Below, piece after piece: positions 1 through 52,985 of a stretch of 52,985 nt of DNA. The stretch is from positions 1-52,985 of IMG/VR virus record IMGVR_UViG_3300030099_007681, one strand, 5' to 3'. Within the stretch, counting starts at the first letter, position 1. Each line of letters opens with the position of its first letter. The notes beneath the pieces are model-generated. The model did not search any database. It saw nothing but the letters and a program-made list of their open reading frames with translations, and was not told where the DNA came from. The DNA comes from a virus. Both the position numbers and the translations under genes were made by a program.

Positions 1-2
1 TA

Positions 3-173
3 GTGTTGGTTGTGTCAGAAGAGATGGTCGCTGATCCAAAAGTCAGCAAGAATATTGAGTCGGCAATCGCTTATGTTGGCGGTCGATGCGAGACACTTTT
101 CTCTGGCGTTTATGTCAGAAAGAATGTACCCGGTCTGATTGCTATACTAAGTATGAATGGATTAGCGACATGA
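3..173 (+). CDS. C-terminal fragment of an unknown protein
   Basis: The frame is open from the left edge of the window for 56 codons and ends in TGA at 171-173, so this is the tail of a gene that starts outside. The stop overlaps the next start as ATGA, the junction style used by most neighbours, which supports this frame over the overlapping ORF that could start at 86. The residues (SEEMVADPKVSKNIESAIAY near the start, then a GGRCETLFSG stretch) match no family I recognise. No function is proposed. Confidence 0.5.
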   Translation: MLVVSEEMVADPKVSKNIESAIAYVGGRCETLFSGVYVRKNVPGLIAILSMNGLAT

Positions 174-679
174 AAAAACTATTCGAAAATTGGCGAAACA
201 ATTTTAACGAAATAGCATACGAACCCGGCGGCGCTGTCGGTGATATTAATACTGGAGAAGAGCGTCTAAGCCCTGAGCATCTTGAAAGAGAAGAAATGTT
301 ACAGCTAGCCGATAAATTTAATGTTGGTATAGAATTTGATATCTCAGATTTTCGTGATGGCTCAAGTTATGCAAGGGTTACTCTTGAGAATGGTGACGTT
401 ATGTATTATTATGATGCTGAAGAAATGTATCAAGATTTAGCTAAGAGGCGCGAAATGAACGAAGAACTTAGAGATTATACTGGTGGACAATCACGCATCC
501 CCGATCTTCAAATTCCTGGCTACGGCATTATGACTGTTCAGCAAGTTGAAAGAAAGTTAGCACGCATGTTGCAAGAAGCTGCCGAGGATGCTATGAAAGA
601 CCCTCCACAATATTCTCACCTCAACAATGGCGTTATTCAAGCTTTACACAAAGCGTTAAAGGATTTTAAAGAATTATGA
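170..679 (+). CDS. Hypothetical protein, candidate internal head protein
   Basis: A 169-residue protein. The in-frame ATG at 86 would lie wholly inside the preceding frame; the ATG at 170 overlaps that gene's stop as ATGA, so I use it. The N-terminus (MKKLFENWRNNFNEIAYEPG) is a short basic-aromatic helix, similar to the start of the protein at 8755 (MKTIINNWNLFVILEQ). Such N-termini are common on small proteins of marine T4-like phages and recall the capsid-targeting peptides of T4 internal proteins. The middle (residues about 50-110) is acidic with a YYYDAEEMYQDL stretch, and the C-terminus is helical. The family is not recognised; an internal-head role is inference from the N-terminus and the neighbourhood only. 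Confidence 0.55.
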   Translation: MKKLFENWRNNFNEIAYEPGGAVGDINTGEERLSPEHLEREEMLQLADKFNVGIEFDISDFRDGSSYARVTLENGDVMYYYDAEEMYQDLAKRREMNEELRDYTGGQSRIPDLQIPGYGIMTVQQVERKLARMLQEAAEDAMKDPPQYSHLNNGVIQALHKALKDFKEL

Positions 680-987
680 GTTTATGGAACAACATTAAAG
701 GCTGGTTTGATAAAGAAGAATCACCGCAGAAAGTAGAACAGCCCGCAGGCAAATCCGTACAAATTGTAGAAACATCGGGCGATATAACGGCTAAACAACT
801 TTTTGAAAAAATGTGTATAGATAGTGGCATTTCTGTTGAAAACTTAAGAAAAACCAGAGCAATTGAACTATTTTCTGATTGGTATGTTGGACCTGCAGAT
901 AGAAAACAGGTTGCTTTATGTTACGAACAGTTTAAAAACGCTCATCCAATTATTCAAAAAAAGTTCGGGGACACAGTTATAAAATGA
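676..987 (+). CDS. Hypothetical small protein
   Basis: A 103-residue soluble protein whose start overlaps the previous stop as ATGA; its own stop overlaps the next start the same way. It opens with MSLWNNIKGWFDKEESPQ, an amphipathic aromatic helix, followed by a short lysine/proline linker and a helical domain from about residue 35 containing two cysteines (CIDSG, ALCYEQF). No membrane segment, signal peptide or known motif is visible. The strict overlaps on both sides indicate a translationally coupled operon. Function unknown. Confidence 0.55.
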   Translation: MSLWNNIKGWFDKEESPQKVEQPAGKSVQIVETSGDITAKQLFEKMCIDSGISVENLRKTRAIELFSDWYVGPADRKQVALCYEQFKNAHPIIQKKFGDTVIK

Positions 988-1580
988 AAATTACTAAAAG
1001 CAAACTTAAAAAACTTTTGATTGAAGAAATTCAAAATGATCGCGAGCTTATTGCTGCCATAGGGGCATTAGCAAATTCTATAGAAGATTTAGATGTTAGT
1101 ATTGATTACCTCACATCAGCTGTTACTGGGGATGATCCATTCACAACTAACATGCTTCAAAAAGGTTTTGGCAGATTAGCAAAGCCGTCCGGTCGCTCTA
1201 AAGAACTTTCTGAAGGGTATGGTGAGGGCTCAATGGCCAGAGGCCAGCTTGGCAGAACAGTTGAATTAGCAACAATGATACAGGAAATGATTGCTGATGA
1301 AAGTAATTTAGAAGAATGGGTTGAATCGAAAATCACTAAAGCCCATGACTACTTGTCTACAGTTTTAAATTACATGCGCGGTGAGCAATTATCTGAAAAT
1401 GAACTAGATGAAATTTTATACAGTGATTCTGATGTTGGTGATTATGTTACAGATTTTCGTAAATCAAAAGCACCTCAGTTTAAAGGCAAAAGTAAAGAAA
1501 AGCGAACACAAATGGCTGTTGCTGCCGCTTTGGATGCTGAAGACGAAGATAAAAATAAAAAGAAGCGAGGTAAAAAGTGA
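984..1580 (+). CDS. Hypothetical head-associated protein with KITKSKLKKLLIEE N-terminus
   Basis: A 198-residue protein in an ATGA-coupled operon. The first 16 residues (MKITKSKLKKLLIEEI) are a basic amphipathic helix ending in L-I-E-E. The same pattern starts the protein at 2908 and, more loosely, the one at 10265. T4 prohead protease gp21 cuts after I/L-x-E, so this could be a cleavable capsid-targeting peptide. The centre has a conserved-looking LEEWVESKITKAHDYLSTV segment (about residues 108-126), which I recall from hypothetical proteins of T4-like cyanophages, and the tail (from about 155) is very basic. An internal head or core protein is the best guess; the role is inferred. Confidence 0.55.
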   Translation: MKITKSKLKKLLIEEIQNDRELIAAIGALANSIEDLDVSIDYLTSAVTGDDPFTTNMLQKGFGRLAKPSGRSKELSEGYGEGSMARGQLGRTVELATMIQEMIADESNLEEWVESKITKAHDYLSTVLNYMRGEQLSENELDEILYSDSDVGDYVTDFRKSKAPQFKGKSKEKRTQMAVAAALDAEDEDKNKKKRGKK

Positions 1581-1774
1581 TGGGATACGTCCAAGGTAAA
1601 TTAGACCGACTTGTAGAAAAAATGATCTCACGCAAGTTTCTTGTGTGGCTCACAGCAACAGGTTTATTGGCATTTTCTGATTTAGCTTCCAGCGATTGGG
1701 TTATTATCTCTGCTATTTACATTGGTGGCCAAACCGTAATTGATGGTATTGCTAAACTTAAGGGGGTAGCATGA
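1580..1774 (+). CDS. Small membrane protein, holin candidate
   Basis: A 64-residue protein. The in-frame GTG at 1577 is possible, but the ATG at 1580 overlaps the previous stop by one base (TGATG) and follows GCGAGG at a usable distance. A basic amphipathic N-terminus (residues 1-18) is followed by two hydrophobic segments (about 19-32 and 41-57, the second with a YIGGQ turn) and a short basic tail. This length and layout fit small class II phage holins. The next two genes are membrane or periplasmic coiled-coil proteins that look like spanins, which supports a lysis role. No activity can be proven from sequence, and the endolysin candidate is about 49 kb away. Confidence 0.45.
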   Translation: MGYVQGKLDRLVEKMISRKFLVWLTATGLLAFSDLASSDWVIISAIYIGGQTVIDGIAKLKGVA

Positions 1775-2154
1775 CGTGGGCAAAAGTATTACAATTTTGT
1801 CTTAAAAATTGGAAAGAGATATTGGTAGTTGTTTCATTGCTTACTGTATCAGTAAAAACACACATGGATTATCGCGCCCTTAATAAAGCATACGAGATAT
1901 CAAAAGAAGAAACCCGCGAACGTATTGGTGCTCTTCAAGCAATTCACAGCGAAGAGATAGCACGTCGCGAACACGCGCTTGATACATATAAAAAAGCGCT
2001 AAAAGAGTTGCGGAACAATTATGAAAAGTCGCAAAAAGAATTAGAGAATGAAAAGCAAAAGAGATTAAAAACATATGAAAAGCTTTTCTCTCAAGACAAG
2101 GAGGCGTTGTCAAATGAGATTGTTAACACTTTTGGCTTTGAGTTTGTGGAGTAA
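1771..2154 (+). CDS. Membrane-anchored coiled-coil protein, possible inner-membrane spanin
   Basis: A 127-residue protein starting in ATGA overlap with the holin-like gene. One N-terminal transmembrane segment (about residues 12-29, KEILVVVSLLTVSV) is followed by a long charged heptad-rich coiled coil (about 35-115). This is the topology of i-spanins (Rz type): anchored in the inner membrane with a periplasmic helix. The downstream gene begins inside its 3' end in another frame, reminiscent of the overlapping Rz/Rz1 arrangement. The C-terminus lacks a typical proline-rich end. The spanin call rests on topology and context, not on recognised homology. Confidence 0.45.
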   Translation: MTWAKVLQFCLKNWKEILVVVSLLTVSVKTHMDYRALNKAYEISKEETRERIGALQAIHSEEIARREHALDTYKKALKELRNNYEKSQKELENEKQKRLKTYEKLFSQDKEALSNEIVNTFGFEFVE

Positions 2155-2542
2155 CATAGCAATAGCCACCACACCAGGCAAATTTACATTTCTTGGTGAA
2201 AAACAGTGTGCACCATTTGAAGGTGTGATATTCGATCCAACTGCAACAGCAAATATATTGGCACAAGCACAAACAGCAAATGATAGTTGTCAACTTATTT
2301 TACGGTATGAATTAGATAAACAAAAAGTTGAATATGAGCTACAATTACAAAACTTAACAATCAGGCACGATGCACTATTAGCTGAATATGATATGAGAGT
2401 TCAATCTTTAGAAAGAGAAGCAGACGCGTTGGCTAATGCATTAAAAAAACAATCCAAAAAAAGCCCAGTGCTTTGGATAGCTATTGGTGTAGCTAGTGGT
2501 GCAGCTGTTTCATATGGGGCATATAAAATATTTAATGAGTAA
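2114..2542 (+). CDS. Exported coiled-coil protein with C-terminal membrane anchor, spanin-like partner
   Basis: A 142-residue protein. The ATG at 2114 has an AAGGAGG Shine-Dalgarno eight bases upstream and exposes a clear signal peptide (MRLLTLLALSLWSNIAIA, cut about residue 18), so it is preferred to the ATG at 2075. The mature part has a CAPFEGVIFDPTATA motif, which I recall from hypothetical proteins in phage lysis regions, then a coiled coil (about 65-115) and a C-terminal hydrophobic segment (about 119-138). It overlaps the preceding membrane coiled-coil gene by 41 bases. The topology suggests a periplasm-spanning component working with that neighbour during lysis; this is inference. There is no lipobox. 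Confidence 0.45.
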   Translation: MRLLTLLALSLWSNIAIATTPGKFTFLGEKQCAPFEGVIFDPTATANILAQAQTANDSCQLILRYELDKQKVEYELQLQNLTIRHDALLAEYDMRVQSLEREADALANALKKQSKKSPVLWIAIGVASGAAVSYGAYKIFNE

Positions 2543-2918
2543 CAAAGATTACAATAAAGTAGTTGCTATTGAAAAAGCCATAAAAGAAAAATATGGTGAA
2601 GAAGCAATTGCGAATCCTAGAACAAATTGGGACGAAAATAAAGAAAAAGATTATCTGGAGCAAATGAAAGAACTTTATAACCGTAACAAAGAAAAACAAA
2701 CGTACTCAGAAAAAGTTAATGTTAATGGTATAAAGATATCAAAAAAACTACTTAATAGAGAATCTTTAAAAAATTGTCCTGTTTGTGGTACTTTTCCAAA
2801 AAGTGTCAAGGACGATGTATCATTAATAAAATTTGAATGTTGCAATAATTGCTATTACAAATATGTTGATGGTAGAGAAGAGAGATGGAAATCAGGATGG
2901 CGCCCAAATGAAAATTAG
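2535..2918 (+). CDS. Zinc-ribbon hypothetical protein
   Basis: A 127-residue soluble protein. The start ATG at 2535 overlaps the previous stop by eight bases; the longer frame from 2496 would run through the previous gene's membrane anchor. The N-terminal half is helical and charged. The C-terminal half has a CPVC knuckle (about residue 85), then about 18 residues later CCNNC followed by YYKYVDGREERWKSGWRP, a likely four-cysteine zinc ribbon with an aromatic basic tail. Such proteins often bind nucleic acid or another protein. I recall similar hypothetical proteins beside terminase genes in marine phages, but no role is established. Confidence 0.55.
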   Translation: MSNKDYNKVVAIEKAIKEKYGEEAIANPRTNWDENKEKDYLEQMKELYNRNKEKQTYSEKVNVNGIKISKKLLNRESLKNCPVCGTFPKSVKDDVSLIKFECCNNCYYKYVDGREERWKSGWRPNEN

Positions 2919-3243
2919 TAAACAAAAATTAAAACAAATTATCTTAGAAGAATTTGAAATACTTGAAAACAAAGATGAAGATGATGTTAAACTTCAAACG
3001 CAAGCTATGTCAACCGCGACTAGACAAGCCGATGCGCGCGCACGAATTGCGGCCCAAGGGAATCAATTTAGTGCTCAGGAAAAAGGTATTGTAGATCAAT
3101 TAGAGCAATATATTTCCGATTTAGCGAGCACAAATAATGTTGATTTAATGCAACATCGTGCACTTCTTCAAAGAGTGCTAAAATACTTAAAAGATCAGAT
3201 TGTAGGTACACAAAACCCGTCAAACCAAGGAGAAAAGAAATAA
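2908..3243 (+). CDS. Hypothetical protein with KISKQKLKQIILEE N-terminus
   Basis: A 111-residue protein; the ATG at 2908 overlaps the preceding stop by 11 bases. Its first 16 residues (MKISKQKLKQIILEEF) are almost the same pattern as those of the protein at 984, although the rest of the two proteins is unrelated by eye. That suggests a portable tag rather than a shared domain. After the tag comes a polar Ala/Gln-rich region and a helical C-terminus (about 55-100). The I-L-E-E end of the tag fits the I/L-x-E cleavage rule of T4 gp21-type proteases. A packaged or core protein is a reasonable guess; its molecular role is unknown. Confidence 0.55.
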   Translation: MKISKQKLKQIILEEFEILENKDEDDVKLQTQAMSTATRQADARARIAAQGNQFSAQEKGIVDQLEQYISDLASTNNVDLMQHRALLQRVLKYLKDQIVGTQNPSNQGEKK

Positions 3244-3797
3244 TGGCTACAGTATACGAAATAGTCCAAGGGCTATCGCAAGCAGCTGCAAACGCTTATG
3301 ATGGTGCGCTTGACGAAAATGGAGAGCCAATTAAGGCTGGACTGCAAAGAGAAGAGGGAGATCCAATTCTTGATAAGCGTGTTATGGATGGGTTTAATGT
3401 CAGGTTTCATGGAAATATGATGTGCCTGACGTACATGGCAGAAACACATCTTAAAGAGGTATATACTTTAGGGTTTGAATCTGATGTAGAATCAAAATTA
3501 GCTGAGATTGTCACTTTTCTTAAAAAAGAATATCGCAAAATTCGTGGAGAATCTGTTTCATTAACAAAAGAGGGAGAGATCGATGTTCGTGTTGAAAATT
3601 CATCTCGCATTCGTTCATGGGTTACAGCAAAAATTAACTACCGCGTCGGAGGACTTGATGAATCTATGCAAGTTGCTGCTGAACAGGACACAAAGCCTGA
3701 AGATTCTTTTAAAAAATTTATTGATCAAGGCGGATGGACTGGCGATGGTGGCAAGCGTCCACAGAATGATACGAGACCTAAACCATCAAATGACTAA
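3243..3797 (+). CDS. Conserved phage protein immediately upstream of TerL
   Basis: A 184-residue protein joined to its neighbours by TAATG overlaps on both sides. It contains a DKRVMDGFNVRFHGNMMCLTYMAE stretch near residues 43-66 and a helical region (about 70-95), and ends in a polar, glycine/proline-rich tail. In T4 the gene before the large terminase (17) is the small terminase (16), so a small-terminase role is possible by position. I see no coiled-coil or DNA-binding motif typical of that family. A virion structural protein is equally possible. The gene is well supported; its function is not. Confidence 0.5.
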   Translation: MATVYEIVQGLSQAAANAYDGALDENGEPIKAGLQREEGDPILDKRVMDGFNVRFHGNMMCLTYMAETHLKEVYTLGFESDVESKLAEIVTFLKKEYRKIRGESVSLTKEGEIDVRVENSSRIRSWVTAKINYRVGGLDESMQVAAEQDTKPEDSFKKFIDQGGWTGDGGKRPQNDTRPKPSND

Positions 3798-5380
3798 TGG
3801 CATTTCAATTAGACAAAAAGAAACAAGTAAAAGAAATACTTAAGTGTGGCGCTGAGCCTTCTTACTTTCTCAAAAATTATGCCCGTATATCTCATCCGAT
3901 GCACGGGCTAATTCTGTTTAATACTTATGATTTTCAAGATGAGTTGCTACAAAATTTTAACGATTATCGTTTTAATGTTATATTAAAAGCAAGACAACTT
4001 GGTATTTCAACAATTACAGCGGGCTACATTGCGTGGATGATGTTGTTTCATCGTGATAAATCAATCCTTGTAATGGCTACCAAGTTTGCGACCGCAGGTA
4101 ATCTAGTTAAAAAAGTTAAAAGCATTATGAAAAATTTGCCAGATTGGATTCGTATCGCTTCAATTTCTGTTGATAATAGAACATCATTTGAGCTTTCAAA
4201 TGGTTCACAAATTAAAGCAGCATCTACTTCCGGCGATGCCGGTCGTTCTGAAGCACTGTCTTTGTTGGTGCTTGATGAGGCCGCACATATTGAAGGATTA
4301 GACGAGTTGTGGACTGGTTTGTATCCTACACTCTCAACCGGTGGCCGTTGTATTGCTCTATCTACTCCAAATGGTGTTGGTAACTGGTTCCACAAAACTT
4401 GTACCGATGCAGAATCAGGAACAAACAATTTTAACCTTACAACTTTGCCATGGGATGTGCACCCTGAGAGAGATAAAGATTGGTATAAAAAAGAAACTAA
4501 AAACATGTCCAAGAGACAGATCGCTCAAGAGCTTGAGTGTAACTTTAACACTTCAGGTGAAACAGTTATCGATCCAGATTGTATGAAATGGTTATTGACT
4601 AATATATGTGAGCCAAAATACAGAACTGGGTTTGATAGAAACTTTTGGATTTGGGAAGAATTTGATCCTTCATGCAATTACTTAGCTGTGGCTGATGTTT
4701 CCCGTGGCGATGGCGCAGATTATTCTACATTGCATGTGATTAAATTGGAAACTTTAGAAATAATAGGTGAATACCAAGGCAAACCAACACCAGATATGTA
4801 CGCTAACTTTTTAAATCAAGTGGGCAGAGAATTTGGAAATGCAATGCTTGTGGTTGAAAATAATAACATTGGCTACACTGTTCTTGATAAACTTGTTGAG
4901 CAAGGATACCCAAATTTATATTATTCAATTAAGTCCACACACCAGTATATTGAACAGCATCAAGCAGAATCTATGAATTCTGCAATTGCTGGATTTACCA
5001 CATCAATGAAGACTAGACCGCTCATTGTGGCTAAATTAGAAGAGTTTATAAGAAACAAACTAATTAAAATATATTCTTCTCGTACAATTAATGAGATGAA
5101 AACTTTTATTTGGAGGAATGGTAAACCACAAGCAATGAAAGGCTATAATGATGATCTTATTATGGCGCTTGCTATCGCTTGCTGGGTAAGGGACACAGCA
5201 TTACAAGCTAACGCAAGAGATTTAAATTATCAAAAAGCTTTTGTAAGTGCAATTAAGACTTCCAAAACAACAATGAACACACAAATACCAGGCCAGCATG
5301 GCTACAAAAAAGGCGAGATATTTGATAAAATGAACGAAGCTAAAAGTATGTACAATCAATTTAAGTGGATTATAAAGTGA
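3797..5380 (+). CDS. terL: Terminase large subunit (T4 gp17-like)
   Basis: A 527-residue DNA-packaging motor and nuclease. The ATPase domain has a Walker A-like ARQLGIST (about residues 65-72, the form used by T4-type terminases), a Walker B LLVLDEAAHI (about 156-165) and a conserved LSTPNG coupling motif (about 188-193). The RNase H-like nuclease domain shows its acidic residues in AVADVSRGDGADYS (D300), LVVENNNIG (E354) and GYNDDLIMA (D452/D453). Length is a little below T4 gp17. The start overlaps the previous stop (TAATG) and the portal gene follows after eight bases, the usual packaging pair. It translocates concatemeric DNA into the prohead through the portal. Confidence 0.95.
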   Translation: MAFQLDKKKQVKEILKCGAEPSYFLKNYARISHPMHGLILFNTYDFQDELLQNFNDYRFNVILKARQLGISTITAGYIAWMMLFHRDKSILVMATKFATAGNLVKKVKSIMKNLPDWIRIASISVDNRTSFELSNGSQIKAASTSGDAGRSEALSLLVLDEAAHIEGLDELWTGLYPTLSTGGRCIALSTPNGVGNWFHKTCTDAESGTNNFNLTTLPWDVHPERDKDWYKKETKNMSKRQIAQELECNFNTSGETVIDPDCMKWLLTNICEPKYRTGFDRNFWIWEEFDPSCNYLAVADVSRGDGADYSTLHVIKLETLEIIGEYQGKPTPDMYANFLNQVGREFGNAMLVVENNNIGYTVLDKLVEQGYPNLYYSIKSTHQYIEQHQAESMNSAIAGFTTSMKTRPLIVAKLEEFIRNKLIKIYSSRTINEMKTFIWRNGKPQAMKGYNDDLIMALAIACWVRDTALQANARDLNYQKAFVSAIKTSKTTMNTQIPGQHGYKKGEIFDKMNEAKSMYNQFKWIIK

Positions 5381-5388
5381 GAATATAA

Positions 5389-7416
5389 ATGGCAGACAAT
5401 AGAATTAGACCAAAGGGTAAAAACCCAGCAAACGAAGAATCAGAACTATTCAAAAGATTAACACGTCTTTTTTCTGGTCCGATTGTAAATTATCGTTCAC
5501 AATCTGGCCGACGTATCAGGAGACAACATCTTGATAAATTTTCTTCTAGATTTAAAACTGCCTCTGGTCAGCAATTTAAGAAAACACTTTACAATCCTCT
5601 TGATCAAATTGCTACAAATGCGATTGCGAATCAAAGACGCTCTGAACGATATGTAGATTTTGATCAAATGGAATATATGCCGGAAATAGCATCAACTATG
5701 GATATTTATGCTGATGAAATGACAACATATTCAGACCTTAAACCTATGTTGAATATTAGGTGTGCAAATGAAGAAATTAAAGCTGTGCTTGATACCTTGT
5801 ACAATAATGTTTTAAATATCCAATACAATCTTTTTGGTTGGTCTCGCACAATGTGTAAGTATGGTGACTTCTTTTTATATATGGATATTGATGACAAGTT
5901 TGGTGTCAAATCTGTTATAAGTTTACCAATCCAAGATATTGAAAGATTAGAAGGGCAAGATGCTACAAATCCAAATTATGTGCAGTACCAGTGGAATTCT
6001 GCTGGAATGACATTTGAAAATTGGCAAATTGCACATTTCAGGGTACTTGGGAACGATAAATACCAGCCGTATGGTACTTCCATTCTTGAGCCCGCAAGAC
6101 GCATTTGGCGGCAGCTTACACTAATGGAAGATGCTATGATGGCTTATCGTGTTGTTCGTTCCTCTGAACGTCGTGTCTTTAAGATTGATGTTGGTGCGGT
6201 GCCACCGAATGAAGTTGAGCAATACATGGAAAAGATAGTAACACAACTTAAGAGACATTCAGTGGTTGATCCTACTACTGGTCGTATTGATTTACGATAT
6301 AACCCCATGTCAATTGAAGAGGATTACTTTATTCCTGTGCGCGCTGGTTCACAAACAGACATTGTATCGCTTGCAGGCGCACAAAATATCACAGCAATTG
6401 ACGACATTAAATATCTTCGCGACAAACTCTTTTCCGCGCTAAAAATTCCCCAAGCATACCTTGCGATGGGTGAAGGCGCTGCTGAAGACAAGACAACGCT
6501 TGCACAAAAAGACATTCGCTTTGCAAGAACAATCCAAAGATTACAAAGAGTGATCATCGCAGAGCTTGAAAAAATTGGAATTATCCATCTTTATACTCTA
6601 GGTTTCCGCGGTGACGATTTGCTTTCCTTCAAACTGTCGCTTAACAACCCATCAAAGATTGCAGAGCTTCAAGAGATTGAACACTGGAAAGCTAAGTTTG
6701 ATATTGCTGGATCAGCAACTGAAGGATTCTTTTCTCGCCGCTGGGTTGCTGAAAATATATTTGGTATGTCTCATGAAGAATTTATTCGCAACCAACGTGA
6801 AATGTATTATGATCGCAAACAAGATGCATCGCTTCAAGCGGTTGCTGAGGCTCAAGCAGCCGGTGAAACTGGTGGCTTGGGTGGCGACTTAGACCTTGGT
6901 GGTGGCGGTGGAGATTTAGATCTTGGCGGCGATGACGCCGGCGGGCCAGCAGAAATTCCAGCTGGCGATGCAGGTGGTCCTCTAGACTTAGGCGACGATA
7001 CTGATAGCACCGCCGCAGCCGATGCTGGAGGTGCTGGCGGTGGTGGTGATGAATCGCCACTACTAGCCGTACCGCCGGGTTCTAGAAATGACAAGCGCAC
7101 ATATGAAAAAAGCACTTACACGCCTGTTAAAAATGACAGGAGAGCAGATAGTGGTCCAAGAAAAAGAAACTATGCTTCTAAGCGCAGCGCTGAAAAAAGT
7201 AGCTCAACAATTAGAAATGTGTTTCCTGGTTCTGAAATCAACAGCATTCCAAGTATCGCAAAAGGCATTTATGAAGAACAACAACCTATTTATAATTTGA
7301 ATGAGCAAGCAGAGGAACAAAAATTGTTTGAAATGAATGAATCAATTAGAAGTATTTTAAGAAGTTTAGACAATAGAAAAGTATCAACGGAGCAAAAAGA
7401 TGAAGAACAGGCATAA
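5389..7416 (+). CDS. 20: Portal protein (T4 gp20-like)
   Basis: A 675-residue portal that forms the dodecameric DNA channel at the head vertex and docks the terminase. T4-type portal features include ASTMDIYADEMTTYSD (about residues 104-119), the central FRVLGNDKYQPYGTSILEPARRIW (about 217-240) and LRDKLFSALKIPQAYL. After about residue 485 there is a long Gly/Asp/Ala-rich low-complexity tract (GGDLDLGGGGGDLDLGGDD and following) ending near residue 560, then a basic tail. The tract is locally much richer in G and C than the surroundings. The gene follows TerL directly and overlaps the next gene by 17 bases. Confidence 0.93.
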   Translation: MADNRIRPKGKNPANEESELFKRLTRLFSGPIVNYRSQSGRRIRRQHLDKFSSRFKTASGQQFKKTLYNPLDQIATNAIANQRRSERYVDFDQMEYMPEIASTMDIYADEMTTYSDLKPMLNIRCANEEIKAVLDTLYNNVLNIQYNLFGWSRTMCKYGDFFLYMDIDDKFGVKSVISLPIQDIERLEGQDATNPNYVQYQWNSAGMTFENWQIAHFRVLGNDKYQPYGTSILEPARRIWRQLTLMEDAMMAYRVVRSSERRVFKIDVGAVPPNEVEQYMEKIVTQLKRHSVVDPTTGRIDLRYNPMSIEEDYFIPVRAGSQTDIVSLAGAQNITAIDDIKYLRDKLFSALKIPQAYLAMGEGAAEDKTTLAQKDIRFARTIQRLQRVIIAELEKIGIIHLYTLGFRGDDLLSFKLSLNNPSKIAELQEIEHWKAKFDIAGSATEGFFSRRWVAENIFGMSHEEFIRNQREMYYDRKQDASLQAVAEAQAAGETGGLGGDLDLGGGGGDLDLGGDDAGGPAEIPAGDAGGPLDLGDDTDSTAAADAGGAGGGGDESPLLAVPPGSRNDKRTYEKSTYTPVKNDRRADSGPRKRNYASKRSAEKSSSTIRNVFPGSEINSIPSIAKGIYEEQQPIYNLNEQAEEQKLFEMNESIRSILRSLDNRKVSTEQKDEEQA

Positions 7417-8230
7417 TAAAAAAAGAAATACCGCTTTTGTTTATGAGGCTTTGATAAAAGAGGCTACCGCAGCAATTCTTAAACGGGATCATGAGCAAAA
7501 AGAAAAAGTTATTAATGTAATTAAAAAATATTTTAATCCTAATTGCATTCTTAGCAAGGATCTTGATTGTTATCGTGCCCTGTATGAGACAAAAGGTTTA
7601 TCTGAAAAAGATTCACGTAGAATTATTGAAGCAGCAACATTGGATAAAAGAATGATAGACCCAACTGGGTTATTTAAAATTCAATCTCAAATGATAAATG
7701 ATATTAATAAAGAAGTTAATTCTGATATCTTTAGTAATTTTGTGCCAAATTATAAAACGTTAGCAACTATTGATCAATTATTTTCTGTTAAAACGTCGCC
7801 AACCAAACGAATTATGTTAGAAAACGAAATGGTTGAATACATGACTACAGAGACTGAGAGGTTAAATAATGATAAAGTAGATCACGTAGTTGTAAGCACA
7901 TTTATTAAAAAATTCAATGACAAATATTCAACTGATTTGCTAGAAGAACAAAAAACACTTCTTTCGCACTATATTTCATCTTTCACTGATAACTCTCTTG
8001 AATTGAAAATTTATCTCAACAATGAAATATCTAGATTAAAAGCGGATCTTTCAGAAGCTCGTAAAATTAATGAAATTAAAGAGGATAAAGAAATGTTAAG
8101 TAAACTCAACGAGGTTATTAAAAAACTAGATTCGTATAGTTCAACTAATATTGATGATGGCGTATTACTTACCGTTCTTAAAACTCAAAATTTAACAAAG
8201 GAAATATTTTCTAATGCCGTTGACAATTAA
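7400..8230 (+). CDS. Conserved phage head-region protein of unknown function
   Basis: A 276-residue, mostly helical, lysine-rich protein starting inside the 3' end of the portal gene. It opens MKNRHNKKRNTAFVYEALIK and has a long charged helix or coiled coil near its C-terminus (about residues 205-250). I recall a similar protein (basic start followed by VYEALI) after the portal gene in marine T4-like phages, always unassigned. Its position between portal and prohead protease suggests a head-assembly or virion role. No enzymatic motif, signal peptide or membrane segment is visible. Confidence 0.6.
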   Translation: MKNRHNKKRNTAFVYEALIKEATAAILKRDHEQKEKVINVIKKYFNPNCILSKDLDCYRALYETKGLSEKDSRRIIEAATLDKRMIDPTGLFKIQSQMINDINKEVNSDIFSNFVPNYKTLATIDQLFSVKTSPTKRIMLENEMVEYMTTETERLNNDKVDHVVVSTFIKKFNDKYSTDLLEEQKTLLSHYISSFTDNSLELKIYLNNEISRLKADLSEARKINEIKEDKEMLSKLNEVIKKLDSYSSTNIDDGVLLTVLKTQNLTKEIFSNAVDN

Positions 8231-8753
8231 AATTGGCCGCGGAAATCAAAGCGCTATTGTGCGTTTAGAAATGGATATTCGCAAAAGCATGAGTGGTGAT
8301 ATAATGATTTTTGATCATGGTGACATTGATATAGTTTTGTCTCCTTCCAACAATAAAGTTTTGGCATTTCCAAAAGAAACCATGTCTGATTTAGTTTATG
8401 GTGCTCAAAACAGATTATTTTCTCATTTAAGAAAAAAGGGCTTGGTAATCCCAGAAAGTATACAGGCGGCAGCTTTTTATGGAGCTATTGAAGGTGAGAT
8501 GCAAAAATCGTTTAAGCAAGATTTAGATACTGCAAAAATGACCCTTATAAATATTTCTAAGTTTATTGATGACGAACGTCCATATTTTGAATCAACTGAG
8601 GCAATAATTAGTATGTCTGATGATGAACTGATTCACCCAGATAAAGAAGACTCTACTGAGCTTGGCGAAGTCCCGCAGTCAACTGAAAAAGGTTCAATAC
8701 GTCCTGGATTTATTAGAGATCCATACTCTTTAAGCTACCTTTACACAATTTAA
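8214..8753 (+). CDS. Conserved phage head-region protein of unknown function
   Basis: A 179-residue protein overlapping the previous gene by 17 bases. The N-terminal part is beta-rich (IRKSMSGDIMIFDHGDIDIVLSP, about residues 23-45), followed by a helical middle (LVYGAQNRLFSHLRKKG) and an acidic linker before the C-terminal IRPGFIRDPYSLSYLYTI. It travels with the preceding gene in the T4-like marine phages I remember. Position between portal and protease suggests a virion-assembly role. Nothing more specific can be supported. Confidence 0.55.
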   Translation: MPLTIKIGRGNQSAIVRLEMDIRKSMSGDIMIFDHGDIDIVLSPSNNKVLAFPKETMSDLVYGAQNRLFSHLRKKGLVIPESIQAAAFYGAIEGEMQKSFKQDLDTAKMTLINISKFIDDERPYFESTEAIISMSDDELIHPDKEDSTELGEVPQSTEKGSIRPGFIRDPYSLSYLYTI

Positions 8754-8754
8754 A

Positions 8755-9294
8755 ATGAAAACTATAATTAATAATTGGAATCTGTTTGTAATTTTAGAAC
8801 AAACTGGTGTTGAAAAATTAGCAGCAGATCCTAAAAAAACTAAAAATTTTGCTGACGCTGTAGGAGAAGTTTCTGATCCTGTACAATTAAAAAGAATTTT
8901 GACTGCTTTGTTAAATAACCCCGACGTTAAAGAAGCCGCACAGTTGTTTATAGATCTAAAAAGCGATATAGATAAAGGTGAACAGCCTGCGAGTGAAAAT
9001 ATTGTAAAAGATTTTGGATTAGGAGTTGATACATTAGGGCAAAAAGCCGGCGCTCAAGCGAGTACACTGTTGCAAAATAAAACTGCGCAGAACATATTAA
9101 AATATGGCGGACCCGTTGTTGCGCTTGGGATTATTGCTGCTACAATTGCAGGTGGAGGCTCGCCGTCGCTTGGGTTAGTTAATGCATTAGGGAGATTAGC
9201 TGTTTCTGGTCAGAGCACAAGTCAACTAGTAAACGGTCTTGAAGCCGCCTTAATCGCAAGCGCAGGTTTTATAGGAGAAGAAAATGAGGTATAA
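8755..9294 (+). CDS. Hypothetical protein with NW-type N-terminal tag and glycine/alanine-rich C-terminus
   Basis: A 179-residue protein starting one base after the previous stop. The first 16 residues (MKTIINNWNLFVILEQ) resemble the N-terminus of the protein at 170 and, in style, the T4 capsid-targeting peptide MKTYQEFIAEA; V-I-L-E would be an acceptable gp21-type cleavage site. A helical middle is followed by a hydrophobic, Gly/Ala-rich segment (about residues 117-135, GGPVVALGIIAATIAGGG) and another at the C-terminus, which could insert into membrane. An internal head protein that acts on the cell membrane during DNA entry is one possibility, but that is speculation. Confidence 0.5.
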   Translation: MKTIINNWNLFVILEQTGVEKLAADPKKTKNFADAVGEVSDPVQLKRILTALLNNPDVKEAAQLFIDLKSDIDKGEQPASENIVKDFGLGVDTLGQKAGAQASTLLQNKTAQNILKYGGPVVALGIIAATIAGGGSPSLGLVNALGRLAVSGQSTSQLVNGLEAALIASAGFIGEENEV

Positions 9295-9645
9295 GTGGAA
9301 TTAGTAACTTTTATACTGTGTGCGTATGGCCTTACACAAATACTTGTATATGGCAAAATATTTGATGGTTTAAGACCAACAGAAGGACGGTTGGGGCAGT
9401 TATTTAAATGCCCAATGTGCATGGGATTTCATGTTGGTTGGTTTTTAATGCTACTTTCTCCATTCACGCAACTATTTAGTTTTGAAGTTTCTGTAACAAA
9501 CTACTTCCTTTTAGGTTGGCTTTCATCAGGAACATCTTATATTCTGAATATGGTATTCGGAGACAACGGAGTAAAATATGAACATAAATATGCAAACCCA
9601 GACACTTGCCACTTGGACAAACAAGTGGATGCTTCAACCAGTTAG
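9295..9645 (+). CDS. Small integral membrane protein, DUF1360-like
   Basis: A 116-residue protein starting with GTG at 9295 directly after the preceding TAA, with GGAGAAG upstream. It has two or three hydrophobic segments (about residues 3-20, 45-60 and 68-88) and a CPMCMGFHVGW motif between them (about 39-49). The C-x2-C-x-GFHVG pattern is typical of the DUF1360 family of small membrane proteins found in bacteria and phages, whose function is unknown. The last 23 codons overlap a separate short frame (9578-9667). A role in the virion or host membrane cannot be decided. Confidence 0.55.
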   Translation: MELVTFILCAYGLTQILVYGKIFDGLRPTEGRLGQLFKCPMCMGFHVGWFLMLLSPFTQLFSFEVSVTNYFLLGWLSSGTSYILNMVFGDNGVKYEHKYANPDTCHLDKQVDASTS

Positions 9646-9667
9646 AAGATGCTGTAAAGGATCTTAA
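9578..9667 (+). CDS. Possible 29-residue micropeptide before the prohead protease
   Basis: An ATG at 9578 preceded by CGGAGTAAAAT (GGAG at seven bases) opens a 29-codon frame ending TAA at 9665-9667, two bases before the protease start. The peptide reads MNINMQTQTLATWTNKWMLQ then PVRRCCKGS. It overlaps the end of the DUF1360-like gene in another frame. In T4 the gene before the protease is a small core protein (68), so a short virion peptide here is plausible. The good ribosome site and exact spacing support it; chance overlap is the alternative. Confidence 0.35.
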   Translation: MNINMQTQTLATWTNKWMLQPVRRCCKGS

Positions 9668-9669
9668 CT

Positions 9670-10278
9670 ATGGCCCAAAAGTTACTTAGAGAGTATTATG
9701 AACTCTGCGATGGTGGAGTCTGCCAAGACCTGTTAACCGAAGAAGAAAAACGTTTTGTAGCCAGCGGCGGCATGATGCTGACTGGTATCATTCAAAAAGC
9801 TGACACAGTAAATGGTAACGGAAGAGTATACCCTGAGCACGTATTAAAAAGAGAAATGGTTAATTATCAAAAGCTAGTTAAGGAACGTAGGGCGCTCGGA
9901 GAGCTTGACCACCCAGATGATTCTGTAATTAATCTTAGAAATGCATCACACATGATGACAGATGTTTGGTGGGATGGAAAAAATGTTATGGGTAAAGCAA
10001 AGGTACTTGATACACCGTCTGGACAAGTGCTCCAATCTTTAGTCAGTGCAGGTGTTAGCATTGGCATTTCATCCCGTGGTATGGGTTCTGTATCAGAGTC
10101 TAAAGGAAACACAGTGGTTGAAGATGATTTTCAATTAATATGTTTTGATTTTGTTTCTGAGCCATCAACACCTGGCGCTTTTATGATGAAAGAGGCAAAA
10201 GATTTTAAAAATAAAGTATTTACAAAAGCGGATCGAATAAATCGTTTGCTAAATGAGGTTTTAAATGAAGAAAGCTGA
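9670..10278 (+). CDS. 21: Prohead core protease (T4 gp21-like)
   Basis: A 202-residue serine protease that matures the prohead by cutting scaffold, internal proteins and the capsid N-terminus. The catalytic histidine lies in GELDHPDD (H81) and the nucleophilic serine in VSIGISSRGMGS (S134/S135), the signature spacing of T4-type prohead proteases; TPGAFMM follows near residue 170. Length matches the family. It overlaps the next gene by 14 bases. Its predicted substrates in this window are the scaffold at 17810, the capsid protein at 18905 and the small proteins whose N-termini end in I/L-x-E. Confidence 0.92.
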   Translation: MAQKLLREYYELCDGGVCQDLLTEEEKRFVASGGMMLTGIIQKADTVNGNGRVYPEHVLKREMVNYQKLVKERRALGELDHPDDSVINLRNASHMMTDVWWDGKNVMGKAKVLDTPSGQVLQSLVSAGVSIGISSRGMGSVSESKGNTVVEDDFQLICFDFVSEPSTPGAFMMKEAKDFKNKVFTKADRINRLLNEVLNEES

Positions 10279-10672
10279 TCTTAAAAAAGCAATCAAACCA
10301 TTAGTGAAAGAATGCATACATGAAGTATTACTTGAAGAGGGTTTGTTGTCAAATATTGTTTCTGAGGTTGCGATTGGTATGCAAGGTAATGTCATTAAAG
10401 AGGCTAAAAACAATCAAACACAGTCGTCAAACAAGACAGCACAACAACAAACAGACTTTGCTAATAAACTAAAAGAACAAAAAAGACGCATGTTAGAAGC
10501 TATTGGAAATGATGCGTATAATGGTGTTGATTTATTTGAAGGAACAACACCGGCCCCAGTACAACAACAACAAGCAGCCGGCACCGTTGATTTAGGCGCA
10601 GCAAATGATTCAGGAGTTGATATATCATCGCTCGTGGGGAACGCTACACAAATTTGGAATGCAATGAAGTGA
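10265..10672 (+). CDS. Hypothetical prohead-associated protein
   Basis: A 135-residue protein whose start overlaps the protease gene by 14 bases. It opens with a lysine-rich amphipathic helix (MKKADLKKAIKPLVKECI, then HEVLLEEG), again containing L-x-E sites, and continues with a Gln/Asn-rich polar middle and a QQQQAAG low-complexity spacer (about residues 98-108). The position after the protease is that of scaffold gene 22 in T4, but the true scaffold here is at 17810. A core or internal protein processed by gp21 is the most economical guess. No family is recognised. Confidence 0.5.
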   Translation: MKKADLKKAIKPLVKECIHEVLLEEGLLSNIVSEVAIGMQGNVIKEAKNNQTQSSNKTAQQQTDFANKLKEQKRRMLEAIGNDAYNGVDLFEGTTPAPVQQQQAAGTVDLGAANDSGVDISSLVGNATQIWNAMK

Positions 10673-10675
10673 ATT

Positions 10676-10918
10676 ATGAAAAAGAAAAATAATGTATCAG
10701 TATCTTCTAAAGAATGCCGTGGCAACACTGAAAGAATGATACGTAGATTTATCAAAAAAGTTAAGAAAGAAAGAATTATTGAAGAGGTAAAGGATAGAAG
10801 AAGGTATAAAAAGCCGTCTGTTGCAAAGAAAGAAAAGCGTATAAAAGCTGAACGCGCTAGAATTCGTCAGGAGTTAAAGCGTAAGCGCGCAAAAGAAAGG
10901 CGTAATAGAAAAAAGTAA
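10676..10918 (+). CDS. rpsU: Ribosomal protein bS21-like protein
   Basis: An 80-residue, extremely basic protein. The stretch ERMIRRFIKKVKKERIIEEV (residues about 19-38) followed by KDRRRYKKPSVAKKEKR matches the bS21 pattern (xxxRRFKRxVxKxGILxExRRRxYYEKPSxxRxRK) in order and spacing, ending in the usual Lys/Arg-rich helix. Phage-encoded bS21 is known from cultivated and uncultivated marine phages; it can replace the host protein at the 30S platform near the anti-Shine-Dalgarno. Here it lies in the head operon, four bases after its neighbour and with a weak ribosome site. A nucleic-acid-binding virion protein is the alternative. Confidence 0.7.
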   Translation: MKKKNNVSVSSKECRGNTERMIRRFIKKVKKERIIEEVKDRRRYKKPSVAKKEKRIKAERARIRQELKRKRAKERRNRKK

Positions 10919-10920
10919 CG

Positions 10921-10929
10921 ACTATTTAT
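10921..10929 (+). promoter_or_regulatory. Putative late promoter element (ACTATTTAT)
   Basis: ACTATTTAT lies between the bS21-like stop and the structural gene at 10960, with 30 bases to the ATG. The same nonamer, or a one-base variant, precedes the scaffold, small basic, neck, sheath and other virion genes. I read it as the phage late promoter core; it lacks any -35 partner. See the finding on this motif. Confidence 0.5.
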
Positions 10930-10959
10930 ATTGAGTATATCAAATTTTGGAGTTTTTAA

Positions 10960-11391
10960 ATGGCGAATTATAAAAAATCATGGCACATGGAAGTTGGCGT
11001 CAACAACGTGCCATCTTATCAGGTAAGTGGTACACCGTTTGCTTCCGGTTCAATTAACGCTGCTCCCGGCGCCGGAACCACCGCAGTCGAGGTACCTTTT
11101 CCACAAGTGACCAGATGGGTTCAGGTTATTAATCATGGAACCGGCTCTGTAAGAGTTGGATTTTCAAAGAATGGTACTGAAGGTAGACAATACTTTAGAG
11201 TCCATGCGTCTGGTAGCGCTGCCGGTTCAGGCCAATCCCCGTCGAGCGGAAGATTAGAGCTAAAAGTATCTGAACTTTGGCTTCTTGGTTCTGATAATGT
11301 TGATGTTGTTGCGGGTTTAACTTCTATTGCTCCTGCCCGTCTTAATACCGATAGCGGCACCTCTTGGAGTGGTTCTGTAGGAGTCGGCTAA
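10960..11391 (+). CDS. Virion structural protein, small beta-rich
   Basis: A 143-residue protein, first gene of the fibre cassette. It begins MANYKKSWHMEVGVNNVPSY and is rich in Ser, Gly and Val with beta-strand patterns; VTRWVQVINHGTGSVRVGFS (about residues 47-66) and LELKVSELWLLGSDNVDVVA (about 105-124) look like strands of a jelly-roll or Ig-like decoration domain. I recall similar short proteins in marine T4-like phages annotated only as structural. The late-type element at 10921 and the TAATAATG junction to the next gene place it in a late operon. Capsid decoration or fibre base are both possible. Confidence 0.55.
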   Translation: MANYKKSWHMEVGVNNVPSYQVSGTPFASGSINAAPGAGTTAVEVPFPQVTRWVQVINHGTGSVRVGFSKNGTEGRQYFRVHASGSAAGSGQSPSSGRLELKVSELWLLGSDNVDVVAGLTSIAPARLNTDSGTSWSGSVGVG

Positions 11392-11393
11392 TA

Positions 11394-12074
11394 ATGGCTT
11401 TTGGATGGGCTTACGTAGATTGTGAAGGCACTGGGGGTGGCCAAGCTGCCGGCCCAACAGGGTCAGTGCAATTTTTAACTGGTGCAAACGCGACAAGTGG
11501 TAGTTCTCATTTCGTGTATCGCACTGGTTCCGCCCTAGGTGAGCACACTGAAAATCTACTAATTTTATCTGGCAATTTAATTGTAAGCGGCACAGTTAGT
11601 GCAAGTGTTTTTAAATACGAAGATATTAGCATTATAGATGCCACAGGCTCAACTAGTTTTGGTAATTCAAACGATGATGTGCATACAAGAATTGGAAGCC
11701 TTGTGGTTAAAACTGCAGGCGCCTCCGGCGTAAATGTCTTAAGTGCAAGCATGGCTACACAAGCTGTACACATCCAAGGTCTTAATGTGTTATACGAAAC
11801 TTGTTCAGTAGACAGCTATACTGCTAGCGCGCCGGGATATATTTTGGGTGTACAACAAACCGGACAGGTTGAGATCCTTATACCAAGTGCGTCAATATAT
11901 GGTTCAGGTTCAATTTTGCTTGTCAAAGATGAAGTCGGCCACATTGATGGAACAAATATTACAATTAATGCTGCAACTGGATACAGCATTGACGGCAGCT
12001 TAACCTACAGCTTGACCGGTTCTAATCCTGCTATTAGTTTATATTCTAATGGAGCCAATTGGTTTGTCTTCTAA
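11394..12074 (+). CDS. Fibre-like virion protein, paralogue 1
   Basis: A 226-residue protein. The start at 11394 follows the previous TAA by two bases and gives MAFGWAYVDCEG, resembling the MAYN starts of the next genes. A glycine-rich N-terminus leads into VSGTVSASVFKYEDISII, a pattern repeated in the cassette (ISASVFYD at 14717). The C-terminus (about residues 150-226) is a beta domain with LVKDEVG, IDG and SNGANWFVF. The same order of motifs ends the next gene (VIKDEAG, IDG, CDGADKYFIT), and looser forms end the other three. It probably forms trimeric appendages. Location in the head module rather than by the baseplate is unusual for T4-like phages. Confidence 0.55.
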   Translation: MAFGWAYVDCEGTGGGQAAGPTGSVQFLTGANATSGSSHFVYRTGSALGEHTENLLILSGNLIVSGTVSASVFKYEDISIIDATGSTSFGNSNDDVHTRIGSLVVKTAGASGVNVLSASMATQAVHIQGLNVLYETCSVDSYTASAPGYILGVQQTGQVEILIPSASIYGSGSILLVKDEVGHIDGTNITINAATGYSIDGSLTYSLTGSNPAISLYSNGANWFVF

Positions 12075-12097
12075 TTAATTAAAAGGAGACTGCTTGT

Positions 12098-12850
12098 ATG
12101 GCTTATAATAATTTATCTGGAACTGTTCTACTTCCAAACGAGTTACTAAAAGTACAAGGTGTTTCTACTGGTATTGTGTCCGGTAATCTTAGCACCTCTG
12201 ATGGCGCGCAAGTAATTAATGTTCCAAGAGTGTCCAATGCCACAAATAATGCTATTATTACAAATGTTGATGGCAATGCTAACACACTAACTTGCGAATC
12301 TAATCTAACATTTGATGGTGATACATTAAATGTTGTAGGTGAGATCACTGCCAGCACAGGTGTGTCTGCATCATTTTTTATGGGTGATGGTAGCCGCCTC
12401 ACGGGGATTACGCTCGGTGGCTCCGGTGCTGGCATTTTTACTGAAGCTTCTACTAATCAAGCATTTACAACAAGTAGTGTTACAATTGGCGATAACGTAA
12501 CACCCACAAACACTTTGACTATTGCTGGCTCTTCGTACTTAAGCGGTGCCGTAGTACACAAAAGACATGCTACAACTGTAAATTATGAAATAAAAATCAC
12601 AGATTTTTATATAGGTGCCGATAGTCTAAACAATACTGTTTTGTTGACATTGCCGACTGCCTCCACCACCACAGAAGGCCAAACCTTTGTTATAAAAGAC
12701 GAAGCGGGTAACGCTAATAATAACAATATAACTATCTCATGTAGTGTTGGTGGTGATAAAATTGATGGTCAAAATTTAGTTATTTTGGAGTCACCTTTTG
12801 CATCAATCCAGCTTTATTGTGACGGCGCCGACAAATATTTTATAACCTGA
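12098..12850 (+). CDS. Fibre-like virion protein, paralogue 2
   Basis: A 250-residue protein with an AAGGAG ribosome site and the cassette-type start MAYNNLSGTVLLP. The middle contains the phage fibre phrase ITASTGVSASFFMGDGSRLTG (about residues 83-103), where the G-D-G-S-x-L-T-G turn is typical of repetitive tail-fibre and neck-appendage proteins. The C-terminal domain has FVIKDEAGNANNNNITISC, an IDG turn, LESPFASIQLYCDGADKYFIT, clearly related to the ends of paralogues 1 and 3. It is the last gene before a 121-base AT-rich gap. Structural appendage is well supported; its attachment site in the virion is not known. Confidence 0.6.
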   Translation: MAYNNLSGTVLLPNELLKVQGVSTGIVSGNLSTSDGAQVINVPRVSNATNNAIITNVDGNANTLTCESNLTFDGDTLNVVGEITASTGVSASFFMGDGSRLTGITLGGSGAGIFTEASTNQAFTTSSVTIGDNVTPTNTLTIAGSSYLSGAVVHKRHATTVNYEIKITDFYIGADSLNNTVLLTLPTASTTTEGQTFVIKDEAGNANNNNITISCSVGGDKIDGQNLVILESPFASIQLYCDGADKYFIT

Positions 12851-12971
12851 TTTTTTTTAGTTTTTCTGAACTAATTATAAACGAGTGGGCACTTGTATCT
12901 AAATTAACTTTGGATACTTGTATTTACTCATGCTATAAATTATAAAACTTATAAATGGAGGGTTTTTAAAA

Positions 12972-14591
12972 ATGGCTTACAAATTTCAATTCGGGCAGGC
13001 AATCTTGTCCGGTAACCTAGATCAAGAAGGCGATGTAGACGTTCTTGATGGAGGTGTTCTTAAAATGAACGGAACAACAGCTATTGCGTCTAACAGAGAC
13101 GCAACACTTGCTGGTGTTACTGCTACTACTCTCGGGCACGCAGATGATACTGATTTGTTAACATTAGCTGATCAGTCTCTTACAATTGCTAATGATGCTT
13201 CTCTTACATATAAGGGTACTGGTATCACATCGACTGGTGCAGAACTCAACTTAGTTGATGGCTCTCAAGCCGGCACAGTAGTTAATAACAAAGCTGTAAT
13301 TTACAGCGCTGGTGGAAATGTGCAAGGTAGTACATTTGCCGTACCAGATGATGGTACTATTGGTAATGGTTCTAATGCCGATGCGCTAACACTTGCTGCA
13401 GCCGAGATCACTGTCAAAGATGGTGTTGACTTCTCAGTTGCTACAGTTGGTGGTTTTAACTACGGCGGCGCCGCAGTTACTTCAACTGCTGCTGAGCTTA
13501 ACTTGGTTGATGGTGCTCAAGCTGGCACTCAGGTGGCCTCAAAGGCTGTTATCTACGATGCCTCAAGAGGTATTAACGCTCATGGTCTTACTGGTTCTCT
13601 CAGGTTCTCGCTTGATGTAGCACCTAACGGTGGTGTCGGTATGACCCCATTCAACAACAGCTCTGATGTTAACGACCTTAAGATCAGTGGTTCATTCATG
13701 GATTCGACAGCAGGGATTTCATTCGACAACGATTCTTTTGTTGCTCTTTCTGTCTCTGGTACTGTTAAGTCTTTCACGCTTGGCTCATATCTCACGGGCG
13801 CCGCGGGAAGAATGGATGGTGCTGGTATTGAAGCTGCTTCTGGTGTTTTGTCTGTGAAGGTCGATGATTCGTCTATCGAAATTAACAGTGATTCACTTCG
13901 CGTTAAAGCAGGCGGTGTTACCGATGCAATGCTTAACGATGATGTTGCATCCGGCTTAGCTGGTGATGGTCTTGCTGCTTCTTCCGGTGTTCTCTCTGTT
14001 GGTGTAGACGATTCTTCGATCGAAATTAACAGTGATTCACTTCGCGTTAAAGCAGCCGGTGTTACCGATGCAATGCTTAACGATGACGTTGCAACCGGCT
14101 TAGCTGGTGATGGTCTTGCCGCTACTTCTGGTGTCATGAAGCTTGATATTAACGAGTTGAGTGCTGCCAGTGTTGATGTTGCTGCCGATAGTATTGCTAT
14201 TGTTGATGCAGACGACAGCAACCTTTCGCGCAAGGAAAGCATTGCTGACCTTGTTGCCGCAATGGCTGGTGGTGGCCTTAGTGCTGCTGACGGTGTTCTT
14301 TCAACTCAAGGTGGTAACGTTAGTCAAAGCTTTGAGGGTAAAACACTTGTTGAAGGATATAACTATCTGACTGGAACTCTTGGAGCCAACAAGCTTATTC
14401 TTCCGCCAAACCCAAGCATAGGTGACGTAATTGTCATTAAGGCAGGTGATTTGGCAGCTGGTAAAACAGTTACCGTCAGTGCATCTGCTACTCACACTGT
14501 TGATGGCGTTCAGCGTCCAATTACGCTTGAATCACCATTTGCTGCTGTAAGCTGCGTTCTTACTAGAACTGCAAGTTGGTCTATCGTATAA
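12972..14591 (+). CDS. Fibre-like virion protein with internal 48-residue repeats, paralogue 3
   Basis: A 539-residue repetitive protein with a strong GGAGG site 11 bases before its ATG. It contains two copies of TSTGAELNLVDGSQAGT / TSTAAELNLVDGAQAGT (starting near residues 79 and 171), the xAELNLVDG motif common in phage tail fibres. Two near-identical 48-residue repeats (SSIEINSDSLRVKA, VTDAMLNDDVA, SGLAGDGLA) lie about residues 286-381. The C-terminal domain has IGDVIVIKAGD and LESPFAAVS, matching paralogue 2. Codon use in the second half looks more C/G-ending than its neighbours, as in the capsid gene, which suggests high expression. A terminator follows. Confidence 0.65.
   Translation: MAYKFQFGQAILSGNLDQEGDVDVLDGGVLKMNGTTAIASNRDATLAGVTATTLGHADDTDLLTLADQSLTIANDASLTYKGTGITSTGAELNLVDGSQAGTVVNNKAVIYSAGGNVQGSTFAVPDDGTIGNGSNADALTLAAAEITVKDGVDFSVATVGGFNYGGAAVTSTAAELNLVDGAQAGTQVASKAVIYDASRGINAHGLTGSLRFSLDVAPNGGVGMTPFNNSSDVNDLKISGSFMDSTAGISFDNDSFVALSVSGTVKSFTLGSYLTGAAGRMDGAGIEAASGVLSVKVDDSSIEINSDSLRVKAGGVTDAMLNDDVASGLAGDGLAASSGVLSVGVDDSSIEINSDSLRVKAAGVTDAMLNDDVATGLAGDGLAATSGVMKLDINELSAASVDVAADSIAIVDADDSNLSRKESIADLVAAMAGGGLSAADGVLSTQGGNVSQSFEGKTLVEGYNYLTGTLGANKLILPPNPSIGDVIVIKAGDLAAGKTVTVSASATHTVDGVQRPITLESPFAAVSCVLTRTASWSIV
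13828..14115 (+). repeat. Two tandem 144-bp in-frame repeats in the fibre gene
   Basis: Two direct copies with a period of 144 bases (48 codons), for example ATCGAAATTAACAGTGATTC at 13875 and again at 14019. They differ by a few, mostly silent, substitutions. They encode the SSIEINSDSLRVKA...DDVA(S/T)GLAGDGLAA unit. In-frame repeats in fibre genes let copy number change by recombination. The boundaries given are approximate. Confidence 0.8.
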
Positions 14592-14621
14592 TTAATATTT
14601 TCCAACGTTGTTTGGATTTTT

Positions 14622-14653
14622 GGATGTCTCCTGGTTGGGAGGCATCCTTTTTT
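14622..14653 (+). terminator. Rho-independent terminator after fibre paralogue 3
   Basis: GGATGTCTCC (14622-14631) pairs with GGAGGCATCC (14638-14647) over ten positions, one of them G-U, around a six-base loop, followed by six T residues (14648-14653). It ends the transcript of the 12972 gene. Confidence 0.85.
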
Positions 14654-14692
14654 ATGTTTTAGAATGACCTGAATAAACAATTTTAATAACCT

Positions 14693-14701
14693 ACTTATAA
14701 T
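14693..14701 (+). promoter_or_regulatory. Weak match to the putative late promoter element
   Basis: ACTTATAAT, 15 bases before the ATG at 14717, shares the ACT and the AT-rich end with the ACTATTTAT consensus. It follows the terminator at 14622, so a new promoter is expected in this short gap. The match is poor and the call is tentative. Confidence 0.25.
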
Positions 14702-14716
14702 GTTGGAGAATTAAAT

Positions 14717-15844
14717 ATGGCATATAATGTTTTGAAGGGCTCTGTAGAGGGCTCTGTAGATCAGCATGGTAATCAAGAAATTGATGGAATCAAAATTTTC
14801 AAAAATACAATAAGTGCAAGTGTTTTTTATGATACTGATGCACAAAGTCCCTGTGCAACAATGAAAGATGTTGCTATCATAAAGGTTAATGGGGGTACTC
14901 GAAACAGCGTTTTAATGATGGGCCCCAGCCAAACAGCGCACACAGCACATAATTTTAGATATGAAAATGACACTTTACATGTTACAAACATTGTCGCACA
15001 CATGTTGCGAGGCTCCGCAGAAAATTTAACAAACATTCCATCTGATAAATTTACTGATCTCATAGCTGCAGATTTTTTGTCACATGGCGCCGGCTTACAA
15101 AATGTAAGGGGCGTTTTGCAAGTTAAGGCATACGATGGTATTAAGTGTGATGACGACGGTGTTAGCATCAATATAGCGGCAAATTCTGGACTGCAGCTTT
15201 TGTCAAATAAACTTTCTATCAATCCATCGAGCGCCCCACAAGTCAATAGCGAGGGACAAAATTTAAGTGACATTGACACATTGTTGGTTCATGATGCTTC
15301 ACGTAATGCTGTAGCTAGTACAACATTAGCAAATTTATACAATTCATACATTAGCGAAAAAGTTCCACATGCTGTTGGCAGCCCCGGCTCGCTTCAATAT
15401 AGAGGCAAAAAAGAATTTGAGTCGTCACAAAATTTGTTATATGATGATTCTAAAAATACACTTTTAATTAATGGCAAAGTTCACGCTAATTGTTTAACAT
15501 CGCAGCATAAATTAGTTAATCAAGGTGCTGTTTACAATAATATAGTTAAAGTTAGCGATGTAAACTATGAAGTTAAGCAAAGTGATTACACCATGCTCTG
15601 TGACGCATCTAAAAATGTTGTCACTGTTGTGCTGCCGCCAGCTGCTAATCACGTTGGTCGCATACTTAATATTAAAAAAGCTAATACAAATAAATACAAA
15701 TTAAATTCCAACCTTGTTTATATTACATGTAAAGAGGGAAGTATTGATATAAACGACAGAGTAGAAATTAAAATGAACTATTCTTCAAGAACCGTGCAAT
15801 CAGACGGCGAAAACTGGTGGATTATTGGCTCAAAGGGAAGTTGA
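14717..15844 (+). CDS. Fibre-like virion protein, paralogue 4
   Basis: A 375-residue protein beginning MAYNVLKGSVEGSVDQHGNQ and then EIDGIKIFKNTISASVFYDT, a start I recall from structural proteins of marine T4-like phages. The N-terminal 50 residues carry the ISASVFYDT motif shared with paralogue 1. The central part is beta-rich with LLVHDASRNAVASTTLANLY (about 193-212). The C-terminal domain (about 290-375) has VVTVVLPPAA, ILNIKKANT, and SDGENWWIIGSKGS, equivalent to the WFVF or YFIT ends of paralogues 1 and 2. It lies between a terminator and paralogue 5. An appendage or head-fibre role is inferred. Confidence 0.6.
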   Translation: MAYNVLKGSVEGSVDQHGNQEIDGIKIFKNTISASVFYDTDAQSPCATMKDVAIIKVNGGTRNSVLMMGPSQTAHTAHNFRYENDTLHVTNIVAHMLRGSAENLTNIPSDKFTDLIAADFLSHGAGLQNVRGVLQVKAYDGIKCDDDGVSINIAANSGLQLLSNKLSINPSSAPQVNSEGQNLSDIDTLLVHDASRNAVASTTLANLYNSYISEKVPHAVGSPGSLQYRGKKEFESSQNLLYDDSKNTLLINGKVHANCLTSQHKLVNQGAVYNNIVKVSDVNYEVKQSDYTMLCDASKNVVTVVLPPAANHVGRILNIKKANTNKYKLNSNLVYITCKEGSIDINDRVEIKMNYSSRTVQSDGENWWIIGSKGS

Positions 15845-15845
15845 G

Positions 15846-15854
15846 TCTATTTAA
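15846..15854 (+). promoter_or_regulatory. Putative late promoter element (TCTATTTAA)
   Basis: Differs from ACTATTTAT at the first and last base and lies 18 bases before the ATG at 15873, directly after the previous stop. It could let the largest fibre gene be transcribed separately. Confidence 0.35.
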
Positions 15855-15872
15855 TACAGGAGAAACTATTTC

Positions 15873-17735
15873 ATGGCATATAACAGCAATAAGGGCAATC
15901 AACATATGGGCGACGTCCAGTACGAGGGCGACCCAAATGATGTTCAAATTGATTTTGAGAATGATTTTGTAGCAATAAAGACAAACGGATCACAGCGCCT
16001 CATTGTGTCTGGTTCTGCGATCACAGCATCTGTAGATGTATCTGGCTCTGGCGCGCTTATGGTAGGCGGTAAATTGACCGCCGGTAATAGTAAATTAACT
16101 TTTGATGGTACTACTGTTGTTTTGACTGGGTCATTACAGCAAATTAGCGGCGACGACGGTAAAATAAGGTTTATTGTTAATGAGATGACCGATGCCTTTT
16201 CAATCCTATCGCCGGATGAGACCTACACCGCGTATCGATTTGACGGCGACGGAGTTGATCACTATTTTAATGGCCCAACAAGATTTGGCGCCAACACCGG
16301 TGCTCCAACCCACACAGTTTCTGTAACTGGTCACGTTTCTGCTTCGATCGGTGTTACTAGTTCAGGCTTTCATACTTTAACTACCGTCATAGATGGAACG
16401 CACGTATCTAGCTCTCTTAATATTTCAGGTTCTAAGTTTTATGGCGATGGCTCAACACTATCAGGCTTGCCGTCAGATCCGGCCATTACGGCTCTGAATA
16501 ATGCCGGTGCCAATAGAATTATCACTTCTGATGGCGGCACGGCAGCATCTGCTGAACCAAACTTAACATTTAATGGAAGCACCCTCGCAGCTACAGGACA
16601 TATATCCGCATCGTTGGGAGTAAGCGGCTCTTCACTGCATGTTGGTCGCGGCTTAGGTACTACCGGCACTGTTATTGATTCCACTCACGTATCTAGCTCT
16701 CTTAATATTTCCGGTTCTAAATTCTATGGCGCCGGTGTATTCATTGCCGGCAACATGTCTGCATCGTTGGGAGTAAGCGGTTCTTCACTGCATATTGGTC
16801 GCGGCTTAGGTACTACCGGCACTGTTATTGATTCCACTCACGTATCTAGCTCTCTTAACATTTCAGGAGCTGCTTTTTTTGCTAATGGTGTTGAACTGTT
16901 GCGACCTGCGATTGAAGTATACGATGACTCAGGCAACAATAGAATTATTACATCAATTGATTCTGTTGCCGTTAAGGGAGAACCAAACCTGACTTTTGAT
17001 GGCTCCAGACTATCTGTTACTGGACAAGTTTCTGCGTCTTTAGGAGTTACTGGTTCTGATTTGGCATTAATTAGTAACACTCCTAAAGTTTTTTACTCTA
17101 GTAGTGCCGGCACGCCACTAGGGTTTGTAGGCTACAATACTTCTGATAATTTAGTACTTCAGAATGATGTTAACAACAAACACATCGTTTTTAAAGCTAA
17201 TGACAATGGCGTAACTAGAGAGGGGCTCCGTTTGAACGGAGCAGTCCCAGAAGTTGTAATTAATGAATCAGCAGAATCATTAATTAATTTTAGAGTAGAA
17301 TCTGCCACAAACACACACATGCTTTATGTGACTGGCTCTGGAAAAGTTGGTATTGGGACTAGCTCACCTTCGCACACACTAGAGGCAACTGGCTCATTTT
17401 TAATAAGTGGCTCAACTCACTCAAGCTACACTATGCGTAGCACTGGTGGTGGCTATGCTGTGGCATCATCTGATAATGTTGTTATATTTAATAACTCGGG
17501 TGCACAAAATGCCACACTACCTCAAATTACGCTGTCCAACCATGGTGTCCAATACTACATTAAAAATATTGGCTCCGGGACTGTTACATTAACAGGCTCA
17601 TCAGGGTTTGAACAATTTATTGATGGGCAACAAACACTTGCCTTAGAACAGGGTGATGCAGCAAAAGTAATGGGCGTTGCACTTGGTTCTGGTTTTGAGT
17701 GGGCTGTGTTATCATACTATGATAAGTTTGCATAA
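15873..17735 (+). CDS. Fibre-like virion protein with repeats, paralogue 5
   Basis: A 620-residue protein, AGGAG site, start MAYNSNKGNQHMGDVQYEGD. It contains three copies of a unit built from HISASLGVSGSSLHVGRGLG, VIDSTHVSSSLNISGSKFYG and related phrases (about residues 150-330), the S-A-S-x-G-V and S-S-S-L-N-I-S-G style of long trimeric fibres. GKVGIGTSSPSHTLEATGSF (about 490-509) is a widespread fibre/collar phrase preceding a C-terminal tip. The last 100 residues (ATLPQITLSNHGVQYYIKNI, FIDGQQTLALEQGD) form the cassette's shared beta domain. This is the longest member and the best candidate for an elongated host-contact or head fibre. Confidence 0.65.
   Translation: MAYNSNKGNQHMGDVQYEGDPNDVQIDFENDFVAIKTNGSQRLIVSGSAITASVDVSGSGALMVGGKLTAGNSKLTFDGTTVVLTGSLQQISGDDGKIRFIVNEMTDAFSILSPDETYTAYRFDGDGVDHYFNGPTRFGANTGAPTHTVSVTGHVSASIGVTSSGFHTLTTVIDGTHVSSSLNISGSKFYGDGSTLSGLPSDPAITALNNAGANRIITSDGGTAASAEPNLTFNGSTLAATGHISASLGVSGSSLHVGRGLGTTGTVIDSTHVSSSLNISGSKFYGAGVFIAGNMSASLGVSGSSLHIGRGLGTTGTVIDSTHVSSSLNISGAAFFANGVELLRPAIEVYDDSGNNRIITSIDSVAVKGEPNLTFDGSRLSVTGQVSASLGVTGSDLALISNTPKVFYSSSAGTPLGFVGYNTSDNLVLQNDVNNKHIVFKANDNGVTREGLRLNGAVPEVVINESAESLINFRVESATNTHMLYVTGSGKVGIGTSSPSHTLEATGSFLISGSTHSSYTMRSTGGGYAVASSDNVVIFNNSGAQNATLPQITLSNHGVQYYIKNIGSGTVTLTGSSGFEQFIDGQQTLALEQGDAAKVMGVALGSGFEWAVLSYYDKFA
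16325..16868 (+). repeat. Three in-frame repeats in fibre gene 5
   Basis: Copies begin near 16325 (diverged), 16600 and 16753; the last two are nearly identical and 153 bases apart (GCATCGTTGGGAGTAAGCGG at 16608 and GCATCGTTGGGAGTAAGCGG at 16761). All include the phrase CACGTATCTAGCTCTCTTAA. They encode the THVSSSLNISG unit and could recombine with one another. Confidence 0.8.
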
Positions 17736-17768
17736 TGATTTCAAAAATGGACTTTTATAAGTCTTGAC

Positions 17769-17777
17769 ACTATTTAT
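17769..17777 (+). promoter_or_regulatory. Putative late promoter element (ACTATTTAT)
   Basis: Exact match to the proposed late consensus, 32 bases before the scaffold ATG at 17810. A TTGACA at 17764-17769 overlaps it, but no sigma70 -10 box stands at the correct distance, so the TTGACA is probably chance. Confidence 0.55.
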
Positions 17778-17809
17778 TTTGAACATTTCTCACTTTAGGA
17801 GCCCTATTA

Positions 17810-18871
17810 ATGTCAAGCTTACTGAAAGAAGCAATCGTGGATGCCAAGGCATTACGCGAGACTGCGCTAAAAAACGCCGAAACTTCTGTTATTGAAAAAT
17901 ACTCTGAAGAAGTAAAAACAACTTTAGAACAATTATTAGAACAAGAAGAAACAACGGAAGCCAACCCTTCAAATGTGGCCGATAATATACCCCTTGCAGC
18001 AACTGATGATTTATCAGAAGAAGAAGGCGATGTTCCAACTGGGATGCAAGAGAGCGGAGAAGACGTGCCAGTTAATATTGATCTTGATGCGCTTCAAGAA
18101 GCCGTTGCCGCATTGGAAAGCGAACTTAGTGAAGATGAAGAAATTGAGCTTAGTGAAGATGAAGAAATTGAGTTGACTGAAGAAGATTTAGCTTCTATTC
18201 TTTCTGAGGATGATGAAGACTTGAACGAAGAAGAAGATAAAGAACAAATTGATGAAGCTGATGAGGATGATGACAAAAAAGAAGAAGAAGTTAGTGAAGA
18301 CCTTGATACTGATGCGCTCGTTAGCGCTATCATGGAAAAGCTTACTGTTGACATGGGCGCTGATTTAGCCGGCTGGGCCGGCCGTAGAGAAGAAGATAAG
18401 ATTTATCAAATGGAAAAAGAAATGGCGCATCGGCGCTCTACAGATGTAGAAGAAGAAATGAAAGATTTAAAGAAAGCACAAGAAGAGTTAGTTTTTGAAA
18501 ATAAACAACTTACTAAAAAGCTTTCACAATACGAGGGAGCACTGGGAGAATTGCAAGAAAACTTGCAAGATGTAAACCTTTCAAACGCTCGCTTGTTATA
18601 TACGAACCGTGTACTTAGGAATACCTCCTTTAATGAGCGACAAAAACAAAAGATTGTCGAAGCAATTTCTAATGCTGGTTCTGTAACTGAAGCACGCACT
18701 ATTTTTGAGACGCTTCAAAGCACAGTGGAGGCTAAGCCAAAGCAAAGCCCACAATCGCTGAGCGAGGCAATCAGTAATAAACGTTCGTCAGTTATACGTG
18801 CTTCTCGCCAAGAGAGCACACCATCCGATCCTTTACAAGATAGGATGAAAAGACTAGCAGGTATCAAATAG
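17810..18871 (+). CDS. 22: Prohead scaffold/core protein (T4 gp22-like)
   Basis: A 353-residue acidic, helical protein directly upstream of the major capsid gene, the position of T4 gp22. A helical start (MSSLLKEAIVDAKALRETAL) is followed by a very acidic tract (about residues 60-170) that includes a tandem ELSEDEEI repeat. Next come a GADLAGWAGRREEDKIYQME segment (about 182-201), a coiled coil (about 210-265) and a basic C-terminus ending DRMKRLAGIK. Abundant I/L-x-E sites suit destruction by the gp21 protease during maturation. It assembles the inner core on which gp23 polymerises and is removed before packaging. A late-type element and AGGAG site precede it. Confidence 0.85.
   Translation: MSSLLKEAIVDAKALRETALKNAETSVIEKYSEEVKTTLEQLLEQEETTEANPSNVADNIPLAATDDLSEEEGDVPTGMQESGEDVPVNIDLDALQEAVAALESELSEDEEIELSEDEEIELTEEDLASILSEDDEDLNEEEDKEQIDEADEDDDKKEEEVSEDLDTDALVSAIMEKLTVDMGADLAGWAGRREEDKIYQMEKEMAHRRSTDVEEEMKDLKKAQEELVFENKQLTKKLSQYEGALGELQENLQDVNLSNARLLYTNRVLRNTSFNERQKQKIVEAISNAGSVTEARTIFETLQSTVEAKPKQSPQSLSEAISNKRSSVIRASRQESTPSDPLQDRMKRLAGIK
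18125..18172 (+). repeat. 24-bp exact tandem duplication in the scaffold gene
   Basis: Two identical 24-base units (beginning CTTAGTGAAGATGAAGAAAT) at 18125-18148 and 18149-18172 encode LSEDEEIE twice; a degenerate third unit follows. It looks like a recent slippage event in the acidic tract. Confidence 0.85.
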
Positions 18872-18873
18872 AT

Positions 18874-18882
18874 ACTAATAAT
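18874..18882 (+). promoter_or_regulatory. Weak match to the putative late promoter element
   Basis: ACTAATAAT lies 22 bases before the capsid ATG at 18905, within the 33-base gap after the scaffold gene. It shares the ACTA start and AT-rich body of ACTATTTAT with two differences. Strong separate transcription of the capsid gene would make sense, but the match is weak. Confidence 0.3.
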
Positions 18883-18904
18883 ATATTAAAGGAGAAATTA
18901 TAAA

Positions 18905-20752
18905 ATGGCTGGTATTATTGAAAGACTCACAGAAGGTGTAGTCAATCGTGATATGCGTGCTGAAGGTTCCGCTCTTCTTTCCAAGTGGGAAAAGACCGGT
19001 CTTCTTGAGGGAATTGATTCTGACCGACAGAGGCAATCTATGGCGCGCTTGCTTGAAAACCAAGCAAAAGAATTACTCCGCGAGAGCAGCAGCATGTCTG
19101 CTGGTGATGTTGAGGGCTTTGCTGCCGTCGCGTTCCCAATCGTTCGTCGCGTATTCGCAGGCTTGATCGCTAACGATCTTGTTTCTGTTCAACCAATGAG
19201 CCTCCCTAGTGGACTCATTTTCTTCCTGGACTTCGTGTTCTCGGGAGACCGCGGCGATGGCACAACTGAGCCCAGACGTATGGGTAACAATGCTGATAAG
19301 TCAGTATACGGTACCGATCAGGTTGGTAGCCAGATCACTGGTGGCGTTGATCTTGTTGGTGCAACAAGCCCTGGGTCACTTTCGGGCCCTCGCAACTCTG
19401 CGCGCGGTTATGCTTATGCTTCGCCCACTGGCTCCAACGACATTGCTGTCGGCAACGGGCGCCTCGTGGCTTCGTTTGCTATTACAGCATCAATGCAAGA
19501 CTCAGATAAGAAGCTGATTGATTACGATCCAGACATTCTTGCAAAGTCTACTGATAACGGTACTGCAACTCACGCAGCTCTCGTTATTGAAATCTCATCT
19601 AGTGCTTTCAACTCAAATATAGACTTGTATAACTTATCTGCAATCAGTGCTTCTGCTGGTTGTGCTACTTTTGGTGGTGCTTTGGTTCAAACGCCACTTC
19701 TCGGTAACACTCGTCGTCTGACCAAGCGTGTTCCGGCTGAAGATACAGATCTATTTAAGCGTGGAAACGCTGCAGCGACTGAAGCAATTCGACTTGTCGT
19801 TGTTGGTAGAACTGGTTCTTCTACTGATGAAGTTCGTACCTCTGGAAATTCCGAAATCCTCCGAGGCGCGGCACTTGAAGGTGCTGAAGGCGTTATCTTC
19901 CCACTTACCGACAAGCTTCAAGCTTCCGATGCGCTCGGTTCTATTGTGGGTGCTACTGATTGGGGACTTGAGGGTGCAACTAATATCCCTGAAATCGATA
20001 TCAAGGTTGACAGCATTGCTGTTACCGCTCAAACCAAGAAGCTTAAGGCTAAGTGGACTCCGGAGTTAGGTCAAGACCTTAACGCCTACCATAACCTTGA
20101 TGCCGAAGTTGAGTTGACTTCGATTCTCTCGGAGCAAATTGCCCTTGAAATCGACCGCGAAATCCTTGCAGACCTTGTCAACGAAGCAACTGCTGACACT
20201 CGCTATTGGGCTCGTGCTCCAGGTCTCTTTGTAGATTCCAACGGTGCCGAGATTGGTGCTTCTACTAAGGCTCCTGATTTCACTGGTACTGTTAGTGAGT
20301 GGTATGAAACTCTCGTTGAAACTATCAATGATGTTTCTGCACAAATTCACCGCAAAACTCTGCGTGGTGGTGCTAACTTTGTTGTCTGCGGACCTGAAGT
20401 TGCCAACATCCTTGAGTTTACTGCCGGTTTCCGTGCCTCTGTCACTCACGATGACGAGACAGGTTCTATCGGTGCGGTACAAGTAGGCTCGCTGAGCAAG
20501 AAGTTTGATGTCATTGTTGACCCATACTTCCTTCGCAACGTGTTGCTTGTTGGACGTCGCGGTAACTCTTTCCTTGAAAGCGGTTACGTGTATGCGCCAT
20601 ATGTACCACTGCAAACTACTCCTACAATCTTCGGACCTGAAGACTTCGTACCACGTAAGGGTGTCATGACCCGTTACGCGAAGAAGATGGTTCGTCCAGA
20701 TATGTACGGATTAGTCATTGTACGTGGCCTCTTGGGCGAATCTGGCAGCTGA
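18905..20752 (+). CDS. 23: Major capsid protein (T4 gp23-like)
   Basis: A 615-residue HK97-fold capsid protein of the T4 type. The N-terminus MAGIIERLTEGVVNRDMRAE and a delta domain rich in helix lead to a predicted gp21 cleavage site at LLRE-SSS (after residue 60, close to the T4 site after residue 65). AFPIVRRVFAGLIANDLVSV (about 77-96) followed by QPMSLPSGLIFFLDF is the family signature. The C-terminal part has LRGGANFVVCGPEVANILE and the terminal KKMVRPDMYGLVIVRGLLGE. Codons are biased to C-ending forms more than in neighbours, consistent with very high expression. A strong terminator follows the gene. Confidence 0.96.
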   Translation: MAGIIERLTEGVVNRDMRAEGSALLSKWEKTGLLEGIDSDRQRQSMARLLENQAKELLRESSSMSAGDVEGFAAVAFPIVRRVFAGLIANDLVSVQPMSLPSGLIFFLDFVFSGDRGDGTTEPRRMGNNADKSVYGTDQVGSQITGGVDLVGATSPGSLSGPRNSARGYAYASPTGSNDIAVGNGRLVASFAITASMQDSDKKLIDYDPDILAKSTDNGTATHAALVIEISSSAFNSNIDLYNLSAISASAGCATFGGALVQTPLLGNTRRLTKRVPAEDTDLFKRGNAAATEAIRLVVVGRTGSSTDEVRTSGNSEILRGAALEGAEGVIFPLTDKLQASDALGSIVGATDWGLEGATNIPEIDIKVDSIAVTAQTKKLKAKWTPELGQDLNAYHNLDAEVELTSILSEQIALEIDREILADLVNEATADTRYWARAPGLFVDSNGAEIGASTKAPDFTGTVSEWYETLVETINDVSAQIHRKTLRGGANFVVCGPEVANILEFTAGFRASVTHDDETGSIGAVQVGSLSKKFDVIVDPYFLRNVLLVGRRGNSFLESGYVYAPYVPLQTTPTIFGPEDFVPRKGVMTRYAKKMVRPDMYGLVIVRGLLGESGS

Positions 20753-20772
20753 TAGCTGGATAGTCCACAATT

Positions 20773-20811
20773 AAAAACCTCCCTTGTTATTCAAGGGGGG
20801 TTTTTGTTTTT
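20773..20811 (+). terminator. Strong Rho-independent terminator after the capsid gene
   Basis: AAAAACCTCCCTTG (20773-20786) pairs with CAAGGGGGGTTTTT (20792-20805) over 14 positions with one G-U pair and a five-base loop; a T-rich tract continues to about 20811. It isolates the abundant capsid transcript from the neck genes. Confidence 0.92.
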
Positions 20812-20839
20812 TAAGGTAAAAACTTTAAAATATCGATCC

Positions 20840-20869
20840 CTCAAAATTTTTCGCCGGCAATTTTTTGAG
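20840..20869 (+). terminator. Possible second hairpin/terminator in the capsid-neck gap
   Basis: CTCAAAA (20840-20846) and TTTTGAG (20863-20869) form an inverted repeat around a GCCGGC-containing loop, followed by ATTTTCGTTTTTTAG. The stem is AT-rich and weak. It may back up the preceding terminator or be incidental. Confidence 0.35.
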
Positions 20870-20892
20870 ATTTTCGTTTTTTAGTTTTTTGT

Positions 20893-20901
20893 ACTATTTA
20901 T
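20893..20901 (+). promoter_or_regulatory. Putative late promoter element (ACTATTTAT)
   Basis: Exact consensus match 28 bases before the ATG at 20930, placed directly after the terminator region, where a new promoter is required. Confidence 0.55.
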
Positions 20902-20929
20902 TACAACACCAATACATAGGAGAATTGTC

Positions 20930-21154
20930 ATGGGTAAAAAATGGAAAAAGATTTGGCTTTATCGTAAGAAAAATGAAAAAGCTGTAGCTGCTGAAGAAAA
21001 ACCAGTTGTAGTTGAAACAAAAACATCATCTACTGAGTCAGAGTCAACCGACGCTAAGGCTAAAACATTACCAAAGAAATCAGCGACAAAAGCACAATCA
21101 AAGTCTGTTGTCAAAGAAAAAACAAAAACAAAAAAAGCTTCTTCTAAAAAGTAA
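20930..21154 (+). CDS. Small lysine-rich protein after the capsid gene
   Basis: A 74-residue, strongly basic protein with a good AGGAG site. The first 15 residues are MGKKWKKIWLYRKKN; the remainder is a low-complexity Lys/Ser/Thr/Ala tail resembling histone-H1 or DNA-condensing tails (PKKSATKAQSKS, TKTKKASSKK). It is a single-gene transcription unit, bounded by a late-type element before and a terminator after, which implies a distinct expression level. It could be packaged with or bind DNA, or associate with the acidic scaffold. No family is recognised. Confidence 0.55.
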   Translation: MGKKWKKIWLYRKKNEKAVAAEEKPVVVETKTSSTESESTDAKAKTLPKKSATKAQSKSVVKEKTKTKKASSKK

Positions 21155-21178
21155 ATTATAAATTAGTATACTTATTAT

Positions 21179-21215
21179 AATCCCCCTGTACGTCTTAGGG
21201 GGATTTTGTTTTTCG
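21179..21215 (+). terminator. Rho-independent terminator
   Basis: AATCCCCCT (21179-21187) pairs with AGGGGGATT (21197-21205) around a nine-base loop and is followed by TTGTTTTTCG. It ends the transcript of the small lysine-rich gene. Confidence 0.88.
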
Positions 21216-21219
21216 TTTT

Positions 21220-21228
21220 ACTATTTAT
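21220..21228 (+). promoter_or_regulatory. Putative late promoter element (ACTATTTAT)
   Basis: Exact consensus match 18 bases before the neck gene ATG at 21247, placed immediately after a terminator. It starts the operon for neck completion proteins. Confidence 0.55.
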
Positions 21229-21246
21229 GTTAGGAGGCGAAAATGA

Positions 21247-22515
21247 ATGCCAACAAACCTTTCTCCAAGATCACAAACAAGCGCAATTGTGCTAACTTCT
21301 ACAGGCAGCACCGATTTGGTTGCTGCAGCCTGTCCTATAGGGACATACACCGGGTCAGCTGATTTTATTAGCGGCGCATCCGCTCAAGTTTCATATGTTT
21401 TTAAAAAATTGGGCGGTGATGTAGTAGATATTGAAATAACACCGGACAATGTTTATGCTTCATATGAAGAAGCTGTCCTTGAGTATTCTTACATTGTTAA
21501 CATGCATCAAGGTAAAAATGTTCTCTCAACTGTTTTAGGTTCACCAACCGGAACATTTGATCACCAAGGTGCTTTAAAATCAGGACCTTCAGGTAGTAAT
21601 ACTAAATATCCAAGATTTAGTTTGGGCTATTCCCAGCGCGTCGGCGATGGAGCTGCAACAGCTGCTGGGTTTGGTGGCATTGTACCTCAGTATTCAGCGT
21701 CTTTTAGAACAGTACAAGACGTGCAGGATTACGATATACAATCTATAATTCAAAGTGCGTCTAATTCTGGTGTTGATCAGGCCGGCCGTAGTGTGGATTA
21801 CGCTGGGAAGGTTGACAACAGTAGAGTAAGAGTTACTAAAGTTTTTTATCGTTCACCACGTGCAATGTGGCGCTTTTATGGCTATTATGGTGGTGTAGGT
21901 GTGGTTGGCAACTATTCAACGTATGGACAATTTGCAGATGACTCTACATTTGAAGTGATTCCAACCTGGCAAAATAAAATGCAAGCGATTATGTATGAAG
22001 ATTCAATTTATACACGCACTTCTCATTATTCATACGAGTTGTTAGATAACCATATTAGATTATACCCAACACCAAGTAATTTTGGTTTTGATCCTACCGA
22101 TGAAATATGGTTTAGATTTTATATTGATTTGCAACCATTTGAAACTGGTTCTTACAACTCTGGCGTTGAGGGTGTGAACAATATCAATACTGTTCCATTT
22201 GATAATATTCCATTTACTAACATAAACTCAATGGGACAACAATGGATTAGAAAATATTCATTAGCACTTTGTAAAGAAATGTTGGGGCAAATCCGCGGCA
22301 AATTTACTACTATGCCCATCCCAGGCGAATCTGTGACATTAAATCATAGTGAATTACTTTCTCAAGCAAAGGAAGAACAACAACAATTAAAAGATAAACT
22401 AATGGAAATGCTCAAAGAAATTGAGTACCCAGAATTAGCTAAGAAAGATCAAGAACTTTCAGATGCGTCTACCAATGTTCTTAAAATTAGTCCTCTTGGG
22501 ATTTATGTGGGGTAA
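21247..22515 (+). CDS. Neck protein, gp13-like
   Basis: A 422-residue structural protein. TTAGGAGG precedes two ATGs (21243 and 21247); only 21247 is in the long frame. The central region is aromatic (SPRAMWRFYGYYGGVGVVGN, about residues 200-219). The C-terminus carries WIRKYSLALCKEMLGQIRGK followed by FTTMPIPGESVTLN and a helical KEEQQQLKDKLMEMLKEIEY, a pattern I associate with the neck or head-completion proteins of marine T4-like phages. It directly precedes gp14- and gp15-like genes, the order of T4 genes 13-14-15. It would close the filled head and form the tail attachment platform. It is longer than T4 gp13, so the assignment is partly positional. Confidence 0.6.
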   Translation: MPTNLSPRSQTSAIVLTSTGSTDLVAAACPIGTYTGSADFISGASAQVSYVFKKLGGDVVDIEITPDNVYASYEEAVLEYSYIVNMHQGKNVLSTVLGSPTGTFDHQGALKSGPSGSNTKYPRFSLGYSQRVGDGAATAAGFGGIVPQYSASFRTVQDVQDYDIQSIIQSASNSGVDQAGRSVDYAGKVDNSRVRVTKVFYRSPRAMWRFYGYYGGVGVVGNYSTYGQFADDSTFEVIPTWQNKMQAIMYEDSIYTRTSHYSYELLDNHIRLYPTPSNFGFDPTDEIWFRFYIDLQPFETGSYNSGVEGVNNINTVPFDNIPFTNINSMGQQWIRKYSLALCKEMLGQIRGKFTTMPIPGESVTLNHSELLSQAKEEQQQLKDKLMEMLKEIEYPELAKKDQELSDASTNVLKISPLGIYVG

Positions 22516-22520
22516 TATAA

Positions 22521-23009
22521 ATGAGTGATCAGTGGAAAAAACCAGATGCACCACCACCCCCGCTTTTTTTAGGTAAAAAAGAGCGAGACCTTGTTAAACA
22601 AGTGAACGACGAGCTTGTTGAAAAGATAATTGGTCAGCAAATTTTGTATTATCCAATTGATATGCAAACCACAAATTTTCATGATATGTACGGCGAAGCT
22701 GTTCAAAAAACTTTTTTGGCGCCAATTCGTGTATATGCGCTCGTCACTTTTAATGAAGAGTCAACAAACTATCTTGAAGGCTTTGGAATTGATAAAATAT
22801 CACAAATTACAGTAAATTTTCATAAAAGACGCTTAGAGGAAGATCAAGACACGTTTGTTCGCGAAGGAGATTTTATTTTATACGGTGATATTTACTATGA
22901 AATTGTGAAATTGTCACAACCAAGAAAATTGTTTGGCCAAGTTGATCAAACATTTGAAATTAGTGCTACTTGTAAACGCGCAAGAAAGGGGTTATTTGAT
23001 GCTTCCTGA
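22521..23009 (+). CDS. 14: Neck protein, gp14-like
   Basis: A 162-residue protein. Conserved-looking segments are KKERDLVKQVNDELVEKIIG (about residues 19-38), QQILYYPIDMQTTNFHDMYG (about 39-58) with EAVQKTF, and a C-terminal FILYGDIYYEIVKL beta stretch. The xERDLVKQVNDELxExIIGQxIxYYxI pattern is characteristic of gp14-type head completion proteins, though this one is shorter than T4 gp14. It follows the gp13-like gene by five bases and overlaps the gp15-like gene by 11. It joins head and tail during assembly. Confidence 0.75.
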   Translation: MSDQWKKPDAPPPPLFLGKKERDLVKQVNDELVEKIIGQQILYYPIDMQTTNFHDMYGEAVQKTFLAPIRVYALVTFNEESTNYLEGFGIDKISQITVNFHKRRLEEDQDTFVREGDFILYGDIYYEIVKLSQPRKLFGQVDQTFEISATCKRARKGLFDAS

Positions 23010-23865
23010 CAACTTTGATTTTGCTTTACTGCCAGAGGGCTCTAGCCAGTACACGCTTGAAGAAATAGGAATGTTTTCATCTACGATTGAAGATATTGAT
23101 TATGTGATTACGTCATGGTTAAAGAAAGACCTTGATCTTTTTTGTAATACGAACGAAGGAAGGGTCCAGGTGCCTGTTTTATGGCAAGTCCCTGAAAGAG
23201 CATATCAAATTAAAAATGAAAAAGATTTACGAGATAGCAATAATACATTAAAACTACCGCTTATCAGTATTGAACGCACAGGAATAGTCAAGGATCCAGA
23301 AAAAAAGGGCTCTTTTCAAGCGCATACATATTCTAAAGATAAAAATGGCAGATCCGGTAGATTTATTATTGCGAAACAAATAGTTCCTGATAAAACACAA
23401 AATTTTGCCATAGCTTCAGGAACTAGAACCAATACAGAGGGGGTACAACAACAATTTTATCCCAGAAATAACAAAAAAATAGTAATTAGAACCTTGTCAA
23501 TTCCAATACCCGTATATATTAACGTGCAATACAAAGTTAAATTGAAAACCGAATATCAACAAAACATGAATGAACTTTTAACTCCGTTTATCAGTCGCAC
23601 CGGCCAAATTAATGCATTTTCACTACGTAGAAACGGTCATATTTACGAAGTATTCATTGACCAAAACTTTACACATAACAATAACTTAGCTAATTTAAAT
23701 GAAGACATTAGAGAATTTAATACTGAAATTACACTAAGAGTTTTAGGCTATTTAATTGGCGAAGGTCCAAATGATGACCGTCCATTAGTGCGTGTTGATG
23801 AAAACGTTGTTGAATATGTTTTTCCAAAAGAATCAACTGTTCCAGACGGTTTTATTGACTTTTAA
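22999..23865 (+). CDS. 15: Tail sheath stabiliser/completion protein (gp15-like)
   Basis: A 288-residue protein. The ATG at 22999 overlaps the gp14-like stop and has AAGGGG upstream, so the longer frame from 22933 is rejected. It shows the gp15 pattern: EGRVQVPVLWQVPERAYQIK (about residues 53-72), LPLISIERTG (about 86-95), then TLSIPIPVYINVQYKVKLKT (about 163-182) and EYQQNMNELLTPFI. T4 gp15 has the same order of RVP..., LPRINL and YELSIFTRYEDDMFQIVEQIL elements. It caps the sheath and tube at the head-proximal end and completes the tail for joining. It ends the neck operon. Confidence 0.78.
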   Translation: MLPDNFDFALLPEGSSQYTLEEIGMFSSTIEDIDYVITSWLKKDLDLFCNTNEGRVQVPVLWQVPERAYQIKNEKDLRDSNNTLKLPLISIERTGIVKDPEKKGSFQAHTYSKDKNGRSGRFIIAKQIVPDKTQNFAIASGTRTNTEGVQQQFYPRNNKKIVIRTLSIPIPVYINVQYKVKLKTEYQQNMNELLTPFISRTGQINAFSLRRNGHIYEVFIDQNFTHNNNLANLNEDIREFNTEITLRVLGYLIGEGPNDDRPLVRVDENVVEYVFPKESTVPDGFIDF

Positions 23866-23928
23866 AACACTTCAGGACATGAACTACTGTTTTTCTTGGT
23901 TCTGTAATATCCTTTTGAAATCCAAAAT

Positions 23929-23937
23929 ACTATTTAA
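23929..23937 (+). promoter_or_regulatory. Putative late promoter element (ACTATTTAA)
   Basis: One mismatch to ACTATTTAT at the last base; 52 bases before the sheath ATG at 23990, further than the other sites. It is the only good match in the 124-base gap after the gp15-like gene, which contains no ORF. Confidence 0.4.
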
Positions 23938-23989
23938 AGTATGATTGATGACATCAATTAATACAAAATTGTAAAGAGGGTTTTATAAC

Positions 23990-26959
23990 ATGTCAGTTAA
24001 AAGTTTTAAGTTTGTATCTCCCGGAGTGTTTATCAACGAGATTGATAATTCGTTCCGTCCCAGATCTTCTCAGGAAATTGGTCCTGTGGTCATTGGCCGC
24101 TCCACTAGAGGTTTAGCATTACAGCCAATTAAGGTTCAATCCTACTCAGAATTTGTTGAGGTTTTTGGCGAAACAGTGCCAGGAGGTGCAGGCGACGACG
24201 TTGCTCGTAATGGTAATTTTACCTCCCCAATGTATGGAACATATGCTTCCAAAGCTTTCTTGGCAGCTAATGTTGCCCCTCTTACTTATATTAGATTATT
24301 GGGTGCTGAACACCCACAAGCAGATTCAGACGGCAAGGCCGGCTGGGACACAACAAACGCACCAAATGCAACTGAAGTTAAGTCCAATGGTGGTGCATAT
24401 GGATTGTTTGTTTTTCCTAATTTTACATTTTCCACCGGAAATAGCACCGATGGCGTCAACGTCACCGCACCGACTGGCAACGGGCACTTAGCTGCAATTT
24501 GGTATTGCAACTCAGGATCACAAATTCAGCTGTCGGGAGTTTTTGCTAACGAAGAAGAGCCCCAGTCGCTCGATGGCCAAGAGCCTCATCACGGTTTAGG
24601 TGTTGGTAAACTTTTGAAAGTTGACACCGACAATTTATTTAAAGTTAAAATTGCAACCGCTGGTGGCACTTATGATGAAGTAATTAAATTTGGATTCGAT
24701 GACAATTTAGATTCCTACATTAGAGATAAATTTAATACAAATCCATCTTTAACAAGCACCGCTGGTACATATTATAATTCTGCTGCTCACAAACCCTATT
24801 GGCTTGGTGAAACGTTTGAACAATTCTTAAGAGATAATAGTGTAGTTGCTCCAGGTAATACTGGTTTGTATGGTGCGATTTATCCTCTTACTCTTTCGGG
24901 TTCAACCACAATTGGTCCTCACGAAAGACGACTTCCATCGCAAGAAGCTAGAGCCGGCTGGTTTATCGGCCAAGACTTAACTCTTAATCATGACGACTTT
25001 GATGCCGCGCTACAACAAAAACTTTTCCGCCTGATCGGCCGCGGTCATGGTGAATGGTTGCAGAAAAATTGCAAGGTTTCAATTGAAAAAATTAGGCAAT
25101 CTAAAACAACCACATCCGACTACGGGACATTCTCTGTTGTTATTAGGCAGCTTCAAGACACTGACAATAAAGTAATTGTTTTAGAACGCTTCGATAATTG
25201 TACTCTTGATCCAACGTCTCCAAATTATATTGCACGCAAGATTGGTGATGTATATCATGAGTGGAACAACCAAGAGCGCCAGTTAAAGCGTTACGGCTCC
25301 TACCCAAATCAATCGAAATATGTTTACGTTGACATGAACACAGAAGTTGATTCTGGTGTCACCAATGCTAAATTGCTTCCATTTGGGTACTTCGGACCTC
25401 CAAGGTATGCCACAGTTAATTTTGTTAGTAGTTCTGGCACCCCCACAAAACCACCAACCGCGGGCATGATTGGTCTGACTTCAGGAGCGTTTGGCAGCTG
25501 TCTTGAACAGCCGGTTGCTCAACGTTTAAGCGGTCAGTTCCCATTTCTTGCTGTATCGTTGACCTCATCAGCAACATCCGCATCCTTTGTGTTCCCAACA
25601 GACAGATTACGCAACAAAGGATCAGATGGCGGACTTTCAGATCAATTAAATGCGTATTATGGTTTCTCTAACACACGTACAGCAGCCAGCAGCCGTCATG
25701 ATGATAGTGTTGCAGACATGCATGCAATGTTAGATGATCGTCTTGGCCAAAGTGTTGATCCAACCTCGTCCCCACCAACCGGCGTACAGGGATTTGGCTA
25801 TGTGTTCACCCTTAATGACATTAAGGCAACAACCAGTGGTGCAAATAACTTGTTTTTCTATGAATCTGGCTCATATAAGAATAACACATCATTTTCAAAA
25901 GATTCTTATGAAACTTTACTAAATGCACGAGTTAATAGATTTACCGCGCCATTCCACAGTGGTTATGATGGACTAAACGTTAAGGTTCCAGATCCGTTCG
26001 CAAATACACTAATGGATTCTAGTACGACCGAAACTAACAGTTCTGCTCATTTTACTGTCAAAAGGGCAATTGACACAGTTGCTGACCCAGAATCAGTTGA
26101 CATGAATTTGTTAACAGTGCCTGGACTTACCGCTGATGCATTAACAGTGCATGCAACGAATGTGTGTGAAGATAGAGGCGATGCCATGGCCCTTATTGAT
26201 TTGCCAGGTGTTTATAGTCCAAATCATGAATCCTATAGCTCTACATTTTCTGGAAGACTTGGTTCCGGCGCTGAAAGCGTTGCAAATACTCTTAAAAATA
26301 GAAGACTTGACACATCTTATGGTGCCACCTTTTATCCATGGGTGCAAACTCTTGATGAAACAACAAGCCAACTGGTTTGGATTCCACCAAGTGTCGCAAT
26401 GTTGGGTGTACTAGCCTCTTCTCAAGCACGCTCACACCTGTGGTTTGCGCCGGCTGGATTCAACCGCGGAGGCCTTTCTGACGGGGCAGCTGGAATTCCA
26501 ATTACCAGTGTTACTGAAAAACTTACTTCTAAAGATCGCGATACGCTCTACGATGCTAAGATTAATCCTATCGCCTCATTCCCATCTACCGGGCTTGTGG
26601 TATTTGGACAGAAAACGCTCCAAGAGAGAGCATCTGCCCTTGATAGAATTAATGTTCGCAGACTGGTTATTTTCTTAAAGAAACAAATTTCAATCTTGTC
26701 AACACAAGTGCTGTTTGAACAGAATGTTCAGACAACTTGGAACCGCTTTAAGGGTCTTGTTGAGCCATTCTTAGCCAATGTAAAGGTTCAGTTTGGTATT
26801 ACAGATTATCGTTTGATTCTTGATGAAACAACTACGACCCCTGACTTGGTTGATCAAAACATATTATATGCTAAGATTATGATCAAGCCAGCGCGCGCCA
26901 TTGAATACATTGCAATTGATTTTGTAGTAGCTTCCTCTGGTGCATCATTTGAAGACTAA
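23990..26959 (+). CDS. 18: Tail sheath protein (T4 gp18-like), enlarged
   Basis: A 989-residue contractile sheath subunit, about 330 residues longer than T4 gp18 (659). The N-terminus is typical (FVSPGVFINEIDNSFRPRSS, then IGPVVIGRSTRGLALQP, about residues 8-45). The C-terminal core is also typical: LDRINVRRLVIFLKKQISIL (about 883-902), FKGLVEPFLANVKVQFGITD (about 923-942) and AIEYIAIDFVVASSG at the end. The extra length lies in the middle (roughly 120-700), where variable surface-exposed insertion domains sit in other sheaths. It has a GAGGG site and an upstream late-type element. It drives tail contraction around the gp19 tube. Confidence 0.93.
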   Translation: MSVKSFKFVSPGVFINEIDNSFRPRSSQEIGPVVIGRSTRGLALQPIKVQSYSEFVEVFGETVPGGAGDDVARNGNFTSPMYGTYASKAFLAANVAPLTYIRLLGAEHPQADSDGKAGWDTTNAPNATEVKSNGGAYGLFVFPNFTFSTGNSTDGVNVTAPTGNGHLAAIWYCNSGSQIQLSGVFANEEEPQSLDGQEPHHGLGVGKLLKVDTDNLFKVKIATAGGTYDEVIKFGFDDNLDSYIRDKFNTNPSLTSTAGTYYNSAAHKPYWLGETFEQFLRDNSVVAPGNTGLYGAIYPLTLSGSTTIGPHERRLPSQEARAGWFIGQDLTLNHDDFDAALQQKLFRLIGRGHGEWLQKNCKVSIEKIRQSKTTTSDYGTFSVVIRQLQDTDNKVIVLERFDNCTLDPTSPNYIARKIGDVYHEWNNQERQLKRYGSYPNQSKYVYVDMNTEVDSGVTNAKLLPFGYFGPPRYATVNFVSSSGTPTKPPTAGMIGLTSGAFGSCLEQPVAQRLSGQFPFLAVSLTSSATSASFVFPTDRLRNKGSDGGLSDQLNAYYGFSNTRTAASSRHDDSVADMHAMLDDRLGQSVDPTSSPPTGVQGFGYVFTLNDIKATTSGANNLFFYESGSYKNNTSFSKDSYETLLNARVNRFTAPFHSGYDGLNVKVPDPFANTLMDSSTTETNSSAHFTVKRAIDTVADPESVDMNLLTVPGLTADALTVHATNVCEDRGDAMALIDLPGVYSPNHESYSSTFSGRLGSGAESVANTLKNRRLDTSYGATFYPWVQTLDETTSQLVWIPPSVAMLGVLASSQARSHLWFAPAGFNRGGLSDGAAGIPITSVTEKLTSKDRDTLYDAKINPIASFPSTGLVVFGQKTLQERASALDRINVRRLVIFLKKQISILSTQVLFEQNVQTTWNRFKGLVEPFLANVKVQFGITDYRLILDETTTTPDLVDQNILYAKIMIKPARAIEYIAIDFVVASSGASFED

Positions 26960-26988
26960 TAAAGTCGCGGCTCTTTTCAGACCGTGCA

Positions 26989-26997
26989 ACTATATAT
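26989..26997 (+). promoter_or_regulatory. Putative late promoter element (ACTATATAT)
   Basis: One mismatch to ACTATTTAT, 26 bases before the tail-tube ATG at 27024, within the 64-base gap after the sheath gene. Confidence 0.45.
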
Positions 26998-27023
26998 TAT
27001 AGATTAACAGGAGAACCCCAACA

Positions 27024-27614
27024 ATGGCATTTTGGTCAGAAAATTACGGTGACGGCACCGGGCTAAAGGATCCGAAAAGAAACTTTAGATTTAAGGTTGA
27101 ATTTCAAGGAATTCAAGGCGCGCAAGGGCCTATGCTTTGGTATGCGAAAACCGCTACAAAGCCATCATTTGCAATTTCTGCTGCAGAGCACAAGTATCTA
27201 AATCATACGTTTTACTACCCAGGTTCCGTTACATGGAATGATGTGACGATCACCATGGTTGACCCATCTGATCCTGACATGGCTTCTACGCTAGCGGCCA
27301 TAGTTCAAGATGGGGGGTATAAGCCGCCTAACGATCCAACTGATCTTCAAAGTATATCTAAAGCATCTGCAGTGGCTTCTCTTGGTGCAGTTACCATTTC
27401 TCAACTTGATAGTGATGGTAACGAGCTTGAGACATGGACTCTTTGGAACGCTTTTATTATTGATGTTAAATTTGGCGACTCACTTGCTTATGGTGATGAA
27501 AACTTAACAGAACTTTCAGTTACTCTTAAGTATGACTGGGCAAGAATCAATGTTACTAACAACGGTTCTATTAATACGCTTAGTCAAGGAAAGAAAGAAT
27601 TCTTTAGAACATAA
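27024..27614 (+). CDS. 19: Tail tube protein (T4 gp19-like)
   Basis: A 196-residue tail tube subunit, close in length to T4 gp19 (163) with a small extension. Recognisable segments are LKDPKRNFRFKVEFQGIQG (about residues 14-32), LWYAKTATKPSFAISAAEHK (about 38-57), the beta hairpin FYYPGSVTWNDVTITMVDPS (about 63-82), and the C-terminal LTELSVTLKYDWARIN. The K-P-S-F before the hairpin is common in this family. It has an AGGAG site and follows the sheath gene, as in T4. It polymerises into the inner tube through which DNA passes. Confidence 0.92.
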   Translation: MAFWSENYGDGTGLKDPKRNFRFKVEFQGIQGAQGPMLWYAKTATKPSFAISAAEHKYLNHTFYYPGSVTWNDVTITMVDPSDPDMASTLAAIVQDGGYKPPNDPTDLQSISKASAVASLGAVTISQLDSDGNELETWTLWNAFIIDVKFGDSLAYGDENLTELSVTLKYDWARINVTNNGSINTLSQGKKEFFRT

Positions 27615-27638
27615 TATAATTTAAAATAGAGGTGTATA

Positions 27639-28505
27639 TTGTCACGTAATAAAGATCGGCTGGGCCTCGGTGATACCACTCCCGAAAACACCGCAGTTCC
27701 GCCACAAGTCATGACACAAGGAGGGGAAGAAAACCCATTTTCTTTTGTCATACCAACTGAGTTTGTAGAACTCCCGTCAAAAGGTTTGTTTTATCCACCA
27801 AACCACCCGCTTCATAATCAAGAAACAATTGAAATTAAGCAAATGACGGCAAAAGAAGAGGATATCCTTACTTCAAGATCCTTGCTTAAAAAGGGAGTTG
27901 CAATTGAACGCGTTATTTCCAGCGTTATAATGGATAAAAGAATTAAGCCCGCAACGCTGCTGGTTGGTGATAGAAATGCCATTATCATTGCTGCAAGAAT
28001 TTCAGGCTACGGAAGTGATTACGCTACAAAAATAACATGCCCTGCTTGTAGTGCTGCATCAGAACAATCTTTTAATTTGTCAGAGCTTGAAATTTACTAT
28101 GGACAGAGTTTATTGCCTGAAGAAGCAACTCAAAACGAAAACGGCACATTTACAACCATCCTTCCAAATACCAAAGTAGAAGTAAACTTTCGTTTGTTAA
28201 ATGGCATGGATGAAAGATCACTGGTTGACCAAGTAGAAAACGCGCGCAAGCGTAAGTTAGATGAAAATGCTGTCACTAGACAACTAAAACACATTATTGT
28301 TGCGGTTAACGGTAACACAGAACAGAAAAACATTAACTATGTTGTTGATAATATGCCAACAAGTGATTCTCGTCATTTGAGAATGGTTTATAAATTAGCT
28401 ACCCCTAATGTTGATATGATTCAAGATTTTGAGTGTACAGAGTGCGGGTTTGAACAAACAATGGAGGTGCCGCTCACCGCGGACTTTTTTTGGCCTGACC
28501 GGTGA
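27639..28505 (+). CDS. 26: Baseplate hub assembly protein (T4 gp26-like) with zinc ribbon
   Basis: A 288-residue protein starting with TTG at 27639 behind AGAGGTG; no in-frame ATG fits better. Core features are FVIPTEFVELPSKGLFYPPN (about residues 33-52) followed by IEIKQMTAKEEDILTS (about 63-78), which is diagnostic of the gp26 family. A CPAC (about 132) and a CTEC (about 267) form a probable zinc site. It is longer than T4 gp26 (208). A run of seven T residues lies just before its stop (28485-28491). The product is thought to help assemble the baseplate hub. Position between tube and tape measure fits. Confidence 0.75.
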   Translation: MSRNKDRLGLGDTTPENTAVPPQVMTQGGEENPFSFVIPTEFVELPSKGLFYPPNHPLHNQETIEIKQMTAKEEDILTSRSLLKKGVAIERVISSVIMDKRIKPATLLVGDRNAIIIAARISGYGSDYATKITCPACSAASEQSFNLSELEIYYGQSLLPEEATQNENGTFTTILPNTKVEVNFRLLNGMDERSLVDQVENARKRKLDENAVTRQLKHIIVAVNGNTEQKNINYVVDNMPTSDSRHLRMVYKLATPNVDMIQDFECTECGFEQTMEVPLTADFFWPDR

Positions 28506-28509
28506 GTAT

Positions 28510-28743
28510 ATGGAAAACGTATATGAGCAGTTTTTCTTCTTGAAATACAGTGGGGGCTGGTCGTTTACTGAAGCATATAATTTACCCGTTGGTTTGCGCG
28601 ACTGGTTTGTTAAAAGATTAATAAAACAGTTAGAAGCAGAAAAAGAGGCCATCGAAAAAGCCTCAAAGGGTGGCGGCTCAAATAGTCAAACTCTAACGCC
28701 CCACAATCAACCCGCGCCACCATCTTCCTTAAAGACAGGCTAA
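28510..28743 (+). CDS. Small protein between hub-assembly and tape-measure genes, putative tail chaperone
   Basis: A 77-residue protein. The ATG at 28510 is four bases after the previous stop; the frame is open further upstream to 28429, inside the gp26-like gene. The sequence MENVYEQFFFLKYSGGWSFT, then EAYNLPVGLRDWFVKRLIKQ and a charged helix, resembles small proteins that precede tape-measure genes in marine myophages (aromatic start, Y-N-x-P-x-x-x-R motif). Tape-measure chaperones usually occupy this slot. The C-terminal 25 residues are polar and disordered and end on the left arm of a terminator. Function is inferred from position and motif. Confidence 0.55.
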   Translation: MENVYEQFFFLKYSGGWSFTEAYNLPVGLRDWFVKRLIKQLEAEKEAIEKASKGGGSNSQTLTPHNQPAPPSSLKTG

Positions 28744-28755
28744 TTGCCTGTCTTT
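28731..28755 (+). terminator. Rho-independent terminator overlapping the end of the small tail gene
   Basis: AAAGACAGGC (28731-28740) pairs perfectly with GCCTGTCTTT (28746-28755) around TAATT, followed by TTGTTTG. The stop codon of the 28510 gene lies in the loop. Confidence 0.88.
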
Positions 28756-28766
28756 TTGTTTGTAAT

Positions 28767-28775
28767 ACTAATTAT
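28767..28775 (+). promoter_or_regulatory. Putative late promoter element (ACTAATTAT)
   Basis: One mismatch to ACTATTTAT, 23 bases before the tape-measure GTG at 28799 and directly after a terminator, so a promoter is expected here. Confidence 0.45.
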
Positions 28776-28798
28776 AGATGTAAAAGTGAGGGCTATAC

Positions 28799-31444
28799 GT
28801 GTCCGAAAAATTATCAGATGTTCAAAAACTAATACAACTGAAAAAAGATCTTCTCAAAATCACGATTGCTGGTGAAGAGGCAGAAGGTCGCCTTGCTCGC
28901 AAATTTGAGAGACAAAGAGTAACTCTTGAGAAAGAAGTTGAACAATTAACAGCCCGCACAAAAGCTATTGCAGTGGCTGCTGATCGAGCGGCGGAAGCTA
29001 ATGAAAATGAGATAAGAGCTATTCAACAAAGAATTGATGCATCAACAAGCTTAAATGAAAAACTTGCGGCTCAACAAATTATGAATGAAGCTCTAGAAGA
29101 GCAATTGGCAAACCAAATAGAAGCTGCTAAAGCACAAGCTGCCGCTACTGATGATGCTGCGAAAGCTGCAGAATTAAGAAAAAAAGCTCTTGATCTTGAA
29201 GACGAGCTAGAAAAATCTCAAGAAATTACCAAAGAACTTAAAGAACAAAGAAAAGTAATGAAAGACTTTGGTGGCGGCAAGTTTGGTGCGTTTGTGGCGC
29301 GCCTCTCTAAAATTAATTTTAAAGAATTAGGCTCCCAGCTTTCACCTGTAACAGGAGCGTTTGATAAATTATTTTCTGCTGCACAGAAAACTTTATTTGA
29401 ATTTGATAGTTTGACACAAGGTTTTGAGCGTCAAATGCAACTTGGTCAAGAATATCAAAATTCAATAGACGAACAATTTAAATCATTAGTCCAATATGGT
29501 ACTAGTATTGAGGATGCTACTGAAGTTCAAAAAGAATTTGCTACTACATTTACTGATTTTACTATGCTAGCAAAAAATCAAAGAGATATTATTACTGAAA
29601 ACGCTCTTGTGTTGGCGGAACTTGGTGTTGCACAAGCTGATTTTTCTCAAGGCGTGCAGAATTCGACTAAGTTTTTTGCACAGTCTGCAGGTCAAGCCGT
29701 GATAGTCCAAAGAGAGCTTATGGAAACAGCCCGCGCACTTGGTCGTGAACCGGGCGCATTAGCAGAAGAATTTGCAAAAGCTGGCCCCATGCTAGCTAAA
29801 TTTGGTGACGAAGGTATTAAATCATTCAAAGAATTATCAAGAATTTCTAAGATTACTGGAATGGAGTTGGGCAAAATTCTTGATTTAACAAACAAATTTG
29901 ATACTTTTGAAGACGCCGCCACAATGACCGGACAACTAAATGCTGCTTTAGGTGGCAATTTTGTCAATGCTATGGACATGATGATGGCAACAGATCCAGC
30001 AGAGCGTTTTACAATGGTCAGGGATGCCATTGAAAGCGCGGGCCTGTCATTTGATGAAATGTCTTATTATCAAAAACAATTTTATACTGAATCTCTTGGA
30101 TTGGGTGATGTTGGTGATTTGGCTCTTATGCTTTCTGGCAACATGGATATGCTAACTGGCTCAACAAATAAAAGCGCTGCTGCTTTAATTGAAGAAAAAC
30201 AAAGAGCACTTGAGGTTCAAAGCGCACAAGAAAAAATGCAAATTACATTGCAAAAATTAGTTGCTGAAGGAACAAAATTCAAAACACAATTGCAAGCTAT
30301 CGCTGATCTTGTAGTAAAATTCGGTGAAAAGATAGGTACAATAATACCAGCACTTATAAAATATAAATTTGTAATGGTGGCTTTAACTGCTGTAACCAAA
30401 TTAAATGCAGCCGCGAATGCCTTTAATATGAAAGGCATGACGAGAACGGTGTTTGTAATTGGAGGTCTAGCCACAGTTCTCTTCCTTCTTGCTAAGGCAC
30501 TGATGATTGCCTCGCCATCAAAAGTTGTTTTAGCGATGTTTGGTTTGGCCGCGGCTTTGTTCGCTGTTAGTAAAGCCGGCCCAAAAGCCGCACCCGGCAT
30601 ACAAGCCGTTAATGCGCCGCTTATGCAGATGGCTGTGGCAATTTTCATAGCCTCTACAGCCCTTGCAGGATTAGCAATTGCATTTAGTGCTCTTTCACTT
30701 GAGCAAATGGCTGGAATGGCACTTGTATTAGGTACAATTGCTGTCTCTGCATATTTCTTGGCTCCCGCGCTTGGCGCGCTATCTGCTGGTTTGGTTGCAC
30801 TTGGTGCAGCAGGTGTTACAGCAGCCCCAGGCTTGTTAGTAGTGGGGCTCTTTATAGCATCATTGGCGGGTTCAATATTTGTTGCAGCCGCAGGTGTAGG
30901 ATTAATGGCCACAGGAATAGCTCTTATGTTTGATTCCATTACTATTGAAAAGGCAACAGCATTTGGTGCATTAGTGGGAGCGTTATCAATTGGTGGGCCT
31001 TTCTTGCTTATGGCTGGTGCTGGATTCGCTGCAATCGGAGCTGGAATGATGTTGTTTGGCTTGGCTCTCAGATTTATCGCAACAAAAGATTTAGAGGCAA
31101 TTGCCACATTTGCGACTGGTCTTTCGCAAATTGATGTTAGTAGTATTGAGGCTCTTGTTGATGCAATAAGGGCAATTGCAGATGCAATGAATGAGATACC
31201 TGTAAAAAAATCAATTGCATTCACCCAAACAATGACGACAACAGCAATTGCAGCCAGGACAGCTAATACCGCAGGTGCCCGGGCAGCGATGGGCTTAACT
31301 CGCACAACTGGCGCCACCAGCGGAACGATAAAAACAGAAGTTGCAGGCCAAGTAGAAGTTAAATTTAATACTGCACTATTTGAAAAAGAAGTAATTAACA
31401 TAGTGCAAAAAAATAAAAGAAAAATTGCTCAGATTATAACTTAA
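28799..31444 (+). CDS. Tape measure protein
   Basis: An 881-residue protein starting with GTG at 28799 after GTGAGGG. The N-terminal 160 residues are a highly charged coiled coil (AEGRLARKFERQRVTLEKEV and following). Residues about 160-510 are helical, with FGGGKFGAFVARLSKINFKE near 160. About residues 510-780 contain a series of long hydrophobic Ala/Gly-rich segments (for example VLAMFGLAAALFAVSKAGP), and the C-terminus is basic. This layout is that of tape measure proteins, which set tail length and form a membrane channel for DNA entry. It is longer than T4 gp29 (590). A long antisense frame here is a shadow. Confidence 0.85.
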   Translation: MSEKLSDVQKLIQLKKDLLKITIAGEEAEGRLARKFERQRVTLEKEVEQLTARTKAIAVAADRAAEANENEIRAIQQRIDASTSLNEKLAAQQIMNEALEEQLANQIEAAKAQAAATDDAAKAAELRKKALDLEDELEKSQEITKELKEQRKVMKDFGGGKFGAFVARLSKINFKELGSQLSPVTGAFDKLFSAAQKTLFEFDSLTQGFERQMQLGQEYQNSIDEQFKSLVQYGTSIEDATEVQKEFATTFTDFTMLAKNQRDIITENALVLAELGVAQADFSQGVQNSTKFFAQSAGQAVIVQRELMETARALGREPGALAEEFAKAGPMLAKFGDEGIKSFKELSRISKITGMELGKILDLTNKFDTFEDAATMTGQLNAALGGNFVNAMDMMMATDPAERFTMVRDAIESAGLSFDEMSYYQKQFYTESLGLGDVGDLALMLSGNMDMLTGSTNKSAAALIEEKQRALEVQSAQEKMQITLQKLVAEGTKFKTQLQAIADLVVKFGEKIGTIIPALIKYKFVMVALTAVTKLNAAANAFNMKGMTRTVFVIGGLATVLFLLAKALMIASPSKVVLAMFGLAAALFAVSKAGPKAAPGIQAVNAPLMQMAVAIFIASTALAGLAIAFSALSLEQMAGMALVLGTIAVSAYFLAPALGALSAGLVALGAAGVTAAPGLLVVGLFIASLAGSIFVAAAGVGLMATGIALMFDSITIEKATAFGALVGALSIGGPFLLMAGAGFAAIGAGMMLFGLALRFIATKDLEAIATFATGLSQIDVSSIEALVDAIRAIADAMNEIPVKKSIAFTQTMTTTAIAARTANTAGARAAMGLTRTTGATSGTIKTEVAGQVEVKFNTALFEKEVINIVQKNKRKIAQIIT

Positions 31445-31455
31445 GGAATTATTAA

Positions 31456-32673
31456 ATGGCAGACAAATTCGATAAAAACCCTCTGTATTACAATGTCAAT
31501 AAAATTGGCACTATGCGTATTCGTGAGGGCCACTTAGAAGAAATAGAGGACAACGCTGTCCTTGAACAGTTCACACCGGAGGGCTCGCCCAGGCCAATAA
31601 AAAATGTATTTTTTGCCGATGGTAGTGACTCATTGGCAAATAGGGGATTTGTTGTTTCATTTCAGCATGTTGCGTCAGGCAAGTTTGTTCATTTTAAATC
31701 TTTTATTACAGCGTTTAACGAATCTTACAATTCTGATTGGAACTCAGAGCCTGTTTATGGAAGAACTGACCCCATTAAAATGTTTAAACAAACTACAAGG
31801 TCCATGACGCTAGGTCTTATTATACCGGCCGCATCTGAAGGAGAAGGTTTTGAAAATCTTGGTAAATTGCAAGATTTCCTATCTTTTTTATATCCAACGT
31901 ATACTGATGTGGATAATGCATTAACCATATCCCAATCACCTCTAATTAGAATGAGGGTTATGAATTTAATAAGAAAAACACAATATGGCCAACCCGACAC
32001 ACGCACCGAAAAGCAAAAAACCGAAGGAGTGCCACCAGCGAATACTTTTAAATCTTTAAAGGATGGCGATTCCAATTCTGGAACTACAAATCTTAGTCAG
32101 GCCGGCGCATCTGAAGGATTACTGGGTCATATTTCTAATGTTGCAATTAATCATAATTTAGAGAATAACGATGTAGGCTCCTTTATACTTTCAGATGGTG
32201 TCATAATTCCAAAAGCTGTTGAACTCACAGTAGATTTTCAAGTTTTACACGAAAGAAAATTAGGCTGGCAAAATGGAAACTTTAGTGATCAATTATTCCC
32301 ATACGGAATTGATTTGTCTAAAACAAAAGTGAGAACAGAGCAACAAATTATAAACGAGCAGCTACGGCAAGCCAAAAGCGCTGTAGAAAGTATCATTGCG
32401 CGTAGAGCGGAGGAAGAAGCAAAAGAAGCTACAGAAGCACAAAGACAAAATGCTATTGCCGCAGGCTACCTTGTTGCAGATGGGGTTACTGCTGATGGCA
32501 GAATTAGGTATGCTCTTACCAAGCGTGGCGAACGCGCAGCAAAAAATAAAAGAGCCGAGGCTAAAAAGGATTTCAATCCTTTTAATGCTAGACCCTATCC
32601 AGATGAAGACGCAAAAGCAGAAGCAAATAAACTTGCAGAATTTTTAAGTAACACAGACAATTTCATAAGCTAA
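31456..32673 (+). CDS. Baseplate protein, probable tail-tube initiator/cap
   Basis: A 405-residue protein with AAGGA before its ATG. Residues about 65-150 (VVSFQHVASGKFVHFKSFIT, then AFNESYNSDWNSEPVYGRTD and TTRSMTLGLIIPAA) have the form seen in phage proteins with a tail-tube-like fold that join baseplate and tube, comparable in role to T4 gp48/gp54. KLQDFLSFLYPTY follows. The C-terminal 100 residues are a charged Ala/Glu/Lys-rich helix. The gene sits between tape measure and a gp53-like gene. The specific T4 equivalent cannot be fixed by eye. Confidence 0.6.
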   Translation: MADKFDKNPLYYNVNKIGTMRIREGHLEEIEDNAVLEQFTPEGSPRPIKNVFFADGSDSLANRGFVVSFQHVASGKFVHFKSFITAFNESYNSDWNSEPVYGRTDPIKMFKQTTRSMTLGLIIPAASEGEGFENLGKLQDFLSFLYPTYTDVDNALTISQSPLIRMRVMNLIRKTQYGQPDTRTEKQKTEGVPPANTFKSLKDGDSNSGTTNLSQAGASEGLLGHISNVAINHNLENNDVGSFILSDGVIIPKAVELTVDFQVLHERKLGWQNGNFSDQLFPYGIDLSKTKVRTEQQIINEQLRQAKSAVESIIARRAEEEAKEATEAQRQNAIAAGYLVADGVTADGRIRYALTKRGERAAKNKRAEAKKDFNPFNARPYPDEDAKAEANKLAEFLSNTDNFIS

Positions 32674-32685
32674 TAGGTAAAAATT

Positions 32686-33030
32686 ATGCCCACAAGATAT
32701 ACAAAATCAAGATTTTTAGAAAATGACTCAGAATTTTATAGATTTTTAAGAGAAAAACGCAATGGTGCAAAAAGCATCACACATATGTCTACGGTTATGC
32801 TGAAACACCCATCTTTGCTAGATAGGATTAATTTAAAAACCACTAGCCACATATGGAAATATGGTGACAGATTTTACAATTTAGCATACAAGTATTATAA
32901 TAATCCTGAATACTGGTGGATTATAGCTTGGTATAATGGGTTGCCCACCGAAGCAGATGTTAGAAGTGGTGATCCGCTGGTTATTCCTTTAAATATTGAA
33001 GATGTTCTAATAGCGCTCGGAGTATATTAA
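32686..33030 (+). CDS. 53: Baseplate wedge protein, gp53/LysM-like
   Basis: A 114-residue protein. The core HIWKYGDRFYNLAYKYYNNP (about residues 60-79), then EYWWIIAWYNGLPTEADVRSGDPLVIPLN, is a LysM-like module of the type in gp53 wedge proteins (D-R-x-x-N-L-A-x-K-Y-Y-x-x-P-x-x-W-W-x-I-A). It is shorter than T4 gp53 (196), so it is the minimal module plus a basic N-terminus. Its stop overlaps the start of the giant baseplate gene (TAATG), so the two are translationally coupled. It would link wedges around the hub. Confidence 0.7.
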   Translation: MPTRYTKSRFLENDSEFYRFLREKRNGAKSITHMSTVMLKHPSLLDRINLKTTSHIWKYGDRFYNLAYKYYNNPEYWWIIAWYNGLPTEADVRSGDPLVIPLNIEDVLIALGVY

Positions 33031-36000
33031 TGTCTAATGGTATAACTCAAGATATTTTAAACGATCCAAAACGTTTACAAGAATATTACGAAGAAAAATT
33101 CAAAGATAATCCGTTTATTAAGGATAATTATCGCAAAGAATGGAAGCAACAAAATGTCGCAAATATAACTTCCAAAAAATGTGGGCTTATTTATGGCACC
33201 TGGACATCAACTAATGGAGCTATGGCCGGTTACAAAGCTATAGATGGTTTGGGCTCTGAAGCTCCACCGATACCGCCAAATAACTTTGGACGTCGCCGCG
33301 GCGAGCCAGCGGCAAAAAGCTGGGCGGACTATTTCAGTGGTGAAATTAGAGTTCAAAGTCAAAAAAACCGTGAGTTGTTAAACCTTGAGGCTCGCGAGCC
33401 GGGCCGAAACGCTGTCAAAAGAGTTATAAACGATGAATTATATGCACCAAAGGCTCAAAATTTAATTTTTGAATCTGCATGTGGTAAAAATTTGAAAGAT
33501 TTAGAAGTACTACTTGATTATAAATTTAACGAAGAAAAGAAGAAATCTTTGGGTTCCACTCTCCAAGGAGATGTAGACAGTATAGGCGCGCAGTCAAAAA
33601 AAGAAACACTCGCATGTGCAAGAAGACTTGCAGAATATAGAACAAGTCTTGAGCAGGCTCTAAATTTATTTTGGACAAGCGCAAAAAGACCCGATGTTGG
33701 TTTATTTAATGATTATGATTCTGATCAACTCAGAGGTATGGTGCCTTCACCACCAGCCAGAGTAAAACCAGCTGCTCCAACCCTAAATAAAGCTCAGGTG
33801 GCTTCCGAAAGTGTATTTGGTGCCGGGGAAGTTGCTGATGCGGTCGCCGATGAAGAAATATCATCTACTCCATCTTTTGTAAACCCACAAGATAACCCAC
33901 TTTTTATTCCACAAGTGACAGATCCACAAGCAATGTTTAAAGATGCAATTGGTGATGCAGTATCTGTGGAAATTGCGTCTTCATTACCATCTTGGGTCGT
34001 GTTTTCCCCAACTGGAATACCCACAACAAATGGCGCACCTCTTGCTTCCGCGCCCACAAGTTATAAATTTAGATGGGATTTTTTGTTAATTGATCAAAAC
34101 GCGAGAAACTCACTTAAAAACCCTGAATGGTACAAAGATTTAGCTGCCTCACCAAGTGTAAAAACAGTCAGTATGATGCCTACATTATTTGCATCTCTTT
34201 GTGTTGGAATTCACAATGCTATAGAATATGTGTTGTTGCCTGCACTTCCAAACGCTGCACAAGTTGATGCTTATCAAGGCGGCGCCGATGGCTCCGATAT
34301 ACAACTATATAATCAAGCGCAATCTATCTTAAGGGCCATGGATGGCGGAGACCAGAACGCCTTTCCGCTGCAGCCACCTATAGGAGAAGATGAAAGTTAT
34401 GATTCTGTTATTAACTACGCCCAAGAATCAATTGGCAAGCTTGACAATAGTCAAATTAAAACATGGCTCGGTCGCGACTCACTAACAACTTTAAAAAACT
34501 TTTTAAATGCTATAAAAGAAGATGCAAAATGCATTAAAAAAGAAAAAGACGAACTTGATAAAAACTTAGACAACATAAAGGAGGCGGTGCCAGAAGCAGC
34601 TAAAGAAGTATTAAACGAAGACGACGCGAAGGACGTCGCCACCGATTCAGCAGCTGTCATTGATAGCTTTGACATTGACAATATTGGCTTTACAAGTCCA
34701 ACTGATAAAAAACTTTTTAAAGAACAATGTTTCCTTTTGGCATTTGCTGCAAAAATTGCATCTTATAAAAACAACACACTTGACTACTCAATTGGTACCA
34801 CACCGGCACATCCTGCGGGAGTACATAAGCGATTACCATATGAAAATTTATCACAATTTGGGATTAGACAAACAGAGTTTGCAGCTAAAAAAGACTTTAA
34901 TGCTTCCATTCAAATGAGTGGCGATCCTTTTGGGTTCATCAATAAGCTAACGCAAAGCCCTAATTATTCAGATTTACTAGACATAGGACACGACCAGCTT
35001 TCGTCGTTGCAACCAAAAATAAGACTGTTCAAGGTTGTTTATAATGATAACCAGCTTAATCGTAGCGGCCAATTTGTAAATTCTGAAAAAGAAAGAGAAA
35101 TTGAAATTGCTTTTAATTCTGTATTTTCAAAAAGCGAGCTAGACGAGATATACATCGGCAGTAAAGCAAGATCCGCTGGTATTGGTTTAAAAAGTTTTGA
35201 GTTTACTTACGATGGCAACAATCCTTTTTCATATAAAAAGAGTATTAAAGCAAAACTTGTTTTGCACGCCGCTTCATTTCAAGAGTTTTTTGTTCCAAGA
35301 ACAGGAAAGTTTAGAGACTATGAGGGTTCCGAATTATTGTTAGGCGGCAAAGAATCTTATCGATATATTGATTTAGCGCTAAAAACATTTACCACATTTA
35401 ATAAGCTTAATACCGTTTCAGCCCAGTATGCAAAATTAAGAGATCAAAATTCAAACTTAGCTAAATTAAATTTTAGGTTAAAGGCAGTAGTCGGCTGGTC
35501 AGTACCGCCAGGAAATATTCCTGGAATTGATCCAGAACAAAAAAAACGTTTAGTTAGAGCAATTTCTAACTCGTTTGTTACACTAAATTTAACACCTACA
35601 ATACACAATTTTAATTTTGAACAAGATGGCTCGGTTACCTTAGAGATTGATTACTTAGCATATATTGATGATTTTTTTGATGATCGGGGATTTAATGTTT
35701 TTGCTGATCCGTCTGGTGTTGTTGGCTGGCAAAGAGAACTGAGAAAACTTAAGATGAAGCGCTTACGCTCCGCGTGTAAGTCTGCCGAAGGGATTCAAGA
35801 ATTAAATGAAAAATATAAGGATACTGTGCAAAAAGAAATTAATGATTCACTTAGCTCATTAATAAGTTCTTTAATTAACAATAATAAAATTTATTATATT
35901 AATTTGAATTATGCAAAAATACAAGATTTTATTGCTAGTGGCCCATATCAAAATTATGAAAATTATGTTATTAAAAATGCTAGAGGCGACATTATTGTTA

Positions 36001-37538
36001 GCGATGATGAAAAAGATGAAATTGTTGCAAAACAAATTAATTCTGCGCTAGAATCTTACAAAGCGCAAAGAGAAGAGTATAATAATGCAGGTGGTTCCGC
36101 TGAAGAACCACCGAACCTTGGTGCCGCGCTATACGCAGCGTCACCACAGAGCAATGAACTCAGCTTTTTTTATCTAGGTGATTTAATAGATATAGTTTTA
36201 GAAAACATACAAAAAGAGCAGGCTGTTCTTATTTCACAATTTGAAAGCGAACAAAACAAAGAACAATTCACTTTCCCAAAAAAATCAGCAATTGCAAATC
36301 TGGGATTAACAAATGCTTTAAAGTCTGAAGGCGAAGATGGAAACAAAGACAAAATTTCTATTGTTGACTGGAACGAAAGACGAATTGAATTAGAAAAATT
36401 TGCAAGAAATTTAAAAAGAATGAGAATTCTTCTTGGGCCTGTAGAATTAGTCCACCACAAAAAACAAGCAGAGGGTAATATTAGTGAATTTGTAAACTTT
36501 GGGGATGTTCCTATATCGGTTAAGTATTTTATGGAGTGGATTTCTGGTAAAGTACTATCAAAAGACGAAGTATTTTACGCACTCCCGGTTTTCATCACAC
36601 AGCTCATGAACAATTTAGTTTCTAAATTTTTAAATAATAACAATTGCTTCTTTTTTGACATTAAACAAAAAGTAAGAGTCAACCAATGTTCACTAACAAC
36701 ATTCAGTCCTCCCGAATATGGCGGAAAAGATGAATTAACAAATCTATTGGTTTCGCCTATTATAGCGTCCAAAGCAAAATTAATGAAAAAATTTAATAGG
36801 GCCGGTAGTCCGACCAGATTGAATTTGTCTGATTCATCTGTTCTGCATCATCGTGGCCTTAATGCTGATGGTACTATTGCAAATCCTAATTTATTAAGAC
36901 CGATTCTTAATGTTTCTGGCCGCGCAAATGAAGAAAATATAAACTACCCAATTTTAAATAATGAAATTAATTATATGGTTTTTTTCGCAGGTCAGGTTTC
37001 TAAGCCCAGTGAATATCCTGTTGATAAAGAAGAGAATAGAAGGAATGGCATATTTCATTATCTTCTTGGCAGGGACCGCGGCTTAATAAAAGAAATTAAC
37101 TTACAAAAAACTACTTCTAAAGGATTAGCTGAAGTTAGATTTGAGCAAGATGGATATGATGGGTTAAAACAATTGAGAGTTATTTATGATTTAGATGTGA
37201 CAACATATGCTAATGTAAATACATTTCCTGGTACGTATATATATGTGCCAGCCGCCGGCTTTGATCCTGCAATGTCTACAAACCTTATAACCACAACTGA
37301 TGGTGATGGAAATTTAATGCCTCTTCGTATGGAAGAACTAGGTATAGGTGGTTACTATATGATTATTCGCTCAACACATAAATTTGGAATTGGCGAGGCA
37401 ACAACTGAAATATCCGCTAAATGGATTGCAGGGCTTGCTAGCGACTACCCGATAGCAGAGGGCGAAAATTCTGATCCTTCTGAGGTAGGTTGTGCCGAGG
37501 CGATCAATACAAGAAAAGAAAAAATGAGTAGTTCGTGA
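33030..37538 (+). CDS. Giant baseplate/virion structural protein
   Basis: A 1502-residue protein, the longest in the window, coupled to the gp53-like gene by TAATG. The N-terminal 500 residues are mixed with an acidic, Pro/Ala-rich linker. Residues about 700-900 include ARSAGIGLKSFEFTYDGNNP, then SYKKSIKAKLVLHAASFQEF, a phrase I recall from large baseplate proteins of marine phages. The C-terminal 100 residues (GTYIYVPAAGFDPA, MEELGIGGYYMIIRSTHKFG, then IGEATTEISAKWIAG) resemble the end of hub proteins where beta-barrels meet. It could combine hub and wedge functions separate in T4. No lysozyme motif is present. Structural role well supported, exact role not. Confidence 0.6.
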   Translation: MSNGITQDILNDPKRLQEYYEEKFKDNPFIKDNYRKEWKQQNVANITSKKCGLIYGTWTSTNGAMAGYKAIDGLGSEAPPIPPNNFGRRRGEPAAKSWADYFSGEIRVQSQKNRELLNLEAREPGRNAVKRVINDELYAPKAQNLIFESACGKNLKDLEVLLDYKFNEEKKKSLGSTLQGDVDSIGAQSKKETLACARRLAEYRTSLEQALNLFWTSAKRPDVGLFNDYDSDQLRGMVPSPPARVKPAAPTLNKAQVASESVFGAGEVADAVADEEISSTPSFVNPQDNPLFIPQVTDPQAMFKDAIGDAVSVEIASSLPSWVVFSPTGIPTTNGAPLASAPTSYKFRWDFLLIDQNARNSLKNPEWYKDLAASPSVKTVSMMPTLFASLCVGIHNAIEYVLLPALPNAAQVDAYQGGADGSDIQLYNQAQSILRAMDGGDQNAFPLQPPIGEDESYDSVINYAQESIGKLDNSQIKTWLGRDSLTTLKNFLNAIKEDAKCIKKEKDELDKNLDNIKEAVPEAAKEVLNEDDAKDVATDSAAVIDSFDIDNIGFTSPTDKKLFKEQCFLLAFAAKIASYKNNTLDYSIGTTPAHPAGVHKRLPYENLSQFGIRQTEFAAKKDFNASIQMSGDPFGFINKLTQSPNYSDLLDIGHDQLSSLQPKIRLFKVVYNDNQLNRSGQFVNSEKEREIEIAFNSVFSKSELDEIYIGSKARSAGIGLKSFEFTYDGNNPFSYKKSIKAKLVLHAASFQEFFVPRTGKFRDYEGSELLLGGKESYRYIDLALKTFTTFNKLNTVSAQYAKLRDQNSNLAKLNFRLKAVVGWSVPPGNIPGIDPEQKKRLVRAISNSFVTLNLTPTIHNFNFEQDGSVTLEIDYLAYIDDFFDDRGFNVFADPSGVVGWQRELRKLKMKRLRSACKSAEGIQELNEKYKDTVQKEINDSLSSLISSLINNNKIYYINLNYAKIQDFIASGPYQNYENYVIKNARGDIIVSDDEKDEIVAKQINSALESYKAQREEYNNAGGSAEEPPNLGAALYAASPQSNELSFFYLGDLIDIVLENIQKEQAVLISQFESEQNKEQFTFPKKSAIANLGLTNALKSEGEDGNKDKISIVDWNERRIELEKFARNLKRMRILLGPVELVHHKKQAEGNISEFVNFGDVPISVKYFMEWISGKVLSKDEVFYALPVFITQLMNNLVSKFLNNNNCFFFDIKQKVRVNQCSLTTFSPPEYGGKDELTNLLVSPIIASKAKLMKKFNRAGSPTRLNLSDSSVLHHRGLNADGTIANPNLLRPILNVSGRANEENINYPILNNEINYMVFFAGQVSKPSEYPVDKEENRRNGIFHYLLGRDRGLIKEINLQKTTSKGLAEVRFEQDGYDGLKQLRVIYDLDVTTYANVNTFPGTYIYVPAAGFDPAMSTNLITTTDGDGNLMPLRMEELGIGGYYMIIRSTHKFGIGEATTEISAKWIAGLASDYPIAEGENSDPSEVGCAEAINTRKEKMSSS

Positions 37539-37539
37539 T

Positions 37540-38805
37540 ATGTCAAAATATTTAGTTGAAGAAAACTCTGAATCATCAATTCTACTTTTTAACAAAAGAA
37601 GACTATATCGGTCCATTTTGAGAGGACAAAACCATAATAATATTATACAAATGGACGTGGCAGAAAAAATATTATACGGTAGAATTGATTCAAACTTTTT
37701 ACCCTTAATCGTAACCAAAGCAAATCTAACAAGGTTACAAAGTTTTGATAATGAATTTGATCCTCCAAAAGCATTAAATTTTGTTGCGGACCTGTTTGCC
37801 GAAGTTGTTACACAATTTAAAAAATGCACCCAGATTGGAAATATTAGGCAAAATGATACCTACTTAAGTAATTTAAAAGCGTACAAAGCTTACGTGGACC
37901 CAATTGAGGAATATCAGCAATACATACAAACATACTCCGACTCAATTGCTGGTATGTTTATTGCTGACAATATTAAGGTCACAAACTTTGATGAGTTCAA
38001 AGAGGCTATACTGCCAGTCTTAAAAACTGCAGCTAGTTTTGAGCCCATAACATTTACTGGATTTTTAAAAAGTAAAAATTGTTCTGTCTTATCTACAGGA
38101 CTGGCGATTGAGATTGCAGATTCTGATTATATCAATGATAATGAAAAATTTGAAAGCTTTATTCAAAGTGAAAACTGGGAATTTTTTGTTAACACTTGCG
38201 ATTCGTATGGATTTATGGTAGATTTAAATGTTCCCTGGAGAATGATTATTGACCTTAATTCAACAGCAGCAATTGAAGCAGCTTCAAGATATATTGATGT
38301 TGCGACAGCAGATCAAACCTTATTTTATTATTACCAAAATTCATCAAGGGTAAATTATTCATTTTTTAAAAAAACATTGCTTGATCTTTATATGAATATA
38401 AGAAAAAACTATGCGCAAATATTTGAGTGCCAGGTAAGTAGAAAGCTTGTTCCGTCAGTCATTTCTGCACAAGCGTATACACTTGAGCAATTAACAAAAA
38501 AATATGATGAACAATATTTTATAGATTTTTATACAAGATTAAGATTGTTTGAAGAAAGGCGCGAATTGGACTCTGAAAAAATTAACAAAATTGTTGATGA
38601 TCAAATAAGTTTTTTTAATAGTAATGGAGACTACGAGCGTCTTTTTGTATATTTAGAGTCTCAAATCAATAAAACATTTGACAAAGAAGGCTCATTGGGA
38701 TATTATAACAATCTGTATAGAAAACGCAAGATTGAAAAATTTAATTTAGGCGAAATAAATATTCTAACAACTACAGAAGGTGGAGATGATTTTTCAGGCT
38801 ATTGA
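37540..38805 (+). CDS. Conserved virion structural protein, unassigned
   Basis: A 421-residue protein starting one base after the giant baseplate gene and ending inside the polymerase gene. It is rich in aromatic and Asn residues, with CDSYGFMVDLNVPWRMIIDL (about residues 226-245) and LFYYYQNSSRVNYSFFKKTL (about 265-284). I recall similar unassigned proteins near baseplate genes of large marine phages. No enzyme motif or signal is seen. It is the last gene of the virion module, and its 20-base overlap with the polymerase gene means the structural and replication modules meet without an intergenic space. Confidence 0.5.
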   Translation: MSKYLVEENSESSILLFNKRRLYRSILRGQNHNNIIQMDVAEKILYGRIDSNFLPLIVTKANLTRLQSFDNEFDPPKALNFVADLFAEVVTQFKKCTQIGNIRQNDTYLSNLKAYKAYVDPIEEYQQYIQTYSDSIAGMFIADNIKVTNFDEFKEAILPVLKTAASFEPITFTGFLKSKNCSVLSTGLAIEIADSDYINDNEKFESFIQSENWEFFVNTCDSYGFMVDLNVPWRMIIDLNSTAAIEAASRYIDVATADQTLFYYYQNSSRVNYSFFKKTLLDLYMNIRKNYAQIFECQVSRKLVPSVISAQAYTLEQLTKKYDEQYFIDFYTRLRLFEERRELDSEKINKIVDDQISFFNSNGDYERLFVYLESQINKTFDKEGSLGYYNNLYRKRKIEKFNLGEINILTTTEGGDDFSGY

Positions 38806-39955
38806 TGACAAAAATGAATGCATCGGCATATATGCCAACGGAAAACTTGATTTTGAAAATATACCAACTGGACTTACCCGAACATGGAAATACAGCGGGT
38901 CTGTAACTGATGAGGCAATTGAATATGGTTGGCTTTACGCAGGTGGCAAAAAATTAATTGATTGTTGTCCAGATGAACTAGTGGATGAATTACAAAGCGC
39001 ACAGAAAAAAGCGCGCGCTTACATCAAATCATTTGAAATTGCAAAAATTAATTTACGTGACCATTGTATATATGATTTAATACCATATGACTTTCTCATG
39101 GAGTTTTGCGAAGTTAAAAATAAAGTCACTGAGCACGTATTTAACAATTTTAACAAACCAAATAACTATGAACACTTAAATGCTGTGCAAAAATTGCTTC
39201 ATAAAATAAAGTATCAAAATTTAAACATCGATATTAGTGATTGCAAGCACTTACTAATATCATCCGTCGTAAGAAGTAAGATACAGAGGATATCAAAGAA
39301 TAATTTTATTGACTATGATTTATTTGGCACAGTAACAGGCCGTCTTACAACAAAACAAAATTCATTCCCTGTGCTTACTATGAAAAAAGAAATTAGACAA
39401 ATTATGAAGCCAAATAACGACCTTTTTATAGCATTGGATTACAATGGCGCAGAGGTGAGAACACTGCTTGAGCTACAGAGTGTTGAACAGCCAGCCGAGG
39501 ACATTCACGAGTGGAACTGTAAACATCTTTTTGAGCAAGAGGTTACAAGAGATGAGTGTAAGGTAAGATTTTTTGCATGGCTATATGATCCTGAATCAAC
39601 TGACATTAATACAAGATTATATAACCGTGAAAATCTTTTAGAAACGTGGTATGATGGCACGCATATTAGTACTCCATATGGCCGGCGCATTAAAGTAGAA
39701 AAAAGAAAAGCATTCAATTATTTAATTCAAAGTACAACTGCGGATCGTGTTTTAGAAAAAGCTGTTAAAATTGATAAATTGCTGGAAGGCCACAAAAGTT
39801 ACATATCTCATATAATTCATGATGAAATTGTTTTAGATTATTCTGATGAAGATCGTGGGTTAATTCCTTTAATAAAAAATATATTCGAAGATGGATTCTT
39901 GTCTTCGGTAAGTGCTGGAAAAAATGGGTTTGAACTAAAAGAGATAAAAATATGA
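38786..39955 (+). CDS. polA: Short family A DNA polymerase lacking a 3'-5' exonuclease domain
   Basis: A 389-residue polymerase. The frame could begin at GTG 38780, but ATG 38786 has AGAAGG five bases upstream. Palm and finger motifs are in order: DLFGTVTGRLTT (about 178-189), motif A FIALDYNGAEVRTLLEL (D218), DIHEWN (about 239-244), motif B R255-x3-K259-x7-Y267 (TRDECKVRFFAWLYDP), then AFNYLIQSTTAD (about 309-320) and motif C HIIHDEIVLDY (H345, D346). The fingers-palm connection is much shorter than in Pol I. The first 170 residues show no exonuclease motifs. It could replicate or repair DNA with separately encoded proofreading. T4-type phages normally use a family B polymerase. Confidence 0.88.
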   Translation: MIFQAIDDKNECIGIYANGKLDFENIPTGLTRTWKYSGSVTDEAIEYGWLYAGGKKLIDCCPDELVDELQSAQKKARAYIKSFEIAKINLRDHCIYDLIPYDFLMEFCEVKNKVTEHVFNNFNKPNNYEHLNAVQKLLHKIKYQNLNIDISDCKHLLISSVVRSKIQRISKNNFIDYDLFGTVTGRLTTKQNSFPVLTMKKEIRQIMKPNNDLFIALDYNGAEVRTLLELQSVEQPAEDIHEWNCKHLFEQEVTRDECKVRFFAWLYDPESTDINTRLYNRENLLETWYDGTHISTPYGRRIKVEKRKAFNYLIQSTTADRVLEKAVKIDKLLEGHKSYISHIIHDEIVLDYSDEDRGLIPLIKNIFEDGFLSSVSAGKNGFELKEIKI

Positions 39956-40815
39956 TTTCTATTATTGGATTAGGAAACGCTGCTTCAGCGATAGCAGAAC
40001 TGTTCTCAGAAATTAAGCAATACAAAATTTACAAACTTAATTCAAAAATTGAAAAAAATACTAAGTATAACTTTAAATTAAAAAATTTTGATAAGCCGGA
40101 AGATTATGAAAAAAATATTCCCAGATTAGGTAAGTTTTTTAGTACTATTGATAATAATGTACAGTTTATTGTTATGGGGGGCTCCTACAGTTCTAACTAC
40201 ACTTTAGGAATTTTAGAACAAATAAAAGATAAGCCCATAGACTTAATTTATATTCAGCCAGACACCGAATTACTAACGGGCAATCCTGTATTAATAGAAA
40301 ACACAACATTTGGAGTGCTTCAGGAGTATGCTAGGTCAGGATTGATAAACTCAATTACTTTAATTTCTAATCTTGCAATTGAAGAGTCTCTTGGAGACAT
40401 TAACATTAAAAACTATTATAATTCGCTAAACAACTTCATTTTTTCTGCAGTTCATCATTTAAATTATTTTGTACATTCAGAGCCAGAAATTGGACAGGTC
40501 TCACGTCCTGCTGATATTAATCGAATTCGTGCCATAGCTGGTCTTAATATGAAAAATCTTGAAGAAAAATGGTTTTTTAATCTTGACAACCCCAGAGAGC
40601 TATGTTATTATTTAGCTATAAATACAAAAAGATTGGAGACTGAAGGAGGCTTGCATAAAAAAATTGTAGATATGCTTAAACAAAAACCAAAAAATGCATT
40701 TCGCAAAATTTCTTATGCAATTTATGAAACACCTTACAATGACTTTGGGTTCTGCGTTGCCCATACTAACGTAGTACAAAACAAAAAAACTCTTGACAAG
40801 CTAGAACAAGAGTGA
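39952..40815 (+). CDS. Putative FtsZ/tubulin-superfamily protein
   Basis: A 287-residue protein coupled by ATGA to the polymerase. It starts MISIIGLGNAASAIAELF, a Rossmann-type first strand with a glycine loop like FtsZ T1. FIVMGGSYSSNYTLGILEQI (about residues 66-85) occupies the place of the GGGTGTG T4 loop. DLIYIQPDTELLTGN, then a helix ending YARSGLINSITLISNLAIEE, parallels the FtsZ T5 region, the A-x-x-G-L helix and the strand ending in I-P-N-D. SRPADINRIRAIAGL (about 183-197) lies where the T7 loop helix (N-x-D-F-A-D-V-R) is expected. The T4 and T7 loops are degenerate. Phage tubulins (PhuZ, TubZ) centre or segregate phage DNA. This is structural reasoning by eye. Confidence 0.5.
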   Translation: MISIIGLGNAASAIAELFSEIKQYKIYKLNSKIEKNTKYNFKLKNFDKPEDYEKNIPRLGKFFSTIDNNVQFIVMGGSYSSNYTLGILEQIKDKPIDLIYIQPDTELLTGNPVLIENTTFGVLQEYARSGLINSITLISNLAIEESLGDINIKNYYNSLNNFIFSAVHHLNYFVHSEPEIGQVSRPADINRIRAIAGLNMKNLEEKWFFNLDNPRELCYYLAINTKRLETEGGLHKKIVDMLKQKPKNAFRKISYAIYETPYNDFGFCVAHTNVVQNKKTLDKLEQE

Positions 40816-40821
40816 TACATT
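40793..40821 (+). promoter_or_regulatory. Sigma70-like promoter for the SSB gene
   Basis: TTGACA at 40793-40798 and TACATT at 40816-40821 with a 17-base spacer. It lies over the end of the tubulin-like gene, and transcription would start near 40828, about 45 bases before the SSB ATG. Confidence 0.75.
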
Positions 40822-40826
40822 AGATG

Positions 40827-40841
40827 CTGTGGAACGCACAG
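40827..40841 (+). other. Small hairpin at the 5' end of the SSB mRNA leader
   Basis: CTGTG (40827-40831), GAACG loop, CACAG (40837-40841). It would be at the extreme 5' end of the transcript from the promoter at 40793, where it could protect the mRNA from 5' decay. T4 gp32 mRNA is autoregulated through a leader structure; whether this one acts so is not shown. Confidence 0.35.
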
Positions 40842-40872
40842 TATACTTTACAAACAAATAGGAGAAAAACTA

Positions 40873-41643
40873 ATGTCAATCAATATGGAACTAATGAGAA
40901 AGAAACTTGCCACACTTCGTGGGGAGCGTGACAAGGATGAAAGCTCACCCTTTTTTAAGCCAGACGAGGGCGATACCGATATTCGTATTGTGCCCACCAA
41001 TGATGGCGACCCCTTGAAGGAAATGTTCTTCCACTATAATGTGGGCGATCACAAGGGAGGTATTCTCTGCCCTAAGCGTAATTACGGGGAGACATGCCCA
41101 ATTTGCTCATTCGCTTCTTCACTTTGGCGTGAAGGAGTTGACAACAACGATGATGAGAGTAAGAAGCTTGCTAAAAGCCTCTTTGTGCGAACCCGCTACT
41201 TCTCACCAGTCATTGTGCGAGGACGAGAAGAAGAAGGAATCAAGGTCTATGGCTACGGTAAGCAAGCCTATGAACTTCTTCTTGGATATATTCTCGATCC
41301 AGAATATGGTGATATCACAGATTCCAAGGAGGGAACCGATATCACTCTTACATACACCAAGCCAAACAAGCCTGGTGCATATCCACAAACGAGCCTCAAG
41401 ATGCGCCGTAACACATCCACCTTGCTGGAAGACGCAGAAGCGATCCCCGCCCTCCTTGATCGCATGCCTGACTTTGACGGACTTTTTGAACGTCTTAGTG
41501 CTCAGCAAGTCGGCGCTATCTTGGACGAGCAACTTTCGGGTGATAGTTCAGCCGAAAGCCGCTCTTCAGAAACAGCTAAATATGGTCCCGCCAACGGTAA
41601 GAGCAGTGTTGACCAAGCATTTGATGAACTAATGAGTAGCTAA
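40873..41643 (+). CDS. 32: Single-stranded DNA-binding protein (T4 gp32-like)
   Basis: A 256-residue ssDNA-binding protein with an AGGAG site. The N-terminal basic helix (MSINMELMRKKLATLRGERD) corresponds to the cooperative-binding arm. The OB core carries the gp32 zinc site (HKGGILCPKRNYGETCPIC: H60, C66, C75, C78), and YFSPVIV follows. The tail is serine-rich and ends with acidic FDELMSS, the typical protein-interaction end. Codons are biased towards C-ending forms, as in the capsid gene, consistent with abundance. Own promoter upstream, hairpin terminator downstream. It coordinates polymerase, helicase and UvsX at the fork. Confidence 0.9.
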   Translation: MSINMELMRKKLATLRGERDKDESSPFFKPDEGDTDIRIVPTNDGDPLKEMFFHYNVGDHKGGILCPKRNYGETCPICSFASSLWREGVDNNDDESKKLAKSLFVRTRYFSPVIVRGREEEGIKVYGYGKQAYELLLGYILDPEYGDITDSKEGTDITLTYTKPNKPGAYPQTSLKMRRNTSTLLEDAEAIPALLDRMPDFDGLFERLSAQQVGAILDEQLSGDSSAESRSSETAKYGPANGKSSVDQAFDELMSS

Positions 41644-41667
41644 TATAACTAGGCTCTTGTGAGACCG

Positions 41668-41704
41668 ATGGCAGACCGGGATAAAAAATAGTCTGCCATA
41701 TTTT
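41668..41704 (+). terminator. Hairpin terminator after SSB (CGG-TAAA loop family, copy 1)
   Basis: ATGGCAGAC (41668-41676) pairs perfectly with GTCTGCCAT (41691-41699) around CGGGATAAAAAATA, followed by ATTTT. It shares seven stem base pairs (GGCAGAC/GTCTGCC) and the loop start with the hairpin at 41989. The short T run suggests partial read-through. Confidence 0.7.
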
Positions 41705-41724
41705 ACCAATAAAGGAGAAATAGT

Positions 41725-41976
41725 ATGTTAGATTGGTTAAAGGCCGCATGGGCCAGCTGGAGAATTAGAGTAGCAGTAGTTGGAGGCACACTTGTTGTTG
41801 CAACCGCATATGGAACCTGCTCTGTGGATCCACAAGAGGTTTCAGAGGCCGAGGTAGTACCACAAGTTGAGACTGAAACTAAACAAGTTTCAGAAACTAC
41901 AACCACAGAAACTGCAACAGAAGTTTCCGCTGATACCACCGCTGAAACGACTACTGAAACAAACGCAACAGAATAA
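41725..41976 (+). CDS. Small membrane-anchored Thr/Glu-rich protein
   Basis: An 83-residue protein with AAGGAG upstream. An amphipathic aromatic start (MLDWLKAAWASWRIR) precedes one hydrophobic segment (about residues 16-31, VAVVGGTLVVATAYGTC). The remaining 50 residues are an acidic, Thr-rich, repetitive tail (ETETKQVSETTTTETATEVS and following). The cysteine after the hydrophobic stretch has no consensus lipobox (Y-G-T-C), so lipoprotein processing is unlikely. The tail could extend into the periplasm or, if inverted, the cytoplasm. The gene lies between two related hairpins, so it looks like an exchangeable cassette. Function unknown. Confidence 0.5.
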   Translation: MLDWLKAAWASWRIRVAVVGGTLVVATAYGTCSVDPQEVSEAEVVPQVETETKQVSETTTTETATEVSADTTAETTTETNATE

Positions 41977-41988
41977 GCTGCAGCCGCT

Positions 41989-42017
41989 GGCAGACCGGTG
42001 TAAAGTCTGCCGCTTTT
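41989..42017 (+). terminator. Hairpin terminator (CGG-TAAA loop family, copy 2)
   Basis: GGCAGAC (41989-41995) pairs with GTCTGCC (42005-42011) around CGGTGTAAA, followed by GCTTTTATC. The stem is identical to the inner stem of the hairpin at 41668. Confidence 0.65.
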
Positions 42018-42081
42018 ATCAACCACAAAATCGCGAACATAAGATTGTTTAGATGCGATAACAACAAATAAGGAAACAAAC

Positions 42082-43395
42082 ATGACTAGACACGTTATAA
42101 CATTGCCTCTTGCGGGCAAAAATGCTGTTGCACAAGCAGCGCTTCCTCGCCAGGAAGCATCACCAGATGATGTACCAATTATGCACTATGTGTGCTTTGT
42201 TGAACCATCTATTAATAATGGGCTGGAGCTAATTCCAAAGGGCCCAAACCCTCGATATGTCAATATTGATGGTAAAATTCCTAAAGAAATTGAAAAGTCT
42301 TTTATTGAAGACGAAAACTTTGCTATTAAGAATAGAGGCTTACAAATTATTATTGATGATGGGTCATTTGATGTTGTTACAATCGATGGAACACCACACG
42401 TGAAGTTTAGTTGTTCAGAACCCGGCATGACTGGCCATTATGATGGTCAACATACAGGTGATCGGGTTACCACTGCTGTAAAGCAGCTTGGAGAGCAGGG
42501 TCACAAGCAACACTTACCAGTTCAGTTGGTAGAAAGAGCAGCCTTTAGGACTCTTAAGGAAATGCGCGATGCTGCCAAAGCAATTAATAATGTACAGAAA
42601 CAAAAGAATATTAGTGAATTTGATATTGCTGGTGGGTTTGATGAACTCAAGAATAATTTAAGCTATTGTGCTCAAGAAAACATTGGCTGGGCTCAAAATC
42701 AAATTTCTACAGCCGGTACCCGCGTCACCAGTGAATGTCAGGCTACACAAGTTACTTGCCTGCTTGGTTCTTTGCTGCCTAAGACTTTTAGATCTGGCGC
42801 ATCTTTAAGTGACATTAGTTCGTGGCCCAAAAAGGGCGAAGCTGTAATTAATAAGTTTAACGAAAAAGGAGTTGGACAATTGCTCTACCGCGCAGCTACT
42901 GAGATTGATACGCTATTGGAACTGTCAGACTATATCCAAAGCACGCTGAAAAGTACTTTAGGGGGCCAATATGAAACCTATGGTATTTTGAGGGCTTCCA
43001 CCGCCGCACAGTTAAAAAAGTCAGTTGAGGATAGAAAAGCATATAAGTCCTCTTTATTTAAGACCGGGGGATCTAACGACCATACGCTAAATAAAGATAT
43101 CATGCCAGTTGTATGTTATTCAATTGTCAATAGTGTTTATGAATATGACGACCAGTCTGGGTTTACTACAAATTATTCAATTGACGAAATGAAGGCAATT
43201 TGGAAGGAGGCAGGCCCTGCGGTTCTTTCTAGCATTGAAAATCGTTATCGTAATAGTTTTCAGACAAATTATAAATCACGTTGGGCTGATTTTGCTTTAG
43301 ATATTACAATGTGGGCACAGTGTGCCGATCTTGTTCAGCGAGTAATTTATAATCCTCAATCCTGGAAGAGACACTTAAGTCAAAAAGTTGCTTAA
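42082..43395 (+). CDS. AIPR-like protein (abortive-infection phage-resistance family)
   Basis: A 437-residue protein with AAGGA upstream. Residues about 75-135 read FAIKNRGLQIIIDDGSFDVV, VKFSCSEPGMTGHYDGQHTG and DRVTTAVKQL. This follows the AIPR order (N-x-G-I-x-I.., then a G-Q-T or D-G-Q-H-like turn with a helix). LPVQLVE and, about 30 residues on, KAINNVQKQKNIS match the following strand and the T/N-N-x-Q motif. The C-terminal half is helical and not recognised. AIPR proteins occur in bacterial defence loci, and their mechanism is poorly understood. Its place in a phage between SSB and uvsX suggests a DNA-linked function or a counter-defence decoy. Assignment is by eye and moderate. Confidence 0.45.
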   Translation: MTRHVITLPLAGKNAVAQAALPRQEASPDDVPIMHYVCFVEPSINNGLELIPKGPNPRYVNIDGKIPKEIEKSFIEDENFAIKNRGLQIIIDDGSFDVVTIDGTPHVKFSCSEPGMTGHYDGQHTGDRVTTAVKQLGEQGHKQHLPVQLVERAAFRTLKEMRDAAKAINNVQKQKNISEFDIAGGFDELKNNLSYCAQENIGWAQNQISTAGTRVTSECQATQVTCLLGSLLPKTFRSGASLSDISSWPKKGEAVINKFNEKGVGQLLYRAATEIDTLLELSDYIQSTLKSTLGGQYETYGILRASTAAQLKKSVEDRKAYKSSLFKTGGSNDHTLNKDIMPVVCYSIVNSVYEYDDQSGFTTNYSIDEMKAIWKEAGPAVLSSIENRYRNSFQTNYKSRWADFALDITMWAQCADLVQRVIYNPQSWKRHLSQKVA

Positions 43396-43406
43396 TAAAT
43401 ATCCGC

Positions 43407-43435
43407 TAGCACACCGGTTAAAGTGTGCTATTTTT
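43407..43435 (+). terminator. Rho-independent terminator (CGG-TAAA loop family, copy 3)
   Basis: TAGCACAC (43407-43414) pairs with GTGTGCTA (43423-43430) around CGGTTAAA, followed by five T residues. The loop has the same CGG-x-TAAA form as copies 1 and 2 but the stem sequence differs. The uvsX promoter begins two bases later, giving a compact terminator-promoter module. Confidence 0.85.
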
Positions 43436-43436
43436 C

Positions 43437-43465
43437 TTGACACTTGATTCAGCACGTGATAAGAT
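43437..43465 (+). promoter_or_regulatory. Sigma70-like promoter for uvsX
   Basis: TTGACA at 43437-43442 and TAAGAT at 43460-43465 with a 17-base spacer, 24 bases before the uvsX ATG at 43490. Confidence 0.78.
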
Positions 43466-43489
43466 ACAATATAATTTATAGGAGGGCTA

Positions 43490-44638
43490 ATGGCCAGAAA
43501 AGCAAAACCAAAGGCAGGTCGTGTAGATATGCAAGATCTGATGAAACTAGTAAATAAGAAGGCAGGTAGAAATGTCGCACATGATTTAACTGGCGATAAT
43601 CCTACATCAGTAAAAGAATGGATTCCAACAGGATCTAGGTGGCTAGATTCTATTATTTGCAAAGGACAGGTTTCTGGTATTCCTGTTGGCAAGGTTACTG
43701 AAATCGCTGGCCTTGAAGCAACAGGTAAATCATACATGGCTGCACAAATTGCGGCGAACGCTCAAAAAACAGGTAAGTTGGTTGTATATTTTGATTCTGA
43801 ATCTGCAATTGATCCAACTTTTTTGGAGCGTTCTGGGTGTGATTTAGGGCGATTAATGTATGTTCAAGCATCCTCCGTGGAGTTTGTGCTTGAAACTATT
43901 GAAGAACTTTTGGGCGCCACTGATGAACAACTAGTTTTTATCTGGGACTCGCTGGCTTTCACGCCATCTATTTCAGATGTAGAGGGCGATTTCAATCCTC
44001 AGTCTTCAATGGCAGTCAAGGCTCGAATCTTAGCTAAAGGAATGTCAAAATTGACTATTCCAATTGCAGATAAACAAGCTACTTTTATTGTTCTTAACCA
44101 ATTGAAGACAAATATTCCACAAGGACCAACGGCGCGTATTGTAGCAATGACAACGCCATATATCACGCCGGGTGGAAAAGCCATGCACTATGCATATTCG
44201 TTGCGTGTATGGCTTACTGGTCGCAAAGCAAAATCTTCGTTTATTGAAGATGAAAAAGGGTTTCGCATTGGCTCTGAAGTCAAAGTGAAGCTTGAAAAGT
44301 CAAGATTTGGTACGCAAGGTCGATCCTGTGCTTTTCGTATCTTATGGGGGACAGATGAGATTGGCATTCGCGACGAAGAAAGCTGGTTTGATGCCATTAA
44401 AGGTTCCGATTCGTTAACATCTGCAGGGGCATGGTATACATTATCCACCTCCGATGGTTATACGAAAAAGTTCCAACCCTCCAAATGGACTGAGTTAGTT
44501 ACTAGTGATGAAGAATTTAGAAATCGCGTAATTAGAATTATGGATGAAGAAATTGTTCAAAAATTTGATAAACGCGAAGGTGATGCTAGTAATTATTACG
44601 AAGATCCTGATGATCTCACTGTGCCCGTAAAAGAATAA
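43490..44638 (+). CDS. uvsX: UvsX/RecA-like recombinase
   Basis: A 382-residue strand-exchange protein, close to T4 UvsX (391). The Walker A is AGLEATGKS (about residues 73-81), Walker B LVFIWDSLA (about 148-156). The RecA-fold core continues with ATFIVLNQLKTNIPQG (about 196-211) and TPGGKAMHYAYSLRVWL, the L2/DNA-binding neighbourhood. The N-terminal helix (MARKAKPKAGRVDMQDLMKL) supports filament contacts. An AGGAGGG site and a near-consensus promoter precede it. It forms filaments on ssDNA displaced from gp32 and drives recombination-dependent replication and repair. Confidence 0.93.
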   Translation: MARKAKPKAGRVDMQDLMKLVNKKAGRNVAHDLTGDNPTSVKEWIPTGSRWLDSIICKGQVSGIPVGKVTEIAGLEATGKSYMAAQIAANAQKTGKLVVYFDSESAIDPTFLERSGCDLGRLMYVQASSVEFVLETIEELLGATDEQLVFIWDSLAFTPSISDVEGDFNPQSSMAVKARILAKGMSKLTIPIADKQATFIVLNQLKTNIPQGPTARIVAMTTPYITPGGKAMHYAYSLRVWLTGRKAKSSFIEDEKGFRIGSEVKVKLEKSRFGTQGRSCAFRILWGTDEIGIRDEESWFDAIKGSDSLTSAGAWYTLSTSDGYTKKFQPSKWTELVTSDEEFRNRVIRIMDEEIVQKFDKREGDASNYYEDPDDLTVPVKE

Positions 44639-44646
44639 AATAATTC

Positions 44647-44675
44647 TTGACTTTGCCCTCTGGATTGGTTATAAT
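44647..44675 (+). promoter_or_regulatory. Consensus-like sigma70 promoter for uvdE
   Basis: TTGACT at 44647-44652 and a perfect TATAAT at 44670-44675 with a 17-base spacer. It starts eight bases after the uvsX stop, and the ATG is 28 bases downstream of the -10 box behind an AGGAGGG site. Confidence 0.85.
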
Positions 44676-44703
44676 AAGATATAATCATGAAGGAGGGTTT
44701 TTC

Positions 44704-45639
44704 ATGCGAAACTACGGATATGCTTGCATCAATATGGGGTTTTCAAATCGCTCTAAGTCGCAACGCATTACAACTAACAGAACAATGATCAAGCGCACGT
44801 TCTTTGAAAAGGGTATCGGATATGCTTCCGAGCTAGCTTTACAGAACGTACGAGATCTTTACAAAATTCTAGAATGGAATTTGGAGAACGATATTTATTT
44901 CTATCGCCTCTCATCGGATATGATCCCATGGGCAAGCGAGTATGAAATGGAAGAGTTGCCAGATTACAATCTTATTCTTGCGGCCGCTATGAAAGCTGGC
45001 AACTTTGCACGTGAACATGGCATGCGGCTGACATCGCACCCCGGCCCATTCAACAAGCTGGCATCGCCAAAAGAACGAGTATTCCAGCTTACTTACAAAG
45101 ATCTCAAGGTCCACGGAGATTTGTTTGATATGATTGGTTTGCCGCGCACGCCGTACGCTAAACTAAACATTCATGTGGGTGCAGCCTATGGTGATAAACC
45201 AATGGCTCTCGACAACTTCTGCCGCAACTTTGAACGTCTGCCAGAAAATGTCCGCTTAAGATTGACAGTTGAGAATGATGATAAAACTTCGCTGTATTCA
45301 ACACTGGAGTTGTACGAAGGTGTATACAAGCGCATCGGTATTCCGATTGTCTTTGACTATCATCACCACATGCTTCATACCGGCGGACAAACAGAACAGG
45401 AAGCACTTGAGCTTGCTTTATCTACATGGGGTGAAATCAAGCCAGTGGTGCATTATGCTGAATCGCGCTCTGTTGAGCAAAACAACCCCAAAATCAAACC
45501 ACAAGCACACTCCGACATGATTCGTAACCCATTTAATGATTACGGCAATGAATTTGATGTTATGATTGAGGCTAAGCATAAAGAGCTTGCATTGTTGGAA
45601 TATCGTGATATAATGAATAAACAAAGGAGCGTTGCATAA
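44704..45639 (+). CDS. uvdE: UV damage endonuclease (UvdE)
   Basis: A 311-residue repair nuclease. ATG 44704 is preceded by AAGGAGGG and lies downstream of the promoter; a start at 44647 would put the promoter inside the gene, so it is rejected. UvdE signatures are YGYACINMGF (residues 4-13), FYRLSSDMIPWASEYEM (about 64-80), MRLTSHPGPFNKLASP (about 106-121), NIHVGAAYGDK, LTVENDD (about 190-196) and IPIVFDYHHHMLH (about 213-225), supplying His, Glu and Asp metal ligands in a TIM barrel. It nicks 5' to UV photoproducts and other lesions. Strong expression is expected. A photic-zone habitat is consistent but not proven. Confidence 0.9.
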   Translation: MRNYGYACINMGFSNRSKSQRITTNRTMIKRTFFEKGIGYASELALQNVRDLYKILEWNLENDIYFYRLSSDMIPWASEYEMEELPDYNLILAAAMKAGNFAREHGMRLTSHPGPFNKLASPKERVFQLTYKDLKVHGDLFDMIGLPRTPYAKLNIHVGAAYGDKPMALDNFCRNFERLPENVRLRLTVENDDKTSLYSTLELYEGVYKRIGIPIVFDYHHHMLHTGGQTEQEALELALSTWGEIKPVVHYAESRSVEQNNPKIKPQAHSDMIRNPFNDYGNEFDVMIEAKHKELALLEYRDIMNKQRSVA

Positions 45640-45728
45640 TGTATCAAGTATTTTTAAATTGCACTGTTGCGTTTATTATACTTGGGTTTGTGTATACACT
45701 TTATTTAATTGACAACATGGAGAACTAG
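45639..45728 (+). CDS. 29-residue single-span membrane micropeptide
   Basis: ATG at 45639 overlaps the uvdE stop (TAATG), AAGGAG stands 11 bases upstream, and the TAG stop shares its G with the GTG start of the next gene. The peptide, MYQVFLNCTVAFIILGFVYT then LYLIDNMEN, is almost entirely one transmembrane helix. Perfect packing between two real genes supports translation. Function unknown; small membrane peptides of phages often modulate host membrane proteins. Confidence 0.55.
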   Translation: MYQVFLNCTVAFIILGFVYTLYLIDNMEN

Positions 45729-46003
45729 TGAAATTTATAACTGATTATTTTCGCAATAGAGAAAGAAATAAAATTATTAAACAAATATCAAAACTTCAAG
45801 AAAAGTCTGTGCAATTGCAAAGAAACGGAAACTTAAGAGAATATGCAGAAGTAATGAAGGAAATTGATGAATTAGAAAAAACCCTTGATATATCAAAGAA
45901 TACACCTAGCGGCCCAACAAATCAAAAACAAATATATACAGATTTTGTTGACTACGATGGGATGGGCAATCAAGGCAGATTCCCGGAGGTTAAAAATAAA
46001 TGA
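45728..46003 (+). CDS. Small coiled-coil protein
   Basis: A 91-residue protein starting with GTG at 45728, behind ATGGAGAAC, sharing a base with the preceding TAG. Residues about 10-55 form a charged helix or coiled coil (ERNKIIKQISKLQEKSVQLQ and following). The C-terminal 35 residues are polar, ending YDGMGNQGRFPEVKNK. Its stop overlaps the next start as ATGA and contains the next gene's GGAGG site. No family is recognised; with its neighbour it forms an operon downstream of uvdE. Confidence 0.5.
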   Translation: MKFITDYFRNRERNKIIKQISKLQEKSVQLQRNGNLREYAEVMKEIDELEKTLDISKNTPSGPTNQKQIYTDFVDYDGMGNQGRFPEVKNK

Positions 46004-46476
46004 AACATCAACAAGTTGATACATCATATTTTAGTAAATGGAATCCAGATATAGACTATCAGCAGCATCCTGAACTATACCATATTGGCCGCGGCCAACA
46101 GGGAGTTCTAATTTGTGAGCCATATAAATCTAACATTTGTGCTTTCTGGCGATTTAAAACAGTACGTGAAGCACAAGTATCAAGTCAAAACATTCTTGGC
46201 ATGTTTTACACATATATCAACGAAGGAGACTTTGTCGGTGCTGATATGGCTAAGAAGTTTTTGCACATGGGCTTTACTCGTGCTCGTAGGTATGCAAACC
46301 ACAGAGATGGCAAAAAATATAATGATGACGGCTCAATCATTCCGCAAGAACCGGACGCACTCACTTGTGAAAAGGCACAATCAGCACACATTTTTTATCA
46401 CTGCTGGAAAGAAGCACGTGAATACCCCAAATATTTAGAAATGAAAAAAGAACACAGGAGCAAGCATGGGCACTAA
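46000..46476 (+). CDS. DUF4385 family protein
   Basis: A 158-residue protein. The phrases YHIGRGQQGVLICEPYKSNI (about residues 27-46), CAFWRFKTVREAQVSSQNIL and INEGDFVGADMAKKFLHMGF then TRARRYANHRDGKKY (about 74-108) are those of DUF4385, a family found in bacteria and large phages with no established function. The high density of Arg, His and aromatic residues suggests nucleic-acid or nucleotide contact, but this is inference. It begins in ATGA overlap and ends 11 bases inside the 5'-nuclease gene. Confidence 0.75.
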   Translation: MKHQQVDTSYFSKWNPDIDYQQHPELYHIGRGQQGVLICEPYKSNICAFWRFKTVREAQVSSQNILGMFYTYINEGDFVGADMAKKFLHMGFTRARRYANHRDGKKYNDDGSIIPQEPDALTCEKAQSAHIFYHCWKEAREYPKYLEMKKEHRSKHGH

Positions 46477-47458
46477 AAGAGTATTGATCGTAGATGCATT
46501 AAACGCATATCTTAGGGCATATATTGTTGACCCATCTGTCTCCACTAATGGGCAGCCAATAGGTGGTCTCAAGGGATTTATAAAAATTTTACAGAAGCTT
46601 GTACGTCAAACACAGCCTAATGCAATAGTTGTTTGTTGGGATGGGCCAAATGGTTCCAAAAAACGTAAAACCATGGATAAAAATTATAAGCAGGGCAGAA
46701 AGCCAATTCGTCTAAATCGTTCAGTGCATAATTTAACAGATGATGAAGAGTTGCAAAATAAAATTTGGCAACAAGGCCGTGTTGTTGAATATCTGAACAA
46801 TATGCCGATTATACAAACTATGCTACCAGAGATTGAAGCCGATGATGTCATTTCGTATATCTGCTCTCTTGGTCATTTTGATGATTGGCAAAAAATTATT
46901 GTATCTAATGACAAGGATTTTATGCAACTGTGTGATGAGAAGACAGTTTTGTGGCGTCCCGTAAAAGATGAAATTTTAAATTCAAAGCGAATTGTAGAGC
47001 AGACTGGGGTGCATCCAACTAACATGGCATTAGCGCGCGCCGTTATCGGTGATGCATCCGATAATTTACCGGGAGTAAAAGGGGCAGGGTTTAAAACAAT
47101 TGCAAAGCGAATTGGCTTTTTGTCTGAAGAAAAAACATACACGATTGATGATGTGGTTGAACACTGTGAAGCTAAATCAGAAAATAGTAATCTAAAGTTT
47201 TTCACAAATGTTGTGCATGCTAAAGATTTAATTGAACACAATTATAAAATGATGCAACTTTATGCACCACAGATGTCAGTTCAGGCTAAATCTCATGTAA
47301 AAGAATCTGTAGAAAATTTTGAATGTGATTTTAACAAAACTGAGATTATCAGACTTATGCGCGAAGATGGATTTGGTGAGCTAAATTGGGAAGAACTTAA
47401 AGCACACTTAAACAAGATTAGCACCGATTGTCTTGACGGTGCAACAGAATTATTCTAA
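46466..47458 (+). CDS. 5'-3' exonuclease / RNase H (FEN-like)
   Basis: A 330-residue structure-specific nuclease of the FEN/T4 RNase H family. Metal-binding motifs appear in order: LIVDALNAYLRAY (D10), VVCWDGPNGSKKRK (about 55-68), MLPEIEADDVISYI (about 118-131), IVSNDKDFMQL (about 147-157) and IGDASDNLPGVKGAG (about 193-207, the helix-hairpin-helix lead). Length is near T4 RNase H (305). It removes RNA primers and flaps on the lagging strand. Since the family A polymerase here has no nuclease domain, this protein supplies the 5'-nuclease part separately. AGGAG site; 11-base overlap with the DUF4385 gene. Confidence 0.9.
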   Translation: MGTKRVLIVDALNAYLRAYIVDPSVSTNGQPIGGLKGFIKILQKLVRQTQPNAIVVCWDGPNGSKKRKTMDKNYKQGRKPIRLNRSVHNLTDDEELQNKIWQQGRVVEYLNNMPIIQTMLPEIEADDVISYICSLGHFDDWQKIIVSNDKDFMQLCDEKTVLWRPVKDEILNSKRIVEQTGVHPTNMALARAVIGDASDNLPGVKGAGFKTIAKRIGFLSEEKTYTIDDVVEHCEAKSENSNLKFFTNVVHAKDLIEHNYKMMQLYAPQMSVQAKSHVKESVENFECDFNKTEIIRLMREDGFGELNWEELKAHLNKISTDCLDGATELF

Positions 47459-47466
47459 TTTTGTGA

Positions 47467-47494
47467 TTGACTTTACGACAAAATAGGTTATACT
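47467..47494 (+). promoter_or_regulatory. Sigma70-like promoter for the helicase gene
   Basis: TTGACT at 47467-47472 and TATACT at 47489-47494 with a 16-base spacer in the 59-base gap before the helicase ATG at 47518. Confidence 0.75.
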
Positions 47495-47517
47495 TATAAA
47501 CACCAGCGAGGGCACTA

Positions 47518-48897
47518 ATGAAAGCAGAAAAAGTAAATTTTGGAAGGTATGGGAAAGCCTTCCAAGAGGGACTAGTTCAGCTTATTTTCCAGGATCGACC
47601 ATTCGCAGACCAGATCACTGAAGTGCTTGACGCTAGCTTTATTGAGTTGGAATATCTGCGTGTTTTTCTGCAAAAGATGCTGCAATTCCGACACCGTTAT
47701 AACAAACATCCTTCGGTGGATGCTATGTTAACTATCATCAAAACAGAACTTGATGAAGAAGATGATGTAATTCAAGAAAAGGTACAAGATTACTTTACTA
47801 GAATGCACCAAAGAGAGCTAACAGACATTGATTATATCAAAGAAATATCTCTTGATTTTTGTCGTAAGCAGAATCTTAAAGAAGCAATGATGACTTCGGT
47901 TGGCCTGCTTCAAAACTGTTCTTTTGATGAGATATCAAAAGTTATTAACGATGCACTTAAACTTGGCTCTGAAAATAATTTTGGCTATGACTATATGGCA
48001 GACTTTGAAGAAAGATTTATGCCAAAGTTTAGAAGGCCAGTAACTACCGGCTGGGGAGATATCGACAACATAACAGGTGGGGGCTTGGGCAAAAGTGAGC
48101 TTGGTGTTGTCATCGCACCAACTGGTGCTGGAAAATCAATGGTGTTAGTTCACCTTGGTTCTCAGGCGCTGAAAGAAGGTAAAACAGTTGTTCATTATAC
48201 GCTTGAGTTGCAGGATACAGTTATTGCGACTAGATATGATAGCTGTATAACAGGCTATCCCCTGTCTGACATTATTAATTTTAAAGAGGAAGTTTATGAA
48301 GAAATTAAAGATATTGATGGATCACTTATTGTTAAAGAATACCCAACTAAATCTGCTTCCACAAATACAATCAGAGCACATCTTTCTCGGCTTGTTAAGC
48401 GTGGTATTACTCCTGGAATGGTTATTGTAGACTATGCAGATTTGTTAAAACCAGTTCAGGTTAGAAAAGAAAAAAGAGAAGAACTGGGCTCTATATATGA
48501 AGAACTTAGAGCACTATCAACAGAATTTAAGTGTCCTATATGGACGGCATCACAAACTAACAGATCGGGCTTGAGCGCAGAAGTAATTACAATGGAGCAA
48601 ATATCAGAGGCATTCAACAAATGCTTTGTTGCAGATTTTATCTTTTCAGTTTCTCGGACTATTGAAGATAAACAAAACAATCAAGGCAAAATCTTTATCG
48701 CCAAAAACAGAAATGGGCCCGATGGTATGGTCTATAATATATTTATGGATACATCAAATGTTAATATAAAAATATTGCCTAAAACTCCACAACAAAAAGA
48801 TACCCCAAGTGGTGTTGTTACAGCACCAGTCGCGCTTGACTCTAAACAGCAAAAAGATTTACTACGTCAAAAATATACCAAGCTAAGAAGGAAATAA
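47518..48897 (+). CDS. Replicative DNA helicase (T4 gp41/DnaB-like)
   Basis: A 459-residue hexameric helicase, close to T4 gp41 (475). The N-terminal helical domain (about residues 1-160) is followed by TTGWGDIDNITGGGLGKSEL and Walker A IAPTGAGKSMVLVH (about 199-212), VHYTLELQDTVIATRYDS (about 225-242, the conserved E), Walker B MVIVDYADLLKP (about 301-312), the H4-type KCPIWTASQTNRSG, and the ADFIFSVSRT arginine-finger region. The C-terminal tail is basic. It unwinds DNA 5' to 3' at the fork on the lagging-strand template. A primase partner is not in the window. GAGGG site and own promoter. Confidence 0.9.
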   Translation: MKAEKVNFGRYGKAFQEGLVQLIFQDRPFADQITEVLDASFIELEYLRVFLQKMLQFRHRYNKHPSVDAMLTIIKTELDEEDDVIQEKVQDYFTRMHQRELTDIDYIKEISLDFCRKQNLKEAMMTSVGLLQNCSFDEISKVINDALKLGSENNFGYDYMADFEERFMPKFRRPVTTGWGDIDNITGGGLGKSELGVVIAPTGAGKSMVLVHLGSQALKEGKTVVHYTLELQDTVIATRYDSCITGYPLSDIINFKEEVYEEIKDIDGSLIVKEYPTKSASTNTIRAHLSRLVKRGITPGMVIVDYADLLKPVQVRKEKREELGSIYEELRALSTEFKCPIWTASQTNRSGLSAEVITMEQISEAFNKCFVADFIFSVSRTIEDKQNNQGKIFIAKNRNGPDGMVYNIFMDTSNVNIKILPKTPQQKDTPSGVVTAPVALDSKQQKDLLRQKYTKLRRK

Positions 48898-48902
48898 ACT
48901 AA

Positions 48903-50870
48903 ATGAGAACTATTGACAACATTCGCAGATTCAGATTATCAGATACATTCGTGGAACCATATAAAAAAGCTGAAGTTCCGTGGGGCCCTTTGGGATATGT
49001 AACATTTAAAAGAACATATTCTAGGCGATTAAACGAATTTGATCCTGAAGCCACCGGCACCGAAGAATGGTGGCAAACCTGCAGGAGGGTTGTTGAAGGA
49101 ATGTTTAACATGCAGAAACAGCATGTTTTTGCCTTGGGGCTTGAGTGGAATGATAATAAAGCACAGCGCACTGCTAAAGATGCATATGATCGCTTATTTA
49201 ATCTTAAATGGACACCACCTGGCCGCGGCTTATGGATGATGGGTACAAAATTTATTGAAGAAAAAACTGGCGCTGCTCTTTTTAATTGTGCATTTCGCTC
49301 TACCAAAGATTTAGCCACAAAAGGTGGATACCTGTTTGCTTGGATGATGGACGCTTTGATGGTTGGCATTGGGGTAGGGTTTGATACAGAAGGTGCTAGT
49401 AGTCTTACCATATGTGAACCTCAGTTCACAAACGATACTTTGATAATTGATGATTCACGTGAAGGATGGGTAGACTCTGTACAAACATTGCTTAATGGTT
49501 ATTATTTTGGTCACAAAGTTCCAAAGTTTGATTATTCAGCAATCCGCCCTTTTGGGGCTCATATCAAAGGCTTCGGTGGGACCTCATCTGGCCCGCAACC
49601 ATTAATTGAGCTTCATGAAAGTTTGATTGAGATGTATTCTAAAAAAATCGGAGAGCCCATCACATCTGTTGATATCGTAGATACAGAAAACTTGATTGGA
49701 CGTTGTGTTGTATCCGGTAACGTTAGGCGCTCTGCTGCTTTGGCTATGGGCAAGCATGATGATTTGCATTATCTTGAAATGAAAAATGATTCTGAAAAAC
49801 TTATGCATCATCGCTGGAATTCTAATAATTCATTTAATGCTGTCGTTGGAATGGACTACACGTGGCATGCAAATCAGTCACAAAAGAATGGCGAGCCCGG
49901 CTATATCTGGTTAGAAAATGCTAGAACGCGCGGTCGCTTTAAAGATGGCGAGCGTTTAGACGATGTTAATGTGGCTGGTTTTAATCCTTGTGTGGAACAG
50001 CAATTAGAAGATGCCGAATTGTGCTGCTTAGTTGAAACATTCCCAGCCAAACATGATGACATGGATGATTATTTAAAGACATTAAAAATAGCCTACTTAT
50101 ATGGCAAGACGATTACCTTATCGAACACACATTGGCCCGAAACGAATGCTAAAATGCTAAAAAATCGCCGCATCGGTCTTTCGCAGTCAGGTGTCATACA
50201 AGCTTTCAACAAACATGGCCGCCGCGAGATGTATAATTGGTGCGACCAGGCTTACCAATATGTTCAGAAACTAGATGAAGAATATTCAAACTGGCTGTGC
50301 ATACCTAAATCTATAAGAACCACGTCAATCAAGCCGTCAGGCACAGTTTCTCTTCTTAACGGTTCAACCCCAGGTATTCACTTTCCAGAAGATGAATACT
50401 ATATCAGACGAATCAGGTTTTCAAAAGATTCTCCGCTGTTAGAACCTTTACAAAAAGCAGGCTATGCTATCGAAGATGATGTATATTCGCCCAACACTTC
50501 GTGTGTTGAGTTCCCTGTTCATGAGCCTTATTTTTTCAAAGGCAAAAGAGATGTGAATATGTGGGAACAACTTGAGATTGCTGCACAATATCAACACTAT
50601 TGGGCTGACAACTCAGTTTCTATAACTGTGACCTTTAAACCAGAAGAGGCTAACAGCATAAAAGATGCTTTAGAAATGTATGAATCGCGCTTAAAAGCTG
50701 TATCATTTCTAAAGTATGAAGAGACCGGCTATGAACAAGCGCCGTATGAGCCTATTACAAAGCAAAAGTATGAGCAATTAACTAAAAATATAACCCCTAT
50801 TACTCGAATAGCTACCGAAGAACAGGGTACTGGTTCAAAATTTTGCACCAATGACACATGTACAATTTAG
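48903..50870 (+). CDS. nrdJ: Class II (B12-dependent) ribonucleotide reductase, monomeric NrdJ type
   Basis: A 655-residue reductase. Catalytic elements are visible: C129 in ALFNCAFRS, N361-P-C363-V-E365 in GFNPCVEQ, and C374/C375 in ELCCLVE, 11 residues on as in the Lactobacillus leichmannii enzyme; SIKPSGTVSLLNGSTPGIHF (near residues 480-499) follows. The C-terminus ends C648-x4-C653 (FCTNDTCTI), the thiol shuttle pair. The sequence is slightly shorter than the 739-residue reference. It makes deoxyribonucleotides for phage replication using host adenosylcobalamin and needs no small subunit, unlike the class I NrdA/B of T4. AAGGA site; five bases after the helicase gene. Confidence 0.9.
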   Translation: MRTIDNIRRFRLSDTFVEPYKKAEVPWGPLGYVTFKRTYSRRLNEFDPEATGTEEWWQTCRRVVEGMFNMQKQHVFALGLEWNDNKAQRTAKDAYDRLFNLKWTPPGRGLWMMGTKFIEEKTGAALFNCAFRSTKDLATKGGYLFAWMMDALMVGIGVGFDTEGASSLTICEPQFTNDTLIIDDSREGWVDSVQTLLNGYYFGHKVPKFDYSAIRPFGAHIKGFGGTSSGPQPLIELHESLIEMYSKKIGEPITSVDIVDTENLIGRCVVSGNVRRSAALAMGKHDDLHYLEMKNDSEKLMHHRWNSNNSFNAVVGMDYTWHANQSQKNGEPGYIWLENARTRGRFKDGERLDDVNVAGFNPCVEQQLEDAELCCLVETFPAKHDDMDDYLKTLKIAYLYGKTITLSNTHWPETNAKMLKNRRIGLSQSGVIQAFNKHGRREMYNWCDQAYQYVQKLDEEYSNWLCIPKSIRTTSIKPSGTVSLLNGSTPGIHFPEDEYYIRRIRFSKDSPLLEPLQKAGYAIEDDVYSPNTSCVEFPVHEPYFFKGKRDVNMWEQLEIAAQYQHYWADNSVSITVTFKPEEANSIKDALEMYESRLKAVSFLKYEETGYEQAPYEPITKQKYEQLTKNITPITRIATEEQGTGSKFCTNDTCTI

Positions 50871-50878
50871 GAGAAGAT

Positions 50879-51163
50879 ATGAACTTTAAACCATTAAATA
50901 GATATATTGAAATTGAAATCGAACCAATAAAAGCACCACAGACTGAAAGCGGTATATTGCTACCTAGCGACTTTAAAGTACAGGAAGCACGCCACGCATG
51001 CGTTAAAGTAAAGTCGTGGGATAATGAAGTTAGATTTGCAGATTCGTTAACTGAAAACAGTTGGCTTATTGTTGATAAATCAATGATTGAGGAAGTAAAT
51101 GTTAGAGGCAATGCGATCAATTTGGTGTTGGATAATTACGTTCTGGGACTATTTACATCATAA
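50879..51163 (+). CDS. GroES/gp31-like co-chaperonin
   Basis: A 94-residue protein. ATG 50879 has AGGAGA five bases upstream; the frame from 50858 would run through the nrdJ end. MNFKPLNRYIEIEIEP, the mobile-loop-like APQTESGILLPSDFKV (about residues 20-35), HACVKVKSWD, then LIVDKSMIEEV and the terminal NLVLDNYVLGLF follow the order of GroES-type co-chaperonins in T4-like phages (R-x-x-I, E-x-G-I-x-L-P, V-x-x-V, V-D). T4 gp31 works with host GroEL to fold the capsid protein gp23, and the same is likely here. The C-terminal codons overlap an alternative endolysin start. Confidence 0.72.
   Translation: MNFKPLNRYIEIEIEPIKAPQTESGILLPSDFKVQEARHACVKVKSWDNEVRFADSLTENSWLIVDKSMIEEVNVRGNAINLVLDNYVLGLFTS
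51148..51156 (+). promoter_or_regulatory. Possible late promoter element before the endolysin (ACTATTTAC)
   Basis: One mismatch to ACTATTTAT, inside the end of the co-chaperonin gene and 53 bases before the endolysin ATG at 51210. Endolysin is a late product, so an element here makes sense; it is the only one in the replication half of the window. Confidence 0.3.
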
Positions 51164-51209
51164 AGAACGTAAACTTCCAACCGAAGGCAGCAAAGAAGAA
51201 GAACATGAT

Positions 51210-52109
51210 ATGGGCATTGATAAGAATTTTTATAATGAATCCTCTGCAAAAAATTTGGGATGGGAACCTGCATGGTTTGGTCAAAAGTATTTTGACGAAC
51301 AATTAGTTAGAGCAATCAAAAAATGGCAACGTGAACGTGGCTTACAAGCCGATGGTTTATGTGGCCCAATGACTTATCGTAGAATATGGACTGAGCGACA
51401 AGCTGACATTGACGATCATAGGCCCGTCGACTGTCAATACTCTAACTATATTGTATATAACGGCGATTTTCACCCAATTGAATGGGACAAGGTTGTGCTT
51501 TGGTCTGAAACCGGCGGCATGCAAGCAAAGAAGGGTTCATACTATGATTATACCGGCCGGCCCCAGCGCGGGATAAGATTATTTGTAAATCATTGGGACG
51601 TGTGCCTATCATCACGCTCATGTCAATCTATTCTAGACAAACGCGGTATTTCAGTACATTTTTTAATTGATAATGATGGAACCATTTATCAAACATTGGA
51701 CATGCAACACGGAGCCTGGCACGCTGGTTCCGAGCGTGTAAATCGTGCATCTGTTGGTGTTGAGATCTCTAATGCTTATTATACAAAATATCAAGATTGG
51801 TATAAACGCAATGGCTTTGGCGAGAGGCCGATCATATCAGGCGCAAGAGTGCATGGAGAACAGCTAGAAGATTTTACTGGATTCTATCCAGAACAAATCA
51901 ATGCACTCAAAGCCCTGTGGAAAGCTATCAATACATCTACAGGGGTTGAATTTCAAACACCCACTAACCAGTTTGGTACAACATCAAAAACATATGTACA
52001 GGACGCTAAATATGGCAAATTCTGTGGCTTTGTAAGTCATTATCATGTTAGCAAAAGCAAGATTGATTGTGCCGGCTTAGACATTAAAAAATTACTTGAT
52101 GAATTATAA
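51210..52109 (+). CDS. Endolysin: N-acetylmuramoyl-L-alanine amidase with peptidoglycan-binding domain
   Basis: A 299-residue enzyme from ATG 51210. The N-terminal peptidoglycan-binding module is FDEQLVRAIKKWQRERGLQA then DGLCGPMTYRRIW (about residues 27-60). The amidase_2 domain has zinc ligands in LFVNHWDVC (about 125-133), MQHGAWHAGS (about 167-176) and a late SHYHVSKSKIDCAGLD (about 272-287), with VGVEISNAYY between. An alternative start at 51099 has a good GAGGAAG site and would add 37 residues including a hydrophobic SIWCWIITFW segment, which could act as a membrane anchor. It would cleave the peptidoglycan amide bond at lysis. No signal peptide is seen from 51210. Confidence 0.88.
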   Translation: MGIDKNFYNESSAKNLGWEPAWFGQKYFDEQLVRAIKKWQRERGLQADGLCGPMTYRRIWTERQADIDDHRPVDCQYSNYIVYNGDFHPIEWDKVVLWSETGGMQAKKGSYYDYTGRPQRGIRLFVNHWDVCLSSRSCQSILDKRGISVHFLIDNDGTIYQTLDMQHGAWHAGSERVNRASVGVEISNAYYTKYQDWYKRNGFGERPIISGARVHGEQLEDFTGFYPEQINALKALWKAINTSTGVEFQTPTNQFGTTSKTYVQDAKYGKFCGFVSHYHVSKSKIDCAGLDIKKLLDEL

Positions 52110-52980
52110 ATACGACAATGTTGTTGTTGGCAGTTCGTTTGACGCAGTACTCTTTGCATTTATTCACAATTATCCAATAATTTATTCGGATCATGATATA
52201 CCGTTTAGGTTCGATTATTTAGATCACAATATTGATTTATCTGCTTTGAAAATAGATAATAGACCGTCTGTTATCAAAACCTCTGTTGATGATGTGGTGG
52301 TGGGACTTCCAAAGGTTCTCTTGTGGGAGCGTATGTTGTTTTTATTATCACTAGACTCTAAAGCCCCTTTATCAAGTTTATGCAAATCATTGCGAAGAAA
52401 AGACAATAAAATAATATGCTCAAACGAATATTCTAAAATTGCTGAGATCAAATTTGCCACTTGCCACTATTTTTATGATCAGAATGCGTTCAATTTCGTA
52501 AACGAAAAAACGCTTGCATCAGACAAGTACATATGCTATGATTGGATAGCTATTAACAGAGGCGGCAAACAAGAGATAGATTTGATTGAGACAAACGATG
52601 ATTTTACAAAAGAGATGTGGTTTTACCCATCTGATCGTATCGATGGTCGTACATCGGTAAAAGATGTTTGCGCAGTTTCTATCTTGACAGAAAAACAGAT
52701 TAGTGACTTCAATTATTCAGAAACAATGGCTCGATTTAAATTAGTTCACGAAATGGAGAAACGTGGAATGAAGGGGCCTTCAAATGGATATGGACCAAAT
52801 GGAAAACTCAAACATTACAAGATTAGAGCTACTAGCGTTAATCGCTCAGTCCGTAAGCTCGAACATAAAATCACACCGAAAACCAGCAATATTAAAATTG
52901 CGCAAATTATCAAAGAAGATTACTATGCAGGCTTACCAAAGGCTTGTTTGGGATACGATAGATTTTTGAGGCACCTATGA
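52099..52980 (+). CDS. Conserved phage protein of unknown function
   Basis: A 293-residue protein. ATG 52099 overlaps the endolysin stop by 11 bases; the TTG at 52096 is disfavoured. The N-terminus YDNVVVGSSFDAVLFAFIHN then YPIIYSDHDIPFRFD looks like a nucleotide-binding beta-alpha-beta start, but the G-x-G-x-x-G/A pattern is imperfect, so cofactor binding is uncertain. The C-terminal GPNGKLKHYKIRATSVNRSV region is basic. I recall similar unassigned proteins in marine T4-like phages. The stop overlaps another ATG, so the operon continues beyond the window. Confidence 0.5.
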   Translation: MNYKYDNVVVGSSFDAVLFAFIHNYPIIYSDHDIPFRFDYLDHNIDLSALKIDNRPSVIKTSVDDVVVGLPKVLLWERMLFLLSLDSKAPLSSLCKSLRRKDNKIICSNEYSKIAEIKFATCHYFYDQNAFNFVNEKTLASDKYICYDWIAINRGGKQEIDLIETNDDFTKEMWFYPSDRIDGRTSVKDVCAVSILTEKQISDFNYSETMARFKLVHEMEKRGMKGPSNGYGPNGKLKHYKIRATSVNRSVRKLEHKITPKTSNIKIAQIIKEDYYAGLPKACLGYDRFLRHL

Positions 52981-52985
52981 ATCAC
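52977..52985 (+). CDS. First three codons of the next gene
   Basis: ATG at 52977 overlaps the TGA of the preceding gene as ATGA, the usual junction in this genome, and reads M-N-H before the window ends. Nothing can be said of the product. Confidence 0.4.

Follow-up and report, generated by a model that had tools for sequence, protein, structure and literature searches.

The window analyzed here (52,985 nucleotides, positions 1 to 52,985 of IMG/VR virus record IMGVR_UViG_3300030099_007681) comes from an uncultured lineage in which a gene whose 287-residue product very likely adopts the tubulin/FtsZ superfamily fold, as judged from model prediction, is translationally coupled to a DNA polymerase gene, and in one clade this gene is paired with that of a second, canonical tubulin. 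This combination appears to be new. Phage tubulins have been reported mainly in jumbo phages that form a nucleus (PhuZ) and in plasmid-like or c-st-like prophages (TubZ) (PMC7950403, PMC7824862), according to a marine jumbo phage survey tubulin is unique to the phiKZ-like cluster (PMC9123017), and no paper joining Far-T4 phages with tubulin was found in the literature searched. The coupled and canonical genes suggest an unknown cytoskeleton tied to the copying of viral DNA, and a working role of the coupled tubulin in replication, while inferred, is likely.

The coupled gene lies within a replication operon with the following features:
37540..38805, + strand, 421-aa gene of unknown function 5' of the polymerase gene, present in 83 of 83 family members with room for it
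38780..39955, + strand, compact family A DNA polymerase (PolA, 391 aa), the coupled upstream gene (PF00476, 1.2e-12; phrog_17 DNA polymerase, 3.9e-15)
39952..39955, + strand, ATGA overlap of polymerase stop and tubulin-like start (translational coupling)
39952..40815, + strand, predicted tubulin/FtsZ-fold gene (287 aa), an open reading frame with an ATG start
40873..41643, + strand, gp32-like single-strand DNA-binding protein (SSB), the downstream neighbor (PF08804, 2.6e-13; 105 of 107 members)

The TGA of the polymerase frame shares its ATGA with the ATG of the tubulin-like gene; PolA is encoded immediately 5' in all 115 members with room for it, and the overlap is kept in 94 of these. Compared codon by codon with its three nearest relatives, the gene had a pN of about 0.09, a pS of about 0.7-0.8 and, where computable, a dN/dS near 0.05; the protein is thus under strong purifying selection. 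With relatives at the same place in far more than 100 viral contigs in addition to this ratio, 39952-40815 is a real gene. The preliminary description had proposed both the 287-residue reading frame and its coupling to the polymerase, and both held, the overlap being confirmed and also conserved in the family. The polymerase is too short to contain a 3'-5' exonuclease domain, and therefore the proofreading enzyme, if any, is encoded elsewhere. UvsX, a 5'-3' exonuclease family protein and a DnaB-type helicase are encoded further downstream. The 421-aa product had no match in Pfam or PHROGs; PHROGs likewise gave no match to the 437-aa product of the gene at 42082-43395, which separates SSB from UvsX.

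The 287-residue protein belongs to an unnamed family, members of which occur in hundreds of contigs from uncultured marine viruses of the Far-T4 type. When IMG/VR was scanned with a protein as seed, 75 loci were returned; a profile-seeded scan confirmed at least 595 stretches, and a scan seeded with a divergent sequence of the family revealed a further clade, clade B, of about 30 members. Most members of clade A, to which the window protein belongs, are 57-86% identical to it and those of clade B 32-41%, and both clades align over the whole length; the conservation counts given below refer to 118 sequences, 89 from clade A and 29 from clade B. No carrier of the family was found in the searches made of named phages and genome contigs, in that tblastn gave no real relative among the former and a scan with a single peptide pattern gave none among the latter. 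Since its capsid protein is nearest to those of Flavobacterium phage immuto, Microcystis phage Mel-JY01 and Rhodothermus phage RM378, the window phage was placed with the Far-T4 group. The hosts predicted in the literature for marine Far-T4 phages are Flavobacteriales/Bacteroidota (PMC13037479, PMC7198788); the lineage is widespread and uncultured, with hosts that are probably Bacteroidota.

The evidence for the fold is chiefly structural. An AlphaFold2 model of the window protein, computed with 31 family sequences in the input, had a pLDDT of 90.3 and a pTM of 0.89, and Foldseek matched it to FtsZ (5.4e-13) and TubZ (1.7e-12) in the PDB. By VIA-align, residues 1-287 matched CetZ with Z 23.5 (rmsd 3.6, 266 residues aligned), TubZ with Z 22.5 (rmsd 3.6, 280 aligned) and M. 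jannaschii FtsZ with Z 21.8 (rmsd 3.5, 267 aligned). A clade B protein modeled independently (pLDDT 92.7) matched CetZ with Z 25.4 and FtsZ with Z 23.6. For each of the two models all 50 listed PDB entries were members of the tubulin superfamily, aligned over both domains and the full length, and the two-domain arrangement of GTPase domain, helix H7 and C-terminal domain is present in both (Z 21-25). In a viral structure library, the best eight matches of the window protein, where named, were phage FtsZ, tubulin or PhuZ, and unrelated enzymes ranked some logs later with only partial coverage.

Similarity at the sequence level is weak but not absent. Searches of Pfam, PHROGs and PDB sequences with the window protein and the family profile gave only chance-level matches, PF00091 did not match the window protein, and only three of 23 clade B members matched PF00091 weakly (best E 0.0086). 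Profile-profile alignment (hhalign), on the other hand, placed T1, T4, T6 and H7 in register with FtsZ, and T1-T4 in register with PhuZ, at P 0.0006-0.008, and none of the 59-60 column-shuffled decoys run per comparison attained the real score. It should be kept in mind that the loops were assigned from hhalign and secondary structure and not by residue-by-residue structural superposition. Membership of the FtsZ/tubulin superfamily, as claimed in the preliminary description, thus held in two separately modeled clades. The alternative that would have refuted it, a plain Rossmann dehydrogenase-like protein with coincidental tubulin motifs, has in its favor that a few family members match NAD-binding Pfam families weakly, with scores below the cut-off; however, it is all but excluded by the full-length, two-domain tubulin matches (Z > 21) that fill both lists of 50 structures, and sugar epimerases and similar enzymes were only partial and far weaker matches in the viral structure search.

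Within this predicted fold, the following elements bear on nucleotide binding and hydrolysis:
39961..39999, + strand, T1 loop, residues 4-16 (IIGLGNAASAIAE); Gly8 invariant, clade B reads GLGQAGCNIAE
40174..40197, + strand, T4 position, residues 75-82 (MGGSYSSN), degenerate by profile alignment and family conservation
40369..40371, + strand, Asn140, putative T6 guanine contact, aligned with EcFtsZ Asn165 in the hhalign register
40417..40431, + strand, Tyr156 and Asn160 on H7, remaining putative guanine contacts, aligned with EcFtsZ Phe182 and Asn186 (conservation, hhalign register)
40477..40527, + strand, T7/H8 region, residues 176-192, without N-x-D-x-x-D and without helix H8 (model, family conservation); Glu177 is the conserved acid

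The residues of the guanine pocket are kept. The glycine-rich T1 loop, with Gly8 invariant in all 118 sequences, reads GLGNAAS in clade A and GLGQAGCN in clade B. Asn140 and Asn160 are each Asn in 88 of 89 clade A and 29 of 29 clade B sequences, and an aromatic residue (Tyr or Phe) occupies position 156 in nearly all sequences. In FtsZ and tubulin, the positions equivalent to EcFtsZ Asn165, Phe182 and Asn186 contact guanine, and the four-residue spacing of 156 and 160 on H7 (residues 152-175 in the AlphaFold2 model) also fits these contacts, although the assignment was made by alignment and not from a ligand-bound structure. Because these elements of the pocket are retained, it is likely, by inference and without binding data, that the coupled protein binds a guanine nucleotide, GTP or GDP. 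As a separate observation, the T1 and T6 (DN) loops of clade B are more tubulin-like than those of clade A, yet no second tubulin was found in the large contigs of this clade.

The catalytic face is altered. The GGGTG(S/T)G signature of T4 is absent, being replaced by GSSxSSNY in clade A and mostly by (G/S)(C/S)GxISGAS or similar in clade B, and, by sequence and model, most of T3 and the T7/H8 face have been lost as well. The T7/H8 face of tubulins and FtsZ triggers hydrolysis in the neighboring subunit. Standard T7-driven hydrolysis by the coupled protein is hence regarded as unlikely, an inference for which there are no GTPase data. The motif positions given in the preliminary description were all confirmed, namely the first strand and loop at 4-16, MGGSYSSN at 75-82, P-x-x-E-L-L-x-G at 103-110, A-R-S-G-L at 127-131, I-S-N at 138-140 and ADINRIRAI at 187-195, and the degeneracy of T4 and T7 that it noted held across the 118 sequences. 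The T7 acid that it placed within ADINRIRAI (Asp188) was not upheld as a strong family feature, this position being D/E in 74 of 89 clade A but only 16 of 29 clade B sequences; position 177 is the better conserved acid (88 of 89 and 24 of 29) and could possibly still be catalytic, but it is unplaced relative to the GTP of the neighboring subunit.

An intact nucleotide face combined with a lost T7 face could, judging from anatomy, cap a filament of host FtsZ, and the coupled protein might then be a decoy that binds FtsZ and blocks cell division during infection. This explanation is very unlikely, as the gene sits within the replication operon coupled to PolA, and no FtsZ blocker with a tubulin fold is known to us. 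Interference with host division and the positioning of replicating DNA, both suggested in the preliminary description, remain guesses without a supporting test.

The canonical tubulin, which the preliminary description had missed, is represented in the window only by its tail:
3..173, + strand, 3' end (56 codons and TGA) of the second, canonical tubulin gene, which is truncated where the contig begins; its translation is 98% identical to full-length relatives, of which that at L199:1303-2436 passes PF00091

It was first met in a PF00091 search of whole contigs, in which three relatives matched. The full-length protein has 378 aa, scores above the Pfam cut-off and carries T1 GVGGGGNK, T4 GGGGGTGS, T6 LDNE and an acidic T7, FDSKDLE; in its full-length relatives the N terminus is extended by about 60 residues of conserved, acidic sequence. 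The gene adjoins an SbcCD-like gene and lies about 40 kb from the coupled gene (39.8 kb between tail and coupled gene in the window). Among 20 large contigs picked by the canonical gene, eight carry the coupled gene 39-42 kb downstream, one spanning the contig ends, while the remaining 12 end within about 33 kb downstream, and absence of the coupled gene there is uninformative. When G008 is added, a contig that encodes a protein 85% identical to the window protein and has its two genes 43 kb apart, both tubulins occur in nine of nine contigs that are long enough; three of these were chosen for carrying the coupled gene and six are independent, and two are about 195 kb and probably near-complete. 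In clade B, no search made found the canonical gene in contigs of 188 and 168 kb. Mean identity between genomes was 94% for the canonical tubulin, 85% for terminase, 76% for SSB, 60% for the coupled tubulin and 56% for PolA.

Two side observations concern this end of the genome. The open reading frame listed from position 86 (86-679) runs out of frame over the tubulin tail, and its true start is likely ATG 170, again an ATGA overlap, here with the tubulin stop. Several small proteins encoded near head genes begin with a similar motif (MKITKSKLKKLLIEE, MKINRSQLKQIIKEE, MLITETRLKEIIREE), their genes being located at 984-1580 in the window, L199:950-1303, L201:281-616 (- strand), and L202:5522-6331 and 12967-13572; this common start may perhaps be a shared targeting or cleaved leader peptide.

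It is possible that the coupled protein is a self-sufficient filament of the PhuZ/TubZ kind, which binds GTP, polymerizes alone, hydrolyzes GTP by means of an unorthodox acid such as residue 177 and positions replicating DNA. In clade B phages it is the sole tubulin found and has the more canonical T1 loop, the full two-domain fold is kept, and position 177 is acidic in most sequences of both clades. Against this, the GGGTG(S/T)G loop, N-x-D-x-x-D and H8 are lacking, and T7, the base of H8 and S9 build the protofilament interface in phiKZ TubZ (PMC3678025); in addition, it is unusual for the coupled protein to diverge by about 40% from one related genome to another when the canonical tubulin is 94% conserved. 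A polymerase accessory subunit, in which the tubulin fold serves as a scaffold or GTP switch without any filament, for instance in processivity or primer handling for the exonuclease-less PolA, is supported by the strict adjacency to PolA and SSB, by a divergence that parallels that of PolA and by the degenerate polymer-forming loops. It is considered unlikely, because the cultured phage immuto does without a coupled tubulin in a comparable PolA-SSB module and the second tubulin is left unaccounted for, and no tubulin-fold protein is known to us to act in this way.

The preferred reading is that of an adaptor, nucleator or end-cap, held overall with slightly less than even confidence and inferred, as polymerization, GTP binding and contact with PolA are untested. 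The coupled tubulin is translated off the polymerase mRNA through the stop-start overlap and hence made together with the phage PolA and probably held near it; it would bind GTP or GDP, hydrolyze it poorly and form no homopolymer of fast turnover. In phages with both genes it may then tie the replisome to filaments of the canonical tubulin, through contacts that are likewise inferred, whereas in clade B, where no second tubulin was found, it may act alone or with another filament and may polymerize by itself. The fold (by prediction), the conservation, including that of the guanine pocket, the changes in T4, T7 and H8, the operon position with its family-wide coupling to PolA and the canonical tubulin in clade A genomes are shown. 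The adaptor mechanism accounts for the strict coupling to PolA, the PolA-like pace of divergence and the constancy of the canonical partner, and identities of 94% and 60% are what one would predict for a filament subunit and a less constrained adaptor, respectively. There is no direct evidence that the coupled tubulin touches PolA or the canonical tubulin. A mirror-tree (distance-correlation) test gave no specific polymerase-tubulin signal; polymerase distances co-vary with those of every neighbor, and the correlation is therefore uninformative. Since clade B has the gene without a second tubulin found, the canonical protein is not needed in every phage, and the adaptor mechanism leaves the more canonical T1 loop and missing partner of this clade unexplained.

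A bolder version of the adaptor reading, no more than possible and wholly inferred, is a two-component tubulin system, with a conserved canonical filament and a degenerate, polymerase-tethered nucleator or cap at the replisome. If true, it would parallel, on the side of viruses, the division of labor among alpha-, beta- and gamma-tubulin, and this in phages of lytic type for which no phage nucleus is known. If the link to the replisome is real, this would be a cytoskeleton with a direct tie to a DNA polymerase, and these phages would offer a simple model for tubulin split into filament and cap roles.

Among cultured Far-T4-like phages, Flavobacterium phage immuto shares a related capsid protein and the order PolA, SSB, RecA/UvsX and exonuclease, but it has two small unrelated open reading frames between PolA and SSB, and neither tubulin was found in its genome. 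The possibility that these two frames represent a split tubulin was rejected for lack of similarity.

Compared with PhuZ of the phiKZ-like nucleus-forming phages, the coupled protein is likewise a phage-encoded tubulin fold that aligns at T1-T4 by profile, and Noxifer PhuZ is among its best viral structure matches. However, it fails phrog_4733 and PF22334, both of which are matched by phiKZ PhuZ as the positive control, it has no equivalent of the T7 acids Asp201 and Asp204 that are invariant in six PhuZ sequences, and its family is coupled to a family A polymerase. Searches of the large relatives for chimallin and the T4 sliding clamp gave no match but were run without a positive control and are uninformative. 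TubZ of Bacillus plasmids and phage c-st shares the two-domain fold, and the clade B T1 loop resembles those of tubulin and TubZ; in contrast, the window protein is shorter, its T4 and T7 are not standard, and no partition genes were recognized beside its gene, where the neighbors are PolA, SSB and UvsX (no dedicated TubR search was made). CetZ and FtsZ are the best structural matches, and the guanine-pocket residues are in register with FtsZ, but identity is only 10-16%, PF00091 is not matched, the T4/T7 motifs are missing and there is no link to cell division genes. The canonical tubulin, whose nearest named relative is gp138 of Bacillus phage G, occurs in the same genomes and belongs to the same superfamily, and it differs from the coupled protein in its length, its full set of T1, T4, T6 and T7 motifs and its strong conservation. 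Because the T4 signature is missing, PF00091 is not matched and the PhuZ profiles failed, the coupled protein is classed separately, and it likely represents a new, degenerate family of the tubulin fold superfamily that is distinct from FtsZ, TubZ, PhuZ and CetZ.
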